DNA from: Devosia faecipullorum
GTDB taxonomy: Bacteria > Pseudomonadota > Alphaproteobacteria > Rhizobiales > Devosiaceae
DNA: 64,000 nt
Reading direction: 5' to 3'
NCBI RefSeq assembly: GCF_015158295.1
Contig: NZ_JACDXV010000001.1
Coordinates: forward strand, 372,001 to 436,000
Shown: piece by piece, positions 1-64,000 of the stretch
How positions within the stretch are numbered: position 1 is the first letter of the stretch
How the letters are laid out: every line of letters starts with the position of its first letter
The notes under the pieces: model-generated
The model's input: only the letters and a program-made list of their open reading frames with translations
Told to the model about the DNA's origin: nothing
Databases searched by the model: none
Program-made: the position numbers and the translations under genes

Positions 1-1303
1 CCTGCCCCGCCGCATAGGCCGCCGACAGATCCCGGTAATAACGGGAATTGAAGGCGACGATGGTGATGATCACCCCGACAATACCGGCAAGGGTAAAGAC
101 CAGCGCCATGCCGCGCGCAGGCCCGGTGCCGAACCACCAGCCGATGGCGTCGGCCCCCGCCCCATCGGTCATGAAGGGAATGACCACGAATTGCGTCAGC
201 GGTCCGATAAGGAACGCCGTCAGCGGCGATGCCGATTGCTCCACCGATTGCGCAAAGCCGAAAACCCGTCCCTGCCGCTCCAGCGGAACCACCTTTTGCA
301 GCGTCGTATGTTCGGCTGCTTCGGCATAGGGTCCGAGCAGCATCCAGACGAAACAGCCCCCCGCCAGCAGCCAGATCGAGGGCTGGATGGTAAAGACGCA
401 GCACACCGACCAGGTGATGAGATTGACCATGAGCAGCGTCTTCAGCGGGTTTTTGCCCAGCCCGGTGCGCGCGATGATGATGCCGCTGGCGATGAAGGCG
501 GTCGACAGAACGCCGAACATCAGGCCCCAGACCTCCACCGACACCAGCGACAGGCCATAGGCGTCGAGCAGCGCCATGAAGATGCCGCCGAGGAAATTGT
601 TGAAACAGGCAAAAAAGATCAGCGCGAACAGCCCCGGCACGGCGGCGATGACGCGGATTGTGCCGCCGATATCCACCCGTTTCGGCTCCGCCGGCGCGTC
701 GGCACTCGGCGCTGGCCGTCCCTCGTCGATATGCACGCTGCCCAGATGCAGGAAAGCCAGGATCGTCATGCCAAAGGCCAGCGACAGAACGCCGAGCATG
801 CCCGTATAGGCCACCAGGAAGCCTGAGATCACCGAAGTGGTGAGAAAGCCGATGCCGCTCACCATACCCACCAGGCCATTGGCCTTGTCGCGCTCATTCT
901 CGGGAATGAGGATCGTCACCAGCGTCGGCAGCGCGATGGCGCGAATATTGCCCGCAAGCACACCCAGCATGACCACGAGCACGAACAGCCAGAGATAGGG
1001 CCCGAACGGATCTTTGAACGCCCCCTCCGGTTCGAACAGCACCAGCGCCAACGCCGCAGCATAGAACAGGGCCGACACCACGCTGGACCCCATCATGGTC
1101 AGTTTCTTGGCATTGTGATCGACTATGGAACCGAGCCAGAAGCCCAGTCCCGCGGTGAAGATCAGATAGATACCGGCGACCATGCCTGTGGCGAAGACCG
1201 AGCGGGTTTCGAGGAAAATCCAGAAGGTGATGGCGAACCACACCGTGAAATTGGTGACATTGGCGACGAGATTGTTCGCCAGGATTTGGTGAAAGGGCTT
1301 CAT
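1..1303 (-). CDS. MFS transporter, C-terminus cut off by the window edge
   Basis: Reading frame of about 434 codons starting MKPFHQILANNLVANVTNF and running off the left edge with no stop. It is strongly hydrophobic, with a repeated pattern of membrane segments, a short basic loop (DHNAKK) after the second helix as in MFS proteins, and a hydrophilic central loop rich in Ala, Pro and Glu near residues 195-210 dividing two six-helix halves. Probably an inner-membrane proton-driven exporter or uptake protein; substrate unknown. An in-frame ATG at 1357 would add 18 residues (MKALRSK...); neither start has a clear ribosome site, and 1303 is chosen because the hydrophobic fold begins there. Confidence 0.85.
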   Translation of the reverse strand, partial: MKPFHQILANNLVANVTNFTVWFAITFWIFLETRSVFATGMVAGIYLIFTAGLGFWLGSIVDHNAKKLTMMGSSVVSALFYAAALALVLFEPEGAFKDPFGPYLWLFVLVVMLGVLAGNIRAIALPTLVTILIPENERDKANGLVGMVSGIGFLTTSVISGFLVAYTGMLGVLSLAFGMTILAFLHLGSVHIDEGRPAPSADAPAEPKRVDIGGTIRVIAAVPGLFALIFFACFNNFLGGIFMALLDAYGLSLVSVEVWGLMFGVLSTAFIASGIIIARTGLGKNPLKTLLMVNLITWSVCCVFTIQPSIWLLAGGCFVWMLLGPYAEAAEHTTLQKVVPLERQGRVFGFAQSVEQSASPLTAFLIGPLTQFVVIPFMTDGAGADAIGWWFGTGPARGMALVFTLAGIVGVIITIVAFNSRYYRDLSAAYAAGQ

Positions 1304-1513
1304 GACAAAGGATCCGGTTCTGGCGCTGCCCCCATATTTAGAACGCAGCGCTTTCATGCTCAACGGCTAGTCCGGGCCGGCGACAGCCTGTGTCAGGGGC
1401 CATTCCCTACTTTGGCGTATTTGTGATCAAATTGAGGCGCCAATACCGGTCCCGCTATGCCTGCCATGATGACGAATGGCGGGCGACCGCTTCGACAGCA
1501 GGTCGGAACGGTT

Positions 1514-1996
1514 TCATTGGCTCGGGCAGTTTTGGGCCAATTGCTCGATCGAGGATCGGGCGTTTTCCGCCGGAAACACATAGCTGCGGTCAAAATAGGT
1601 GAGGCCGATCGTTTCCCTAGCCTCCGCAATGGCCAGGACGACATCACCCAGATTGTCCACTTCGAAACTGGAGGTGTTGATCAGCACTTCTCCTTCGTAA
1701 CTATCGAAAAACGCCGTCACCTCGGCCTTCGGTTCACCGTCGATAATCACACCCAGCACGCCGTCTTCCGCGTAGCTGGTGGTGGGCTCAAACGTCTCGG
1801 CCGTATAGAGGATCAACTCGACATTGCCGACAAACCAGTCGTCGCAGTAAAATTGCAATTCGAACGCGCCGGTCGTGTCGGCCGTCCCGACCAGATAGGC
1901 GATGACCTCATCGTCGCTCACATCGACGAAAAACCATTCCGCCTGGGCCGGCGCGGCGAACAGCAACAGGGCGGCGACGGGCAACAGGCGGCGCAT
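1514..1996 (-). CDS. Small exported protein of unknown function
   Basis: 160 aa. The N-terminus MRRLLPVAALLLFAAPAQAE is a clear Sec signal peptide with an AQA cleavage site, so the mature protein of about 141 residues should be periplasmic. The mature part is acidic, rich in aromatic and beta-branched residues, with only two cysteines (in YCDDW and near the C-terminal NCPSQ), which could form a disulfide. No family recognised. The protein at 41419-41850 has a similar build (signal peptide, acidic beta-rich body), but no sequence match is evident by eye. It stands alone between an MFS gene and a small hypothetical gene on the same strand. Confidence 0.75.
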   Translation of the reverse strand: MRRLLPVAALLLFAAPAQAEWFFVDVSDDEVIAYLVGTADTTGAFELQFYCDDWFVGNVELILYTAETFEPTTSYAEDGVLGVIIDGEPKAEVTAFFDSYEGEVLINTSSFEVDNLGDVVLAIAEARETIGLTYFDRSYVFPAENARSSIEQLAQNCPSQ

Positions 1997-2084
1997 GGCG
2001 AAATCTCCCGGACCGTCAGAGACTCGCGCTCGACGCCCTTCGAGTCACCCCCCGTTCAGGGTATCGCCGGAACTGGCCATGCGC

Positions 2085-2372
2085 CTACCAGCAGCGTGGC
2101 CAATAAAGATCGTCCCGGAAATCATTCGGTATGTTCGACTTGCGCGATAGCGCCATGGAAGCCAGATCGACCTGCTCGCAGAGCTGGCGGATGCGAAGCG
2201 GAATCGGCTCGCCGCTTACATATTCGCGCAATCGCCATTCATCGAGGCCCAAGGCCGCCTTGCGCCTGCGCGCTTCGTCCTCGACTTCCCACGGATGCAC
2301 CGAACTTGCCTCCGTGAGCACGAGGCCCTGCTCACTCCATTCCCTGCTATCGCTCACCACTGCAAAACGCAT
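2085..2372 (-). CDS. Hypothetical protein, about 95 aa
   Basis: Starts MRFAVVSDSREWSEQGLVLT and ends DDLYWPRCW. Soluble, rich in Arg, Glu and Trp, with no signal peptide or membrane segment. Codon third positions are strongly G/C, as in neighbouring real genes. A GTG at 2384 would extend it by four residues (MGDD). Family not recognised. Confidence 0.55.
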   Translation of the reverse strand: MRFAVVSDSREWSEQGLVLTEASSVHPWEVEDEARRRKAALGLDEWRLREYVSGEPIPLRIRQLCEQVDLASMALSRKSNIPNDFRDDLYWPRCW

Positions 2373-2493
2373 GTCGTCACCCACCGGGCCGCCCGCCTCC
2401 TGCTGCGCCCGATTGAAAAAATAACAGATGACCTCTTACAAAAGCGCAAAGAACAGAGGCGCTTGGCAACCTGGAACGCGACCGGATGTGCCG

Positions 2494-2817
2494 TTATTGA
2501 TGGTTCTTTTTCTTGTCCCGACGCGAACGCTGCCAGCTCGTCCATTTGCGCGAGCCGCGCAGGATCGCCATGTTGACCGGCCCTTGCAGGAACATCAGGT
2601 CCACCGCGAGCAGCAGCAACCCCAGCGGCAGCATCCATATGCCAAGCACCGGCAGGAAGCTGAATATCCCGCCGAACACCAGTAGCACACCAAGCGGAAT
2701 ACGCACCCAGCGCGCCTCGGGTCGACGCACCCGCGCCAGCCAGTTCGCGGCAAAAGCCGGAATGCTTCGCTCCAGCCGGTTGAACAGGCGGTTGAGGCGG
2801 TCCGTGCTCTTGGTCAT
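2494..2817 (-). CDS. Small two-helix membrane protein
   Basis: 107 aa. The first 40 residues are basic and amphipathic (MTKSTDRLNRLFNRLERSIP), followed by two hydrophobic segments at about residues 41-58 and 60-77 with a short turn, then a very basic tail ending RRDKKKNHQ. The positive tail suggests both ends face the cytoplasm. No enzymatic motif. It is divergent from the gene starting at 2928, with about 110 bases between them. Confidence 0.65.
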   Translation of the reverse strand: MTKSTDRLNRLFNRLERSIPAFAANWLARVRRPEARWVRIPLGVLLVFGGIFSFLPVLGIWMLPLGLLLLAVDLMFLQGPVNMAILRGSRKWTSWQRSRRDKKKNHQ

Positions 2818-2927
2818 CGATGTGTCTCCATCATCGGAATTAAATGACCGCCCCGTGGCGGCGGATCAAGGGCAATCGGAACCTGATCGGATATTTTTCG
2901 TTGTCCCCCCGAAACACGGAGCGTCCC

Positions 2928-3245
2928 ATGTCCCTTGATCATATCCTGTCCAGCCTCGGCCTTTCCCATCGCGACCCCAACAGCCTCGAGGCCAGAATTG
3001 AATCCCTGCAACGCGACATGCGCCGGATCGGTCGCTCGCTGTCGAAGCAGGCCAGCCATGCTGCCGATGACTGGAGCGAGAACCTCTCCGATTTCGGCCG
3101 CGAGGCATCGCGCCAGGGTATGCACCTCGCGGAAATGGCAGGCAGCCAGGCCTGGCGCGGCGCCCGCGCCCTGCGTCGTGATCCCGTGCCGGCCATTGCC
3201 GTTGTCGCCACGGCCCTGCTGCTCGCCAGCCTCATGCGCAGGTGA
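2928..3245 (+). CDS. ElaB/YqjD-like tail-anchored small protein
   Basis: 105 aa from MSLDHILSSLGL; the frame is open further upstream but this ATG has a GGAG-type site seven bases before it (CGGAGCG). Residues 20-75 are a charged heptad-like helix (EARIESLQRDMRRIGRSLSK). The C-terminus is a single hydrophobic segment, PVPAIAVVATALLLASL, followed by MRR. This build (soluble coiled helix plus C-terminal membrane anchor) is that of the DUF883/ElaB-YqjD type, some of which tether ribosomes to the membrane. Assignment rests on architecture only. Confidence 0.65.
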   Translation: MSLDHILSSLGLSHRDPNSLEARIESLQRDMRRIGRSLSKQASHAADDWSENLSDFGREASRQGMHLAEMAGSQAWRGARALRRDPVPAIAVVATALLLASLMRR

Positions 3246-3337
3246 TGTTTCGTTTACCCTTTTCCTGAGCCATTCCTTAAGCCTGCGGGCGCATTTTCAG
3301 GCCGAGACACTTCTTTGTCACAGCCTGGAATACCCCC

Positions 3338-3811
3338 ATGTCCCGATTTGCCGGCGCCGTTCTGCGCCTTGCCGTCTTTACCGTCGCCGTCACCACCCTG
3401 GGCGGCTGCTCTTTGCTCGGCATGAATTTCGCTTTCAATCGGATGAGCGAGAAGGAATGCATGATGCGGGCCATGTATTTTGAATCCAACCGCTCCAGCG
3501 CCGAAGGCATGCTGGCCGTGGGCACGGTGGTGATGAACCGCGTCAACGATCCGCGCTATCCCAAGAGTGTGTGTGAAGTCGTCGGCCAGAAGAACCAGTT
3601 CGCACAAGGCGTCCTGAGCAAGCCGATGATCGATAGCGGCGCGGTTCTGGCCGCGCAGGTTTCTGATCAGGTGCTGCGTGGCGCGCGCCATCCCGGCGTC
3701 CAGAATGCCCAGCACTTCCACACGGCGGGCCTGCGCTTCCCATATAACAACATGTTCTACGTGCTCGAGGCCGGCGGCAACGAATTCTACGAAAAGCGCA
3801 GCGTCCGCTGA
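3338..3811 (+). CDS. SleB-family cell wall hydrolase, lipoprotein
   Basis: 157 aa. The signal sequence ends in the lipobox LGGCS (Cys at about residue 24), so this is a predicted lipoprotein. Residues 37-150 match the Hydrolase_2/SleB fold: ECMMRAMYFESNRSSAEGM with the Glu of the YFES motif, VMNRVNDPRYP, NQFAQ, then HFHTAG and a C-terminal aromatic stretch. Members cleave peptidoglycan glycan strands (lytic transglycosylase type). Compact single-domain form without a peptidoglycan-binding domain. It follows the ElaB-like gene on the same strand after 92 bases. Confidence 0.85.
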   Translation: MSRFAGAVLRLAVFTVAVTTLGGCSLLGMNFAFNRMSEKECMMRAMYFESNRSSAEGMLAVGTVVMNRVNDPRYPKSVCEVVGQKNQFAQGVLSKPMIDSGAVLAAQVSDQVLRGARHPGVQNAQHFHTAGLRFPYNNMFYVLEAGGNEFYEKRSVR

Positions 3812-3864
3812 CGCCAGCAAAAGTCGTTTCCGTCCGGCTCCGAATCCTCAGAACCCGCCGCCAT

Positions 3865-4143
3865 TCATCCCCGGGGCCTTGCCTGCCGCAGCACATAGCC
3901 GATGACCACCGCGATGGCTTCGTAAAGCTCGACCGGAATGGTCTCGTCCAGTTCCACCCCGCTCAACGCTTCCGCCAGGACCGGATTGGCTTCGATCACC
4001 ACGCCATTTTCCTCGGCCAGTGCGATGATCTTTTCGGCAACCAACCCCCTGCCCTTGGCGACCACGCGCGGCGCTTCGCGCGAGCCCTGTTCATAGTGCA
4101 GCGCCACCGCCAGCGCCCTGGGATCGCTCGGATTGTCGCTCAT
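3865..4143 (-). CDS. Stand-alone FlhB C-terminal-like protein (FhlB type)
   Basis: 92 aa, corresponding only to the cytosolic C-terminal domain of FlhB/YscU export-switch proteins: ALAVALHYEQGSREAPRVVAKG, then LAEENGVVIEANPVLAEAL and the tail ETIPVELYEAIAVVIGYVLR. The membrane half is absent and the NPTH autocleavage motif is not present (the equivalent stretch is before the DPRALAVAL start). Such proteins occur beside FliK-like proteins. Its start overlaps the stop of the upstream FliK-like gene by four bases, so the two are probably translated together. Role in export-substrate switching is inferred from the family. Confidence 0.8.
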   Translation of the reverse strand: MSDNPSDPRALAVALHYEQGSREAPRVVAKGRGLVAEKIIALAEENGVVIEANPVLAEALSGVELDETIPVELYEAIAVVIGYVLRQARPRG

Positions 4144-5888
4144 CGCACCGCATCCACGATATGGCCGGAGGCCGCTGCCGGCTGCGCCGGCATATTGGGC
4201 GCGCCTTTGCGCACCACGATGGCGCCCGGCAGCAGCGACAGAGCCTCCAATTCTTGCCGCAAGGCGCCGACGCCCTCGTCGAGCGCGGCGGCCAAGGCAT
4301 CATTCTCGGCCCAGAGCAGCACGCCGGTCGCCGCACCGCGCAGGGATACCTGCGCGCCAACTTCGCCCATGTCACTGAGATTGATCGCGAATCGCACCTG
4401 CCAGCCCCGATCTTCCTCCGGCCCGGCCTCATCGCCATTGCGATCCCGGTGGATCTGAATATGCAGAAGACTCTGCTGGCCATTCAACACCACCGGAAGG
4501 TCGAGGCTCCATTGCGCCTCCTGCCGCGAAGCCGGTTCGGGCAATGACGCGTTCTGGTGCAATCGTAGCCGCGACAAGGCCGCCTCGGTGCGCTCCAGCA
4601 GCACCTTGCCGGCCAGTTCGGGCTCGTCCGGCAAACTACCCTGCGAGCCATTCTCCGCCCGCGCCCGGGGCAAGACGCCTTTGAGCGGCGGCGGAATGGC
4701 GCGCACCTGCTCCACCCCCGGCTGATCGCCCAGCCAGGCCCCAAGCTGGCGTTGCAATCCCAGCAGCGCCGTTTTCATGTCGCCGCCAGCCGCCTTGGCC
4801 TGCCCGCCTGCCAGCATGGCCTCCTGGAAAATTCCCGAATTCTTCACTGCCCTTTGCAGCGCCGCGCCGTCCGGCCCGCCCCCATCCAGCGACAGGCGCT
4901 GCGCCAGAACCTGCTGCGCCGCCTTCATCACCGCTTCGGGCAGCGCTACCCGCCCCACTATATGGGTCAGTGCCGTGGTGAGGCCGACCACGCTGTCCTG
5001 CCGCACCAGCGCCTGCTGCACCATCTGCGTCAGCGCCGCCTGCGGGTTGGCTACACCCGGAGCAGCGGAGGGCGCAATGGCCGGGGCCTGCGTCACCATA
5101 TTGGCCGGAAACTGCGCACCGCGCGGCGGCGCATGCTGGCCGACATTGCCGGCAATCGTCGATTGCGCCACCGGCGGCAACACAGCGCTGGTGGCGCCCT
5201 GCATCGGCGCGGCGGCGCTGGGAAGGGCCGCGGGCCCAGCCTGGGCATAGGGAATGGCCGGGCGCATGCCCGGCGCGGACGTTGCGGCATTGACTGGGGG
5301 CGCCGCCTGCTCGCCCATGGCCCGCGGAACGGCGCTATTGGACACCGGCCTTTGGTCCAAAGGCGCCGCCATCGCTGCCGGCGGCGCATTACCCGAAGTA
5401 GTGGTGGGGGACGCATTGGCAATCGGCGCGCCCGGCCCGGGCAGAGGTGGCGGCACGAACGGCTGAGCATTGGCCGCGCTGGCCACCAAAGGCGCGGCGG
5501 AGGGTGCGCCAGGTGCCGCCAGGGCAGCGGCCGACAATTGCACCGAGGTGGCCGGCAGGCTCGCCGGCGGCGGCGGCGGCACGCCGCCCGGCGACGCTGC
5601 TGGCGGCTGCGTCGAAACCAGCGCCACCCGCACCTGCCCCTCGGCCTGTTGCACCGCCAGCGTCAGCGTAGCGCCCACCGGTGGCATGGCAGGCAATTGC
5701 AGGCTCATAACCTGCCTGCCGATCTGCACTTGGGTCAGCCCGCCGGGCAAGGGCCCCAGGACGCGGGCCTCGACATTCTGCCCCGGGCCCTGATCCAGCG
5801 CGCGCAACATCGCACTGGCCTGCGCCAGCGGAAGAGGCGGCAATTGCGACCCAATGCTCATCTGCCAGACCGGCTCCGGCCACATCAA
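4140..5888 (-). CDS. FliK-like flagellar hook-length control protein
   Basis: 582 aa. Roughly residues 90-300 are a low-complexity Ala/Pro-rich linker, the usual ruler-like region of FliK. The C-terminal part (about 440-560) resembles the Flg_hook domain: WSLDLPVVLNGQQSLLHIQI, then WQVRFAINLSDMGEVGAQVSL and LRQELEALSLLPGAIVV. The N-terminal 60-90 residues form a small beta-rich domain (EARVLGPLPGGLTQVQIGRQ). It is paired with the FlhB-C-like gene by a four-base overlap. No other flagellar gene adjoins. An internal ATG at 5861 is an alternative start. Confidence 0.75.
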   Translation of the reverse strand: MMWPEPVWQMSIGSQLPPLPLAQASAMLRALDQGPGQNVEARVLGPLPGGLTQVQIGRQVMSLQLPAMPPVGATLTLAVQQAEGQVRVALVSTQPPAASPGGVPPPPPASLPATSVQLSAAALAAPGAPSAAPLVASAANAQPFVPPPLPGPGAPIANASPTTTSGNAPPAAMAAPLDQRPVSNSAVPRAMGEQAAPPVNAATSAPGMRPAIPYAQAGPAALPSAAAPMQGATSAVLPPVAQSTIAGNVGQHAPPRGAQFPANMVTQAPAIAPSAAPGVANPQAALTQMVQQALVRQDSVVGLTTALTHIVGRVALPEAVMKAAQQVLAQRLSLDGGGPDGAALQRAVKNSGIFQEAMLAGGQAKAAGGDMKTALLGLQRQLGAWLGDQPGVEQVRAIPPPLKGVLPRARAENGSQGSLPDEPELAGKVLLERTEAALSRLRLHQNASLPEPASRQEAQWSLDLPVVLNGQQSLLHIQIHRDRNGDEAGPEEDRGWQVRFAINLSDMGEVGAQVSLRGAATGVLLWAENDALAAALDEGVGALRQELEALSLLPGAIVVRKGAPNMPAQPAAASGHIVDAVR

Positions 5889-5923
5889 CTGGCCCGCAAG
5901 TCTAGCGCACTATATCCGAATCG

Positions 5924-6664
5924 TCAGGAGCGGATGTCGTTATAGGCCTTGGTGGCCGGCTTGCCCCGGAACGTCACCCAGAAGAAATTGAGCGTATAGG
6001 TGCCAGCGGTACGAAACACGCCTTCCTTTTCAAGCCGTCGGCCGGAAGTCTTCATCTTGAGCGCGAAGGTAAATTTAACTCCGCCGACCTTGGACAGGCG
6101 CACCGCCACATCGGTATCTTCACCGAAGAACTCGATGGTCCGGTCATAGCCGCCGACCGCTGCCCAGGCATCGCGTTTGAACACGAAATTGCCGCCCTGC
6201 ACCACCGAGCCCACGCGCAGCACGAAGCGGTTGAGCAGGTAGATGAGATAGGTCAGCCCATAAAACATGCCGACCAGGGCGCGATTATGCAGCGCCATAT
6301 CATAGTAGATATAAGGGCCGCTGAGACAGACCAGCTTGGAATCCTTGTCGAATTCGCGCCGAACCACATCGAGCCAGCCTTCAGGAACGATCGTGTCGCT
6401 GTCGATATTGGCGACCAGGTCATAGCCTTCGCTGGCGGCGAAACCGGCATCGCGGGCATTGACCAGCCCCTTTTTGGGCTCGTCCACCACCCGCACGCCC
6501 TCGAACGAGCGGGCGATTTCGCCGGTGCGGTCGGTGGAGGCATTGTTGACCACGATGACATCGGCATTCATGCCCGACCGCGCGATCTCCGCCTGCACCG
6601 ATTCAAGACACTTCCCGATCAGCGCCTCTTCATTATAGGCGGGGATGACAAAGGCCAGTTTCAT
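5924..6664 (-). CDS. Family 2 glycosyltransferase
   Basis: 246 aa from MKLAFVIPAYNEEALIGKCL; a GAGGAA ribosome site lies eight bases upstream. The frame is open back to 6751, but that extension does not look like the family and overlaps the kinase gene. GT-A features: the N-terminal AYNEE loop, VNNASTDRTGEIA (nucleotide binding), NIDSDTIVPEGWL (DxD-like metal site) and FFGEDTDVAVRL (the ED acceptor/base motif). One hydrophobic segment near residues 145-165 (LVGMFYGLTYLIYLLNRFVL) may be a membrane association. Probably transfers a sugar to a lipid or surface glycan. It starts 83 bases after the symporter-kinase gene. Confidence 0.88.
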   Translation of the reverse strand: MKLAFVIPAYNEEALIGKCLESVQAEIARSGMNADVIVVNNASTDRTGEIARSFEGVRVVDEPKKGLVNARDAGFAASEGYDLVANIDSDTIVPEGWLDVVRREFDKDSKLVCLSGPYIYYDMALHNRALVGMFYGLTYLIYLLNRFVLRVGSVVQGGNFVFKRDAWAAVGGYDRTIEFFGEDTDVAVRLSKVGGVKFTFALKMKTSGRRLEKEGVFRTAGTYTLNFFWVTFRGKPATKAYNDIRS

Positions 6665-6747
6665 CGCATTCCTCATGCCGGCTGGGCGGCGGTGTCCAAT
6701 CCTGTGCACATAGCGCGCAGCGAAGCCATCGGCAACCTTGGGCTCAA

Positions 6748-9459
6748 TCACCCCTCTCGCCCAGCGACCGGAAGCCGGACCCGAAAACAGGCGCCGGGCA
6801 TCGGTCCGGGAACCAGTTCGAGCACCCCATTCATCCGGGCGATGATCTGGCGGCTGATGGCGAGGCCAAGCCCCGCACCGCCCTGATCGCCCGAGCCGGA
6901 TACGCCACGCCAGAATTTCTCGAAGATCATCTTGCGCTCGGTCTTGCCGATGCCCGGACCATTATCCGAGACTTCCACCACATAATTGCCGTTGCGCACC
7001 GATGAGGTGACGAGCACCACGGGATTGTCCACGTCGTTATATTTGACCGCGTTGGAAATCAGGTTGATGAACACCTGGCACAACCGGTCCGCATCGCCCT
7101 CCACCATGGTCGTATGCGCCCGCTCGCCCAGCTCCACTCGCATGCCCTTCTGCCGCAACAGCGCGTCGCAGACACTGAGCGCCCGGTTCAGCGCGTCCTC
7201 GGCATCGACAGGGGCGTTCTGCCAGGTCCGCTCGCCCCGCTCCAGCGCGCTCAGGTCGAGGATTTCGTCGAGCAGCTTGGTCAGCCGCATGCTCTCCTGA
7301 TGGATGGTGGAGAGAAACCGCCTGCGCTGGACTTCATCAAGTTCCCCGGTGTCGAGCAGGATTTCCGAGAACGAGCGGATCGACGTCATCGGCGTGCGCA
7401 CTTCATGGCTCACCTGACTCAGGAATTCGTCCTTCTGGCTGTCCAGCTCGCGCAATTGCGCATTGGCGTCTTCCAGCTTGCGCGCCGTCAGGCGCAGTTC
7501 CGCCGAGGTCTTTTCCAATTGCTGGGAATATTCGATGACCTGCTGGGTTTCGTCGGCCATCTGCATCATTTCTTCCAGCGATACGTCGCCGCCGGCCACC
7601 ACCTTGGACAGCATAACATGCGCCGAGGATGCGCCGATGGACCCGGCAAGTTCGCGTTCCAGCCCGCCGATGAATTCCGATGTCGGCTCCAGCTGCGCCG
7701 GATCGACCCCCGATTCCAGTGCCGCCGCTTCGAACAGCGCCACGGCCCGCTTCTCGCCCAACACACGCTCGGCGACGAAGAACAGGTCATTGGCCGTGGC
7801 CGAACCGGCGAGAAAGTTGCGCTGCGGCAAGCCGTGGCGGCGGAAAATATCAACAAAGGCCGTCGCCTGGATGCGTTCGAGCGAGGATGGCCGCGTCATC
7901 AGCGATCCGAGCGTCAGGATGAGCGTATTGATGGACAGGCTCCAGAATGCCGCATGCGCCAGCGGATCCCAGCCCTCCAGCCCGAACATGGCCTCCGGCC
8001 GCAGCCAGACAATGCCCCACGGCCCCTCCTCGAGCAGCACCGACACCAGCGGCGAAACCGAGGCCAGGGAGGGCAGGAAGCAGGTCCAGGCCCAGATGAT
8101 CGCACCCACCAGAATGGCGGTCGTCACTGCCTTGAGCGAGGCATCGCGCCAGAAGATCGCCGCCAGCAGCGCCGGAAAGAACTGCGCTATGGCCGTGAAG
8201 GAGATCAGCCCGATTGGCGCCAGCGCATCGGAATCGCGGGTGAAAAAGAAATAGAAGAAACCCAGCAACAGGATGAGGACGATAGCGAAGCGCCGCGCGA
8301 TCAGCAGCACGCTGCTGACGCCCTGCCCGTCTCCGCTCTGCGAGACAGCGCCCAATTTGAGCACCAGCGGCATCATGATGTGGTTGGACACCATGATCGA
8401 GAGCGCGATGGATTCCAGGATGATCATTGATGTAGCGGATGAAAAACCGCCGATAAAAGCAAAGAGAGCCAGCGCATTCTGCCCCGCTGACAATGGCAGG
8501 GTCAGGGCGAACATGTCGGGATTGGAGCCTTCGGGCATCACCGTCAGCCCATAGACGGCGATGGGAATGATGAAGATGCTCATCAGCATCATATAGGCCG
8601 GGAAGGCCCAGCCGGCGACGCGCAGGTGGTTTTCGTCCGAATTCTCCACCACCGTCACCTGGAATTGCCGCGGCAGGCAGATGATGGCGGCGATGGACAG
8701 GACCAGCGTGGTGATCCAGCGGCTGTCGAAACTGGCCGAGGTGTCGAAAGCGAAGCCCTTCGCCGCCGCCTGGGTGAATATGCCTTCGACCCCGCCCCCG
8801 ATATAGACGACGAAGACGCCAACGGCGACCAGCGCGGTCAGCTTGACCACGGCCTCGAAGGCAATTGCCGCCACGACGCCGTGATGCTGCTCCTTGGCGT
8901 CGACATGCCGCGTGCCAAACAGGATGGTGAAGAGCGCCATGGCCGCCGCCACGCCCAGCGCCAGCCCCACATCGTCGATGCCGGTAAGGCTGCCGCGCCC
9001 GAATTCAGAGGCCCCGGCCACTGCCTGGATGGACGAGGTCACCGCCTTGAGCTGCAAGGCGATATAGGGCGCGATGCCGATCACAGCGATGCAGGTCACC
9101 AGCACGCCGAGCCGGCTGGATTTGCCGAACCGGGACGATAGCAGGTCGGCCACGGAGGTGATCCGATGCAGGTGGCTGATGCGCACCAGACGGCGGAGCA
9201 GGAAATACCAGCCCACGAAAACCAGCGTCGGGCCGAGATAGATGGTGAGGAATTCGAGCCCGCTGCGCGCCGCATTGCCCACCGCGCCATAAAAGGTCCA
9301 GCTCGTGCAATAGACCGAAATCGAGAGCGTATAGACCGCCGGCGAATTGAGCCATGAGCGCTTGTTGGCCCGCGCCCGCCTGTCTCCGAAATAGGCCAGC
9401 ACGAATAGCAGGCCGACATAGGCGACGGAGGTGGCGATGACGAAATCGGCGGATAGCAT
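6748..9459 (-). CDS. Sodium/solute symporter - histidine kinase fusion
   Basis: 903 aa. Residues 1 to about 510 are a multi-helix SSS-family transporter domain (typical features: ITSVADLLSSRFGKS, PRQFQVTVVE). A linker and coiled coil (about 610-670) leads to a DHp domain with the H-box SHEVRTPM, His685 being the phosphoacceptor, and a HATPase domain with the N-box NLISNAVKYN (about 800), DNGPGIG and a G2 box GGAGLGLAIS. No PAS or receiver domain. The build resembles CbrA/CrbS-type sensor kinases, several of which respond to amino acids or acetate. The gene overlaps the stop of the small membrane-protein gene (TGATG), so the two are translationally coupled. The ligand is unknown; transport activity cannot be judged from sequence. 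Confidence 0.9.
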   Translation of the reverse strand: MLSADFVIATSVAYVGLLFVLAYFGDRRARANKRSWLNSPAVYTLSISVYCTSWTFYGAVGNAARSGLEFLTIYLGPTLVFVGWYFLLRRLVRISHLHRITSVADLLSSRFGKSSRLGVLVTCIAVIGIAPYIALQLKAVTSSIQAVAGASEFGRGSLTGIDDVGLALGVAAAMALFTILFGTRHVDAKEQHHGVVAAIAFEAVVKLTALVAVGVFVVYIGGGVEGIFTQAAAKGFAFDTSASFDSRWITTLVLSIAAIICLPRQFQVTVVENSDENHLRVAGWAFPAYMMLMSIFIIPIAVYGLTVMPEGSNPDMFALTLPLSAGQNALALFAFIGGFSSATSMIILESIALSIMVSNHIMMPLVLKLGAVSQSGDGQGVSSVLLIARRFAIVLILLLGFFYFFFTRDSDALAPIGLISFTAIAQFFPALLAAIFWRDASLKAVTTAILVGAIIWAWTCFLPSLASVSPLVSVLLEEGPWGIVWLRPEAMFGLEGWDPLAHAAFWSLSINTLILTLGSLMTRPSSLERIQATAFVDIFRRHGLPQRNFLAGSATANDLFFVAERVLGEKRAVALFEAAALESGVDPAQLEPTSEFIGGLERELAGSIGASSAHVMLSKVVAGGDVSLEEMMQMADETQQVIEYSQQLEKTSAELRLTARKLEDANAQLRELDSQKDEFLSQVSHEVRTPMTSIRSFSEILLDTGELDEVQRRRFLSTIHQESMRLTKLLDEILDLSALERGERTWQNAPVDAEDALNRALSVCDALLRQKGMRVELGERAHTTMVEGDADRLCQVFINLISNAVKYNDVDNPVVLVTSSVRNGNYVVEVSDNGPGIGKTERKMIFEKFWRGVSGSGDQGGAGLGLAISRQIIARMNGVLELVPGPMPGACFRVRLPVAGREG

Positions 9460-9692
9460 CAGCCGTCGCCCTCTTCCCGGGGCGCCGTGGGGTCCGGCGC
9501 CAGGTAATGAGTCAGCAGCACGGTGCCGAGGATCAGCACCAGCCAGATGAAGAAGAGATAGACGACGATCTGCGGGACGCCGAACACAGTGCTGTCACGG
9601 TTGAATAGGGTCACCACCGGCGGCACGAGCACAACAAGCCCCATCACCGTCAGCAGGAGCATTCCCCCGACGACCCTACGCCTCTCCGACAT
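9459..9692 (-). CDS. Small two-helix membrane protein, partner of the symporter-kinase
   Basis: 77 aa from MSERRRVVGGMLLLTVMG, with two hydrophobic helices at about residues 8-27 and 40-61 and an acidic tail ending REEGDG. Its start lies inside the end of the response-regulator gene (17-base overlap) and its stop overlaps the kinase start, so it is locked into the operon. By position and size it resembles the small subunits (DUF485/DUF4212 kind) that accompany SSS permeases such as acetate permease, but no sequence match is claimed. Likely a subunit or stabiliser of the symporter domain. Confidence 0.75.
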   Translation of the reverse strand: MSERRRVVGGMLLLTVMGLVVLVPPVVTLFNRDSTVFGVPQIVVYLFFIWLVLILGTVLLTHYLAPDPTAPREEGDG

Positions 9693-10059
9693 TGTCACCC
9701 AGCAATTTTCGCACCGCCCCCACCACTTCGGAATTGGAATATGGCTTGGTGACGAAACTGTCGGCGCCCAGTTCCTCGGCGATGCGCCGATCCTGTTGCT
9801 GGCCCTTTGCGGTCAGGATCAGCACCGGCAGGTCGCGCGTTTCCGCATCGGCGCGCAATTGCCTGAGCACATCGAACCCGCTTCTTTTGGGCAGCATGAC
9901 GTCGAGCACCAGGACGCGCGGCGGCGCACGGCGCACCCGCTCCAGCACAGCTTCGCCATCCGTCACCGATTCGATGCTCCAGCCGGCGCGGCGCAGGATG
10001 AAATCGAGCGATTCGAGAATGCTCGGCTCGTCTTCGGCTATCAGGACATCGATGCCCAA
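9676..10059 (-). CDS. Single-domain response regulator
   Basis: 127 aa from a TTG codon (LGIDVLIAEDEPS) preceded by the purine-rich GGGGGAGA; the frame is open to 10116 but the extra 19 residues are unlike a receiver. All receiver residues are present: acidic pair in AEDEP, phosphoacceptor Asp in VLDVMLP, Thr in LTAKG, Lys in TKPYS. There is no output domain, so it must act by protein contact or phosphotransfer. It sits 84 bases after the ScfR-like regulator gene and overlaps the next gene, placing it between a transcription factor and a kinase in one operon. Confidence 0.88.
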   Translation of the reverse strand: MGIDVLIAEDEPSILESLDFILRRAGWSIESVTDGEAVLERVRRAPPRVLVLDVMLPKRSGFDVLRQLRADAETRDLPVLILTAKGQQQDRRIAEELGADSFVTKPYSNSEVVGAVRKLLGDNVGEA

Positions 10060-10143
10060 ATTCTCCCCCGGTTTGTTCCCGGTCTCCCCACCGCGAACAT
10101 CCGCACTAAACCGCAATCGCGAGTTTTCGCCAAGCGCTATTCC

Positions 10144-11745
10144 TCATGGCACCAGCGGCGCGCGCAGCGGCTTCTCGCTCAGGGATGGCCCCAGGGCTTC
10201 CTCCTGCCGGCTGGCGCAATCGGAACGCGTGCAGAGCCGGCAAGTCGGCCCCACCGGCACGTCGGCGTCGTGATTACCCAGATCGAGGCCCTGTGCATAA
10301 ACCGTCCCATCGGCATGCATCACGTCGCAGGCCAGCATGATCGAGGCGGTCACCGGAGGCTGGTGAAAGGCCGCAGCACGGCGCTGCACCGTGCGCGCGA
10401 CAAACAGATAGCGCGATCCATCGGAAAACCGCACCACCTGCCGCAGCGGCATGTCCGGCGTGCGGAACGCGCCATAAATGGCCCAGAGCGGGCAGGCATG
10501 GCCCGAATAGGGCAGCAGCAGGCTCGGCAGCGGGAAATGCTTGGTCAGCCGTCCGGCGGGGTCGGAGCGCAGGAAACCGAACGGGATGCCCCCTTCCCCC
10601 TTGCGCCGCAGCGTCACCAGCCGATGCGCCACCTGCTCGTAGCTGGCATTGTAGTTCTGCCGCAATTGGTCGATGTCATAGGCCGCGTCCTCGGCCAGTT
10701 CCAGAAATTCGGAATAGGGAAACACCATGGCCCCGGCGAGATAGGAGCCGAGGGCCCGCCGCGCCAGCCGCCGCGCCGCCACGCTGCCCAGCGCCGCCTT
10801 CTGCAATTCTTCCTCGATGGTTTCGTCCGCCGCCAGCTCGCCATAGAGCCGGGCCAGCTGGAATTGCCTCGTGGCCAGCGTAGTCGCTCCCGCCAGCCAC
10901 ATGGTCCCGATCTCTGGCAGGAACCGATACTGCCCCGGAAAATTCGCTTCGCCGCCCGGAGGCGCGCCCCCCACCACGATGTGCAGACCGAAGCGCCGCT
11001 CCAGCAGGTCGGTCAGGGTCCGCATGCCGAATGACCCCTCGATCTCGATCTCCCGGCGCAGGCTGGCAGCGACTTCTTCCAGCTCGGGAAAATGATTGCG
11101 CCGTTCGATCAGCAGGTCGTCGATCTCACGCGCTGGCGAAATCGACCGCCTTTCGGCGCTGGCATTGTCGAAATAGCCGATCATGTTGCGCGCGACATCG
11201 CTGAGATTGCGGGTCTCGCGCCCGATTGCTGCAAGAAAGCGCTGCCGCTCCGCCTCGTCGAGGTCCGGCACTTCCTCCAGAATTTCCGCGCTCGAACGCA
11301 CTGCGGTGATGCCGGAAAGTACCTGATGCAGCAATTGCATCAGCAGCGGATCGCTGCGCAGCCGGTCGGCATAGGCATCGGCGCTGGCGATGGCGTCCGA
11401 ATAGGCCCGGTGCAGGCGCGCCAGCGCCGTGGCGCTGGCCGGATATTGCGCCACCAATTGCCGTCGCTCGTCGGGCTGGAACGGCAGGGATTCGACCATG
11501 GGGTCGGCATAGGTTTCTTCGAGGTCGGCCAGCAATTTCTGCTCGGCCTGCCCAGTGAGGTCGCCGATATCGATCTGCAAATGATGGGCGACCCGCTGCA
11601 ACAGCGTCCCGCCGACATCGCGTTTGTTGTTTTCGATCAGGTTCAGATAGCTGGGCGAGATGCCGACCAGGCGCGCCAGCGCCGCCTGGGAAATCTTCAA
11701 CGATTTCCGCCTGTTGCTGATCCGGAATCCGATCGGCGCCCTCAT
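10144..11745 (-). CDS. ScfR-like XRE-family transcriptional regulator with a DHp-like segment
   Basis: 533 aa; the ATG has a strong GGAGGGGAG ribosome site. Residues 5-65 are an XRE helix-turn-helix (SLKISQAALARLVGISPSYL). Residues 133-194 resemble a histidine-kinase dimerisation helix pair: HQVLSGITAVRSSAEIL lines up with the kinase pattern HELRTPLTAIRGYAELL, His140 falling on the phosphoacceptor. An IrrE-like stretch follows but without HExxH. The C-terminal 150 residues are Cys-containing (CPLWAIYG, CDVMHADG, PTCRLCTRSDC), as in the short-chain fatty acyl-CoA regulator (ScfR/RamB) family. Known relatives control acetate or propionate metabolism. First gene of the minus-strand operon; a palindrome lies just upstream. 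Confidence 0.85.
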   Translation of the reverse strand: MRAPIGFRISNRRKSLKISQAALARLVGISPSYLNLIENNKRDVGGTLLQRVAHHLQIDIGDLTGQAEQKLLADLEETYADPMVESLPFQPDERRQLVAQYPASATALARLHRAYSDAIASADAYADRLRSDPLLMQLLHQVLSGITAVRSSAEILEEVPDLDEAERQRFLAAIGRETRNLSDVARNMIGYFDNASAERRSISPAREIDDLLIERRNHFPELEEVAASLRREIEIEGSFGMRTLTDLLERRFGLHIVVGGAPPGGEANFPGQYRFLPEIGTMWLAGATTLATRQFQLARLYGELAADETIEEELQKAALGSVAARRLARRALGSYLAGAMVFPYSEFLELAEDAAYDIDQLRQNYNASYEQVAHRLVTLRRKGEGGIPFGFLRSDPAGRLTKHFPLPSLLLPYSGHACPLWAIYGAFRTPDMPLRQVVRFSDGSRYLFVARTVQRRAAAFHQPPVTASIMLACDVMHADGTVYAQGLDLGNHDADVPVGPTCRLCTRSDCASRQEEALGPSLSEKPLRAPLVP

Positions 11746-11770
11746 GATCTCCCCTCCGGGGCTGGGCAAA

Positions 11771-11788
11771 TTGTCAACGTTTTGACAA
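11771..11788. promoter_or_regulatory. Perfect palindrome, probable operator of the ScfR-like regulator
   Basis: TTGTCAACGTTTTGACAA is a 7-4-7 perfect inverted repeat lying 26 bases upstream of the regulator start and about 150 bases before the divergent ABC operon. Its position suggests autoregulation and control of the divergent genes. The right arm, TTGACA, could also serve as a -35 element on the plus strand, but no good -10 is seen at standard spacing. Confidence 0.6.
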
Positions 11789-11934
11789 ATACCCACAAAG
11801 AACAGATCAACAATTTACAATTTTCTAGAGGAATTACAATGGCCTATTGCCGCCATTTTCAAATGCGCCGAATACTAGGCAGGCGGTGAACCTCCGACGA
11901 TGTATCGGACGTCCCGCGCCAAAGGAGGAGATCT

Positions 11935-13290
11935 ATGACACTTTTGAAGCGCGGGTTCTCCCGCCGTAAAGTGCTGCAAACCGGCATGGCCGGCATTATC
12001 GGCACGGGCGTTGCGCCCATGATGTTCACCAAGGGCGTCTGGGCGCAGGAATTCTGCAACAACCCCACTGGCGACAGCGTCACTATCGGCCTCAACCTGC
12101 CCCTGACCGGCGCTTATGCCGAAGAAGGCGCGGACGAGCTCAAGGCCTACGAGCTTGCCATCAAGCACCTCAATGGTGAAGGCGATGGCGGCCTGCTCAA
12201 TGTGCTGACCCCGTCCGCCCTCAAGGGCAACGGCATTCTCGGCAAGAAGGTCGGCTATGTGTCCTCGGACAGCCAGACCAAGTCCGACGTTGCCCGCGCC
12301 GGCGCCACCCGCATGATCGAGCGCGACGGCGCCATCATGATCACCGGCGGCACGTCTTCGGGCGAAGCCATCGCGGTCCAGAGCCTGTGCCAGGAAAAGG
12401 GCATCATGTTCATGGCCGGGCTGACCCATTCCAACGACACCACCGGCAAGGACAAGCGTCGTTACGGCTTCCGCCATTTCTTCAACGCCTATCAGTCCGG
12501 CATCGCGCTGGGCCCGGTTCTGGCCGAGCAATATGGCGGCGAGCGCCGCGCCTATCACCTGACCGCCGACTATACCTGGGGCTGGACGCAGGAAGAATCG
12601 ATCAAGGCCACGACAGAAGGTCTGGGCTGGGATACCGTGGCAACCGTGCGCACGCCGCTCGGGTCCTCCGACTATTCCCAATACCTCACCCCGATTCTGA
12701 ATTCGGGTGCGGACGTGCTGATCCTCAACCATTACGGTCTGGACATGGTGAACTCGCTGCCGCAGGCAGTCCAGTTCGGCCTGCGTGACCGTCAGGCCAA
12801 TGGCAAGCAGTTCGAAATCATCGTTCCGATGTTCTCCGAACTGATGGCCAAGGGCGCCGGTGAGGCCGTGCGCGGCGTTTTCGGCACCTCCAACTGGCAC
12901 TGGAACCTTCAGGATCCGGGCTCCATCGCCTTCACCAAGTCCTTTGGTGCGGAATATGGCGCTCCGCCCTCGCAGGCTGCTCATACCTGCTACGTTCAGA
13001 CGCTGCTCTATGCAGACGCGGTTGAACGCGCCGGCACCTTCTATCCGCCTGAAGTCATCAAGGCGCTGGAAGGTTTCGAGTTCGACGGCATGGGCAATGG
13101 TCGCACGCTGTACCGCGCCGACGACCATCAGTGCATGAAGTCGGTTCTGGTTGTGCAGGGTAACGACAATCCCTCCAGCGAGTTCGACGTCCTCAACATC
13201 GTCCAGGAAGTGGATCGCGAGACCACCACCTACGATCCGGCGATCTTCGGCGGCGAACTCGGCCCCGCAGAACCCGCACCGCAGTGCTGA
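11935..13290 (+). CDS. ABC transporter substrate-binding protein (Liv/Peripla_BP_6 family)
   Basis: 451 aa with a very strong ribosome site (AAAGGAGGAG). The N-terminus has a Tat-like signal, SRRKVLQTG, with a hydrophobic stretch and WAQE cleavage region. The body matches the branched-chain amino-acid-type binding fold: VTIGLNLPLTGAYAEEG, ATRMIERDGAIMITGGTSSG, AYHLTADYTWGW. Several cysteines (FCNN near the mature N-terminus, SLCQE, HTCYV, HQCMK, PQC-stop) suggest disulfides, unusual for LivJ. It binds an unknown ligand in the periplasm and hands it to the permease encoded downstream. Divergent from the ScfR-like regulator. Confidence 0.88.
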   Translation: MTLLKRGFSRRKVLQTGMAGIIGTGVAPMMFTKGVWAQEFCNNPTGDSVTIGLNLPLTGAYAEEGADELKAYELAIKHLNGEGDGGLLNVLTPSALKGNGILGKKVGYVSSDSQTKSDVARAGATRMIERDGAIMITGGTSSGEAIAVQSLCQEKGIMFMAGLTHSNDTTGKDKRRYGFRHFFNAYQSGIALGPVLAEQYGGERRAYHLTADYTWGWTQEESIKATTEGLGWDTVATVRTPLGSSDYSQYLTPILNSGADVLILNHYGLDMVNSLPQAVQFGLRDRQANGKQFEIIVPMFSELMAKGAGEAVRGVFGTSNWHWNLQDPGSIAFTKSFGAEYGAPPSQAAHTCYVQTLLYADAVERAGTFYPPEVIKALEGFEFDGMGNGRTLYRADDHQCMKSVLVVQGNDNPSSEFDVLNIVQEVDRETTTYDPAIFGGELGPAEPAPQC

Positions 13291-13312
13291 GCGCGTAACC
13301 TTCGCTCTATCC

Positions 13313-13395
13313 AACGTCGTCATTGCCCGGCTCGTCCGGGCAATCCATTCCGCCAACGCGCCGATGGACCGCCGGGACAAGCCCGGCGGTGACGA
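13313..13395. repeat. Double palindromic intergenic repeat inside the liv operon
   Basis: Two GC-rich inverted repeats: 13322-13344 (arms ATTGCCCGG... / ...CCGGGCAAT) and 13369-13389 (CCGCCGGG / CCCGGCGG with loop ACAAG). The same two-part unit recurs at 55941-56235 (twice) and partly at 42001, 44449 and 32300. Here it separates the binding-protein gene from the permease genes and would fold in the mRNA. Confidence 0.8.
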
Positions 13396-13437
13396 CCGAG
13401 ACGACAGAAGCGTCCTACGGCCACGCTGGAGCTACCT

Positions 13438-14469
13438 ATGTTCGAAGTCATCTTTCTGCAATTTCTCAACGGGCTCGACAAAGGCGCTGCCTATGCGCTG
13501 ATCGCCCTTGGCCTCACCCTGGTGTTCGGCACTCTGGGCGTGGTCAATTTCGCCCATGGCGCGCTCTTCATGCTCGGCGCCTTCTGCGCCGTCACGGTGC
13601 GCATGCTCCTCACCATGGAAACCGTCACCATCGACCCCGAAAAGCTCTCCCCCTGGGGCGCGCCGCTGGAAATCCGCGAGCCGCTGGTCCAGGCCTGGTT
13701 CGGCGATTTCGGCGCGGTGCTGGTCAATTATTCCGTGCCGCTGTCGATCCTGATCACCATTCCGGTCATGCTGGTCATCGGCATTGCGCTGGAGCGCGGC
13801 ATCATCAAGCACTTCTACAAGCGCCCCCATGCCGAACAGATCCTGGTGACCTTCGGCCTCGCCATCGTGGCGCAGGAAGTGATCAAGTCGATCTTCGGCC
13901 CCAACCCCATTCCCCAGCCCATGCCCACCGACCTGCGCGGCGCCGCCGACATCGGCGCCTGGCTCGGCATGCAGGCCAATGTCATCACCTATCCGATCTG
14001 GCGTCTGGTCTATTTCCTGTTCGCCGGCGTCGTGATTGGCGGCGTCTTCGCCTTCCTACAGTTCACCACATTCGGCCTGGTCGTCCGTGCCGGCATGGCC
14101 GATCGCGAAACCGTGGGCCTGCTCGGCATCAATATCGATCGCCGCTTCACCATCATGTTCGGCCTGGCGGCCGTCGTGGCGGGTGTCGCGGGCGTCATGT
14201 ACACCCCGCTCCTGCCGCCCAATTACCACATCGGCATGGACTTCCTCGTCCTCTCCTTCGTGGTGGTCGTGGTGGGTGGCATGGGCTCCCTGCCCGGCGC
14301 CGTCGCCGCGGGGTTCATGCTCGGCATCCTCCAGTCCTTCGCCTCCATGAACCAGGTAAAGGCCATTTTCCCCGGCATCGACCAGATCATCATCTATCTG
14401 ATCGCTGTCGTCATTCTGCTCGTTCGTCCGCGTGGCCTCATGGGTCGGCGCGGTGTGATGGAGACCTGA
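13438..14469 (+). CDS. Liv-type ABC permease, LivH-like
   Basis: 343 aa, a multi-helix inner-membrane permease with the family N-terminus [22 protein letters not shown] and [14 protein letters not shown], and the cytoplasmic EAA-like loop near [24 protein letters not shown] site precedes the ATG. A hydrophilic insert at about residues 60-95 ([17 protein letters not shown]) is longer than in E. coli LivH. It pairs with the LivM-like protein to form the translocation pore. Next gene starts one base after its stop. Confidence 0.9.
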
Positions 14470-14470
14470 C

Positions 14471-15613
14471 ATGAATTCCACTCTCATGTCCCGCAACGAC
14501 CTCCTGCTGCTGCTCGGATTCTCTGTCGTAGTCCTGGCCATGCCGATCTGGCTGGCGCCCTTCGGCGCCGGCTACCCGGATCTGCTGCAACGCTTCATGA
14601 TCTACGGCATCTTCGCCGTCGGCTTTAACATCCTGTTCGGCTTGACCGGCTATCTCAGCTTCGGCCATGCCGCCTTCTTCGGCGTCGGCTCCTATACCGC
14701 CGTCTGGTCGCTGAAACTGCTGACGCTCGATGCCATTCCGGCCATGGTCTTCGCCGTGATCATCTCGGGGCTTTTCGCCCTCGTCATCGGCTTCCTCTGC
14801 CTGCGCCGCTCTGGCATCTATTTCTCCATCCTCACCCTGGCCTTCGCCCAGATGAGCTACAACCTCGCCTATTCGGTGCTCACCCCGATCACCAATGGCG
14901 AAACCGGCCTGCAACTGACCCTCAACGATCCGCGCATCATCGACGCGGCGGTGGGCCATGGCTTTGTCGGCCAGCCGATCCCGACCCTGTTCGGAACCCC
15001 CATTGGCGGCTATGCCGGCTTCTATTTCTGCGCCGCCTTCCTCATCGCCGCCTTCTTCCTGGCCCAGCGCATTGCCGGCTCGCCCTTTGGCATGATGCTC
15101 AAGGCCATCAAGTCCAACCAGACCCGCATGCAGTTCACCGGGTTCAATACCCGCCCCTATGCCCTCTCCGCCTTCGTGATATCGGGCATGTATGCAGGTC
15201 TCGCCGGTGCGCTTCTGGCGGTCACCGATCCGCTTGCCGGTGCCGAACGTATGCAGTGGACGGCCTCCGGTGAAATTGTGCTCATGACCATCCTTGGTGG
15301 TGTCGGCACACTGGTCGGCCCCGTCATCGGCGCCTGGATCATCAAGTATTTCGAGAACATCCTCTCGGCGCTCAACGACAACATCCTCGCCCGCTTCTTC
15401 GACTTCCTGCCCGATGGCGTGGACACGTTCTTCGTCACCATTGTTGGCAAGTTCGTCGGCGATGGCTGGCACCTGACGCTGGGCCTGGTTTTCGTGATCA
15501 TCGTGATCTTCCTGCCCGGTGGCATCATGGAAGGCGTGCGCCGCGTCGCCTCGGCCTTCCGCAATCGGGGCAAGACGCCCCGCGCATCCAACCAGACCCA
15601 GGCCGCGGAGTAG
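14471..15613 (+). CDS. Liv-type ABC permease, LivM-like
   Basis: 380 aa, many transmembrane helices; family signatures [21 protein letters not shown] and, in the coupling loop, [19 protein letters not shown] periplasmic loop at about 140-175 ([17 protein letters not shown]) is longer than usual. The C-terminal tail is basic and soluble. Probably the second pore subunit of the same transporter; one base separates it from the livH-like gene. Confidence 0.9.
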
Positions 15614-15622
15614 GATCAGCAC

Positions 15623-16390
15623 ATGTCCAATGGAAACATTGTCCTGCACGTCGCGGACGTTCACAAGCGCTTCGGTGGCCTGCACGCCCTGGCCGACATC
15701 GACCTTCAGGTCGAGGAAGGCAAGACCCACGCCATCATCGGACCGAATGGGGCGGGCAAGTCCACCCTGCTCAACGTCATCATCGGCAAGCTGGCTCCGA
15801 CCAGCGGCCAGGTGGTGTTCGACGGCGCCATCCTGACCGGGCGCAAGCCCTATCAGATCAACCAGCTCGGCATTGCCCGCGTGTTCCAGACCCCGGAGAT
15901 CTTCGCCGATCTCTCGGTTCTGCATAACGTGATGATCCCGGCCCTCGCCAAGCGCGACGGCATGTTCAAGCTCAACATGCTCCGCACCCTCGAAAGCGAG
16001 ACCACCATCCGCGCCGAAGCCGAGGAAATGCTTGAAGATGTGGGCCTGATGGCCCGCAAGGACAGCATGGCCGGCGTGCTCTCACGCGGCGACAAGCGCC
16101 GGATGGAACTGGCCATGTGCCTGATCCAGCATCCGCGCCTGCTGCTGCTGGACGAGCCCACCGCCGGCATGAGCCGCCACGACACCAACACCACTATCGA
16201 GCTGCTCAAGAAGATCAAGAAACGCGGCATGACCAAGGTGATCATCGAGCACGACATGCACGTAGTCTTCTCGCTGGCCGACAAGATTTCCGTTCTCGCC
16301 CAGGGCCGCATCATCGCCGACGGAACGCCCGACCAGGTGCGCGGCAATCCCAAGGTCCAGGAAGCCTATCTTGGAGGAGCCCACGAATGA
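15623..16390 (+). CDS. Liv-type ABC ATPase, LivG-like
   Basis: 255 aa. Walker A GPNGAGKST at residues 40-48, Walker B LLLLDEPTAGMS, and a signature loop reading LSRGDKRRMELA rather than LSGGQ; this SRGD variant is common in LivG-like subunits. The H-loop is IIEHDM. Supplies ATP hydrolysis on the cytoplasmic face. Overlaps the next ATPase gene by four bases (ATGA). Confidence 0.92.
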   Translation: MSNGNIVLHVADVHKRFGGLHALADIDLQVEEGKTHAIIGPNGAGKSTLLNVIIGKLAPTSGQVVFDGAILTGRKPYQINQLGIARVFQTPEIFADLSVLHNVMIPALAKRDGMFKLNMLRTLESETTIRAEAEEMLEDVGLMARKDSMAGVLSRGDKRRMELAMCLIQHPRLLLLDEPTAGMSRHDTNTTIELLKKIKKRGMTKVIIEHDMHVVFSLADKISVLAQGRIIADGTPDQVRGNPKVQEAYLGGAHE

Positions 16391-17181
16391 GCGCCATTGC
16401 CATGACCGCACAAACGACCGCACAAAGCCCTGCACAAGCCTCTGCTGGCAGCCTGTCCGCCAATATCGAAACCAGCCGCCCCTTCTTCTCGGTGCGCGAC
16501 GTTCACGCCTATTACGGCGAGAGCTATATCGTGCAGGGTGTGTCGCTGGACATTCGCAAGGGCGAAATTCTTGCGCTGCTGGGCCGTAACGGGGCGGGCA
16601 AGAGTTCGACGCTACGCACCATAGCCCGCGCCGACAATCCCGAAATGCGTGGCGGTGAAATCTGGCTCGACGGCAATCCCATCCACAAGATGAAGAGTTT
16701 CGAGGCCGCCCGCGCCGGCATCCAGCTGGTGCCCGAGGATCGCCGCATCATCCAGGGCCTGACCGTGGAGGAAAACCTCAACCTGGCCAAGGTGGCCCCC
16801 GGTCATGGCTGGAGCCTCGAACAGATCTACGAGAGTTTCCCGCGCCTCGCCGAACGCCGCACCCAAGATGGCGTCACCCTTTCGGGCGGCGAACAGCAAA
16901 TGCTGGCCATTGCCCGCGCTTTGGCCCGCGATCTCAAGCTGCTGCTGCTGGATGAGCCCTATGAAGGTCTGGCGCCGGTCATCGTGCACGAGATCGAGCG
17001 CATCCTGCATTCGATCAAGCCGCTGGGCATCACCACGATCATCGTCGAGCAGAACGCCGTGGCCGCGCTCAAGCTGGCCGACCGCGCCGTGATCCTCGAT
17101 ACCGGCGAAGTCGCCTTCACCGGCACCGCCAGGGAAGTGCTCGACAATGCCGAACTCCGCCACGAATATCTGGCGATCTAG
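16387..17181 (+). CDS. Liv-type ABC ATPase, LivF-like
   Basis: 264 aa. An unusual 35-residue Ala/Gln/Ser-rich N-terminal extension precedes the ATPase core. Walker A GRNGAGKSS, signature LSGGEQQM, Walker B LLLLDEPYEGLAP and H-loop IIVEQN. The start ATG overlaps the LivG-like stop. It completes a five-gene uptake operon (binding protein, two permeases, two ATPases). Substrate is not predictable from these subunits. Confidence 0.92.
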   Translation: MSAIAMTAQTTAQSPAQASAGSLSANIETSRPFFSVRDVHAYYGESYIVQGVSLDIRKGEILALLGRNGAGKSSTLRTIARADNPEMRGGEIWLDGNPIHKMKSFEAARAGIQLVPEDRRIIQGLTVEENLNLAKVAPGHGWSLEQIYESFPRLAERRTQDGVTLSGGEQQMLAIARALARDLKLLLLDEPYEGLAPVIVHEIERILHSIKPLGITTIIVEQNAVAALKLADRAVILDTGEVAFTGTAREVLDNAELRHEYLAI

Positions 17182-17200
17182 GCGCGCACCGGACCGCCAA

Positions 17201-17239
17201 TTGTCGTCAAGGCCCGGCCCGTCCGGGCAATGACGACAA
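17201..17239. terminator. Long palindrome between convergent operons, probable two-way terminator
   Basis: A 39-base inverted repeat lying 20 bases after livF and 61 bases before the pxpA stop. Outer arms TTGTCGTCA / TGACGACAA, inner arms GCCCGG / CCGGGC. The core is related to the palindromic repeat at 13322. No long T-run follows on either strand, so termination efficiency is uncertain. Confidence 0.5.
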
Positions 17240-17299
17240 AGGCAACCTGGCAGCCGGTTACGTCGGCAGATTTCAACTTCGGCCCTCGGGCCAGCACGC

Positions 17300-18124
17300 C
17301 TACTCTGGGGCCTTTGGGTTCAAAGGCATGATGCCGATCTCACCCTCTCCCTCCTGAAGGCCCCAGAGTTCATCCGTCTCCGGCGCGACCGCCGCGATGG
17401 TCACACCCTCGCCCTCGAGCGCATCGCGCACCTCACGCGCCAGATCGACAGCCCCCGGCGTATCGCCATGCAGGCAGATCGAGCGCGCCGAAGATTTCAG
17501 CACCGAGCCGTCAACAGCCTCGATTTCCCCATGCAGGGCCAGCCGCAGGCAGCGCGCAATCACCGCTTCGGGATCGTGGATCACGGCCCCTTCTTCGGAA
17601 CGCGGCAATAGCAGGCCATCGGCAGTATAGGCCCGGTCGGCATAGGCTTCCCGGATGATTGGCAGCCCCACAGCCCCCGCCGCCCGCACTTGCTGGCTAT
17701 TGTCCAGCGCCAGCACCGCCATATGCGGGTCCATGGCGTGGATCGCGGCGAAGATGCCCACGGCAAAGGTCAGTTCCTCCGCCGTCTGGTTGGCCAGCGC
17801 GCCATGCAGCTTCACATAGTCGAGCGGCACGTCCACTTCGGCGGCAATATGGCGGATGAGGAACAACTGGTCCCGGATTTGGTTCAGCAATTGTTCCAGC
17901 GGCATGACCAGCCGGAAGCGCCCAAACCCCTTGCGATCCATATAGCCCGGATGCGCTCCGGCCCGCACGCCGCGCGCCTTGCACACCTTGAGGATGTGCC
18001 GGATGCTCGCTGCGTCGCCCGCATGCCCGCCACAGGCAATCGAGGCGCTCGACACGATGGCCAGCAGGTCGTCGTCGCCGCCCATGCCTTCGCCCAGATC
18101 GGCGTTGAGATCGATGCTCGTCAT
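17300..18124 (-). CDS. pxpA: 5-oxoprolinase subunit A (LamB/YcsF family)
   Basis: 274 aa. Starts MTSIDLNADLGEGMGGDDDLL, the hallmark of the YcsF/PxpA family, followed by ASIACGGHAGDAASI (conserved His in CGGHAGD) and VKLHGALANQT. With PxpB and PxpC it hydrolyses 5-oxoproline (pyroglutamate) to glutamate using ATP in the cytoplasm. Its start overlaps the pxpC stop by four bases. It is last in a pxpB-pxpC-pxpA operon that converges on the liv-type operon. Confidence 0.93.
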   Translation of the reverse strand: MTSIDLNADLGEGMGGDDDLLAIVSSASIACGGHAGDAASIRHILKVCKARGVRAGAHPGYMDRKGFGRFRLVMPLEQLLNQIRDQLFLIRHIAAEVDVPLDYVKLHGALANQTAEELTFAVGIFAAIHAMDPHMAVLALDNSQQVRAAGAVGLPIIREAYADRAYTADGLLLPRSEEGAVIHDPEAVIARCLRLALHGEIEAVDGSVLKSSARSICLHGDTPGAVDLAREVRDALEGEGVTIAAVAPETDELWGLQEGEGEIGIMPLNPKAPE

Positions 18125-19023
18125 GTCCGCCCACTCCGCAACAGGCCATGGGCATGCTCCACCGAGATTGGCGCGAACGCAAGCGCGCTGCCGGGCCGCA
18201 ATTGCGCGAACCGGTCGAGATCGGCGGAAATGATGGTGCCGATGCGCGGATAGCCGCCGGTCGGCTGGTGATCGCGCATCAGGACGATCGGCGTGCCGTC
18301 CCCCAGGATTTGAATATCGCCGGGCAGGACCGGGTCGGAAATCAGCGACAGGATGCTTTCGCCGGCAAAGACCTGCTCTTCATCGGCCAGCCGAACCCCC
18401 ATCCGGTCCATCATCGGCGTCACCCGAAACCGCGCCGCGACAAAACTTTCCTGCACCCGGCGCGAAAAACGCTCCCAATGCAGGCCGCGAATGAAGCGGA
18501 TCGGACCGCCCTCCACCATCGGCGGCGGAAGCTCCTCCGCCTGCACGCCATTGCCCTCGAGGATCAATTCATCGCCGGCCGCCAGCGCCCGCCCAGCAAG
18601 CCCTCCCAGCCCCACCCTGATATTGGTGGAGACGCTTCCCAGCACCGGCTTCAGGTCCAGCACCGCGCCAAATCGCAGATAGCCGTAATTGCCCGCCGCC
18701 CCCGGCGTTACCGACAAACGATCGCCTTTCGACAAATGCGCGGAACCGGGCCAAGCCACGGCCTGCCCGTTGACGCGGATAGTGAAAATCCCTCCCTCCC
18801 AGCCGATAGAGGTGCGGCCTTCCCTCACCACCAGGTCGAGCCCCGCCTGGGTGAATTCGATTCCACCCTCGCCCCGGGCTCCCGCCAGTGCTCCCGCTCG
18901 TCGATAGGCGCCGCGATCCATCGGCCCCGACGCGCTCACGCCATGCGCCAGCATGCCTTCGCGCCCCTCGTCCTGAATCGTGGCCAGCGGCCCCGCCCGT
19001 TCGATACGCAGAAGCACCGTCAT
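18121..19023 (-). CDS. pxpC: 5-oxoprolinase subunit C (biotin-dependent carboxyltransferase-like)
   Basis: 300 aa from MTVLLRIERAGPLATIQDEGREG; the QDEGR(E)G motif and SGPMDRGAYRRA are typical of the PxpC/KipA family (AHS2 domain), as are FSRRVQESFVAARFRVTP and MRDHQPTGGYPRIG. The frame is open far upstream, but homology begins at 19023, where the ATG overlaps the pxpB stop. Acts with PxpA and PxpB on pyroglutamate. Confidence 0.92.
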   Translation of the reverse strand: MTVLLRIERAGPLATIQDEGREGMLAHGVSASGPMDRGAYRRAGALAGARGEGGIEFTQAGLDLVVREGRTSIGWEGGIFTIRVNGQAVAWPGSAHLSKGDRLSVTPGAAGNYGYLRFGAVLDLKPVLGSVSTNIRVGLGGLAGRALAAGDELILEGNGVQAEELPPPMVEGGPIRFIRGLHWERFSRRVQESFVAARFRVTPMMDRMGVRLADEEQVFAGESILSLISDPVLPGDIQILGDGTPIVLMRDHQPTGGYPRIGTIISADLDRFAQLRPGSALAFAPISVEHAHGLLRSGRT

Positions 19024-19667
19024 GCCAGCGCCTCGAACAGCACTTCGTCGCCCGCAACAAGCTGGGTGGGCGGCATAAGCTCGGGATCGAAATTGCGAAA
19101 TTCGGTGCGCCCGATCACATGCCAGCCGGTTGGAATATCGGTGGCCGCAATCGCCGTCTGCCCGGCGGCGAACAGCACGCTTCCCGCCGGAACCCGGGGC
19201 CGCACCTGTTGGCGCCGGGGCACGTTGAGACCCGGAGGATGAAATCCGCAATAGACGAAACCAGGCGCAAAGCCGGTCGCCAATATGCGCAGGGGCGCCG
19301 CGCAATGCTGTTTGATGAATTCCGCCGGACCAAGTTTCAGCCCCGCCGCCAGATCTTCGAGATCGGGTCCATCCGCTCCGCCGAAACGCACGGAAATGCG
19401 GTGCGTGGTCACGCTGGAATCGGCCTTTTTCGACAGCCGTAGACCGATTTCGCTCGCCAGCCGCACGGGTCCGACCCTGCCCGGATCGTAACGTACCAGC
19501 ACCGATACCAGGCTCGGCACTATTTCGATCGCGCCGGCAATGGGGTCGGCCAGTAGCGCCCTTGCCAAAACCTGCGCGCGCCGATTGGCCCCGTCGTCCA
19601 TCGTACTGCCGAACTGTACCAGCATGGCATGGTCGCCCAGCGGCACGATCTGGCATGTCTCGCTCAT
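19020..19667 (-). CDS. pxpB: 5-oxoprolinase subunit B (KipI-like, AHS1 domain)
   Basis: 215 aa from MSETCQIVPLGDHAMLVQFG. Family features: a G-D-A-like N-terminal motif, then the conserved FAPGFVYCGFHP and VPRRQQVRPRVPAGSV (PR..PR..VPAGSV), and ATDIPTGWHVIGRT. A TTG six bases further upstream would add MA. First gene of the pxpBCA operon; the ribosome site is weak. Confidence 0.92.
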   Translation of the reverse strand: MSETCQIVPLGDHAMLVQFGSTMDDGANRRAQVLARALLADPIAGAIEIVPSLVSVLVRYDPGRVGPVRLASEIGLRLSKKADSSVTTHRISVRFGGADGPDLEDLAAGLKLGPAEFIKQHCAAPLRILATGFAPGFVYCGFHPPGLNVPRRQQVRPRVPAGSVLFAAGQTAIAATDIPTGWHVIGRTEFRNFDPELMPPTQLVAGDEVLFEALA

Positions 19668-19792
19668 TGCCAACCCATTTCCGTTCTGCCGGGACGCAGT
19701 TCAATAATCTGCACTGCGTCCCGTCAAGCCGTCCGTCGCGGCAAGTGGCCGGATCAGGATAAAACAGGTTCAGGCGTCAAAGCGCTTCTTAA

Positions 19793-19969
19793 TTAATTGG
19801 GGTCGCGGCCCTCCTGCTCGATCACCGCCTCGAACAATTCGCGTGCCGATCCGGCGCCGATGGCCTCGATGGCCACCGCCGCAATGGCAGCGAACAATTC
19901 CGCGATTTCCTGGGGATCGGTGATTTCGGCGTCGTCGTCTTCAGCGTCGGCGTTGATCAAGGTAAACAT
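19793..19969 (-). CDS. Small acidic protein, 58 aa
   Basis: MFTLINADAEDDDAEITDPQ and onward; two short helices rich in Ala, Glu and Ile follow (EIAELFAAIAAVAIEAIG, ARELFEAVIEQEG), ending RDPN. GGAGG lies ten bases before the ATG, and third positions are G/C as in real genes. No family recognised. Strongly acidic and helical, it may bind another protein; function is unknown. Confidence 0.6.
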   Translation of the reverse strand: MFTLINADAEDDDAEITDPQEIAELFAAIAAVAIEAIGAGSARELFEAVIEQEGRDPN

Positions 19970-20051
19970 GAGGAACGCGCCTCCACACTAAAGCGGGCTG
20001 CGGAATGTAGGAGCCAGGTTCCGCAGAAACCCCGCGACCAAAGAAGAAGTC

Positions 20052-20071
20052 CGAAGCAGATTTTTGCTTCG
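20052..20071 (-). terminator. Hairpin with T-rich tail on the minus strand
   Basis: Arms CGAAGCA / TGCTTCG with a six-base loop; on the minus strand it is followed by GACTTCTTCTTTGG. It lies about 105 bases past the stop of the gene at 20176-20412 and could terminate it. Confidence 0.35.
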
Positions 20072-20175
20072 AACGAGCCTACGCCACCAATGTGCGGCGA
20101 TTCCTGTTAAGTTTTAAATAAGGGATTGTGGCATTGCCGGGGAAGAAGCCGCCTTGCCACCCCCGACCGCCGGCC

Positions 20176-20412
20176 TTACTCTTCGCCCGCGCCCAGCCCA
20201 TCGATATAGGCTTCGATCTCGTCGAGCGTCGCCGAGAATGGTTTCGGTGTATCCCCGAAAACGATGTTGAAGCTGGCATCTTCGCGCAAGGCATGCCCGC
20301 CGGGCTGGCCCAGAACCTTGATCTTTTCCGAGGTGAGAATGGTCAGCCCATGCCGGGCCGCCACCCGTTTCATCCGCCGCATCCGCGACGCATCGAATTC
20401 CTTGCGGCTCAT
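20176..20412 (-). CDS. Conserved-looking hypothetical protein, 78 aa
   Basis: From MSRKEFDASRMRRMKRVAAR: a basic N-terminal helix, then LTILTSEKIKVLGQPGGHAL and an acidic C-terminus with ATLDEIEAYIDGLGAGEE. A GGGAG-like site precedes this ATG; the frame is open to 20472 but the extra residues look unrelated. No signal or membrane segment. Family not recognised. Confidence 0.6.
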   Translation of the reverse strand: MSRKEFDASRMRRMKRVAARHGLTILTSEKIKVLGQPGGHALREDASFNIVFGDTPKPFSATLDEIEAYIDGLGAGEE

Positions 20413-20533
20413 GTTTCCGGCTCCCGCTAAAAATCTTTCCGAGCCAATAGACCAGCGTCGGGTCTTTTCCAATCCCCGAGCGTCCGGCGCCGTACTGGAC
20501 AGAAACCGCTTCTCTCGTTAAAGGCAGCGCGTC

Positions 20534-20623
20534 GGGCAGGTGGCAGAGCGGTTGATTGCTCCGGTCTTGAAAACCGGCGAAGGTGCAAGCCTTCCGGGGG
20601 TTCGAATCCCTCCCTGCCCGCCA
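20534..20623 (+). tRNA. tRNA-Ser(TGA)
   Basis: Acceptor arms GGGCAGG / CCTGCCC, anticodon stem CCGGT / ACCGG with loop CTTGAAA giving anticodon TGA, a long variable arm as expected for a class II tRNA, T-loop TTCGAAT, discriminator G and encoded CCA. Reads UCA and related Ser codons. Confidence 0.97.
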
Positions 20624-20697
20624 GCCCCTGTGTTGCAATTGTTTCGCCGCGATTCTGACGAAAAAGCTCGGTGGCAGGGACGCAATGAGGAGCGGTT

Positions 20698-21528
20698 TTG
20701 TACGCTGATCTAAAAGCCGTTACCGCTCTTTATGATCTGGGCCGAGGCAGCTTTGGCCGCCCGATTGAACAATATATTGACTGGCTGAACGCCACACTGC
20801 GCTTGCCAATCGCTTTCAAAGTTTTTCTCGATCCAGCCATCGATCAAAGCCAAATTGCCCTAAAACCTGGCGACCGGATTTTCCCCGTTCCTATGGAACA
20901 GTTTTATCCAATGCGCTGGACTGAAAAGGTCGAGCGCGTTCGGAACGCCTCTGCCAGCCAAGACCTGACCTTTGTCTTGCCAAATTATTCGCTGCTTATG
21001 ATGTCCAAATTCGACATGCTTCAGCGGGTGGCACTGGAGTATGGTGAAGATTGCAGAATGGTGTGGATCGATGCCGGCCTGTCCCGTTTCTTCCGCACCG
21101 ACATGGCCGAAGGCCAGCTATCGCACGAATATCTGGGCAAGCTGCAAAACGCCACTTTCGCCGGGTCGATTACGGATCAAGGCCTCAAGAGCATGCGCGA
21201 GAAAAGTGCAGATGCACTTGTCGGCACTTCAACAAGGCTGGTTTCTGGAGGCGACCTTTACGCGACCGGCAGGGGTGCCGCCGAGGCCGCGCGCCAGCTT
21301 CACGAACTGGTCGAGACGATCTGGCTTCCCCGCGGCAAATGGGACAATGAGCAGGTGGCCATGGGCTGCATGCTGGCCGATGGCTGGCCTGGCTTCCAGG
21401 TCGCCCGAGTGTCCCCAAAATTTGGTACACTTGTCGCTGATCTGTTCTCGCTGCAATTGCGCCGTGGCGGTTTACCCGGCCGCATCGAGAAATGGCTCGA
21501 AACAAGAATCCCCGGCCGCAAGACGTAA
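20698..21528 (+). CDS. HtrL/YibB-like protein next to tRNA-Ser
   Basis: 276 aa from a TTG codon with GAGGAG five to six bases upstream. Shows the pattern of the HtrL/YibB family: TALYDLGRG near the start, an FYPMRWTEKVERVR segment, YSLLMMSKFDML at about 98-108, VWIDAG at 122-127, and a C-terminal SGGDLYATG region. The family is of unproven function but is often placed near lipopolysaccharide or glycan genes and looks like a glycosyltransferase fold. Base composition is visibly lower in G+C than neighbours and codons such as TTA and AAT are more frequent. It starts 75 bases after the tRNA, which suggests acquisition at this site, although no integrase is present. Confidence 0.65.
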   Translation: MYADLKAVTALYDLGRGSFGRPIEQYIDWLNATLRLPIAFKVFLDPAIDQSQIALKPGDRIFPVPMEQFYPMRWTEKVERVRNASASQDLTFVLPNYSLLMMSKFDMLQRVALEYGEDCRMVWIDAGLSRFFRTDMAEGQLSHEYLGKLQNATFAGSITDQGLKSMREKSADALVGTSTRLVSGGDLYATGRGAAEAARQLHELVETIWLPRGKWDNEQVAMGCMLADGWPGFQVARVSPKFGTLVADLFSLQLRRGGLPGRIEKWLETRIPGRKT

Positions 21529-21612
21529 TCCGGAACCGCGCAGGACACCGCGCCAACACCCTCGGCGCTGATAGGCGGCGACCTGTTCAGCCCCGTGCCC
21601 GGTGACCGACCT

Positions 21613-22584
21613 CTATGGCAGCAGCACCACCGACCCTGTCGTTTCCCGTCCCTCCAGCGCCCGATGCGCGGCGGCGGCGGCGTCGAGGGCAAAGGTGCGG
21701 CCGATTTCGACCTTGATCGCGCCGGATAGAACCGCGTCGAACAGCGCCTTTGCGCCCTCCAGCAAATCGTCCCGCCGCGCAAAATAATGCGCCCCGGTGG
21801 GGCGGGTCACATAAAGCGAGCCCTTGCGCGCCAGGATGCCGAGATCGGGAATGCTGACCACGCCCGAGGCATTGCCGAAGCTGGCCAGAAGGCCACGTGG
21901 CCGCAGGCAATCGAGCGAGCCTTCAAAAGTCGCCTTGCCGACCCCGTCATAAACCACATCGACGCCCCTGCCCCCGGTGATCTCCTTCACCCGTGCGGCA
22001 AAATCGTCGGCCCGATAATCGATGACGTGGTGGCAGCCATGTTCCAGCGCCACTTTGACCTTTTCCGCTCCGCCCGCCGTGCCGATGACAGTCGCGCCCA
22101 GCGCCCGCGCCCATTGCGTAGCGATCAGGCCAGTGCCGCCCGCCGCCGCATGCCAGAGCACAATTTCGCCCTTCTGCATCGGCCAGGTCTTGAACAGGAG
22201 ATAATAGGCAGTCAGTCCTTTGAGCAGGGCGGCGGCGGCAATCCTGTCGTCCACGCCATCGGGAATGGGCACCAGCTTGGCGGCCATGATCAGCCGCTCC
22301 TCGGCATAGGCGCCGATCGTGCCCTGATAGCAGACCCGGTCGCCGACCTTCACCTCGGTCACGCCTTCGCCAATGGCCGTCACCACGCCCGCCGCTTCAT
22401 TGCCCGCCACGAAGGGCAAGGGAACCGGATAAAGCCCGGAGCGCTGGTAGGTATCGATGAAATTGAGTCCAATGGCGGTTTGCCGGATGCGCGCCTCGCC
22501 TGGCCCCGGCTGTCCGATGGACCGCTCTTCGCTGGCAAGAGCCTCCGGTCCACCGGTCTGGTTGACGACAATAACCCTGGTCAT
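21613..22584 (-). CDS. NADPH:quinone oxidoreductase, QOR family
   Basis: 323 aa zinc-free medium-chain dehydrogenase. ALASEERSIGQPGPGEARIR and GLNFIDTYQRSGLYP at the N-terminus, PFVAGNEAAGVVTAIGEGV, and the NADPH-binding fold with AAAGGTGLIATQWARALGA; YRADDF and VDVVYDGVG follow. Reduces quinones or alpha,beta-unsaturated carbonyls with NADPH in the cytoplasm. Its start overlaps the stop of terC by four bases, so the two form an operon. Confidence 0.92.
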   Translation of the reverse strand: MTRVIVVNQTGGPEALASEERSIGQPGPGEARIRQTAIGLNFIDTYQRSGLYPVPLPFVAGNEAAGVVTAIGEGVTEVKVGDRVCYQGTIGAYAEERLIMAAKLVPIPDGVDDRIAAAALLKGLTAYYLLFKTWPMQKGEIVLWHAAAGGTGLIATQWARALGATVIGTAGGAEKVKVALEHGCHHVIDYRADDFAARVKEITGGRGVDVVYDGVGKATFEGSLDCLRPRGLLASFGNASGVVSIPDLGILARKGSLYVTRPTGAHYFARRDDLLEGAKALFDAVLSGAIKVEIGRTFALDAAAAAHRALEGRETTGSVVLLP

Positions 22585-23549
22585 TTCGCAGCCTTTGGTT
22601 TGCGAGGCGCGGATTTGGGCCGCGCCTGCGTCCGTGCGGCCGGGCCGGACTTGGTGCGCGGCTTGGGCTCAGAGGCGGCGGCGGTGCTGCTTGCGGCCCG
22701 CTTCGCCCCGACACCTGCTCCGCCCATGACGGCCAGCGCTGCATCGCTCGAAACCGCGCCAATATCTCCGGTAAAGGGCGTGAATTCAGCCTTGCCCGCA
22801 GGTTTGCCATCCCGCTTCTGCTTGCGCGACTTGGCGAAGATATTGACCGCTTCGACCAGCACCGAGAAGGCCATGGCCGAATAGATGTAGCCCTTTTCGA
22901 TATGGAAGCCGGTACCTTCGGCCACCAGCGTGGTGCCGATCAGCAGCAGGAAGGCCAGGGCGAGAATTTTGGTGGTGGGATGCGCGGCGACGAACCGGGC
23001 GATCGGGCCGGAGGCGACGAACATCACCAGGACCGCGATCAGCACCGCCGCGACCATGACCCCGACGCGCACCGGATAATCCAGAGTTGCCGGAACCATG
23101 CCCACCGCAGTGATGATCGAATCGATGGAGAACACCATGTCGATGACCACGATCTGCACCAGAATGGCTTGCAGCGTGGCGCCGACCTTGCTGTCCACCT
23201 TGGTTTCGTGCGGCTCCTCTATGGCCGCATGCATTTCGTGGGTTGCCTTGTAGATCAGGAACCCGCCGCCGCCGATCAGGATGATGTCTTTCCAGGACAG
23301 GCCCTGCCCGAACAGGGTGATGATGGGCTGGTCCAGTTGCACGATGACCGAGATCAACAGCAAGAGGACGATGCGGAACACCAGCGCCAGTCCGATGCCC
23401 ATCTTGCGAGCAAATTCCGCCTGTTCGCGCGGCAGCCGCGATACGAGGACGGAGATGAAGACGATATTGTCGATGCCGAGTACGATTTCCATGACCGTCA
23501 GGGTCAGGAACGCCGCCCATACGGCAGGGTCTGCTAGAAACTCAAACAT
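22581..23549 (-). CDS. TerC-family integral membrane protein
   Basis: 322 aa, with about seven hydrophobic helices in residues 1-245 and conserved acidic membrane motifs: LTVMEIVLGIDNIVFIS, LIGGGGFLIYKATHEMH and VIDMVFSIDSIITAVGM. The C-terminal 75 residues are a Pro/Ala/Lys-rich basic tail (KSAPRKPKAAK), unusual for the core family. TerC/Alx relatives export Mn2+ or act in metal loading of exoenzymes. GGAG lies six bases before the ATG. No yybP-ykoY riboswitch consensus was recognised upstream. Confidence 0.9.
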   Translation of the reverse strand: MFEFLADPAVWAAFLTLTVMEIVLGIDNIVFISVLVSRLPREQAEFARKMGIGLALVFRIVLLLLISVIVQLDQPIITLFGQGLSWKDIILIGGGGFLIYKATHEMHAAIEEPHETKVDSKVGATLQAILVQIVVIDMVFSIDSIITAVGMVPATLDYPVRVGVMVAAVLIAVLVMFVASGPIARFVAAHPTTKILALAFLLLIGTTLVAEGTGFHIEKGYIYSAMAFSVLVEAVNIFAKSRKQKRDGKPAGKAEFTPFTGDIGAVSSDAALAVMGGAGVGAKRAASSTAAASEPKPRTKSGPAARTQARPKSAPRKPKAAK

Positions 23550-23736
23550 CGATTGCTCCTGAGGCCGAGTCGGTTGAAGGGATCAATTTAGATTTACGCT
23601 TTCCCTTGGAGAAGAGGGGCGCACAGATTTTCAGCGCCTGCGTCATCGCGGGGAATGGTGGCCCGCCCGACGCGCTGGTATCGCCGCAATGGCCGATGCT
23701 AGTCTGCGGTTCCAAAAGGTCAGCGAGATTTTTCAT
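23542..23736 (-). CDS. Possible leader ORF overlapping the terC start
   Basis: 64 codons from MKNLADLLEPQTSIGHC to the stop overlapping the terC ATG. GGAGG is five bases before its ATG, and its start shares the CATG at 23734-23737 with the start of the divergent UbiH-like gene. It contains MTQALKICAPLFSKGKRKSK but resembles nothing known. The good ribosome site may be chance, because on the other strand it encodes serine codons. Kept at low confidence. Confidence 0.25.
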   Translation of the reverse strand: MKNLADLLEPQTSIGHCGDTSASGGPPFPAMTQALKICAPLFSKGKRKSKLIPSTDSASGAIDV

Positions 23737-24937
23737 GCATGCCTCCTCCTCCCCAAGCCATCCCGGTGCTGGCAATGCCCTGAAGCAGGACGCCGACATC
23801 ATCGTGGTTGGCGGCGGTCTGGCCGGCCTTGCGGCGACGATCAGCCTGGCGCGGCTGGGTCTGACGATCATTCACCTCGCGCCCCTTGCCCCGCCTGACC
23901 GGCGCACTTCGGCGCTGATGATGCCCAGCGTGGACTTTCTCCGCCGCAGCGGGCTGATCGAGGATCCCGCCACCATCGGCCACGCCCTCACCGCCATCCG
24001 CATCATCGATGCCACGCCCCGCCTGATCCGCGCGCCCGAAACCCTGTTCGACGCCACCGAAATCGGCCTGCCCGCCTTCGGCTGGAACTTCGGCAATGCC
24101 GCGCTCCTCGCCCGGTTTCAGCAAGCCGCGCCCGAGGGCGCCATTGAAACCCGTAATCTCCCCGTCACCGATTATCGGCGCGAGGGCAATCTGGGCGCGG
24201 TCACGCTGAGCGATGGCGCAATTCTGCGCGCACCGCTGGTCGTGGGCGCGGATGGCAAGAAATCCCTGATCCGCACCAAGGCGGGCATCGGCACGCGCGA
24301 GCATCCTTTCGCCCAATCCGCTCTGGTCTGCGACCTGGAGTTGGGCCGCCCCATCGGCGGCACCTCGGTGGAATTCCACTATCCCAATGGCCCCTTCACC
24401 CTGGTGCCCGCCGGCGGCAGCAAGGCCAATCTGGTCTGGATCGATGAGGAACACGTGCTCAAAGCGGCGCAAGCGGGTGGGCCGGAAACCCTCCTCGCCG
24501 CCCTCCGCGAAAAATCCCAGCGCCTGTTCGGTGCGATCAGCCTCACCTCGCCCAGCGCCATCTTCCCGCTGAGCGTGCTGAGCGTTGCCCAGGCTGGTCG
24601 CGACGGCGCGGCTCTCGTGGGGGAATCGGCCCACGCCTTCCCGCCGATCGGCGCACAGGGGCTCAATCTGGGCCTGCGCGACGTCGCCGATCTGGTGGCC
24701 TCGGTCAGCGCCACGGATCGGACCCGCCCCGATTGGGGCATCGCCGTCAGCGCCGATTATGCCGAAAGGCGCGCCGGCGACCTCCTCCGCACCGGCTCGA
24801 TCGTCGAAACCCTGTTCCGCTCGCTCCTCGCCGACATGCTGCCCAGCCAGACGATGCGCGCCGGCGGTCTCTGGGCCCTCAAGCTCCTGCCCGGCCTCCG
24901 CAAACAAGCATTCGCATTGGGCATGGGCGAACGCTGA
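23735..24937 (+). CDS. UbiH/UbiF-family FAD-dependent monooxygenase
   Basis: 400 aa from MHASSSPSHPG. The FAD fold begins DADIIVVGGGLAGLAATIS, and the second FAD motif reads ALVGESAHAFPPIGAQGLNL, as in ubiquinone-ring hydroxylases. GADGKKSLIRTKAGI is the middle nucleotide motif. Members hydroxylate 2-polyprenyl phenols during ubiquinone synthesis. Which ring position is modified cannot be told from sequence. The frame is open to 23606 but that part is not FAD-protein-like. It is divergent from terC. Confidence 0.88.
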   Translation: MHASSSPSHPGAGNALKQDADIIVVGGGLAGLAATISLARLGLTIIHLAPLAPPDRRTSALMMPSVDFLRRSGLIEDPATIGHALTAIRIIDATPRLIRAPETLFDATEIGLPAFGWNFGNAALLARFQQAAPEGAIETRNLPVTDYRREGNLGAVTLSDGAILRAPLVVGADGKKSLIRTKAGIGTREHPFAQSALVCDLELGRPIGGTSVEFHYPNGPFTLVPAGGSKANLVWIDEEHVLKAAQAGGPETLLAALREKSQRLFGAISLTSPSAIFPLSVLSVAQAGRDGAALVGESAHAFPPIGAQGLNLGLRDVADLVASVSATDRTRPDWGIAVSADYAERRAGDLLRTGSIVETLFRSLLADMLPSQTMRAGGLWALKLLPGLRKQAFALGMGER

Positions 24938-24974
24938 GACCTCCCGCCGGTCGGCCCCTTCACAATTCGTCACT

Positions 24975-24991
24975 CTCGGGCTTGACCCGAG
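24975..24991. repeat. Short palindrome CTCGGG-cttga-CCCGAG
   Basis: Inverted repeat in the 167-base gap between the UbiH-like and IalB-family genes. The same core type (TCCTCGGA / TCCGAGGA with loop CTTGA) lies inside the repeat at 44449. Related to the window's intergenic palindromes. Confidence 0.5.
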
Positions 24992-25055
24992 GGCTCTTGG
25001 GCCGCTGGTAACACCTTCGGCCAGGCTCAATATTGACTGGCCCGGCCAAAAGCAA

Positions 25056-25081
25056 AACGGGCGCGATTGCTCGCGCCCGTT
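25056..25081 (-). terminator. Rho-independent terminator of the IalB-family gene
   Basis: Arms CGGGCGCGA / TCGCGCCCG with loop TTGC, lengthened by A-T pairs. On the minus strand it is followed by TTTTGCTTTTGG. It lies 24 bases past the stop at 25105. Confidence 0.8.
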
Positions 25082-25104
25082 GCAAAAACCAATATCTGGC
25101 AGAC

Positions 25105-25821
25105 TTACTGCGCCGGCGCTTCCGCCGGGGCTTCGCCTTCGGCCGGAGCGGTTTCGCCCGCGGACAATTGCTGGCGCAGCTGTTCGGCGCGATCCTGCAA
25201 GACCTGCTCCAGAACGTTCTGGCCCGATTCCTGCTGCTGCAATTGCTCGAAGGTCAGCGAGGCGTCGCCATCATAGGTGGCGGTGAACCCGGCCAGGGTG
25301 AATTCGATGGTGAGATCCTGGTTCTGGCGGTTCTTGGCCGTCAGCTTGAGCGTGTTGCCGCGCTTGAGCGAATTGACATATTGCTCGTTGATCACCAGCT
25401 GCGCCGAGCAGGACACCGGATCGCACAGCATATAAGGCACGCGCACCGGCTTGGCATTGTCGATCTGCCAGGAGAGGCCGAAAGGCAGCAGCACCCCGAG
25501 CGGCACCGCGGCGACGGCCAGCAGGCGGCTTTCCTGGCCCGGATCGTCGCGCAACAGGAACGAGCCGAGGAACTGGCCATTGGCCAGCACCACCTGGCGC
25601 ATCAGGCAGGCCTTTTGCCCGTCTTCGAGCGGATCGCACACTTTGAGCCAGTTCTGCGAGGCCAGGCCGTCCACTGCGGCGGCAACGGCATCCACGGCGC
25701 CCTGCTCACCCGCTTCGGCGGCGGGCGCTTCGGTCGTGGTTTCCTGCGCAAAAGCCGAGACGGGCGCCAGCATCATGGCGACGGCGGCAGCACCGGCAAC
25801 GAGGTTTTTGCTGAACATCAT
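25105..25821 (-). CDS. Invasion-associated locus B (IalB) family exported protein
   Basis: 238 aa from MMFSKNLVAGAAAVAMMLAP with a Sec signal cleaved near AFAQE; AAGGA lies eight bases upstream. The IalB-type body shows NWLKVCDPLEDGQKACLMRQ, then LPFGLSWQIDNAKP and PYMLCDPVSCSAQLVI with paired cysteines. The C-terminus is a Gln/Glu/Ala/Pro-rich low-complexity tail. Periplasmic; named from a Bartonella protein but widespread in free-living alphaproteobacteria, so no virulence role is implied. Confidence 0.88.
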   Translation of the reverse strand: MMFSKNLVAGAAAVAMMLAPVSAFAQETTTEAPAAEAGEQGAVDAVAAAVDGLASQNWLKVCDPLEDGQKACLMRQVVLANGQFLGSFLLRDDPGQESRLLAVAAVPLGVLLPFGLSWQIDNAKPVRVPYMLCDPVSCSAQLVINEQYVNSLKRGNTLKLTAKNRQNQDLTIEFTLAGFTATYDGDASLTFEQLQQQESGQNVLEQVLQDRAEQLRQQLSAGETAPAEGEAPAEAPAQ

Positions 25822-25966
25822 AGAAATATCCTTGCCTTCCTTGGCGGTCCGGCGGCAGCAAGCCACCCGAAAATCTGTACTGCCCTTCAAGGGCGCAAAT
25901 CGGGCAATAACATGACCGATGGGTGTTGCCAAAACATTACGCAAACGGCGCGACGATCCGGCGGCG

Positions 25967-28900
25967 TCATGCGCCACTTTCCGCCAGTTTTGCGAGCTTT
26001 GACAGGATGGCAGCCGTTCCCTTGAGCCGCTGCTCCGGCGTCGGCCAGTTGCGCGCGAACACGAGTTTCTGATCGGGCTTGATACGCACCTGATTGCCCG
26101 GATCGCTCACCAGCTTCACCAGCCCCACCGGATTGGGGAATTCATTGCGCCGCAGCGTGATCACCGCGCCCTTGGGGCCGGCATCGACCTTTTCGACATT
26201 GGCCTGCCGGCACAGCGATTTGACCAGGATGACCTTGAGCAGCGCCTCCACCTCCTCGGGCAAGGGCCCGAAGCGGTCGATCAGTTCGGCCCCCGCCGCA
26301 TCGATGTCGCGAATATCGTTGAGATCGCCAAGCTTGCGATAAAGCTGCATGCGCAATTGCAGGTCCGGCACGTAATGCTCGGGGATCATCACCGGCATGC
26401 CCAGCGAAATGGAGGGGCTCCATTCGTTGCGGTCCTCGTATTCCTCCTCGCCGGATTTGAGCGCGGCCACGGCCTCTTCCAGCATGGCCTGATAAAGCTC
26501 ATAGCCCACTTCGCGGATATGGCCCGATTGCTCGTCGCCCAGAAGATTGCCCGCGCCGCGAATATCGAGGTCGTGGCTGGCCAGTTGGAACCCGGCCCCG
26601 AGGCTTTCCAGCGATTGCAGCACGCCCAGCCTGCGCTCGGCGGTATCGGTCAGCTTGCGGTCGGGCGGTACGGTGAACAGCGCATAGGCGCGCGCCTTGG
26701 CCCGTCCGATCCGGCCCCTGATCTGATAGAGCTGCGCCAGGCCGAAATTGTCGGCCCGATGCACGATCAGCGTATTCGCATTGGGAATATCGAGTCCCGA
26801 TTCCACGATGGTCGTGGCCAGCAACACGTCGAACTTGCCGTCATAAAAGGCGTTCATGATGTCGTCGAGTTCGCCCGGTGCCATCTGGCCATTGGCGGCA
26901 ACGAACGAGACTTCCGGCACCTGCTGGCGCAGGAATTCGGCGATGTCGGGCTGGTCCTTGATGCGCGGCACCACGTAAAAACTCTGCCCTCCGCGATATT
27001 TTTCGCGCAGCAGCGCCTCCCGGATCGAGAGCGGATCGAACGGCGAGATGAAGGTGCGGATGGCGAGACGATCCACCGGCGGCGTCGCCAGCAGCGACAG
27101 GTCGCGCACTCCGGTCAGCGCCAGTTGCAGCGTGCGCGGAATCGGCGTCGCCGTCAGCGTCAGCACATGCACATTGGCCTTGAGTTCCTTGAGCCGTTCC
27201 TTGTGACCGACGCCGAAATGCTGTTCCTCGTCGATGATCAACAGGCCCAGATCGTTGAACTTGATGGATTTCGACAGAAGGGCATGCGTGCCCACCACGA
27301 TGTCCACTTGCCCGTCGGCTAGCCCGTCCTTGGTCGCCTTGAGTTCGGCCGCCGGCACCATGCGCGAGGCATGGCGCACGCGCACCGGCAATCCCTTGAA
27401 CCGTTCGGAGAACGTCTTGAAATGCTGCCGCGCCAGAAGCGTGGTCGGCACCACCACCGCCACCTGCTTGCCCGACAGGGCCACGGCGAAGGCCGCCCGC
27501 AGAGCCACTTCGGTCTTGCCGAAGCCGACATCGCCACAGACCAGCCGATCCATGACCTTGCCGGAGGTCAAATCGTCGAACACCGCCTCGATGGCGGTGA
27601 GCTGGTCCTCGGTTTCCTCATAGGGGAAGCGCGCCGCGAATTCCTCGTAGCTGCCCGGATTGAGGTCCACCACATCGGCCTTGACCAACAGGCGCTGCGC
27701 CGCCAGCTTGATCAGCTGCTCGGCCATTTCGCGGATACGCTGCTTGAGCTTGCCCTTCTTGGCCTGCCAGGCGACGCCGCCGAGCTTGTCCAGCGTGACG
27801 CTGGCATCGTCCGAGCCATAGCGAGTCAGCAATTCGATATTTTCGACCGGCAGATAGAGCTTGGTGTCGCCGGCATATTGCAGTTCGACACATTCATGCG
27901 GCGCGCCGCCCGCCTCGATCACCTTGAGCCCGATAAACCGCCCGATACCGTGATCGACATGCACGACCAGATCGCCGGCATTGAGCGAGGCCGCCTCGGT
28001 CAGCGCGTCGCTTGCCTTCTTCTTGCGCTGCGGCCTCAGAATCCGTTCGCCCAGAATATCCTGTTCGCTGAGAACCAGCAGATCCTTGGTCTCGAAGCCG
28101 GTCTCCAGCGGCAGTACCACCAGTGAGGTGGTCGCCGCGCTGGTCGTTTCGGCGTCGCGCCAGTTCTCCGCGAGGCGCGGATTGGTCAGCCCATGATCCT
28201 TGAGCACCTGCGCCATGCGGTCCCGCGTGCCCGCGCTCCAGCAGGCGACAATGGCCCGCCTGCCCGCCCGCCGCTCCGCCAACAGCCGCTCGACCACCGC
28301 TTCGAACAGATTGATGTCTGACGCCACCCGTTCGGCGGCGAAGCTGGGCGCGATATGCCCACCGGCATCGTCGCCCTTCTGAGTCTGCGGCGACAGGAAT
28401 GGCGAAAGCTGGATCACCGAGGCCCCGGCCAGCGCTGACGGCGCCACATCGAGATCGTAGAGCAGTTCCGGCTTGACCGGCTTGTAGGGCGCGCCGGCTC
28501 CGGCCACCGGCGGCGCCAGCCGCGCCGCCTCGCGCGCCTCATAATAGTCGCGCACCTGCGCTACACGCTCGGCATAGGCTTCGGCGGCCTGGTCGTCGAA
28601 TACGAAGGGCGCGTCCCCGACATAATCGGCCAGCCGGTCCAGGTGATCGTAGAAAAAGGGCAGCCAGTGCTCGGTGCCCGAATAGCGCGATCCCCCGCTG
28701 ACCGAGGCATAGAGCGTGTCATCGACGGTATTGCCGCCGAACGCGGCCGTGTAATTCTGCCGGAAGCGGCGGATGGTCTCCTCATTGAGCACCACTTCGC
28801 TCATCGGCGTCAGCGAGATGCTCCTGAGATTGCCCGTCGTCCTTTGGCTGTCGGGATCGAATGTGCGGATGGTTTCGAGCTGGCTGCCGAAGAAATCGAA

Positions 28901-29455
28901 GCGCAGCGGCGCCTCGGCGCTGGCCGGGAACAGATCGACCAGCCCGCCGCGCACCGCAAATTCCCCGCTTTCGCGCACGGTCGGCACCCGCAGATAGCCA
29001 TTATTCGCCGCCCAGGCCGCCAGCCTGTCGCTGTCCACCACCCGGCCCACTGCCGCCGAGAAGGACATGGTTTCCACCATGGCGCGCGGCGGCAATTTCT
29101 GGATCAGCGCATTGACCGCGGTCAGCACGATGGCGCCCTTGGTCCCGCTGGTCAGCGCTGCCAGACTATTCATCCGCGCGGCAATGGTGACATTATTGGG
29201 CGAAACCCTGTCATAGGGCAGGCAGTCCCAGGCCGGCAGCGTCAGAATATTGTGCCCCGGCAGCATCGCGCCGAGCACTTCGGCCAGCCGCTGCATGCGC
29301 CGCCCGTCCCGCGCCACGAAAACCAGGCTCGCCGCATCCTCGGGCGCATCCTTCAGCCGCTGTTCGACCATCCGGCCAAGCACCACGGGCTGCATCCCAT
29401 CCGGCACGTTGGAAATGGTGCGCACCGACGGGGTGATGCTCTTTGCCTCGTTCAT
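25967..29455 (-). CDS. mfd: Transcription-repair coupling factor Mfd
   Basis: 1162 aa from MNEAKSITPSVRTISNVPDG. UvrB-like N-terminal part, then the RNA-polymerase-binding domain (LVVHVDHGIGRFIGLKVIE, YLPVENIELLTRYG) and the SF2 translocase: Walker A GDVGFGKTEVALRAAF, DEEQ box LLIIDEEQHFGVGHK, TATPIPRTLQLAL, and VVESGLDIPNANT (read as TTIVESGLDIPNANT). Releases stalled RNA polymerase and recruits UvrA. The start overlaps the sdhE stop by four bases; the frame runs further up but through sdhE. Confidence 0.96.
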   Translation of the reverse strand: MNEAKSITPSVRTISNVPDGMQPVVLGRMVEQRLKDAPEDAASLVFVARDGRRMQRLAEVLGAMLPGHNILTLPAWDCLPYDRVSPNNVTIAARMNSLAALTSGTKGAIVLTAVNALIQKLPPRAMVETMSFSAAVGRVVDSDRLAAWAANNGYLRVPTVRESGEFAVRGGLVDLFPASAEAPLRFDFFGSQLETIRTFDPDSQRTTGNLRSISLTPMSEVVLNEETIRRFRQNYTAAFGGNTVDDTLYASVSGGSRYSGTEHWLPFFYDHLDRLADYVGDAPFVFDDQAAEAYAERVAQVRDYYEAREAARLAPPVAGAGAPYKPVKPELLYDLDVAPSALAGASVIQLSPFLSPQTQKGDDAGGHIAPSFAAERVASDINLFEAVVERLLAERRAGRRAIVACWSAGTRDRMAQVLKDHGLTNPRLAENWRDAETTSAATTSLVVLPLETGFETKDLLVLSEQDILGERILRPQRKKKASDALTEAASLNAGDLVVHVDHGIGRFIGLKVIEAGGAPHECVELQYAGDTKLYLPVENIELLTRYGSDDASVTLDKLGGVAWQAKKGKLKQRIREMAEQLIKLAAQRLLVKADVVDLNPGSYEEFAARFPYEETEDQLTAIEAVFDDLTSGKVMDRLVCGDVGFGKTEVALRAAFAVALSGKQVAVVVPTTLLARQHFKTFSERFKGLPVRVRHASRMVPAAELKATKDGLADGQVDIVVGTHALLSKSIKFNDLGLLIIDEEQHFGVGHKERLKELKANVHVLTLTATPIPRTLQLALTGVRDLSLLATPPVDRLAIRTFISPFDPLSIREALLREKYRGGQSFYVVPRIKDQPDIAEFLRQQVPEVSFVAANGQMAPGELDDIMNAFYDGKFDVLLATTIVESGLDIPNANTLIVHRADNFGLAQLYQIRGRIGRAKARAYALFTVPPDRKLTDTAERRLGVLQSLESLGAGFQLASHDLDIRGAGNLLGDEQSGHIREVGYELYQAMLEEAVAALKSGEEEYEDRNEWSPSISLGMPVMIPEHYVPDLQLRMQLYRKLGDLNDIRDIDAAGAELIDRFGPLPEEVEALLKVILVKSLCRQANVEKVDAGPKGAVITLRRNEFPNPVGLVKLVSDPGNQVRIKPDQKLVFARNWPTPEQRLKGTAAILSKLAKLAESGA

Positions 29456-29730
29456 TTGCCCATCCGCGCCTGATGGTCGGCGATCACCATTTCCAGAAAT
29501 TCCCGGTCCACATGGGCCGGCGGCTCTTCCTGTCGCATCACCCAGGTGAGCAGCGGCGGATCTTCCTCGTTCATCAGCTTTTCCAGCCTGTCGAGTTCTT
29601 CGGTGCCATAGGCCTCGACATGGGCATCCGCGAACGGCCCCAGAATGAGGTCCATCTCCTTGGTGCCCCGGTGCCAAGCCCGGTAACGCAGCCGCTTGCG
29701 GCGAATAGCAATGTCCTCACCGGCCGTCAT
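29452..29730 (-). CDS. sdhE: FAD assembly factor SdhE
   Basis: 92 aa. Shows the family motif as RAWHRGTKEMDLILGPFADA (RGxxExD) and a C-terminal LEKLMNEEDPPLLTWV. Promotes covalent FAD attachment to the succinate dehydrogenase flavoprotein in the cytoplasm. It is the first gene of sdhE-mfd and divergent from recG, the arrangement usual in this order of bacteria. Confidence 0.92.
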   Translation of the reverse strand: MTAGEDIAIRRKRLRYRAWHRGTKEMDLILGPFADAHVEAYGTEELDRLEKLMNEEDPPLLTWVMRQEEPPAHVDREFLEMVIADHQARMGK

Positions 29731-29903
29731 TTGACACCCATGATCCAGTTTGTTCCCGATTTGGACGTGTCCTTTACGCGGGTTGCACCCACTTGTCAGC
29801 CCCCACCCTTGCAGCGCACCTCCTCGCTCGTGAGGCGCGACGACCGCAGATATTCCCTAGCCGGATCCTAGGAGATCGGCACCCGAAAGTGCTTGGCACA
29901 CCC

Positions 29904-29947
29904 GGCTCCTGCCCTGCCTCCCCTTCGGGGTAGGCCGGGGTGGAGCC
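29904..29947. repeat. Imperfect 44-base hairpin between sdhE and recG
   Basis: Outer arms GGCTCC / GGAGCC, inner CCCC-ttcg-GGGG with mismatches between. It sits in the 443-base gap 29731-30173, which otherwise shows no coding signal; this gap must hold the divergent sdhE and recG promoters, which were not confidently located. Confidence 0.5.
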
Positions 29948-30173
29948 GATGGGTAAGCACTATTCCGACACGCCCACCCTGCACCCATTCGCCCAGCATA
30001 GGCCGGCAACAGAAATACATGTTCATCCATCGCCTGATCTGCTGCACTCCGCATCATCGATCCGGACCTGCTCGTTATTTCCTATTGGCGCGGCACGGAC
30101 AGCAAGGCCAACAGGCAATCGCACACTTCATTCCCGCGCCGCCTTTCCCTACCCTCGCCCGAGGAGATTCGCC

Positions 30174-32282
30174 TTGTCCCGTCCCGAAACCCTCGCACCG
30201 CTCTTTCGCTCGCTGCACACCGTCAAGGGCGTCGGTGACAAACTGGCTGCGCTGCTGACCCGCTATTTCGGTGCCCCGGAGGGACAGGAAGCCATCATCC
30301 TCGATGTGCTGATGCACATGCCCTCCGGCGTCGTGGACCGCCGCCGCCAGGTCGGCATTGCCGAGGCGCATCTGCAACAGGTCGTCACCCTTCGTCTGCA
30401 CATCGACCGCCACCAGCCGCCACCGCGCGGCAAGCCGCATGTACCCCACCGCGTCTTCGCCCATGACCAGAGCGGCGACATCAACCTGGTCTTCTTCCGC
30501 GCCCAGGGCGGCTGGGTGGAAAAGGCCCTGCCGGTCGGCGAAGAGCGCTACGTCTCGGGCAAGATCGACGTCTTCAACGGCGAAAAGCAGATCACCCATC
30601 CCGACTACATCGTCGAGCCGGACAAATTCGCCACCCTGCCGCTGGTCGAGCCGGTCTATCCGCTCACCAGCGGCCTCTCGTCCAGGGCGCTGGCCAAGCT
30701 GGTCCGCCATGCCGTCGATGCTCTGCCCGATCTTCCCGAATGGATCGATGCCGAAACCATGGCCAGCCGCAAATGGCCCACCTTTGCCGACGCCATGCGC
30801 ATGGTGCATCTGCCCGAACAGCCCGGCGATGCCGAACTCTGGTCCCCTGCCCGCCAGCGCCTTGCCTATGACGAATATCTCGCCGGTCAGCTCACTTTGC
30901 AGATCGTGCGCGCGACCATGGTCACCGCGCGCGGCATCGCCCGGCGCTTTGACGGCAGCGCCACGCGAAAGGTAAACAGTCTGTTACCCTTCGCGCTCAC
31001 GGAGGGACAAAAACACGCCTTGAATGACATTCTGGGAGACCTTTCGGCCCCTGAACGCATGTCGCGGCTACTTCAGGGGGACGTGGGCTCGGGCAAGACC
31101 GTCGTCGCCCTTATGGCTATGGCTGCCATGACCGAATCCGGGGCGCAATCGGCGCTGATGGCCCCGACAGAATTGCTTGCTTCTCAACACTTTAGGACCA
31201 TAAAGCCGCTCTGTGACGCCGCCGGGATCACCTGCGCTCTGCTCACCGGGAAGATGCCAGCCGGCGAGCGACGCGCCATCCTCGCCGGCCTTGCCGATGG
31301 CAGCATCGCCACTGCCGTAGGCACCCATGCGCTGTTCCAATCCGATATACAATTCAAGGACTTGGGACTGATCGTCGTGGATGAGCAGCACCGTTTCGGC
31401 GTCCACCAGCGCCTCGCCTTGACCGACAAGGGCCGCCATACCGACCTGCTGGTCATGACCGCCACGCCGATCCCGCGCACCCTTGTCCTCACCCATTTCG
31501 GCGACATGGAAGTCAGCGTGCTCCACGAAAAGCCTGCCGGTCGCCAACCTATTGATAGCGCTGTTCTTTCCATCAACGATTATGACCGTGTCATCACCCG
31601 GCTCCAGGCCCGTCTCGCCGAAGGCGCGCAGGCCTATTGGGTCTGCCCACTGGTGGAAGAAAGCGAGACATTGCAGGTAGTTAACGCCGAAGACCGCTTC
31701 GCCGAACTACAAAAAACTTTCGGCGATTCCGTAGCGCTGGTGCATGGCCGCATGTCCGCCGCCGCCAAGCAGGCAGTGATGGATCGCTTTAAGGCCAATG
31801 AAATCAAGCTCTTGGTGGCCACGACCGTCATCGAAGTGGGCGTCGATGTGCCCAATGCCACCATCATGATCATCGAACATGCCGAGCGTTTCGGCCTCGC
31901 CCAATTGCACCAATTGCGCGGCCGCGTCGGTCGCGGCTCACAACGCTCAGCCTGTTTATTGCTGTATAAAGAACCACTTAGCGAAACCGCAAAGGCCCGT
32001 CTGGAAACGATAAAATCCACCGAAGACGGTTTCGTCATCGCCGAGAAAGACCTCGAACTGCGCGGTCAGGGCGACCTCCTCGGCACCCGCCAATCCGGCA
32101 TGCCCGGCTATCGCCTTGCGGTCCCGGACGTCCACCGCCACCTGCTCGAATTCGCCCATGACGACGCCAAGGCGCTCTTCGCCCGCAATCCCGGCCTCAC
32201 CGGCGAGGACGGCGAAAATATCCGTATCCTCTTGTATCTGTTCCGAAAACACCTGGCGATCCCGCTGATCCGGGCGGGGTAG
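30174..32282 (+). CDS. recG: ATP-dependent DNA helicase RecG
   Basis: 702 aa from a TTG codon (LSRPETLAPLFRSLHTVKGV) with GAGGAG seven bases upstream. N-terminal wedge/OB domain (VDRRRQVGIAEAHLQQVVTL), then an SF2 helicase: Walker A LLQGDVGSGKTVVALMAMA, box II LIVVDEQHRFGVHQRLALT, TATPIPRTL, and TTVIEVGVDVPNATIMII, ending with the RecG QLRGRVGRG motif. Remodels stalled replication forks. Codon use in the middle (about 30968-32040) is less G/C-biased than at both ends. Confidence 0.96.
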   Translation: MSRPETLAPLFRSLHTVKGVGDKLAALLTRYFGAPEGQEAIILDVLMHMPSGVVDRRRQVGIAEAHLQQVVTLRLHIDRHQPPPRGKPHVPHRVFAHDQSGDINLVFFRAQGGWVEKALPVGEERYVSGKIDVFNGEKQITHPDYIVEPDKFATLPLVEPVYPLTSGLSSRALAKLVRHAVDALPDLPEWIDAETMASRKWPTFADAMRMVHLPEQPGDAELWSPARQRLAYDEYLAGQLTLQIVRATMVTARGIARRFDGSATRKVNSLLPFALTEGQKHALNDILGDLSAPERMSRLLQGDVGSGKTVVALMAMAAMTESGAQSALMAPTELLASQHFRTIKPLCDAAGITCALLTGKMPAGERRAILAGLADGSIATAVGTHALFQSDIQFKDLGLIVVDEQHRFGVHQRLALTDKGRHTDLLVMTATPIPRTLVLTHFGDMEVSVLHEKPAGRQPIDSAVLSINDYDRVITRLQARLAEGAQAYWVCPLVEESETLQVVNAEDRFAELQKTFGDSVALVHGRMSAAAKQAVMDRFKANEIKLLVATTVIEVGVDVPNATIMIIEHAERFGLAQLHQLRGRVGRGSQRSACLLLYKEPLSETAKARLETIKSTEDGFVIAEKDLELRGQGDLLGTRQSGMPGYRLAVPDVHRHLLEFAHDDAKALFARNPGLTGEDGENIRILLYLFRKHLAIPLIRAG

Positions 32283-32299
32283 GCTCCAGCTCATCCCCC

Positions 32300-32365
32300 A
32301 ATCGTCACCACCCGGCCCGTCCGGGTTGTCCATGTCACCGAGAGCAGCATTGCTCGCCCGGCCGG
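32300..32365. repeat. Degenerate palindromic repeat between recG and glmS
   Basis: CACCACCCGGCCCGTCCGGG near 32307 and GCCCGGCCGGGC near 32356 are divergent copies of the two-part palindrome seen at 13322 and 55960. It lies directly after recG. Confidence 0.5.
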
Positions 32366-32367
32366 GC

Positions 32368-32402
32368 AAAAAAAGCCGGGGACCAGCATAATTATCCCCG
32401 CC
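32368..32402 (-). terminator. Terminator of glmS
   Basis: On the minus strand, arms GGGGA / TCCCC with a 12-base loop, then GGC and seven T (plus-strand A-run 32368-32374). It lies 15 bases past the glmS stop. Confidence 0.6.
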
Positions 32403-32416
32403 TCCGTCGTCGCGTG

Positions 32417-34243
32417 TTATTCCACCGTCACCGACTTGGCGAGATTGCGTGGCTGGTCCACATCGGTGCCCATGAACACTGCGGTGTGATAGGCGAGCAA
32501 TTGCACCGGAATTGTCGCCAGGATCGGCGCGACGAACGGATGCACATGCGGGATCTCGATGATGTCGGCCACGCGATGACCTACCGTCCTGGCGCCTTCG
32601 GCATCGGTGATCAGGATGATCTTGCCGCCCCGCGCCGCCACCTCCTGCATGTTGGACAAGGTCTTGTCCACCAACTCGTCCGATGGCGCCACCACGATCA
32701 CCGGCATGGCCTCGTCCACCAGCGCGATGGGGCCGTGCTTCAACTCACCCGCCGCATAACCTTCCGCGTGGATATAGCTGATTTCCTTGAGCTTTAGCGC
32801 GCCTTCCATGGCCACCGGGAACATCGGTCCGCGCCCCAGATAGAGCACGTCCTTGGCCCGGGACAGGCGCTTGGAAATCTCGACGATCTGGCTTTCCGCC
32901 GCCAGCGCTGCCGACACCGCGGAGGGCAGCGCCGTCAGCGCCCGCACCAGTTCCGCTTCCTGTTCGGCGCTCAAAATTTCGCGCGCCCGACCGGCCGCAA
33001 TGGAGAGGCTGGCCAGAGCGGTCAATTGCGCCGTCAGCGCCTTGGTGGACGCCACCCCGATTTCCGGGCCGCAGAGTATGGGAAACACCACCCCCGATTC
33101 CCGGGCAATGGTAGATTCGAGCGTGTTGACCAGGCTCGCCACGTGCTGACCCTGCCCGGCGCAATAGCGCAGGGCTGCCAGCGTGTCCGCCGTCTCGCCC
33201 GATTGCGAGATGAACAGCGACAGCCCGTTCTTTTCCAGCGGCGGCTCGCGATAGCGGAATTCGCTGGCCACATCGATATCCACCGGCAGGCGCGCATAGC
33301 GCTCGAACCAGTATTTCGCGATCGCCCCGGCATAATAGGCGGTGCCGCAGGCGCTCATTGTCAGCCGGGAAAGCTTTGAAAAATCAAAGGGCAAGCTCTC
33401 GCGGATCGCCACTTTTTCGGCGCCCATGTCCACATAATGGCTCAGCGTATGCGAGATGGTTTCCGGCTGCTCGTAGATTTCCTTGGCCATGAAATGGCGG
33501 TGATTGCCCTTGTCCACCATCAGGGCCGAGGCCTGCGACACCATCTGCTCGCGCTGCACCAGCGCGTCTTTGCCGTCGCGAATGGTGACGCCCTTGGGGG
33601 TGATCAGCGCCCAGTCGCCATCTTCGAGATAGGTCAGCCGCGAGGTGAACGGGGCCAGCGCCATGGCGTCCGATCCGAGATACATTTCGGTCGCGCCATA
33701 GCCCACCGCCAGCGGCGCGCCATGCCGCGCGGCGATCAGCAGATTTTCTTCGCCCTTGAACATGAATGCCAGGGCAAACGCCCCCTTGAGCACCTTGAGC
33801 GTCCGCGCCACGGCCAGTTCGGGATCGGCGCCCCGGTCCAGTTCGCGCGACACCCAGAGCGCCACCGATTCGGTATCCGTCTCGGTCTTGGGCAGGTAGC
33901 CGTCCTGCGCCAGATCGGCCAGCAGTTCGCGGAAATTCTCGATAATGCCGTTGTGCACGAGCGCCACGCGCTCGGTGGCGTGAGGATGGGCATTGTTCTC
34001 GGTAGGCGCGCCATGGGTGGCCCAGCGGGTGTGGCCGATGCCGACATTGCCGCCCAATGGCTCCATGCCGAGCTTGGTCGCGAGATTGCCCAGCTTGCCC
34101 TCGGCCCGCCGCCGCGCAATGGCTCCGCGCTCCAACGTTGCCACGCCGGCGCTGTCATAGCCCCGATATTCAAGGCGTTTCAGCGCATCCACCAGACGGC
34201 TTGCAACCGGCGCGTCGCCGACAATCCCTACGATTCCGCACAT
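32417..34243 (-). CDS. glmS: Glutamine--fructose-6-phosphate aminotransferase (isomerizing)
   Basis: 608 aa. N-terminal Cys2 glutaminase starting MCGIVGIVGDAP, with GHTRWATHGAPTENNAHPH, then two SIS sugar-isomerase domains (MSACGTAYYAGAIAKYW, FISQSGETADTLAALRY) and the C-terminal signature PRNLAKSVTVE. Makes glucosamine-6-phosphate for peptidoglycan and lipopolysaccharide. It follows glmU after one base, giving a glmU-glmS operon for UDP-GlcNAc supply. Confidence 0.97.
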   Translation of the reverse strand: MCGIVGIVGDAPVASRLVDALKRLEYRGYDSAGVATLERGAIARRRAEGKLGNLATKLGMEPLGGNVGIGHTRWATHGAPTENNAHPHATERVALVHNGIIENFRELLADLAQDGYLPKTETDTESVALWVSRELDRGADPELAVARTLKVLKGAFALAFMFKGEENLLIAARHGAPLAVGYGATEMYLGSDAMALAPFTSRLTYLEDGDWALITPKGVTIRDGKDALVQREQMVSQASALMVDKGNHRHFMAKEIYEQPETISHTLSHYVDMGAEKVAIRESLPFDFSKLSRLTMSACGTAYYAGAIAKYWFERYARLPVDIDVASEFRYREPPLEKNGLSLFISQSGETADTLAALRYCAGQGQHVASLVNTLESTIARESGVVFPILCGPEIGVASTKALTAQLTALASLSIAAGRAREILSAEQEAELVRALTALPSAVSAALAAESQIVEISKRLSRAKDVLYLGRGPMFPVAMEGALKLKEISYIHAEGYAAGELKHGPIALVDEAMPVIVVAPSDELVDKTLSNMQEVAARGGKIILITDAEGARTVGHRVADIIEIPHVHPFVAPILATIPVQLLAYHTAVFMGTDVDQPRNLAKSVTVE

Positions 34244-34244
34244 C

Positions 34245-35594
34245 CTATTTCCCCTTGGCCGCCTTTTTTGCCAGCGCGCGCGCTTTCAGCCGGGGCGCAT
34301 AGCCTAGCTTGTTTTCCTGTCGCGCCCGCCCGAGCGCCAACGCATCGGCCGGCACATCCTGGGTAATGACACTGCCCGATGCGGTATAGGCGCCGTCGCC
34401 AATGCTCACCGGCGCGACGAGCGAGGCGTTGGAGCCGATAAAGACATTGTCGCCGATCAGTGTCTTGTCCTTGTTCACGCCATCGTAATTGCAGGTAATG
34501 GTGCCCGCCCCGATATTGGTCTCCGTGCCGATTTCCGCGTCGCCGAGATAGCTCAGATGGCCGGCCTTGGTGCCGGCGCCGATCTTCGAATTCTTCACCT
34601 CGACGAAATTGCCCAGATGCACATCCGGCCCCAATTCGGCGCCGCCGCGCAGGCGCACGAAGGGCCCGATGCGCGCGCCATCCCCGATGGTCGTATCCTC
34701 GATGTCGCAAAAGGCACGGATTTCCACATTGTCGGCGACTTTGACGCCCGGCCCGAACACCACATTGGGAAAGATCGTCACGTCCCGGCCGATTTCGGTG
34801 TCCCAGGAAAACCACACGGAACCAGGGTCGCGCAGCGTCGCCCCCGCTTCCATGACCTCGCGCCGCTTGAATGCCTGGAACGTGGCCTCAGCCTCCGCCA
34901 GCTTGATGCGATTGTCGACACCCACCAATTCGCTGGCATCGGCCTCGATGAAATCCACGCGCTTGCCGTCGCCCGCCGCCAGTTCCACGGCATCGGTCAG
35001 GTAATATTCGCCCTTGGCATTGGAATTGCCGATCCGGTCGATGACCGCCCGCAAGGTTTCGCCCCGGAACCCGATAATGCCGGAATTACAGAGCCCGATC
35101 CGCCGCTCGTCCTCGCTGGCATCCTTGTGCTCGCGAATGGCCGTCACCCTGCCATTCTTGGTAAGCAGGCGGCCATATCCGGTCGGATTGTCCGGCGTGA
35201 AGCCGACCACCACCATGTCGGCTCCGCCATCGAGCCGATCCACGATGGCGGCGATGGTCGCGCCCGTCACCAGCGGCGTGTCGGCGTAGAGCACCAGGAC
35301 GTGTCCGGGGGCGTCCTCATAAGCGGCGCGCGCCTGTTGCACGGCATGGGCCGTGCCCAGCCGTTCCATCTGCCTCGAAATCTGGGCGTCCGCCTCGAAA
35401 CGGGTCACGGCAGCCTCCACCTCTTCGTGGCCGGGGCCGACAACCACCGCAATGCGCGAACCCGCCGCCTTGGCGGACCGGATCACATGGCTGACCACGG
35501 GCAGGCCGCCGACACGATGCAGCACTTTGGGCATGGCAGACCGCATCCGCGTCCCCTCGCCCGCCGCGAGAATGATGGAAAGCAGTTCGGTCAT
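34245..35594 (-). CDS. glmU: Bifunctional UDP-GlcNAc pyrophosphorylase / GlcN-1-P acetyltransferase
   Basis: 449 aa. Nucleotidyltransferase start LLSIILAAGEGTRMRSAMPK (LAAGxGTRM), VLYADTPLV, NVxF-type VNEFN region replaced by GLCNSGIIGF; the C-terminal half is a left-handed beta-helix of hexapeptide repeats (IGRDVTIFPNVVFGPGVKVA) with the acetyltransferase segment KNSKIGAGTKAGHLSYLGDA. Produces UDP-GlcNAc in two steps. Likely first gene of the glmU-glmS operon. Confidence 0.97.
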   Translation of the reverse strand: MTELLSIILAAGEGTRMRSAMPKVLHRVGGLPVVSHVIRSAKAAGSRIAVVVGPGHEEVEAAVTRFEADAQISRQMERLGTAHAVQQARAAYEDAPGHVLVLYADTPLVTGATIAAIVDRLDGGADMVVVGFTPDNPTGYGRLLTKNGRVTAIREHKDASEDERRIGLCNSGIIGFRGETLRAVIDRIGNSNAKGEYYLTDAVELAAGDGKRVDFIEADASELVGVDNRIKLAEAEATFQAFKRREVMEAGATLRDPGSVWFSWDTEIGRDVTIFPNVVFGPGVKVADNVEIRAFCDIEDTTIGDGARIGPFVRLRGGAELGPDVHLGNFVEVKNSKIGAGTKAGHLSYLGDAEIGTETNIGAGTITCNYDGVNKDKTLIGDNVFIGSNASLVAPVSIGDGAYTASGSVITQDVPADALALGRARQENKLGYAPRLKARALAKKAAKGK

Positions 35595-35736
35595 CTGTGG
35601 CTTCTCCGTTCCACCCGTTTGTCCAGCCGCATTTTCACAGTTTTATGGCACAGGACTGTTGGCGAACCGATAACGAGAAGATCAATCTGATGTCCAGTGC
35701 GCCCGACGATTCGCGGCGCTGCAACAGGTATTCCCG

Positions 35737-36519
35737 GTGGCTAAAGCATCTGAGCAATTCCGGCAATCGGACGTGACCCTCTGGGCGATGATTGCGCTTG
35801 TCAGCGCCGGCCTCGCGGTGTTCGGCGCCAATGTATCGTTGCTGGTGCCGCAGAGCCTGATCGGCGGCCTGCATCAGCCCCGCATTGCCGGGGCCTCCAT
35901 CGAGACGCTGCGCCGGGAAGTCGGCGAACTGCGCGGCGAAACCGTGCGCATCAAGCGCGAGAACGAATTGTTGCTCAGCCGCTTCGCCTTGCAGGAGAAA
36001 TCCGGCAGCGACATCACCCGCCGGGTCGGCGCGCTGGAATCCACCATGCCGCTGATCATCGAGGGGCAGCCGGACGGGCTGGTCGATCGCTCCAATGTCA
36101 CGGCCTCCATCCTGCCGGAAGAAACCGTCTCCTTCGATGTCGATGGCGGAACCATCTCCATCCGGCAGTCCACCCTGCCCCAGTCCATGCAAGCCCAGCC
36201 GCTGCCGGCGCCCATCGAAACCCAGACCGCAGCGCTCGCCATGCCCGACCAGGCGGCCTATGGCATCACGCTTGGCGCCGCCGTGCCCTTCGAACAGGCG
36301 CAAGGTCTCTGGGCCGATTTGAGCCTCAAGCTCGGCCCCCTGCTGTTCGGTCTCGCGCCGCTGCTGGTCGATGAGGCCAATGGCGACGACAAGCGCATCA
36401 TTGTCGGGCCCATTGCCGAACTCACCGAGGCCCGCGCGCTGTGCCAGCGCTTCGAGCGCGTCTCCATCGCCTGCATGCCCATGCCCTATGACGGCACCCC
36501 GCTGGACGTGAATCCATAG
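35737..36519 (+). CDS. Membrane-anchored coiled-coil protein, unknown function
   Basis: 260 aa from a GTG codon (MAKASEQFRQSDVTLWAMI). One transmembrane helix at about residues 14-37, then a coiled coil at 53-95 (IETLRREVGELRGETVRIKR). The end (about 175-255) resembles a SPOR-like alpha/beta fold: YGITLGAAVPFEQAQGLWAD, GPIAELTEARALCQRF, SIACMPMPYDGTPL. The layout suggests a periplasmic protein fixed to the inner membrane, perhaps touching peptidoglycan; inferred only. No partner gene adjoins. Confidence 0.75.
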   Translation: MAKASEQFRQSDVTLWAMIALVSAGLAVFGANVSLLVPQSLIGGLHQPRIAGASIETLRREVGELRGETVRIKRENELLLSRFALQEKSGSDITRRVGALESTMPLIIEGQPDGLVDRSNVTASILPEETVSFDVDGGTISIRQSTLPQSMQAQPLPAPIETQTAALAMPDQAAYGITLGAAVPFEQAQGLWADLSLKLGPLLFGLAPLLVDEANGDDKRIIVGPIAELTEARALCQRFERVSIACMPMPYDGTPLDVNP

Positions 36520-36568
36520 GGTGTGGCCGCAGAGCGTTACAAACTCTGGAACACAGCACTTAATGCGG

Positions 36569-36596
36569 TTGACAGCCGATCAACTCCGTTTATGTT
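36569..36596 (+). promoter_or_regulatory. Sigma-70-like promoter for tRNA-Lys
   Basis: TTGACA at 36569-36574 and TATGTT at 36591-36596, separated by 16 bases, 62 bases before the tRNA-Lys gene. Confidence 0.5.
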
Positions 36597-36657
36597 CCGC
36601 CGCGAAGCCGAAGGGCATCCTTGCGCATCCGATTTCTGTGACGCGCTTGAAACACAT

Positions 36658-36732
36658 GCGCCGGTAGCTCAGTGGTAGAGCATTCGACTTTTAATCGAAT
36701 GGTCGCGGGTTCGAACCCCGCCCGGCGTACCA
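36658..36732 (+). tRNA. tRNA-Lys(TTT)
   Basis: Acceptor arms GCGCCGG / CCGGCGT (first pair G-U), D-arm GCTC-AGTGGTA-GAGC, anticodon stem TTCGA / TCGAA with loop CTTTTAA giving anticodon TTT, T-loop TTCGAAC, discriminator A and encoded CCA. Confidence 0.96.
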
Positions 36733-36763
36733 TTTTTCATTTTTGCCGGCTTTCTCGACCATA

Positions 36764-36937
36764 ATGGCTGACACGCCGCAATCCTGCATCGACCCCTATG
36801 CCGAACTCGACAATCGCGCCGACGCGGGCGAATTGTCCGAGGAATTCCGCAAGCCGGTGCGCATTCTGACCGCGCCGCGCCACGGCCTGCCGCATACAAG
36901 GACCGGTCAGATCAGTCGGCGACGCATTCATATTTGA
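36764..36937 (+). CDS. Possible small protein, 57 aa, after tRNA-Lys
   Basis: MADTPQSCIDPYAELDNRAD onward, ending ISRRRIHI. Third codon positions are mostly G/C and the N-terminus is acidic while the C-terminus is basic. No ribosome site is evident and no family is recognised; it starts 32 bases after the tRNA. Confidence 0.4.
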   Translation: MADTPQSCIDPYAELDNRADAGELSEEFRKPVRILTAPRHGLPHTRTGQISRRRIHI

Positions 36938-36995
36938 GAATCACCCTGCTGCCGTACTATCGCGGCATGGAATTTGGCTGATGGCCGGGGGAAAG

Positions 36996-37523
36996 ATGTC
37001 ACAGGATACGACGGACCTACTCAAGGTTCTTGCGGTCACATTGCTGATCTTCGCCGGCGGCACGCTGGTGATGCTCTATGTCATCCTGCTGCTGGCCACC
37101 TATGGCGCCAACCTGCCCATGGTCGGCTCACTGCCGCTCAATTCGCCGCCTGAATTGGTGCCGGTGCTCGTCGGCAGCGGCGTTTTCGCCACCCTGGCCG
37201 CCGTGCACGTGACCACATCGGGCATCGCCCTGCTGCTCTACAGCAATACAATCGACATGGCCCTGATCATCGCCGCCAAGGCCGTATCGGTGGTCATCAT
37301 GGCGCTGATCGGCTTTGCCGCCGGCCACATGGTCTATCTGCAATTGACCGAAAATACCGCGCTCAACCTCAATCCGCTGCTGCCAGCCTTGATCGCACTG
37401 GTAGGGTTTTTGGTGCTCGCCACCGTGCTGAGCGTGCCGGCATTGCGGCGCCTCGGCAATCTCCGCTTCGTTTTGGGCGTCGGCCTCATCATTCTCGGCC
37501 CGTTGCTGCTGATCTGGCTCTAA
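36996..37523 (+). CDS. Integral membrane protein of unknown function
   Basis: 175 aa from MSQDTTDLLKVLAVTLLIFA (GGGGGA just upstream; an ATG at 36981 adds MAGGK). Five or six hydrophobic helices with few charges, including LVMLYVILLLATYGANL, AVHVTTSGIALLLYS, IIAAKAVSVVIMALIGFAAG and the C-terminal VLGVGLIILGPLLLIWL. No transporter motif recognised. Confidence 0.75.
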   Translation: MSQDTTDLLKVLAVTLLIFAGGTLVMLYVILLLATYGANLPMVGSLPLNSPPELVPVLVGSGVFATLAAVHVTTSGIALLLYSNTIDMALIIAAKAVSVVIMALIGFAAGHMVYLQLTENTALNLNPLLPALIALVGFLVLATVLSVPALRRLGNLRFVLGVGLIILGPLLLIWL

Positions 37524-37524
37524 A

Positions 37525-37570
37525 GCATCGGACCGAAAAGCGTATTTGCGGTTTTCGGATAATCCGATGC
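37525..37570. repeat. Rhizobiales-type palindromic intergenic element
   Basis: Outer arms GCATCGGA / TCCGATGC, inner arms CCGAAAA / TTTTCGG, just after the membrane-protein stop, followed by an AAAGGATTGGAGCG tail that commonly accompanies this element in related genomes. The gap to 37752 holds nothing else recognised. Confidence 0.6.
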
Positions 37571-37752
37571 GCAAACAAAGGATTGGAGCGGTAATTCGCG
37601 TTCGATAGACCGCATTCCGCTATAGTTGGCGCGCGGCAGACCAGGCGCCGCCCTCAATATCCATCGCTGCCGTCGGGACTGTCCCATCGGCACATGCCTC
37701 CGAGACTTTGGATTGTCGGGCAATTATGACCAGAGTTGGTCGCAACGAAACG

Positions 37753-38508
37753 CTACCCCGCCAGCGTCACCACCACTGCCCCGCGCGGCGTCGCCACGAT
37801 CGTGTGCTCATATTGAACACAGGGCGCCAATGGCTCGGCGGTCAGCGTCCACTCGTCGTCTTCATACATCTGCTCGGCCATCTGCCCGCCTAATGACAGG
37901 AAGGGCTCGATGGTGAACACCAGCCCATTGCCGATCCTGCGGCGCTCCGAGCGGTCCGGCCAGGTCGGAATTTCACCAGGTTCGTCATGGAGGCTGTCGC
38001 CGACGCCGTGGCTGGCGAGATTGCGGATCAGCGTATAGCCGCCCTTTTTCGCCACCTTGCCGATTTCGGTGCCGATATCGGCCAGCGCCGCGCCGGCCTT
38101 GGCGACGCGGATACCGGCCCACATTGCCTTCTTGCCGTCGCGGCACAGCGCGTCGAGCCGGGGATCGCCCTTGCCCAGCACGAAAGACGCGCCGCAATCG
38201 GCAAAGACGCCGTCCTTGACCGCTGAAACGTCGATATTGACCAGATCGCCTTCCTTCAGCACCCGCTCGCCGGGAATGCCATGGGCGATTTCCTCATTCA
38301 CCGAAATGCAGGTGGCGCCTGGAAAATCATAGGTGACGATGGGTGCCGACAAGGCCCCGTTCTCCGCCAGGATTTTCGCGCCGATCTCGTCCAGTTCCAG
38401 CGTCGTCATGCCCGGACGCATGGCTGCGGCCATGGCGTCGCGCGCCACGGCACAGATGCGACCGATGGCCTTGAGCTTTTCAAGCTGTTCCTCGGTGGTG
38501 ATGGTCAA
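37753..38508 (-). CDS. map: Type I methionine aminopeptidase
   Basis: 251 aa from a TTG codon (LTITTEEQLEKLKAIGRICA) four bases past the pgi stop; the open frame back to 38565 would overlap pgi by 53 bases and is not family-like. Metal ligands and motifs: HGIPGERVLKEGDLVNIDVS (Asp), DCGASFVLG (Asp), NLASHGVGDSLHDEP (His), FTIEPFLSL (Glu), YEHTIVAT (Glu). Removes the initiator Met. Follows tgt and pgi on the same strand. Confidence 0.92.
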   Translation of the reverse strand: MTITTEEQLEKLKAIGRICAVARDAMAAAMRPGMTTLELDEIGAKILAENGALSAPIVTYDFPGATCISVNEEIAHGIPGERVLKEGDLVNIDVSAVKDGVFADCGASFVLGKGDPRLDALCRDGKKAMWAGIRVAKAGAALADIGTEIGKVAKKGGYTLIRNLASHGVGDSLHDEPGEIPTWPDRSERRRIGNGLVFTIEPFLSLGGQMAEQMYEDDEWTLTAEPLAPCVQYEHTIVATPRGAVVVTLAG

Positions 38509-38512
38509 GGGC

Positions 38513-40153
38513 TCAGCCCTTGTTCGCGCGGTAATAGGCGAGGAGGCCCTGGGTGGAACTGTCATGGTCCTCCCCGCTCGCCTCGCCCTGAACCTTGGGC
38601 AGCAACGCCTTGGCGAGTTGCTTGCCCAGTTCCACGCCCCATTGATCGTAGGAATTGACGTTCCAGATCACGCCCTGCACGAACACCTTGTGCTCATAAA
38701 GCGCGATCAGCGAGCCCAGCGCTTCCGGGGTCAATTGCGGATAGAACAGCGTGTTGGACGGGCGATTGCCCGGAAACACCTTATGCGGCGCCAGTTCCTT
38801 GATCTGCTCCTTGCCTAGGCCCTGTTCCTTCAATTCCTCGACCACTTCGGTCTTGGTCTTGCCCAGCATCAGCGCCTCGGACTGCGCCAGCACATTGGCC
38901 ACCAGCTTGTCGTGATGTGGCGGCAGGCTCTCATGCGGCCGGGCGGCGATCAGGAAATCGGCGGGGATGACATCGGTGCCCTGGTGGATCAGCTGATAGA
39001 AGGCGTGCTGGCCATTGGTGCCCGGCTCGCCCCAGACGATGGGGCCGGTCGGCCATTCGACGGGCTTGCCACTGAGCGTTACCGACTTGCCATTCGATTC
39101 CATGTCCTGCTGCTGCAGATAGGCGGCAAACCGGCTCAGCCGCTGGTCGTAGGGCAGCACCGCATGGGTCGAGAAACCCCAGCCATTGCGATACCAGACC
39201 CCGAGCAGCGCCATGATCACCGGCAGGTTCTTTTCCAGCGGCGTTTCGAGGAAATGCCGGTCCATGGCATCGGCGCCGGCAAGGAATTTGGCGAAATTGT
39301 CATAGCCCACGGCCAGCGCGATCGGCAGGCCGATGGCCGACCACACCGAATAGCGGCCGCCCACCCAGTCCCAGAAGCCGAAAATCCGGTCCTCGCGAAT
39401 TCCGAACTTGGCGCAGGCCTCGATATTGGTCGACACCGCCGCGAAATGGTTCGGCACCGCTTCCTCGCCCAGCGCGTCGGCGAGCCATTTCCGCGCCGAA
39501 TTGGCATTGGTCATGGTTTCGTCGGTGGTGAAGGTCTTGGAGGCGACGATGAACAGCGTCTTCTTCGGATCGAGCCGCTTCAGCACGTCATGGATATGGG
39601 CGCCATCGACATTGGAGACGTAGTGCGCCCGCAAATCGGCCCGCGTATAGGGCTCCAGCGCCAGCGTCACCATGGCCGGTCCGAGATCGGAGCCACCGAT
39701 GCCGATATTGACCACATCGGTGATCTGCTCACCGCCATGGCCGCGAATTTCGCCCGAGCGCACCGCATTGGTGTAGTTTTCGATGGCCTTGAGAACGCCG
39801 CGCACATCCGGCATCACGTCCTTGCCATCGACCATCACCGGATGATCGCCCTGATAGCGCAGGGCCATGTGCATCACGGCGCGGTCTTCGGTGATGTTGA
39901 TATGCTCGCCCTCGCACATCTGGGTGCGGCGTTCCTCCACCCCGGCGGCGCGGGCCAGGTCGAATAGCGCAGCCATGACCTCCTCGTCGATCCGGTTCTT
40001 GGAATAATCGAGCAGGATATTGGCGCCGCTGGCGGAAAACCGCTGGAAACGGTTGGGATCGAGCGCGAACATCTCGCGCATAGTGATTTCGCTCAAGCGC
40101 TTGCGGTGCTTGTTGAGCGCATTGAACCCAGAATCCTTCGAGCCCTTGGCCAT
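38513..40153 (-). CDS. pgi: Glucose-6-phosphate isomerase
   Basis: 546 aa from [20 protein letters not shown] with GAGGA eight bases upstream. PGI signatures: [55 protein letters not shown], and near the end the catalytic region with [11 protein letters not shown]. Interconverts glucose-6-P and fructose-6-P, the substrate of GlmS. Its start lies 11 bases past the tgt stop. Confidence 0.96.
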
Positions 40154-40163
40154 ACTCATATCC

Positions 40164-41291
40164 TCACAAAACCGGCAGATCGCCAGCGGCCCATGCCGCC
40201 CGCGTTTCCGCTGCAAAATCGCTCATCCGCCCGGCCTCGATGGCCGCGCGCGTGCCCGCAGTCAGTTCCTGATAATAGGCCAGGTTGATCTGCGAAAGCA
40301 CCATGGCCCCCAAAATCTCCTCGGTCCGCACCAGATGGTGCAGATAGGCTCGGCTCCAGCGCCGGCAATTGGGATTGGGCGATTGCTCGTCCAGCGGCCG
40401 GTGATCGTCCTTATGCCGGGCATTTTTCAGGTTGATGACGCCAAAGCGCGTATAGGCATGGCCATGGCGACCGGCGCGGGTGGGGTGCACGCAGTCGAAC
40501 ATGTCGACGCCACGCTCGATGCCGCCGAGAATGTCGTCCGGCTTGCCCACGCCCATCAGATAGCGCGGCCTGTCCCAGGGCAGTTCGGGGGTGATGTCTG
40601 AAAGCACCCGGAACATCACCTCCTGCGGCTCGCCCACCGCCAGCCCGCCGATGGAATAGCCGTCGAAGCCGATCGATTGCAGCCCGGCCGCCGAGCGCGC
40701 CCGCAATGCCGGATCGTCGCCGCCCTGCACGATGCCGAACAGGGCACGGGTCTGCTGGTTGTTGAACGCCGTCTTGGAGCGGTCGGCCCAGCGGATCGAT
40801 AATTCCATCGCCCGTTCCATCTCCTTGCGCTCGGCGGGCAAGGCGATGCACTCGTCGAGCTGCATGATGATGTCGCTGTCCAGCAGCGTTTGGATTTCGA
40901 TGGAGCGCTCCGGCGTCAGCTCATGGCTCGAGCCGTCGATATGCGACTTGAAGGTGACGCCCTTCTCGGTGAGCTTGCGCAGCTTGGCCAGCGACATGAC
41001 CTGGAACCCGCCGCTATCGGTGAGGATCGGGCGCTGCCAGTCCATGAAAGTGTGCAGCCCGCCCAGCGCCGCCACCCGCTCGGCGCCGGGCCGCAGCATC
41101 AGGTGATAGGTATTGCCCAGCAGAATATCCGCGCCGGTTTCGCGCACCTGCTCGGGATACATGGCCTTGACCGTGCCCGCCGTGCCCACCGGCATGAAAG
41201 CGGGCGTGTTGATCTCGCCGCGAGGCGTGTCGATGCGGCCGCGGCGGGCCATGCCGTCACTGGCGAGAAGGGAGAATGTGACCTGTTTCAT
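40164..41291 (-). CDS. tgt: Queuine tRNA-ribosyltransferase, zinc site degenerate
   Basis: 375 aa. Catalytic features intact: [33 protein letters not shown], and the nucleophile region [23 protein letters not shown]. The usual zinc motif CxCxxC...H is not: the segment reads [18 protein letters not shown], and the later histidine is Ile in [11 protein letters not shown], leaving one of four ligands. Exchanges guanine for a queuosine precursor at position 34 of tRNAs. The frame is open to 41396, but homology starts at [10 protein letters not shown]. Lies in the queA-to-map minus-strand series. Confidence 0.94.
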
Positions 41292-41418
41292 GCAGCGGGT
41301 TCTAGCCCCTCGTCGGCATTCCGACAATCGCCCATGCAAGAACTGGAAAACAGGCTCCGAATTCCGCCACGCTTTGGCATAAGGCTTGGCGTTCAATCAC
41401 TGATTCCAGGATACTTGT

Positions 41419-41850
41419 ATGCTTCGTCCTACACTCGCCGCTTTGCTTCTTTCCATCCTGGGCGCTGTCCCGACATTGGCGCAGGAACATCAGGGCCATT
41501 GGTTCGGCGAGGGCGAAGGCGAAATCACGCTCGATCTCACCCATATCGAGAGTGACATCTATGCAATTTCCATCTCCACCGTCGTGCCGATTTCCGACAT
41601 GGCCGGCTGTGGTGGCGGCATCGATGGCGAGGTCATTCTGGACAGCAAGGGCGGCAATTTCTTCGTCGAGAACGAAGACTATGATCCCGGCCAGGGGGAA
41701 ACCGGCCTCAACCGTCGCTATTGCGAAATCTCGCTGACCTTTAACGAAGACGGCACCCTGACCACCGAAGAACAAACCGGATGCCTCTATTATCATGGCG
41801 CCGCCTGCGGTTTTTCCGGCGTTCTCCAGCACGATGCGGCGGGGATTTAG
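41419..41850 (+). CDS. Small exported protein of unknown function
   Basis: 143 aa with a Sec signal (MLRPTLAALLLSILGAVPTL, cleavage near LAQE). The mature part is acidic and beta-rich, with GEGEGEITLDLTHIESDIYA and five cysteines (AGCGGG, RRYCEI, TGCLYY, AACGF), so disulfides are possible. It is the only plus-strand gene inside a long minus-strand run. Family not recognised. Confidence 0.75.
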   Translation: MLRPTLAALLLSILGAVPTLAQEHQGHWFGEGEGEITLDLTHIESDIYAISISTVVPISDMAGCGGGIDGEVILDSKGGNFFVENEDYDPGQGETGLNRRYCEISLTFNEDGTLTTEEQTGCLYYHGAACGFSGVLQHDAAGI

Positions 41851-42000
41851 AGCCTGTCTCCCGAATGTGGCGCAGGTTTCAGGATAAAGACATCCGCCAA
41901 AACCAGGAGCTAACGCGCAGGAAGCACATCCGCAAGAACGCGACGCGCTTCAGTTTCCGAACCGCAGCGCCTTCTCGCCGAGCATCTGCATTCCATCGTC

Positions 42001-42023
42001 ATTGCCCGGCTCGTCCGGGCAAT
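42001..42023. repeat. Palindromic intergenic repeat, single unit
   Basis: Arms ATTGCCCGG / CCGGGCAAT around CTCGT, identical to the first half of the repeat at 13322, preceded by the shared ATCGTC. It lies in the gap 41851-42055 after exoD, on the side of its 3' end. Confidence 0.75.
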
Positions 42024-42055
42024 CCAATTGCGCAGCGTTGTCTGTCAAGGAGCCC

Positions 42056-42679
42056 TTAGGTAACCGCGTCGACGGCGGCCATGCCGAGGTGAAACACTCC
42101 CGTCAGCAAGGCGCCCGCGACCAACAGGCCCATGGTGCAGATGACCAGCCCGATCACGACCCCCAGCCCATCCCGGTTCAGCATCGAAAAGGCGATGATG
42201 CAGAGCCCGATATTGGGAATGGCATTGATGAAAGGGATCGGCAAAGTCATGAACACACTGAGGATCATGGTGAAAACGCCATAGGGCAGCGTCGCCGCGG
42301 CGCCGGTCAGCCAGCGCAGCCGGGGCCGCGAGAAGCGCGCGATGATCGCCGTCACCCGCGCCACCTGTTCGCTGGCCTTGAGCAAGAGTCCGAGCGGCAA
42401 TTTGCGGTCGCCAATAACGGCGGGTAGGCGAATGGGCCGGCCCAGCACCATGAACAGCGCCACCGCGAATGTGGTCCAGGCGATGGTACCACCAAAGCCC
42501 GGCGGCCCGGGGATCATGTTGAGCAGCGTCAGCACCAGGATGACCAGGCGGTGCGAATGCCGCCCCATGGCCTCGATCAGCCGGTCAAAGCTGAGCCTGG
42601 GTGCATCGCTCTCCGCCACGCGCCGCAATCCGGCGACAATCCGATTGGTATGGCGGTTTATCGGGCGATATTGGCTCAC
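42056..42679 (-). CDS. ExoD-family membrane protein
   Basis: 207 aa. ExoD-type pattern: [20 protein letters not shown] then [20 protein letters not shown], followed by further membrane segments ([39 protein letters not shown]). Named from a Sinorhizobium gene affecting exopolysaccharide and alkali tolerance; the biochemical role is unproven. Start overlaps the queA stop by four bases. Confidence 0.88.
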
Positions 42680-43755
42680 CCATCATCCTCGGGATGCGCC
42701 GCCCGGTGCAGCAGCGATGAATCGCCATAGGAATAGAAGCGATAGCCATTGGCGATGGCGTGAGCGTAAGCCGCTTTCATCGTCTCGAAACCGGCAAAGG
42801 CGCTGACCAGCATGAACAGGGTCGATTTCGGCAGGTGAAAATTGGTCATCAGCACATCCACTGTGCGGAAGCGGAAGCCGGGGGTGATGAAAATATCGGT
42901 ATCCCCGACAAAAGGCTGCAATTGCCCCGTCGCCCGCGATGCCGTTTCCAGAAGGCGCAGGCTGGTCGTGCCCACGGCAACCACCCTGCCCCCGGCGGCG
43001 CGGCGCGCCTGAATGCGCTCGACCGTCGCCGCGTCGATTTCGCCCCATTCGGAATGCATGACATGGTCGTCGGTGTCGTCCACCTTCATCGGCAGGAACG
43101 TGCCAGCGCCGACATGCAGCGTCACCCGCTCCAGCGCCACATCCATGTCGGCAAGATCCTGCAACAGCTTTTCGGTGAAATGCAGGCCGGCCGTCGGCGC
43201 GGCGACAGCGCCGTCCTCGGCGGCATAGACCGTCTGGTAATCGGTCTTGTCGCGTTCCTCGACCTCCCGTTTCGCCCCGATATAGGGCGGCAGCGGCATG
43301 GCCCCATGCGATTTGATCGCTTCGTCGAGCTGCGCTCCGCCCAGTTCGAACTCAAGCGTGACCTCGCCGGTTTCGCCCTTGCCGGCAATGCGCGCCACCA
43401 GCAATTCGCCTTCGCCATTGCCCAGTTCGAGCCGGTCGAGCAGCGCCATCTTCTTGGCCGGGCGCGCAAAGGCCCGCCAGGTATGGGCATCGACGCGCTT
43501 GTGCAGGTTGAACGACACCCCGGCCCGGTTCTCGCCGCGAATACGCACCCCGCGCAATTCGGCGGGCAGCACCCGCGTATCGTTGACCACGAGAACGTCA
43601 CCCGGGCGCAGCAAAGTCCGCAAATCGGGAATATGGCGGTCCTGCACCGCCGCTCCCGGGCGCACGACCAGGAGCCTCGCGCTGTCGCGCGGCTCAACCG
43701 GATGCAGCGCAATCAGGGATTCGGGCAGCTCGAAGTCAAAATCGGAAACACGCAT
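42676..43755 (-). CDS. queA: tRNA preQ1(34) S-adenosylmethionine ribosyltransferase-isomerase
   Basis: 359 aa from [20 protein letters not shown], with typical QueA motifs: [46 protein letters not shown], and [19 protein letters not shown]. Converts preQ1-tRNA to epoxyqueuosine-tRNA, the step after Tgt. Both queuosine genes are in this minus-strand series. Confidence 0.96.
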
Positions 43756-43847
43756 GGGGGCTCGGTAATATGGGGCTGCGACAGCGCGAACACGGCCCGG
43801 AGCGCAGCCCAAAAAGCAACTGGCGGCCGCAGCCGCCAGTGTCAGGA

Positions 43848-44360
43848 TTATTCGGCGATGTCGGCCGCGACTTTCACCGAGACCATCTGGTCCGGATTGA
43901 CCACCGGCTCGCCGCGCTTGATCTGGTCGACATTTTCCATGCCTTCGATCACTTCGCCCCAGACGGTGTACTGGCGGTTGAGGAAGGGAGCGTCCTCGAA
44001 GCAGATGAAGAACTGCGAATTGGCGCTGTTCGGGTCTTGCGAGCGGGCCATCGAGGCGGTGCCGCGCTTGTGCGGCGTCTCGTTGAATTCCTGCTTGAGG
44101 TTCGGATAGCTCGAACCGCCGGTGCCGGTGCGCGAAAGGTTGAAATCGGGCGAATTGGAATTGCCGAACTTCACGTCGCCGGTCTGGGCCATGAAGCCCT
44201 CGATCACGCGGTGGAACACCACGCCGTCATAGGCGCCTTCGCGGGCCAGCTTCTTGATGTGCTCGACATGGCCGGGCGCCACTTCGGGCTTCATGGCGAT
44301 GACCACCTTGCCCTTGCTGGTTTCGATGACGAGCGTGTTTTCGGGATCGGCATAGGCCAT
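43848..44360 (-). CDS. ppiB: Cytoplasmic cyclophilin peptidyl-prolyl isomerase
   Basis: 170 aa, no signal peptide ([20 protein letters not shown]). Cyclophilin core: [19 protein letters not shown] with the catalytic Arg, [20 protein letters not shown], and [16 protein letters not shown]. Speeds prolyl isomerisation during folding. Tandem with the exported paralogue at 44557. Confidence 0.95.
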
Positions 44361-44448
44361 GAACGGTCTCTTTCGCTAAAAGAAGGTGGCCCGGATGTAA
44401 GGCCATTGCTCTCGGGGCGCAAGCAGCAACGGCCCATCAAATACCATC

Positions 44449-44537
44449 ATTGCCCGGCCATCCTCGGACTTGATCCGAGGACCAGGCAATCCAGCTGCGC
44501 CGCTCTATTGCATGGACCACCCGGACAAGTCGGATGG
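44449..44537. repeat. Two-part palindromic repeat between the cyclophilin genes
   Basis: First part 44449-44490: ATTGCCCGG and CCAGGCAAT enclose a nested palindrome TCCTCGGA-cttga-TCCGAGGA. Second part 44517-44537: CCACCCGG...CGGATGG. Same order and spacing class as the repeat at 13313, with the inner insertion unique to this copy. Confidence 0.7.
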
Positions 44538-44556
44538 TGACGGTGGCGTGTGTACC

Positions 44557-45141
44557 TTACTTGTATTCAATACTCGCCTTGACGATCCGATCGGGATTGG
44601 CCACGGCGCCATTCTGCTCTTGCGGGCCCTTTTCCAGCGCGTCCACGGCTTCCATGCCGGAAACCACCTTGCCGAACACCGTATATTGGCGGTCGAGGAA
44701 GCTGGCATCGGCCGTGGTGATGAAGAATTGCGAATTGAAGGAATTGGGATCCTGCGACCGCGCCGCGCCAAGCACGCCACGCACGAAGCTTTCGGAATTG
44801 AACTCCGCCTGCACATTGGGCAGTTCCGAACCACCGGTTCCCGCCATGGCCAGATTGTAATTCGGGCTGTCGGCATTGCCGTTCTTGACGTCGCCGGTCT
44901 GGGCCATGAAGCCGTCGATCACGCGGTGAAACACCACGCCGTCGTAGAGCCCCTGTTCGGTCAGCGTCACCACGCGCTCCACATGCAGCGGCGCGATTTC
45001 CGGCAGCAATTCAATGTCCACCACCCCGTCTTCCAGCGTCAGGATCAGGTGCGGATTGCCATCCTGGGCGAATACCGGCGCGGCGAACAGGGTCGCGCCC
45101 AGGGCGAGGGCGGCGAAAGTGCGGCGAGTGAATTTGGTCAT
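44557..45141 (-). CDS. Exported cyclophilin peptidyl-prolyl isomerase
   Basis: 194 aa. N-terminus MTKFTRRTFAALALGATLFA is a signal peptide cleaved near VFAQDG; the TRRTF pair resembles a Tat motif weakly. Cyclophilin core with [19 protein letters not shown] and [20 protein letters not shown]. Acts in the periplasm. Its start overlaps the coaD stop by four bases. Confidence 0.94.
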   Translation of the reverse strand: MTKFTRRTFAALALGATLFAAPVFAQDGNPHLILTLEDGVVDIELLPEIAPLHVERVVTLTEQGLYDGVVFHRVIDGFMAQTGDVKNGNADSPNYNLAMAGTGGSELPNVQAEFNSESFVRGVLGAARSQDPNSFNSQFFITTADASFLDRQYTVFGKVVSGMEAVDALEKGPQEQNGAVANPDRIVKASIEYK

Positions 45142-45632
45142 TTCGATTGCAGGGCCTTAAATACGATTGGCGGGACGAAGGCGGAAATATCCCCGCCCAT
45201 TTCAGCGATCTGCCGCACCAATGTGGCCGAGATATGCCGCACTGGCGGGCTGGAGGGCAGGAAGACGGTTTGCAGGTCCGGCGCCATCTGTGCGTTCATG
45301 CCCACCATCTGCATCTCGTAATTGTAGTCGGTGGTGTCGCGCAGCCCGCGAATGATCAGCTTGGCGCCATTCTCGCGCGCCGAATTGACCATCAGCCCGG
45401 AGAAATCGACGATGCGGAACTGGGTATTGGTGCGCGTGCCGATGGCGGGCAAGACCTGTTCAAGGATCGCCACGCGGTCCTCATGGGCGAAAAGCGGGTT
45501 CTTCTTGGTGGCGCTGACGCCGACGGCCACGACCAGCGTGTCCACCAGCTTGCAGGCGCGCTCGATCACATCGAGATGCCCATTGGTCAGCGGATCGAAA
45601 GACCCCGGATAAAACCCCACCAGATCGCTCAT
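45138..45632 (-). CDS. coaD: Phosphopantetheine adenylyltransferase
   Basis: 164 aa. GFYPGSFDPLTNGHLDVIER carries the T/HxGH nucleotidyl-transfer motif, and the C-terminal FLPSSPPVRHISATLVRQIA carries the S-x-x-x-R-like motif. Fourth step of coenzyme A synthesis: adds AMP to 4'-phosphopantetheine. First gene of a coaD-ppi pair. Confidence 0.96.
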   Translation of the reverse strand: MSDLVGFYPGSFDPLTNGHLDVIERACKLVDTLVVAVGVSATKKNPLFAHEDRVAILEQVLPAIGTRTNTQFRIVDFSGLMVNSARENGAKLIIRGLRDTTDYNYEMQMVGMNAQMAPDLQTVFLPSSPPVRHISATLVRQIAEMGGDISAFVPPIVFKALQSK

Positions 45633-45668
45633 GGAGCCTCCCTTCGCTTTGTTGTTGTTCAGTTTCTG

Positions 45669-46889
45669 TCACGACCGCCGCATGCTGGCAAGCGTGGCGG
45701 CGCCCAGGCAGATCAGCAGCAGCCCGCCCGCGAGAAACGCCGCTGGCGTACCCCAGCGCCCGGCGATGAAACTGCCAATCAGCGGCGCTGAGAGCATGGT
45801 CAGCGTAATGGCGGCCTCCCCGGCGGCAAACACGCGGGCGATGCGGTCGGGCGGCGCTTCCTTCTGGACGATGGTGCGATAGGGCACCAGCATGAATGCC
45901 GTCATGCCGCCGATAAATCCCAGGGCCAGCAGGAATGCCGGCAGGGGCATCGCCCAACCCTGCATGGCGAACCAGGCAAGCGCGGCCGTCGAAGCGCCCG
46001 AGACTATTGCGGCCAGCGCCATAGTGAGGATCGGTCGCATGTTCGCCACCTGCCCGGCCAACAGCGCGCCGGCCAGCCCACCGGCTCCCGATGCGGCAAT
46101 CGACAGGCCGAAAGCGGTGCCATCAAAGCCAAATCCCTGCGCCAGAAGCGCGATCAGCGCGTCATAGAGGAAGAAGGCGAAATAGGCGCATGCCGAAAAA
46201 ATCAGCGCCACGAGGAGGATTTGGCTGCGGCCATATTCGGTAATGCCCTTGAGCGATTCCGTCAGGAAACGGCCGCGCTCCTCGCTCGGCGTCGGGCGTG
46301 GCGGCAGCACTATGGTCCATGACACCAGCATGGCCACCAGCGACAGCAGCGCGTTGAACATGAAGACGTGTTGCGGTTGCCAGACGATCAGCAGTAGCCC
46401 GCCAATGGCCGGCCCGGCGATCTTGGAGGTCTGGTTGATGGCCTGATGCAGGCCATTTGCGTGAGTAAGCAATTCCGGCGGCGTACTGGCCTGGATCGCC
46501 GATTGCCGCGCCGGGGTGAAGGCGGAATCGATGCTGCCGCGCAAAAACACCAGCGCCAGCAGCACCAATGTCTGGTCGACGAAGGCGAAAGCCAGCGTCG
46601 CCAGCCCGCGCCCGAGGTTGGAAATCACCAGCACCCGGCGGATCGGCGCATGATCGACGATGACCGCGAGAAAGGGGCCGACCAGCACATAAGGCAGGCT
46701 CAGCGCCAGGGCCAGCAGGGCCAGCGCGAACGGCCCTTCGCCCCAGGCAAAAACTACCAGCGCGATGACGGCGGCATAATCCAGCCAATCGGAAAAATCC
46801 GCCGGAATGCTCGCCAGCGCCAGCCGGCGCGGCAGCATCAGCGACAGCAAGGCACGATAGCCGGTGGCGGGCGTGGTGCTAGACGTCAA
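45669..46889 (-). CDS. MFS transporter
   Basis: 406 aa, about 12 helices. Start taken as the TTG at 46889 (LTSSTTPATGYRALLSLM) just after AAGG and overlapping the tautomerase stop by 11 bases; an internal ATG at about 46838 (MLPRRL) is possible. Features: NLGRGLATLAFAFVDQT, ARQSAIQASTPPELLTHANGLHQA, typical of the DHA3/enterobactin-exporter-like group that exports small molecules. Substrate unknown. Confidence 0.85.
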   Translation of the reverse strand: MTSSTTPATGYRALLSLMLPRRLALASIPADFSDWLDYAAVIALVVFAWGEGPFALALLALALSLPYVLVGPFLAVIVDHAPIRRVLVISNLGRGLATLAFAFVDQTLVLLALVFLRGSIDSAFTPARQSAIQASTPPELLTHANGLHQAINQTSKIAGPAIGGLLLIVWQPQHVFMFNALLSLVAMLVSWTIVLPPRPTPSEERGRFLTESLKGITEYGRSQILLVALIFSACAYFAFFLYDALIALLAQGFGFDGTAFGLSIAASGAGGLAGALLAGQVANMRPILTMALAAIVSGASTAALAWFAMQGWAMPLPAFLLALGFIGGMTAFMLVPYRTIVQKEAPPDRIARVFAAGEAAITLTMLSAPLIGSFIAGRWGTPAAFLAGGLLLICLGAATLASMRRS

Positions 46890-47265
46890 CCTTGAAACCC
46901 AGTTCGATTTCGCTGCCCGGCTTGCCGCGCAGTCCCCAGTTCTCCCGCGGCACTTCATGGAGGATGATTTTGAGGTCGTGTGCCGCCAGCCCGAACGGCG
47001 TAAGCGCCGCCACCAGTTCGGTATAGAGCCGCCTCTTGGCCTCGATGCTTCGTCCCGGGAACAGGCTGATCTCGATCACTGTATAATGGGGCCCCTTGTC
47101 CGGCCCCGTGACAAAGGCTTCCTCATCATATTCGGCCAGCCTGATGCAGCGGTCCGCTTCGGGAATTTGAATGCCCGCGACCAGCGCCGCCTGCACCGCC
47201 TCGATGAAATCGCGCCGCCGCTCGCCCAGCCAGCCTTTGCGTGTTTCGATTCTGGTAGAAGGCAT
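46879..47265 (-). CDS. Tautomerase-superfamily protein
   Basis: 128 aa; Pro2 follows the initiator Met (MPSTRIETRKGWLGERRRDF), the catalytic amino-terminal proline once Met is removed. Two beta-alpha-beta halves are visible, with YTVIEISLFPGRSIEAKRRL in the second and HEVPRENWGLRGKPGSEIEL at the end. Relatives include 4-oxalocrotonate tautomerase and malonate semialdehyde decarboxylase types. Reaction here unknown. Confidence 0.88.
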   Translation of the reverse strand: MPSTRIETRKGWLGERRRDFIEAVQAALVAGIQIPEADRCIRLAEYDEEAFVTGPDKGPHYTVIEISLFPGRSIEAKRRLYTELVAALTPFGLAAHDLKIILHEVPRENWGLRGKPGSEIELGFKVDV

Positions 47266-47376
47266 TACGCGATCTCTTTGCTGTAAAGGTTCAGCGCCAG
47301 GAAAGGGCGGAACCGCATGGGCGATCTCGGGAGTGGCAATGCAGAACGTCCATTCCCTCCCACACCCGCCATGAAA

Positions 47377-47398
47377 AAGGGGCGCCGAAGCGCCCCTT
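47377..47398 (-). terminator. Terminator of gyrA
   Basis: Arms AAGGGGCGC / GCGCCCCTT with loop CGAA, followed on the minus strand by TTTTTCAT. It begins two bases past the gyrA stop. Confidence 0.85.
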
Positions 47399-47399
47399 G

Positions 47400-50153
47400 C
47401 TATTCCACGATCGGTTCGGCCGGCGCATTCTCGCCGCCTTCATCGTCCTCGCCTTCCGGCTCGCTGATGCGCTCCACCGAAACGACCTTCTCGCCTTCGG
47501 CGGTATCGAAGACGATCACCCCCTGCGAGCCGCGCGACACGATGCGGATCGGCTTGTCGCCGCCCACCGGCAGACGGATTGTCTGCCCGCCATCGCTGAT
47601 CAGCATGATCTGGTCATTGTCCTCCACGGGGAAGGACGCCACCAGATTGCCATTGCGCTTGTTGACCGCCATGGCGACGATGCCCTTACCGCCACGCCCA
47701 GTGATCCGGTATTCGTGGCTGGATGTGCGCTTGCCATAGCCGTTTTCGGAAATGGTCAGGATGAACTGCTCGCTGGCGCCCATTTGCGCGTAGAGCTCGG
47801 GGCTCAATTCGCCCGCGACCACGTCGGCCTCGTCCGAACCGCTGTCCTCGCCATCCGCCTCGCCGCGCACCGCGCGGCTCATCTTGAGATAGGCGGCGCG
47901 CTGCTCGGCATCGGCCTGCGAATGGTTGATCACCGCCATCGAGATGACATGATCGCCCTCGGCCAGTTGAATGCCACGCACACCCATGGAATCGCGGCCC
48001 TTGAACAGGCGCACATCGTCCACCCGGAAGCGGATCGCCTGCCCGAGCGCCGTGGTCAGCAAGACGTCATTGCTGGTGGTGCAGGTTTCGACGCCGACGA
48101 TCTCGTCGCCCTCATCCAGCTTCATGGCGATCTTGCCGTTCTGGCGAACTTCGACGAAATCGGCCAGCGAATTGCGGCGCACAGTGCCGCGTGTCGTGGC
48201 GAACATGATGTCGAGATTGCCCCAGGAGGTTTCATCCTCCGGCAGCGGCATGATCGTGGTGATGCGCTCGCCCTGCTCCAGCGGCAGGATGTTGATCAGC
48301 GCCTTGCCCCTGGCATTGGCGGCCGCGAGCGGCAGGCGCCAGACCTTGAGCTTGTAGGCGATGCCCCGGCTGGTGAAGAACAGCACCGGCGTATGGGTAT
48401 TGGCGACGAAGAGGCGCGAAACGAAATCTTCCTCGCGCGTCGCCATGCCCGAGCGGCCCTTGCCGCCACGGTTCTGCGCCCGATAGGTGGAGAGCGGCAC
48501 GCGCTTGATATAGCCGCTATGGCTGACGGTAACGACCATGTCCTCGCGGGCGATCAGGTCTTCATCGTCAAAATCGGCGGCATAGTCGGAAATCTCGGTG
48601 CGGCGCGGCGAACCGAACTGTGCGCGGACCTCCTCCAGCTCGGTGCGGATGATGTCGCGGACCCGCTCCCGCGAGCGCAGGATGTCGAGATAATCCTCGA
48701 TTTCCGTGCCCAGCCCGTTCAATTCGTCGCCGATTTCGTCGCGACCGAGGGCCGTGAGGCGCGCCAGTCGCAATTCGAGAATGGCGCGGGCCTGTTCTTC
48801 GGAAAGGTTGAACGTGCCGTCATCGTTGATGCGGTGGCGCGGATCGTCGATCAGCCGGATCAGCGGCTCGACATCGGCTGCGGGCCAGCGGCGGGTCATC
48901 AATTGCTCGCGCGCCGTGGCCGGATCGGGCGCGGTGCGGATCAGCGCGATCACTTCATCGATATTCGCGACGGCAACGGCGAGGCCAACCAGCACATGGG
49001 CGCGATCCCGCGCCTTGTTGAGCAGGAACCGGGCGCGCCGCGTCACCACTTCCTCGCGGAATTCGATGAAGGCGTCCAGAATCTGCTTGAGATTCATCAA
49101 TTCCGGCTTGCCGCCATTCAGCGCGACGAAATTGCAGCCGAACGAGGATTGCAGCGCCGTGAAGCGATAGAGCTGGTTCAGCACCACGTCGGGCAGCGCG
49201 TCGCGCTTGACCTCGACCACCACGCGCATGCCTTCGCGGCTGGATTCGTCGCGCAGGTCGGCAATGCCCTCGATGCGCTTGTCGCGCACCAGTTCGGCGA
49301 TCTTTTCCACCATCGCCGCCTTGTTCACCTGATAAGGAATTTCGGTGATGACGATGGCTTCGCGCTCCTTGCGCACCTCCTCGATGGAGGAGCGCCCGCG
49401 CACGATGATCGAGCCCCTGCCCGTCTCATAGGCCTGCCGGATTCCGGCGCGGCCGAGAATGATGCCGCCGGTCGGGAAGTCCGGGCCCGGAAGATGTTCG
49501 AGCAGCGCTTCGGTAGTGATGAACGGATCGTCCATCACCGCCAGCGTCGCATTGATGGTCTCGGCCAGGTTGTGGGTGGGGATATTGGTGGCCATGCCCA
49601 CGGCGATGCCGCCGCCGCCATTGACCAGCATATTGGGGAAGCGCGCCGGCAACACGGTCGGCTCATGTTCGGAGCCGTCATAATTGTCGCGGAAATCCAC
49701 CGTATCCTTGTCGAGGTCGTCGAGCATGGAATTGGTGATCTTCTGCATGCGCACTTCGGTATAGCGCATGGCAGCCGGCATATCGCCGTCCACCGAACCG
49801 AAATTGCCCTGCCCTTCCACCAGCATTTCGCCCATGGAAAATTGCTGGGCCATGCGGACCAGCGCCATATAGACGGCGCTGTCGCCATGCGGGTGGTATT
49901 TACCGATGACGTCGCCGACCACGCGGGCCGATTTGCGGAACGGCTTGTTATATTCGTAGCCATTCTCGCTCATCGAGAACAGGATGCGGCGATGCACGGG
50001 CTTGAGGCCGTCGCGCACATCCGGCAGGGCGCGGCTCACGATCACGCTCATGGCGTAATCGAGATAGCTCTTGCGCATTTCGTCGGTGATATAGATCGGG
50101 GCGATGTCCGAGGACGGCGCGCCGCCACTCACATCCTGAGGCGTATCTGTCAC
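47400..50153 (-). CDS. gyrA: DNA gyrase subunit A
   Basis: 917 aa. N-terminal breakage-reunion domain with the catalytic pair Arg130-Tyr131 in [10 protein letters not shown], and the C-terminal beta-pinwheel with repeats such as [20 protein letters not shown] (GyrA box-like). The C-terminal domain has a Gly/Glu/Asp-rich end. In the quinolone region the sequence is [17 protein letters not shown]: Ser92 equals E. coli Ser83, while Met96 replaces Asp87. Introduces negative supercoils with GyrB. Likely head of the minus-strand series towards coaD. Confidence 0.97.
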
Positions 50154-50424
50154 GTTGTGATTCTACGTTGGTTCTTGTTGCCGTATAGATAGGCGATTCC
50201 AGCGCAAAACGCCAATTTTTGGACCTTTCATTTTGTGGAGATCGGACGATTTCCCGTCGCGGAGCCTATGCAATCGCTCGCATGGCGGCCCGATCGTCGC
50301 TCCGGCGCGCCGTTTCGATACTGGAAATGCTCCAATCCGCGCCGTCGCGCACTCGCGCTGGACGGACTCAGATCAAAGCCCTAAAAATCTTGGCCTGTCG
50401 CCGGTTCGGGGGAGTTCGGTCTCT

Positions 50425-52824
50425 TTGTCTTCTAGTTCTCTTTTGAGGCGCGCCCTCGACCGCATCACCTACAAGCGTTCCATCGGTTTCGGCCTCGAAT
50501 ATATCGGGCTCACCACCTTGCGCTTCCCACGCGTGGTCGCGCTGGCCGTACTCGCCTTCACCATCCTGGCCTTCTCCCAGATCCCCAAGGCCAATGTCGA
50601 TGGCGACCTGCTGCGCGTCTATGCTCATTCCGGCGAGCATTACGACGCCTATGACCAGCTTTCCGAGACGTTCGGCACCTTTGAGAACGACATCTATGTC
50701 CTGGTGAATTCGGAGCGCCTTGCCGATCCCGAAATCATCGAGGAAATCCGCTACCTCGCCTTCGAGCTCGAACTCAACGACTATGCCGTCGGCACCATGT
50801 CGCCCTTCACCCTGCGCAAGCCTATTCCGGGCGGTGGCTCGGTTCCGGCCGTGCCCGAAGGCATGCTCACGCCCGACGAAGTGGCTTTCGCGCTGATCGA
50901 TCTGCAACAGAACGATCCGATGATGCGCAACCTGATCACCCCCGATCTGACCGGCGTGGTGATCATCTTGTTCCCCAACCAGGAAAAGGTGAAGGCCGAA
51001 GGCGCCAAGGCTCTGATCGACAGCCTGCGCGAAACCATCGCCTTCTACCAATCCGACGACATCCAGATCGAACTGACCGGCCCACCGATCTGGACCACTG
51101 AAATGCTCGATGCCTCGGTGTCCGATCAGGTCAAATTCACCGTCTGGGGCTTTGGCCTCGGGGCGCTGATCGCGCTTGTGGCGCTGCGTTCGTTCTTCGG
51201 CGCCATCATCGTCGCCGCCACGCCGTTCCTGGCGGTGATGTGGTCGATGGGCATGATCCTGCTGTTCTTCGGCTCCTTCTCCTTCCTGACCATCATCGTC
51301 ACCACCCTGGTCCTGGTGATTTCCTTCGCCGAATCCATGTTCTTCGTCTTCAATTGGCTGGCGTTCTGGCGTGACGGCATGGAGCCGAACAAGGCCGTGG
51401 ACGCCACGGTCAAGCTGGTTGGCCCGGCGGCGGCGCTGACCATGCTCACCACTCTTGTCAGCTTCGCCTCGCTGGCGCTGACACCTGGTCAGGGCATTCG
51501 GGAATTTTCGGCTGCGGGCGCCATGGGCACGTTCCTGCTGTTCGTCTGCCTGATGACCTTCATGCCGCTGCTGCTCAAGCTCGCCATCCGCCTCGGCTTC
51601 AGGGCGCCGCCCAAGACCAGCAAATTGCTCACCGCGCCGCTCCCCTTCGCCTGGTTCATGGCCAAGCGCTTCGGCCGCCCCCTCTCGGTCATCGCCATCG
51701 TGGTCACGCTGCTGCTGCTGATCCCCTACAGCCTCATCGAACCACGCTTTTCCTTCGAGGATTTCGTCGCCACCGATTCCAACGCGCTCACGGCGGCGGC
51801 CGACATCGATGACGGCGTTGGCGGTGTCGCGCCGCTCTATGTCCGCGTGCCCTTGATCGGCAACGATCCCAATATCGGCCCGGTGGATTTCGAGAAGGTG
51901 CGCGCTGTTCACCAGATCGTCGAAAGCCATCTGGGCCTCAACAAGGTCATTTCGGCCGCCAGCCTCACCAATTACACCGATAGCGGCTTCACCCGCGAGG
52001 AGGTGTTCGATTCCGTTGGCCCCTTCATGCGCAAGCGCTTCGTTACCGATGACGGTTCGCAGGCACTGGTCACCGGCTTCATGCCGACCATCATCGAATC
52101 CGACCTGCTCAAGGATCTGGTGGACAATCTGGAGGCCGATCTGGCCGCTGCCGGCATCGACGATGCCGAGATCGGTGGCTTCCGCATCCTCACCACCTTC
52201 GCCACCGACGACATCGTGCGCGGCCTGCAACTCGACCTGACCCTGTCGGTCATCGTCAACCTGGCGCTGATCGGCTTCGCTTTCCAATCCTTCCGCGTCG
52301 CGCTGGCCTCCGCCATTCCCAACCTGTTCCCAATCCTGGGCACCGAGGCATGGCTGTATTTTTCAGGTGCCGGCCTGCAATTGACCACGGTGATCGCCCT
52401 CACCATCGCTTTCGGCATTGCCGTGGACGACACTGTGCATTTCCTCTCCCATTACCTGCATGCTCGCCGCAGCGAGGGAATGAGCCACGAGGATGCGGTA
52501 CGGCACACGCTCAACCGCATTGGCGGCGCCATCGTCGCGACCACCATCATCCTCTGCGCCGGCGTGGCCATCGTCACCTTCTCCGAACTGCCGCAGGTGG
52601 CGCTTTTCGGCACGCTGTTCGTCTCGACCCTCGCCTTCGCGCTGATTGGCGACCTCTTCATCCTGCCGGCCTTGCTGGCCGCGGGCGGCAAATTCTTCCA
52701 GCCGCTGGGTAAGATCAGCGTGCGCATGGCCGACGAAGATTCCACGCCCGACGATCCGACGGCCGACACCCACACGACGCGCGATGGCCGTCCCACCGAA
52801 CTGGAACAGCCCGGTCCTTCATGA
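50425..52824 (+). CDS. MMPL/RND-family transporter, hopanoid-exporter type
   Basis: 799 aa from a TTG (LSSSSLLRRALDRITYKRSI); GGGGGAG lies ten bases upstream, and the longer frame to 50233 is implausible. Two repeats, each one helix, a large periplasmic loop and a bundle of helices, with the RND-like GIAVDDTVHFLSHYLHARRSEG in the second half and LVISFAESMFFVFNWLAF in the first. Acid C-terminal tail. Likely moves a lipid or other hydrophobic compound across the inner membrane by proton force. Substrate is not evident. Confidence 0.87.
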   Translation: MSSSSLLRRALDRITYKRSIGFGLEYIGLTTLRFPRVVALAVLAFTILAFSQIPKANVDGDLLRVYAHSGEHYDAYDQLSETFGTFENDIYVLVNSERLADPEIIEEIRYLAFELELNDYAVGTMSPFTLRKPIPGGGSVPAVPEGMLTPDEVAFALIDLQQNDPMMRNLITPDLTGVVIILFPNQEKVKAEGAKALIDSLRETIAFYQSDDIQIELTGPPIWTTEMLDASVSDQVKFTVWGFGLGALIALVALRSFFGAIIVAATPFLAVMWSMGMILLFFGSFSFLTIIVTTLVLVISFAESMFFVFNWLAFWRDGMEPNKAVDATVKLVGPAAALTMLTTLVSFASLALTPGQGIREFSAAGAMGTFLLFVCLMTFMPLLLKLAIRLGFRAPPKTSKLLTAPLPFAWFMAKRFGRPLSVIAIVVTLLLLIPYSLIEPRFSFEDFVATDSNALTAAADIDDGVGGVAPLYVRVPLIGNDPNIGPVDFEKVRAVHQIVESHLGLNKVISAASLTNYTDSGFTREEVFDSVGPFMRKRFVTDDGSQALVTGFMPTIIESDLLKDLVDNLEADLAAAGIDDAEIGGFRILTTFATDDIVRGLQLDLTLSVIVNLALIGFAFQSFRVALASAIPNLFPILGTEAWLYFSGAGLQLTTVIALTIAFGIAVDDTVHFLSHYLHARRSEGMSHEDAVRHTLNRIGGAIVATTIILCAGVAIVTFSELPQVALFGTLFVSTLAFALIGDLFILPALLAAGGKFFQPLGKISVRMADEDSTPDDPTADTHTTRDGRPTELEQPGPS

Positions 52825-53011
52825 GCATTCACTTTCCCGCAGAAATGGCCGCGCCAGACGTGCTTAAATTTGCTAATCGACGATTCGCCGAACAGCCGGG
52901 GGGCTGGTTTGCACCAGTATCGAATCCAGACTTGCGGTTTCGATGCTCAACAAAGGACATGGAGCGCTCGTTCAAGGGAACGTACGGCGCTCCGCTTGGA
53001 GGCGCTACTTC

Positions 53012-53539
53012 ATGATCTCTTTCGGACCCCTGACCCGTGCTGCCGCGCTGGCGGGCCTGCTGTTTTCCGCCGGCGCCGCATCGACCCCGGCGCTGGCCGC
53101 CCCCGCCGATGTGGCCCTGCTCAAGTCCTATGTCGGCGAGTGGCGCGGTCGCGGCGTGCTGATTGGCGCCAGCCAGGAAAGCGTCGTCTGCCGCCTCTCC
53201 CTCAGCCACGGCAACCAGGACAAGGTGAATTATAATGGCCGCTGCACCCTGGCCGGAACCACCCTGTCGGTCGCCGGGACCATGGCCTATATCGACGCCA
53301 ATCGCCGTTACGAGGCAGTGATGAGCTCCAACGCCACCTTCAATGGTGTCGCCGTAGGCCAGAAGCGCGGCCAGAATCTCATCTTCAACCTGCGCGAGCG
53401 CGAAAAGGACGAAGACGGCAAGGATCTCAACATCTCCGCCCAGATCCAGCTCAGCAGCGAGGCCATTCAGGTCGTGTTTGAAGTGGTCTATGTCGAATCC
53501 GGCGACAGCCTGCGCGCCGAAGTCCCCTTCAGCCGCTGA
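53012..53539 (+). CDS. Exported protein of unknown function, DUF-like
   Basis: 175 aa from MISFGPLTRAAALAGLLFSA with GGAGG ten bases upstream; signal cleavage near ALAAPAD. The mature part is a beta-rich fold beginning LLKSYVGEWRGRGVLIGA, with CRLSLSHGNQDKVNYNGRCT (two cysteines) and a C-terminal FEVVYVESGDSLRAEVPFSR. It looks like a lipocalin-like barrel; no function known. Confidence 0.75.
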   Translation: MISFGPLTRAAALAGLLFSAGAASTPALAAPADVALLKSYVGEWRGRGVLIGASQESVVCRLSLSHGNQDKVNYNGRCTLAGTTLSVAGTMAYIDANRRYEAVMSSNATFNGVAVGQKRGQNLIFNLREREKDEDGKDLNISAQIQLSSEAIQVVFEVVYVESGDSLRAEVPFSR

Positions 53540-53557
53540 CCCCTGCCCTAAAACATA

Positions 53558-53580
53558 AAGGGCGGCCCCAGGCCGCCCTA
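53558..53580 (-). terminator. Terminator of ssb
   Basis: Arms GGGCGGCC / GGCCGCCC with a short loop, followed on the minus strand by TTTATGTTTT. Lies between the ssb stop (53590) and the convergent exported-protein gene (stop 53539), so it may act both ways. Confidence 0.7.
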
Positions 53581-53589
53581 TCTCTCCGC

Positions 53590-54084
53590 TTAGAACGGAA
53601 TATCGTCGTCCATGCCGCCCGGCTCGAAGGCCGGCGCATTGGCCTGCGGACGGCGCGCGCCGCCGCCACCGCCCTGATCGCGGACACCCCTGAAGCCACC
53701 GTCATTGCCAGCGCCATAGCCGCCGCTATCGCCGCGGCCATCCAATAGCGTCAGGTTGGAATTGAAGCCCTGCAACACCACTTCGGTGGAATATTTGTCC
53801 TGTCCCGACTGGTCCTGCCATTTGCGGGTCTGCAATTGGCCCTCGATATAGACCTTGCTGCCCTTGCGCAGATATTGCTCGGCAACGCGCGCCAGACCTT
53901 CCGAGAAGATCACCACCCGGTGCCACTCGGTCTTTTCGCGGCGCTCGCCGGTATTGCGGTCCTTCCAGCTTTCCGAGGTGGCGACGCTCAGGTTCACCAC
54001 CTTGCCGCCGCTCGGCAGGTTGCGCACTTCCGGGTCATTGCCCAGATTGCCGACCAGAATAACCTTGTTCACACTGCCAGCCAT
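53590..54084 (-). CDS. ssb: Single-stranded DNA-binding protein
   Basis: 164 aa. OB-fold start [20 protein letters not shown], then [20 protein letters not shown], a Gly-rich linker ([13 protein letters not shown]) and the acidic tip DDDIPF that docks repair and replication partners. It is separated from the CoA-transferase gene by a 334-base gap containing a LexA box, and its terminator follows closely. Confidence 0.97.
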
Positions 54085-54297
54085 GGCATCAATCCTTCCA
54101 ATTCAGCCCCGGTCTGCCCGGTTGCGAGGCGCTCTCATCCGTCGCAGGATAAAGAACAGCCCGGAACGCCTTCCCTGCAACGGTGCGCAGACTAGACCTT
54201 TCCGTGCCACCACGGGGTTTCGTTTTCCTATTGCGCACACATTTTCCGCGTAATAGCACGCCGCCCAGGCAATACCCGGCGATGAGAAAACGACCTT

Positions 54298-54312
54298 GTT
54301 CGCATTTTGTTC
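54298..54312. promoter_or_regulatory. LexA box in the ssb / CoA-transferase gap
   Basis: GTTCGCATTTTGTTC fits GTTC-N7-GTTC, the alphaproteobacterial SOS operator. It lies 214 bases before ssb (minus) and 107 before the CoA-transferase (plus). ssb is the more likely target by precedent. The rest of the gap 54085-54418 shows no gene. Confidence 0.6.
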
Positions 54313-54341
54313 CATAAATTTGCGCATGGGTCAATGCTGAC

Positions 54342-54355
54342 TTGACCCGGATCAA
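54342..54355. promoter_or_regulatory. FNR/FixK-type box before the CoA-transferase
   Basis: TTGACCCGGATCAA is TTGAC-N4-ATCAA, matching the FNR/FixK half-site pattern. Its centre is about 70 bases before the ATG; CAATAT at 54383-54388 could be a -10 for a promoter activated from this box. It also overlaps an inverted repeat GGGTCAA...TTGACCC at 54328-54348. Confidence 0.5.
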
Positions 54356-54418
54356 TGCGTCGGCCCTGGCTGCCGCTAGGCACAATATTCTACGCGCCGC
54401 ATGACCAAGAGTTATTGA

Positions 54419-55921
54419 ATGAATCCCGCCGACCTCTCCGCCCGCATCCGTCATCCCGCCCTTCTGGAGCGGATCGTCGCGCCCGAAATTGCTGCCGCGA
54501 TGATCGAGGATGGCATGATCATCGGCATGAGCGGCTTCACCAAGGCCGGCGATGCCAAAGCCGTGCCCATTGCCATGGCTGAGCGCGCCAGAACCGATCC
54601 GTTCCAGATCACCCTGATCACCGGCGCTTCGCTGGGCCATGACATCGACCGCATGCTGACCGAGGCCCATGTCCTGTCTCGCCGCATGCCCTTCCAGGCC
54701 GACCCCACTTTGCGCAAGGCCATCAATCGCGGCGAGGTCATGTTCATCGACCAGCACCTGAGCGAGACGGTGGAACACCTGCGTTCGAACCAGCTCGGCC
54801 CCATTGACTACGCCATTGTCGAGGCGGCGGCGATCACCGAGGATGGCGGCCTGATCCCCACCACCTCCATCGGCAATTCGGCCAGCTTCGCCATGCTGGC
54901 CAAAAAGGTCATCGTCGAGATCAACCTGTCCCAGCCGCTTGGCCTCGACGGGCTGCACGACATCTATATCCCCGGCAAGCGCCCGACCCGCGCGCCCATT
55001 CCGCTCATGGCCTGCGACAGCCGCGTCGGCACACCCTATGTGCCCATTGCGCCCGAAAAGATCGCCGCCATCGTCATCACCAACGAGATCGACAGCGCTT
55101 CGTCCGTTCTTCCCGGCGATTCCGAAACCAGCGCCATTGCCCGCCACCTGATCGCCTTTTTCGGAAACGAAGTCGCGTCCGGCCGCCTCGACCTCACCCT
55201 GCAACCGCTTCAGGCCGGCATCGGGACCATCGCCAATTCGGTGCTCAAGGGACTGGCCGATGGTCCCTTCCACCATCTGCGGCTCTATTCGGAAGTGTTG
55301 CAGGATTCCACCTTCGACCTCTTCGACGCCGGCAAGCTCAGCTTCGCCTCGGCCTCCTCGATCACCCTCAGCGCCCCCTATGCCGAGCGGGTATTCTCGA
55401 ATTTCGAGCGCTACAAGGACAAGCTGGTCCTGCGGCCGCAGGAAATCTCCAATCACCCCGAGATCATTCGCCGTCTGGGCATTATCGGCATCAATACCGC
55501 GCTCGAATTCGACATTTACGGCAACGTCAATTCCACGCATGTGGACGGCTCCAACATGATGAACGGCATCGGCGGCTCCGGCGATTTCGCCCGCAATGCC
55601 TATCTCTCGATTTTCGTCACCAAATCACTGGCCAAGAACGACGACATTTCCTCGGTGGTGCCCATGGTCAGCCATGTCGATCACACCGAGCATGACGTCG
55701 ATATTCTGGTCACCGAAATCGGCCTCGCCGACCTGCGCAATCGCGCGCCCCGCGAGCGGGCGCGTCTGATCATCGACAATTGCGTCCACCCTTCCTATCG
55801 CGCCCAGCTCGACGACTATTTCACCCGCGCCACCGCCCGCGGCGGCCACACCCCGCATCTGCTGGAAGAAGCGTTTTCCTGGCACATGCGGCGGAAAGCG
55901 ACGGGCAGCATGAAAGCCTGA
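54419..55921 (+). CDS. Acetyl-CoA hydrolase/transferase family (succinyl-CoA:acetate CoA-transferase type)
   Basis: 500 aa. The active-site Glu is in LYSEVLQDS (Glu292; Glu294 in AarC of Acetobacter). Other signatures: GMSGFTKAGDAKAVPIAMAE at 36-55, LQAGIGTIANSVLKGLADG and GIGGSGDFARNAYLSIF near the end. Members move CoA between acetate and succinyl-CoA or hydrolyse acetyl-CoA. An FNR-like box upstream hints at oxygen control. Function at family level is firm; exact acyl substrate is not. Confidence 0.9.
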   Translation: MNPADLSARIRHPALLERIVAPEIAAAMIEDGMIIGMSGFTKAGDAKAVPIAMAERARTDPFQITLITGASLGHDIDRMLTEAHVLSRRMPFQADPTLRKAINRGEVMFIDQHLSETVEHLRSNQLGPIDYAIVEAAAITEDGGLIPTTSIGNSASFAMLAKKVIVEINLSQPLGLDGLHDIYIPGKRPTRAPIPLMACDSRVGTPYVPIAPEKIAAIVITNEIDSASSVLPGDSETSAIARHLIAFFGNEVASGRLDLTLQPLQAGIGTIANSVLKGLADGPFHHLRLYSEVLQDSTFDLFDAGKLSFASASSITLSAPYAERVFSNFERYKDKLVLRPQEISNHPEIIRRLGIIGINTALEFDIYGNVNSTHVDGSNMMNGIGGSGDFARNAYLSIFVTKSLAKNDDISSVVPMVSHVDHTEHDVDILVTEIGLADLRNRAPRERARLIIDNCVHPSYRAQLDDYFTRATARGGHTPHLLEEAFSWHMRRKATGSMKA

Positions 55922-55940
55922 AGTCGCGCCTCTCTCGAAC

Positions 55941-56055
55941 CCGCACCTCCCCCATCGTCATTGCCCGGCTTGTCCGGGCAATCCATCCCTCCCCATCCAT
56001 CGCAACTCGCATCGACCACCCGGACAAGCCGGGTGGTGACGCCGAACCGTGGGCC
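55941..56055. repeat. Two-part palindromic repeat, first of a near-identical pair
   Basis: First palindrome 55960-55982 (arms ATTGCCCGG / CCGGGCAAT around CTTGT); second 56016-56036 (CCACCCGG-acaag-CCGGGTGG). Flanked by CGCACCTCC and GAACCG. The copy at 56120-56234 differs at only a few places; the two begin 179 bases apart. Confidence 0.9.
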
Positions 56056-56119
56056 GAGCGAAACACGTAGGCTTTTTCCTCACCCCACAAATCCAGCAAT
56101 AACCCTCCTCACCTACCAG

Positions 56120-56234
56120 CCGCACCTCCCCCATCGTCATTGCCCGGCTTGTCCGGGCAATCCATCCCTCCACATCCATCGCAACTCACATCGACCACCC
56201 GGATAAACCGGGTGGTGACGCTGAACCGAGGGCA
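56120..56234. repeat. Two-part palindromic repeat, second of the pair
   Basis: Palindromes 56139-56161 and 56195-56215 (CCACCCGG-ataaa-CCGGGTGG). Together with the first copy it fills most of the 339-base gap between the CoA-transferase and the uvrA stop; nothing else is seen there. Both genes end towards this gap. Confidence 0.9.
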
Positions 56235-56260
56235 GAGGTTGAGAAAGGTGCCGCGTTTGC

Positions 56261-59155
<2,895 letters not shown>

Positions 59156-59261
59156 ATTCTGTCCAGTGATGTCGCGGCGGCATGGAGGGGCCGGCGAAGG
59201 CCAAGAAATAGGACTTCGGCACCGGCCCTGCAAGCCAGGCTGTCGCATGCGTGACTTACGT

Positions 59262-59276
59262 GAACGTAACCAGAAC
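59262..59276 (-). promoter_or_regulatory. LexA box upstream of uvrA
   Basis: On the minus strand GTTCTGGTTACGTTC, an exact GTTC-N7-GTTC, about 107 bases before the uvrA start. This is the SOS operator form of alphaproteobacteria. Confidence 0.75.
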
Positions 59277-59390
59277 AATATGGATTCGGTCAAGCCGGGT
59301 TTAGGGGAGCCTGCTGACAGGGGGAGTCAGGAGCGGCCACGCCTTGACGATCCCCGGTTGCCAAGGCCCCCGATCGAGAGCCGAAAAATC

Positions 59391-59816
59391 CTAGATCAGG
59401 CCCATCCGCGCCAGTTCGGCGGCGATTTCGGCTGAATTTTCATTGTCATTGCTGTCCATGTCCGGCGGCGCATCCTCTGGCCGGAGATAGCGCCAGCCCT
59501 GGAATGGCCGTTTGGGATAGGGCAAGGTGCGCACGATGTCCGGCGACATGATGATGTCGCAATAATCGATCCCCTCTGCATTGGTGTATTTCGCCAGCCG
59601 CAGGATGGATTGCCGGCAGCAGATCGTGCCCGACATCACCCAATAGATCGAGGAAACACCCTCCATTTCCTCGCGGCGCTTGGGCATCATGCGGGTGCGA
59701 TGCACATGCACGTCCTCGCCGTAATCGGCATCCCACCAATGCGCCCGCTCGTCGCGGTAGCTTTCCAGTTCCTCCACGCTGGCCACGCCGACGCAGAGCT
59801 TAATCATATGGATCAT
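59391..59816 (-). CDS. DUF1489-family protein
   Basis: 141 aa from MIHMIKLCVGVASVEELESY. The DUF1489 pattern is seen as HRTRMMPKRREEMEGVSSIY then WVMSGTICCRQSILRL and YPKRPFQGWRYLRPEDAPPD. Function unknown; common in alphaproteobacteria. Its start overlaps the GST stop by four bases. Residues before the chosen start lie inside GST. Confidence 0.88.
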   Translation of the reverse strand: MIHMIKLCVGVASVEELESYRDERAHWWDADYGEDVHVHRTRMMPKRREEMEGVSSIYWVMSGTICCRQSILRLAKYTNAEGIDYCDIIMSPDIVRTLPYPKRPFQGWRYLRPEDAPPDMDSNDNENSAEIAAELARMGLI

Positions 59817-60490
59817 ACGATCGTCCCGGGCGCCACCCGCCCCTGGATGACGTCGATTTCGTCGTCGTCCACCACCCATGGCTCCTGCAGGGCGAGGCCC
59901 CGCCATTCCTGGAAGGCGGGCAGCGCATAGATCGCCTCGACATAGCGCCCCACCATGTCGGACACCGGCAGGTCATAGGTCCGCAGCCGCGTCGCCAGCG
60001 GTGCGAACATGGCATCGGCGCCCGAAAAATCGCCGAACAGATAAGGCCCGCCGGATTTTTCCAGCAACCGGCCCCATAGCGTCTCCACCCGATGAAGATC
60101 GCCCCGCACCGCGTCGAGATCGACCTTTCCGGGATGGCTGGCCCGCAGATTCATCGGAGCATGGCTGCGCAGCGCCGAGAACCCGCCATGCATTTCCGCC
60201 GCCGCCGCCCGGGCCAGTGCGCGCGCCTCCCGCCCTTGCGGCCAGATGGCCTTGTCGGGAAATGTTTCGGCCAGATATTCGATGATGGCGATGGTTTCGG
60301 GGATCACCAGCGCGCCGTCGATCAGCACCGGCACCTTGCCGGTCGGCGAGCGCTCCGCCAGCACGTCGCGCCAGCCCGACCCTGAAAGTTGCAGCACCTC
60401 ATCCTCGAACGGGATTTCAAAATGCCGCAGCACCAGCCAGGGCCGCAGCGACCAGGTCGAGTAATTCCGATTCCCGATCAAGAGTTTCAT
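59813..60490 (-). CDS. Glutathione S-transferase family protein
   Basis: 225 aa. Thioredoxin-like N-terminal domain with the catalytic-Ser-type motif NRNYSTWSLRPWLVLRHFE and the glutathione-binding KVPVLIDGALVIPETIAIIE (cis-Pro, then ES/T-type TI), plus a helical C-terminal domain (GGPYLFGDFSGADAMFAPLA). Role in detoxification is inferred. Translated with DUF1489. A perfect hairpin lies 23 bases before the ATG. Confidence 0.9.
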   Translation of the reverse strand: MKLLIGNRNYSTWSLRPWLVLRHFEIPFEDEVLQLSGSGWRDVLAERSPTGKVPVLIDGALVIPETIAIIEYLAETFPDKAIWPQGREARALARAAAAEMHGGFSALRSHAPMNLRASHPGKVDLDAVRGDLHRVETLWGRLLEKSGGPYLFGDFSGADAMFAPLATRLRTYDLPVSDMVGRYVEAIYALPAFQEWRGLALQEPWVVDDDEIDVIQGRVAPGTIV

Positions 60491-60512
60491 CGAATATCCT
60501 CATCCTCAGCAA

Positions 60513-60543
60513 CAAGGGCGCCCAGTGGCCGGGCGCCCTTGTC
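60513..60543. terminator. Perfect 12-bp hairpin between microprotein gene and gst
   Basis: Arms ACAAGGGCGCCC / GGGCGCCCTTGT with a seven-base loop. On the minus strand it lies 93 bases past the microprotein stop and 23 before gst. No T-run follows, so it could be a terminator-like or leader hairpin. The strength of the arms is clear; the function is not. Confidence 0.5.
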
Positions 60544-60635
60544 ATAATCTTCTGGGTGAAAAACTCCAGCGTCTTCCTATGGCGTTCTCGGCAAATGTGA
60601 AAACCGCTTCTGCGATCCGAAAACGCGACGGCCAA

Positions 60636-60737
60636 TCACACGCCAGCGACTACGGCGACAACCAGCCCCATCGAAAAGAGGCATACCAGCGCCCAGCTCA
60701 AGGTCTGCATGACGTTGGTCTTGGGTAGACTGCGCAT
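60636..60737 (-). CDS. 33-aa single-helix membrane microprotein
   Basis: MRSLPKTNVMQTLSWALVCL onward to VVAVVAGV; a basic N-terminus and one hydrophobic helix of about 20 residues. AAGGAG lies six bases before the ATG, an excellent site. Too short for standard gene calls. Located between gst and mgtE on the same strand. Function unknown; small membrane proteins of this size often regulate a transporter. Confidence 0.6.
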   Translation of the reverse strand: MRSLPKTNVMQTLSWALVCLFSMGLVVAVVAGV

Positions 60738-60867
60738 AGATTGCTCCTTGTCAGTCGTTCACACCGACCCGAACGGGGCCGGCGATGAATCGTTAACCGT
60801 CCGCCAGATGGGAAGCAAGCGGCCAGATTGCAACACTCGACCGCCGCTTTCGGTTCAATTTTTCGCC

Positions 60868-62283
60868 CTAGAAAAGGCCGAACCAGAAGCCGGCCAGCGC
60901 CAGAAACGCAAAGAAACCAACCACATCGGTGATGGTGGTTACAAAGACCGCGGAGGCGATGGCCGGATCGGCCTTGTATTTGTCCAGCGTCAGCGGCACC
61001 AGAATTCCAAACGTTCCCGCCACGATCATGTTGATGACCATGGCCAGCCCGATCACCACGCCCAGCTCCGCATTTCCATAGCGCAGGCTGGTGACGATGC
61101 CGATCAGGATGGCGAAAATCACCCCATTGGCGAGACCGACCACCATTTCGCGGCGGATCAGCCGTTTGAGGCGCCCGCCATCCAGTTCCCGCATGGCCAG
61201 CGCCCGCACCGTCACCGTCATGGTCTGCGCCCCGGCATTGCCGCCCATGGAGGCGACGATGGGCATCAGCACGGCCAGCGCCACCATCTGCTCGATCGTG
61301 GCGTTGAACAGCCCGATGACCATCGATACCAGCACCGCCGCAACCAGGTTGACGCCCAGCCATGGCGCGCGGCTGCGCACCGTATCGACCATCGTGTCCG
61401 ACAGGTCTTCGTCGCCCACGCCCGCCAGAAGCTTGATGTCTTCTTCGGCTTCTTCCTGGATGACGTCGACGATGTCGTCGATGGTCAGCACGCCCACCAG
61501 CCGACCATTCTCGTCCACCACTCCGACTTCCACCAGGTCATAGCGCTCGAAGCTGCGTGCGGCCTCTTCCTGGTCTTCACCGGCCTTCACCAGCACCAGG
61601 CTGGTATTCATGATGCTGTCGATCTTGGTGGCGCGCGGCGTCCGCAGGAATTTGTCCAGCGGCAGCGTACCCAGCACCTTATAGGCGGCATCCACCACAT
61701 AGATCTGGTAGAATTCGTCCGGCAGATCCTTTTCGCTGCGCAGGTAGTCGATGGTCTGGCCCACCGTCCAGAATGGCGGGATGGCGATGAAATCGGTCTG
61801 CATCCGCCGTCCGGCGGATTCCTCGGGAAAATCCAGGCTCCGCTTCAGCGCCAGCCGCTCGAATGTCGGCAGCGCCGAGAGAATTTCGTCCTGGTCTTCC
61901 TTTTCGAGGTCTTCGAGCAGATAGACCGCGTCGTCATTGTCCATCTCGGCGACGCCGCGGGCAATGGCCGCATTGGGCAGCGCGTCCATCAGTTCGACGC
62001 GGATGGATTCGTCCACCTCGGTCAGCGCCGAAAAGTCAAACTTGTCCCCGAGCATCCGCACCAGCGCCAGCCGCTCGTCATGCACGAGCTGTTCCAGCGC
62101 GTCGCCGGCATCGGACATGTGCAGCGGCGTCATCACCAGGGCCACGTCGTCGGCGCGGCCGGCCTCGATAAAGGCGCGCAACCGCTCCAGCCAGAGCGGG
62201 CTTATCCGCCCCTCGGCGTCGCGGAAGGCATCATTGTCGATCCCGGTTTCATTTCCGGGCGCCATTTCGAATTCTTCGCTCAT
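60868..62283 (-). CDS. mgtE: Magnesium transporter MgtE
   Basis: 471 aa. N-domain of acidic helices, then two CBS domains (SIMNTSLVLVKAGEDQEEAA, VGVVDENGRLVGVLTIDDIV) and a five-helix membrane domain with the pore signature MGGNAGAQTMTVTVRALAMR and helix ITDVVGFFAFLALAGFWFGL. Takes up Mg2+, gated by cytosolic Mg2+ through the N- and CBS domains. Divergent from the YjbR-like gene. Confidence 0.96.
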   Translation of the reverse strand: MSEEFEMAPGNETGIDNDAFRDAEGRISPLWLERLRAFIEAGRADDVALVMTPLHMSDAGDALEQLVHDERLALVRMLGDKFDFSALTEVDESIRVELMDALPNAAIARGVAEMDNDDAVYLLEDLEKEDQDEILSALPTFERLALKRSLDFPEESAGRRMQTDFIAIPPFWTVGQTIDYLRSEKDLPDEFYQIYVVDAAYKVLGTLPLDKFLRTPRATKIDSIMNTSLVLVKAGEDQEEAARSFERYDLVEVGVVDENGRLVGVLTIDDIVDVIQEEAEEDIKLLAGVGDEDLSDTMVDTVRSRAPWLGVNLVAAVLVSMVIGLFNATIEQMVALAVLMPIVASMGGNAGAQTMTVTVRALAMRELDGGRLKRLIRREMVVGLANGVIFAILIGIVTSLRYGNAELGVVIGLAMVINMIVAGTFGILVPLTLDKYKADPAIASAVFVTTITDVVGFFAFLALAGFWFGLF

Positions 62284-62400
62284 TGGGAGCCCTTTCGTGT
62301 CCTGAGTGTTTCAGGGGCAGTAGAGCCATAGCCAATCGCCTGCCATTGCGCCAGTCTGGCCTTGTGGCTTTTTCGTCGAGACACAGGAGGTGTCACGAAA

Positions 62401-62757
62401 ATGAGCATGAACGTTGAACTGAACGAAGGTTTCCTGCGCCTGCACCGGCTGGCCGTCGCCCGGGACCTGCCCGGCATTGCCCCCTCCACCCATGAAGGCG
62501 CCCCTGCCCTCATGGTCGCCGGCGCCGTGTTCGTCCACCTGCTCGATGCGAAGACGTTGGTCCTGCGCTGCCCGGCAGATCAGAAAGTGCTGCTGATGGA
62601 GATTTCGCCCGACATTTATTTCGAGACCGACCTTCACGTCGGCCAGGACGTCATGCTGATCCGCCTCGACCGGATCAGCGACGAAGAACTATCGCTGCGC
62701 CTGCACGACGCCTGGGCCTTCAAGGCCCCCGAAAAGCTGAAGACCACCCGAAATTGA
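62401..62757 (+). CDS. MmcQ/YjbR-family protein
   Basis: 118 aa from MSMNVELNEGFLRLHRLAVA; GGAGG ten bases upstream. The family pattern shows as ARDLPGIAPSTHEGAPALMV (LPG then a small-residue glycine run), FVHLLDAKTLVLRCPADQKV and EELSLRLHDAWAFKAPEKL. Members are small DNA-binding-like proteins of unclear role. Divergent from mgtE. Confidence 0.8.
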   Translation: MSMNVELNEGFLRLHRLAVARDLPGIAPSTHEGAPALMVAGAVFVHLLDAKTLVLRCPADQKVLLMEISPDIYFETDLHVGQDVMLIRLDRISDEELSLRLHDAWAFKAPEKLKTTRN

Positions 62758-62791
62758 TATTCAGCGCCCGGCGAGGCCGCCCAGACAACAA

Positions 62792-62808
62792 AAAAGCCGC
62801 CTCGCGGC
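62792..62808 (-). terminator. Terminator of tRNA-Leu
   Basis: On the minus strand GCCGC-gag-GCGGC followed by TTTTTTGTTG; it lies 28 bases past the tRNA-Leu end. Confidence 0.8.
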
Positions 62809-62835
62809 AGCTTCCTGTTTCGTCACCAAAGTGAC

Positions 62836-62920
62836 TGGTGCGGTCGAGAAGACTCGAACTTCCACGCCTCGCGGCACAGCGACCTCAACGCTGCGCGTCT
62901 ACCAATTCCGCCACGACCGC
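62836..62920 (-). tRNA. tRNA-Leu(GAG)
   Basis: Acceptor arms GCGGTCG / CGACCGC, anticodon stem CAGCG / CGCTG with loop TTGAGGT giving anticodon GAG, a long variable arm, T-loop TTCGAGT, discriminator A and encoded CCA. Confidence 0.96.
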
Positions 62921-62967
62921 ACGTTGTGGTAGAAGCTTCATCCGCCAGCGGCGGCGAAGCGAGTGGG

Positions 62968-62996
62968 GATGTAGCAAAGCTCCGGGCCAACCTCAA
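62968..62996 (-). promoter_or_regulatory. Promoter of tRNA-Leu
   Basis: On the minus strand TTGAGG, 17 bases, TACATC; 47 bases before the tRNA start. Confidence 0.5.
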
Positions 62997-63012
62997 GCGC
63001 TTAAATACGTTT

Positions 63013-63501
63013 TCATTCAGCTTTGTGCATGCGGGTCGGCGTGGATGGCCGTAATCCCGCTTTCCAGGCGCTTTCGGGGACCATGGCCTCTATGAGCTCG
63101 AGGTCCGGGTGCCCGTCGTCCGAAAGATAGAACCAGAACAATTGCCCGGCATGCTCGAAACTGATCTCGCTATAGGTCTCGCGCTTGTAGCGCCGCGTGC
63201 TTGTTTGCCAATTGCCGATCTCCGCCAGCTTCATGCGCAGCAATTCCCCGCGATCCCGATAGTGCACCCTGCGCGCCAGCAGGATGTCACCGTCCAGCGC
63301 CAGCCAGCTTAATTGCCGCCGTCCCGTTATCCTTGTTGCGATCAAGATGATGGCGCAAAGAATGGCGAGGCCCACGGCGCCGACGGTCAGGCCGACCATC
63401 GGGTCGCCGTCATAAAAGCCGATGACGACGGCCATGATGACCATGCTGCCCAAAATGATTCTGGTGAGAGGTGCCGATCGCCGGTCGAGAAGAACTTTCA
63501 A
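63013..63501 (-). CDS. Hypothetical protein with two membrane helices
   Basis: 162 aa. Two hydrophobic helices at about 15-30 (IILGSMVIMAVVIGFYD) and 35-55 (VGLTVGAVGLAILCAIILIA), then a soluble beta-rich domain (LLARRVHYRDRGELLRMKLA, GQLFWFYLSDDGHPDLELIE). No family recognised. It follows the FliN-like gene by 20 bases, so may share a transcript. Confidence 0.7.
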   Translation of the reverse strand: MKVLLDRRSAPLTRIILGSMVIMAVVIGFYDGDPMVGLTVGAVGLAILCAIILIATRITGRRQLSWLALDGDILLARRVHYRDRGELLRMKLAEIGNWQTSTRRYKRETYSEISFEHAGQLFWFYLSDDGHPDLELIEAMVPESAWKAGLRPSTPTRMHKAE

Positions 63502-63521
63502 ATTCTCCTCCGCCCGTCTCT

Positions 63522-63755
63522 TCAGCCGAGCTTGAATATCTTCTCGGTGACGAAGACCCGCAATTGGCCTTCTTCCACATTGACCTCGCCCTTGGCGATC
63601 AGCGTGTTATTGGCGTAAATCCTGAGCGGATCGTGCTCGCCGGCATCCAGTTCGATCACCGCGCCGCGGCCCATGCGCAGCAAATGGTGGATGGGCATGG
63701 TCGTCGCGCCCAGTTCCACCGTGATATCGACTTCAATATTGTCCAGTGTGCCCAT
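63522..63755 (-). CDS. FliN-like single SpoA-domain protein
   Basis: 77 aa from MGTLDNIEVDITVELGATTM. The SpoA (FliN/FliM C-ring) core is clear: LLRMGRGAVIELDAGEHDPL and IYANNTLIAKGEVNVEEGQL, then VFVTEKI. Shorter than FliN of typical length because the N-terminal region is missing. The longer open frame to 63986 is not family-like. Away from other flagellar genes in the window. Whether it works in the flagellar C-ring is unproven. Confidence 0.75.
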   Translation of the reverse strand: MGTLDNIEVDITVELGATTMPIHHLLRMGRGAVIELDAGEHDPLRIYANNTLIAKGEVNVEEGQLRVFVTEKIFKLG

Positions 63756-63831
63756 AGATAAGGGTTTCGAGCAAAATGATCCGCGCCCCGCGAGCGGATT
63801 CGGTAAACGCGAAAGTCGGCCATATCTGGTT

Positions 63832-64000
63832 ATGGAAGTGTTAACAGCCAATAACGGAACGTGCCAAAGCGGCGCAAAACTGCGTCGCCCCGACCAGCAG
63901 CCGGTGGAATGGCGTATCTTCGAGACACCCCTCGAATACGAACAGGCGCTCGCCATGATGGACGAGCGCGTTGCCGCCATTGCCAATGGCGAAGCGCGCG
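63832..64000 (+). CDS. lipB: Lipoyl(octanoyl) transferase LipB, N-terminal part only
   Basis: 56 codons to the window edge, no stop. After a short N-terminal extension from the ATG at 63832 it reads VEWRIFETPLEYEQALAMMD then ERVAAIANGEAR, matching the LipB N-terminus. Transfers octanoyl from acyl carrier protein to lipoyl domains. The rest lies beyond the window. Divergent from the FliN-like gene. Confidence 0.8.
   Translation, partial: MEVLTANNGTCQSGAKLRRPDQQPVEWRIFETPLEYEQALAMMDERVAAIANGEAR

Follow-up and report, generated by a model that had tools for sequence, protein, structure and literature searches.

An ScfR-type regulator of Devosia faecipullorum with a DHp domain captured from its neighbouring symporter-kinase, and its probable reading by a lone receiver

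The regulator REG, encoded within a 64,000-nucleotide stretch of the Devosia faecipullorum genome (the window), is, to judge from homology, a clear insertion and the grouping of its relatives into one clade, an ScfR-type regulator that has captured the DHp domain of the symporter-kinase encoded beside it. We consider it reasonably probable that this captured domain is read by a lone receiver, RR, and that the activity of REG on a divergent promoter is set in this way. RR is encoded between REG and the kinase, HK. As REG contains a duplicate of the HK domain that accepts phosphate, RR probably connects a sensor of outside nutrients straight to a gene switch made of a single protein.

The four genes of the system form a conserved operon on the minus strand, in the order REG, RR, TM77 and HK, divergent from an ABC operon of the urea/branched-chain type. 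All four open reading frames lie where a sequence-only reading had placed them, and synteny and co-occurrence are borne out by the same layout in many alphaproteobacterial genera among the matches listed. REG (533 aa, 10144..11745) has had its start refined to an ATG at 11745 that is preceded by a good ribosome site. RR (about 127 aa, 9676..10059) probably begins at a TTG at 10059, a start chosen from the lengths of relatives together with start refinement and giving a protein of 127 aa, a length that is common among those relatives. TM77 (77 aa, 9459..9692) starts with an ATG at 9692, and its stop is overlapped by the start of HK (903 aa, 6748..9459) in the sequence TGATG.

HK is an SLC5/STAC histidine kinase, in which an SLC5-STAC part (7591..9441) is fused to a HisKA domain (PF00512, residues 675-742) and a HATPase_c domain (PF02518). 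Residues 7-581 align with 10ed, a solved kinase of the SLC5-STAC type (1.9e-69; profile 4.3e-112, with the profile match covering positions 7-623), and Lys206, which corresponds to index 196 of 10ed, is invariant in the HK alignment (A2). The 10ed match was used for the symporter part in place of the Pfam family SSF (PF00474), which gave no match in the genome. The HK profile also matches the solved kinase HK853 over positions 671-908, and the autophosphorylation site, His685 (codon 7405..7407), is invariant in A2. This architecture, aligned with 10ed along the SLC5-STAC part, is the same as that of CbrA, CrbS (MxtR), RpuS and PrlS, which are paired, in the parts of the literature available, with the DNA-binding response regulators CbrB, CrbR, RpuR and PrlR. 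The present operon differs from the CbrAB/CrbSR type in having a receiver-only protein, with no DNA-binding output of its own, together with a DHp-bearing ScfR regulator.

RR consists of one Response_reg domain (PF00072) and nothing else. Its active site is intact with the catalytic residues kept, and the phosphoacceptor Asp (residue 72 of the 146-aa open reading frame, 9901..9903) is found in 96 of 96 aligned sequences, a count in which the query appears twice. The small protein TM77 shows two hydrophobic stretches in its alignment. It has no convincing relative in Pfam, where the suspected DUF3311 was not found, and the sole match listed in a PDB search with the alignment (A3) is one weak, unrelated chain. 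By its position it is CbrX-like, as it is a small membrane protein whose gene lies directly upstream of, and overlaps, that of the SLC5-STAC kinase; CbrX of Pseudomonas is described, in the accessible portion of the source, as a small two-helix protein just upstream of an SLC5/STAC kinase (PMC13022988).

REG itself combines the XRE-type helix-turn-helix and the ScfRs domain that typify the ScfR/IsaR regulators. The helix-turn-helix (HTH_3, PF01381, 6.7e-12; P0004 residues 28-80, 11557..11715) is accompanied by a Peptidase_M78-like domain and by the C-terminal ScfRs domain (PF09856, 1.1e-42; residues 395-539, 10180..10614). Within the latter the cysteines C418, C502, C505 and C510 are nearly invariant, each being at least 90% conserved in the REG alignment (A1, 50 sequences), and they reproduce the C-X2-C-X4-C motif plus a distant Cys that is given as the 4Fe4S cluster pattern of these regulators in the portion of the source available (PMC6765138). 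REG thus shares its helix-turn-helix, ScfRs domain and Fe-S cysteines with PrpR (MccR), RamB and PccR, and Foldseek with the predicted REG model returned PrpR and IrrE/PprI folds, with no kinase among the best 50 matches listed. Against the RamB equivalog NF038139 (NCBIfam) REG scores 307.8 bits, below the curated cut-off of 700. With the alignment offset set on Cys363, the PrpR acyl-CoA residues Arg338 and Lys347 are matched in REG, and Lys217 and Lys410 are unmatched. Acyl-CoA sensing had been proposed for such regulators; it is likely for the REG of the window, to judge by its retained Fe-S cysteines, but does not extend across the family, because some members that retain the DHp have a truncated CoA-sensor part or lack it. 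All 13 of the 13 shorter REGs keep both the DHp and its His, which counts in favour of our explanation.

The DHp is what sets REG apart from PrpR, RamB and PccR, which lack it. The segment, from H-10 to H+47 (11185..11358), is an insertion of about 58 residues relative to a DHp-less ScfR, and is predicted to fold into two helices (133-158 and 164-198). Its likeness to a DHp goes beyond chance, since REG residues 154-206 match the NCBIfam family CreC (3.7e-5), the REG profile matches HK853 at positions 137-215 (2.4e-4), and a profile of the REG segments scores 60.0 bits against the adjacent kinase, whereas the second-ranked HisKA locus in that genome reaches 15.2 bits. Moreover, 21 of 58 residues are identical to the DHp of that kinase, which is the sole match to REG in its own genome besides ScfR paralogues. 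In a DHp tree the REG segments form one clade (support 0.988) nested within the symporter-kinases. The DHp-like segment noticed from the sequence is hence a true DHp, and the claim can be made stronger, in that this DHp was copied from that of the partner kinase.

The position of the phosphoacceptor in this copy is His140 (codon 11326..11328), a numbering that is right from the ATG at 11745 and becomes 157 in the longest open reading frame. A His is present here in 85 of the 103 DHp-bearing REGs. In histidine kinases the acid following the DHp His is required for autophosphorylation. This H+1 acid is kept in only 12 of the 103 and lost in 91, the window's REG having Gln, and there is no HATPase_c, so that REG does not qualify as an active histidine kinase. 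The loss also speaks against a mixed dimer in which HK would phosphorylate the His of REG in trans, with RR taking phosphate from either protein. Homology of the two DHps would allow such a dimer, but REG is expected to be soluble whereas HK is a membrane protein, and direct contact of this kind seems very unlikely.

The H+4 residue, by contrast with H+1, is S, T or N in 101 of the 103. In HisKA kinases H+4 is the phosphatase position and is usually T or N. The REG domain might therefore drain phosphorylated RR, either by phosphatase action or by taking up its phosphate, with REG not being the output. Against this, Ser is the commonest REG residue at H+4 (44 of 82), and the lone receiver would be left without any output in the operon; such a drain is highly improbable. 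Positions H+7, H+10, H+11, H+14 and H+15 are common to 82 REGs and 82 kinases, a comparison that left out 8 of 90 kinases lacking the exact H-box pattern, so that the pattern itself partly determines the kinase counts from H to H+5. At H+3 the kinases have Arg and the REGs mostly Leu, which counts against our explanation. Because the H+1 acid is mostly lost and the His and H+4 are retained, the likeliest reading is that RR docks on a domain present in duplicate, as the DHp of HK and as that of REG.

A lone receiver acting with a DHp-type acceptor that lacks active kinase function is also found in the Spo0F-Spo0B and ChpT phosphorelays, and RR and REG, as an intact receiver and a DHp with its His, would form a pair of the Spo0F/Spo0B type on sequence features. 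Spo0B and ChpT hand the phosphate to another receiver. REG differs in that it binds DNA itself and is without a CA domain.

In support of the wiring first proposed, the His is conserved beside the receiver, at 74 of 75 loci with the receiver within 400 bp, at 80 of 83 within 6 kb and in 33 of 35 genera with a linked receiver. F, Y or Q replaces the His in five genera, in two of which the receiver is linked: g15 has Q with an adjacent receiver, and g316 has Y with the receiver about 0.45 kb away. A rule set in advance required the His in 95% or more of linked cases, and in new genomes it failed by genus. A first genus-level Fisher test, devised post hoc with lineages counted by hand, gave p = 0.003, and the final count of His against receiver linkage gave p = 0.037, where the loci truncated at the end of a contig or of the fetched region (L031, L228 and L235) were treated as unlinked. 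Counting against our explanation, one locus (L183) retains the His in an operon that has no receiver gene.

These substitutions make docking without phosphotransfer a serious rival, in which the REG domain would bind phosphorylated RR much as the pseudokinase DivL reads DivK in Caulobacter, the His being merely one tolerated side chain. In the five substituted genera the fold and H+4 are unchanged, and the REG profile matches DivL (0.0069). According to the part of the source available, the former kinase DHp of DivL reads a single-domain receiver and binds its phosphorylated form with a Tyr at the His position, as is found in g295 and g316, although DivL has kept its CA domain and, unlike REG, is not a DNA-binding protein (PMC4211667). 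The near-constancy of the His at linked loci (74 of 75) and in linked genera (33 of 35) seems more than docking would need, and on balance we regard docking alone as rather unlikely.

The occurrence of the genes bears on whether the DHp is a mere linker that dimerises REG while RR acts elsewhere. A symporter domain occurs in 30 of 31 REG genomes, compared with 86 of the 385 genomes drawn, and a search of genome contigs with REG alone found one relative, in Thalassobaculum fulvum. Sister receiver-kinase pairs without such a regulator were also found, which counts against a strict relay. These pairs suit a linker, as does the fact that DHp domains dimerise, but one would not expect a spacer to track the occurrence of the kinase, nor to retain the His and positions H+4, H+7, H+10, H+11, H+14 and H+15, and this reading is accordingly given very little credence.

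The expected covariation of kinase, receiver and regulator did not emerge, the tests being null or uninformative. When cognate REG-HK pairs (34, after near-duplicates were dropped) were compared with shuffled ones, the positions presumed to form the docking face gave no signal (p = 0.37); a difference at other positions (p = 0.0006) is explicable by phylogeny. In a partial mirror-tree test of 67 loci the DHp of REG did not stand out, and neither did that of HK, the positive control. With the five substituted genera and no support from covariation, transfer of the phosphoryl group from RR to His140 is plausible, with the chances evenly balanced.

In the preferred explanation, a captured DHp read by RR, HK would autophosphorylate on His685 in response to a solute that its SLC5 part handles, and would then phosphorylate RR on its Asp. 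RR, made for the kinase DHp, would dock likewise on the copy that lies between the DNA-binding and the acyl-CoA/Fe-S parts of REG and, where the His is present, could pass the phosphoryl group to His140. This would set how REG acts on the divergent promoter, which also serves the ABC operon. This promoter region (11746..11934) contains a single ATTTACA box at 11813-11819 and, at 11771-11788, the inverted repeat TTGTCAACGTTTTGACAA, and the finding of ATTTACA boxes between the REG and ABC genes counts in favour of the explanation; it is likely that REG acts on the ABC promoter. The ABC uptake operon on the plus strand (11935..17181) is complete, as had been noted, with domain matches for a binding protein, two permeases and two ATPases. 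In relatives, the second ATPase appears as a weak AtpD-like open reading frame. Some relatives also have acetyl-CoA synthetase genes nearby, which makes short carboxylates, acetate and propionate among them, the first candidate solutes for the binding protein and for HK.

Of the wiring first proposed, the operon, the DHp, the linked His and the intact receiver all stand, and a strict relay is less secure, with the His substituted in five genera. A relay from the kinase His to the Asp of a lone receiver and on to the His of a DNA-binding regulator, with the acceptor copied from the system's own kinase and merged with Fe-S/acyl-CoA sensing, is put forward tentatively. The one prior hint found in the literature is a remark that a Paracoccus ScfR gene adjoins a two-component system.

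If the explanation is true, this would be a two-component output in which a receiver that does not itself bind DNA acts on a one-component metabolite regulator, by docking or by phosphorylating it, with contact made through a captured copy of the docking domain of the receiver's own kinase. It would represent a route for the fusion of one- and two-component systems. The combination of outside and inside signals by an ScfR regulator becomes testable, and the naturally occurring variants with His, Tyr, Phe or Gln would allow docking to be told from phosphotransfer.

The four-gene operon described in the sequence-only reading is borne out, with all four open reading frames on the minus strand and divergent from an ABC operon (11935–17181). 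It consists of REG (10144–11745), a ScfR-type regulator with HTH_3, M78-like and ScfRs domains, RR (9676–10059), which is formed of a receiver domain only, TM77 (9459–9692), a small membrane protein, and HK (6748–9459), a symporter-kinase with HisKA and HATPase_c domains. Searches of Pfam and the PDB gave no family match for TM77, which appears by alignment to have a two-helix form. In this, and in its place and gene overlap, it is like CbrX as the available text describes that protein. A family-2 glycosyltransferase gene (5924–6751) lies directly downstream of the HK gene and recurs in many loci of the same genus, there further downstream of the kinase. A minus-strand ORF at 17300–18124, which we take to be LamB/YcsF (5-oxoprolinase subunit A)-like, faces the end of the ABC operon.

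REG carries a dimerisation and His-phosphotransfer (DHp) segment with His140 at the acceptor position. When its own genome was searched with REG in six frames, the adjacent kinase was matched at REG residues 97–205 (1.6e-7) and was the only match besides pieces of two ScfR paralogues. A profile of REG DHp segments scores the adjacent kinase at 60.0 bits, with 15.2 for the runner-up among the genome's 22 HisKA loci, and gapless identity between the REG and HK DHps is 21/58 compared with 6–11/58 for 12 other kinases picked up by sequence pattern. The REG segments (n = 45) form one clade, with a support of 0.988, nested within the symporter-kinases in a FastTree of 58-residue segments whose deeper nodes are weakly supported, some without any support. 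A 58-residue block at this place is absent from a DHp-less ScfR that is 228/460 identical to the L081 REG, and other DHp-less ScfRs have one or two gaps there. An AlphaFold model of REG (50 sequences, mean pLDDT 87.3) has helices at 133–158 and 164–198 in the DHp segment and a core resembling PrpR (TM 0.86–0.87 by target). The solved kinase HK853 is matched by REG profile positions 137–215 (2.4e-4) and DivL, the Caulobacter pseudokinase that binds DivK~P, by positions 124–224 (0.0069). We read these profile scores, tree, insertion gap, model and fold matches as one capture event, in which the DHp of the neighbouring kinase would have been copied into the regulator.

Residues of the segment were compared in 104 regulators, from which L094, lacking the DHp, was set aside; the remaining 103 are not independent, as 35 belong to the window's own genus. 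The acceptor position is H in 85, F in 11, Q in four and Y in three. An acid follows at H+1 in 12/103, and S, T or N is found at H+4 in 101/103. The presumed receiver-facing side is largely common to the DHps of 82 REGs and 82 kinases, with T at H+7 (68 and 77, respectively), R at H+10 (74 and 81), S at H+11 (79 and 73), E at H+14 (76 and 72) and I at H+15 (82 and 77). Four docking positions of DivL have been tested by mutation, according to the text available of PMC4211667, and by our count from Y550 these are +3, +7, +12 and +29. Between the REG and HK consensus, +7 (T) and +29 (R) are the same, +12 is partly so and +3 differs. In an alignment of 96 receivers, which counts the query twice and includes at least two probably non-orthologous sequences (L031 and L089), the acceptor Asp and Thr or Ser at 102 are present in 96/96 and Lys 124 in 95/96, with a gap in the remaining one. 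The prediction that the receiver docks on REG has good support from sequence; the proposed passage of phosphate from HK through the lone receiver to His140 includes a putative last step that we consider about an even bet.

Retention of the histidine was also set against receiver linkage. With a receiver within 400 bp the acceptor residue is H in 74 and Q in one, within 6 kb it is H in 80, Y in two and Q in one, and where the receiver is more than 6 kb away or not seen it is H in five, F in 11, Q in three and Y in one. By genus, the histidine is kept in 33 and lost in two of the linked, and kept in five and lost in three of the unlinked (p = 0.037). The level of at least 95% of linked cases set beforehand was not reached by genus because genus g316 has Tyr with a receiver about 0.45 kb away. 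A second genome set has H in 11/21, a share biased downwards, as the set was sampled in part from orders in which absence of the His had already been seen.

The L081 REG was searched against 12 genomes that have the symporter domain but no REG at 1e-66. ScfRs were found at 1e-20 in five of them, and none of the matches listed covered the DHp. A receiver stands near the kinase in 8/9 loci examined from these genomes, 39–44% identical to RR, and by sequence these receivers are a sister group of RR. Occurrence of the lone receiver with other partners, which had been named as evidence against the phosphorelay, therefore applies to the wider receiver family but not to the close RR orthologues seen. 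Beside sister receiver-kinase genes is a protein with a membrane segment, a PAS-like part, a degenerate kinase-like DHp and a 3'-5' exonuclease domain (RNase_T), at L196:5014-7263, L080:624-2816, L195:10016-12496, L199:4078-6780, L197:4395-6665 and L200:8936-11083. No His was seen at the acceptor position of its pseudo-DHp, which the REG DHp profile matches weakly (13–28 bits), and it is possibly a second DHp-bearing partner of such receivers.

The solved kinase 10ed, presumably the CbrA of preprint PMC13022988, aligns with HK residues 7–581, and index 196 of its chain corresponds to Lys206 of HK. The accessible part of PMC13022988 places CbrA Lys196 in the Na2 site. As Lys206 occupies this position and does not vary among the 39 aligned kinases, sodium is predicted to be dispensable for the SLC5 domain of HK.

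The motif ATTTACA occurs at 51 sites in 46 REG-ABC divergent regions, against an average of 2 after simple shuffling of bases, in which dinucleotides were not kept; 32/46 regions have at least one and that of the window has one. This enrichment suggests the promoters of REG itself and of the ABC operon as probable targets of REG. An inverted repeat, TTGTCAACGTTTTGACAA, and the ATTTACA box lie between REG and the ABC operon at 11771–11819. The ABC proteins are similar to those of urea and branched-chain amino acid systems, with every match under its NCBIfam cut-off. An acetyl-CoA synthetase gene adjoins the receiver-kinase genes in genus g70, where it adjoins the ABC operon too, and in L202; such a gene is likewise seen in L203, L204, L205 and L207, the L207 copy having PF16177 and PF00501. 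With these neighbours, a short carboxylate would be the likeliest signal.

REG was found in 31/385 genomes of the class draw at 1e-66 and the HK symporter domain in 86/385 at 1e-60, with 30 of the 31 REG genomes having both. In the 31st, G124 (68% complete), a kinase and receiver of uncertain membership in the HK/RR group adjoin a REG fragment. A phylum draw of 398 genomes gave six REG matches at the threshold used, all from the same class. REG has a receiver gene no more than 400 bp away in 75/103 cases and no more than 6 kb away in 83/103. A named example is Thalassobaculum fulvum (L031), and a plasmid of Neorhizobium sp. SOG26 (L226) has the four genes and a divergent binding protein. In L183, REG (9194-10915), with its His, is directly followed by a small membrane protein and kinase, and a receiver gene was looked for in the stretch examined but not found. 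The ScfR homologue Pden_1785 clusters with two-component system genes in the available text of PMC10370305, the only paper returned for it and three neighbouring tags. No DHp in an ScfR protein was met in the literature searched by titles and abstract openings, with subscription papers mostly outside it.

Shorter REGs in the same layout are found in 13 more genomes, chosen for their kinase, and all 13 retain the His. Several have no M78-like part, and this CoA-sensor part is missing, with DHp and His retained, from the regulators of L181, L182, L183, L189, L190, L192 and L193. Judged from these sequences, the receiver input thus seems to outlive acyl-CoA sensing. The system is real, conserved and unusual.
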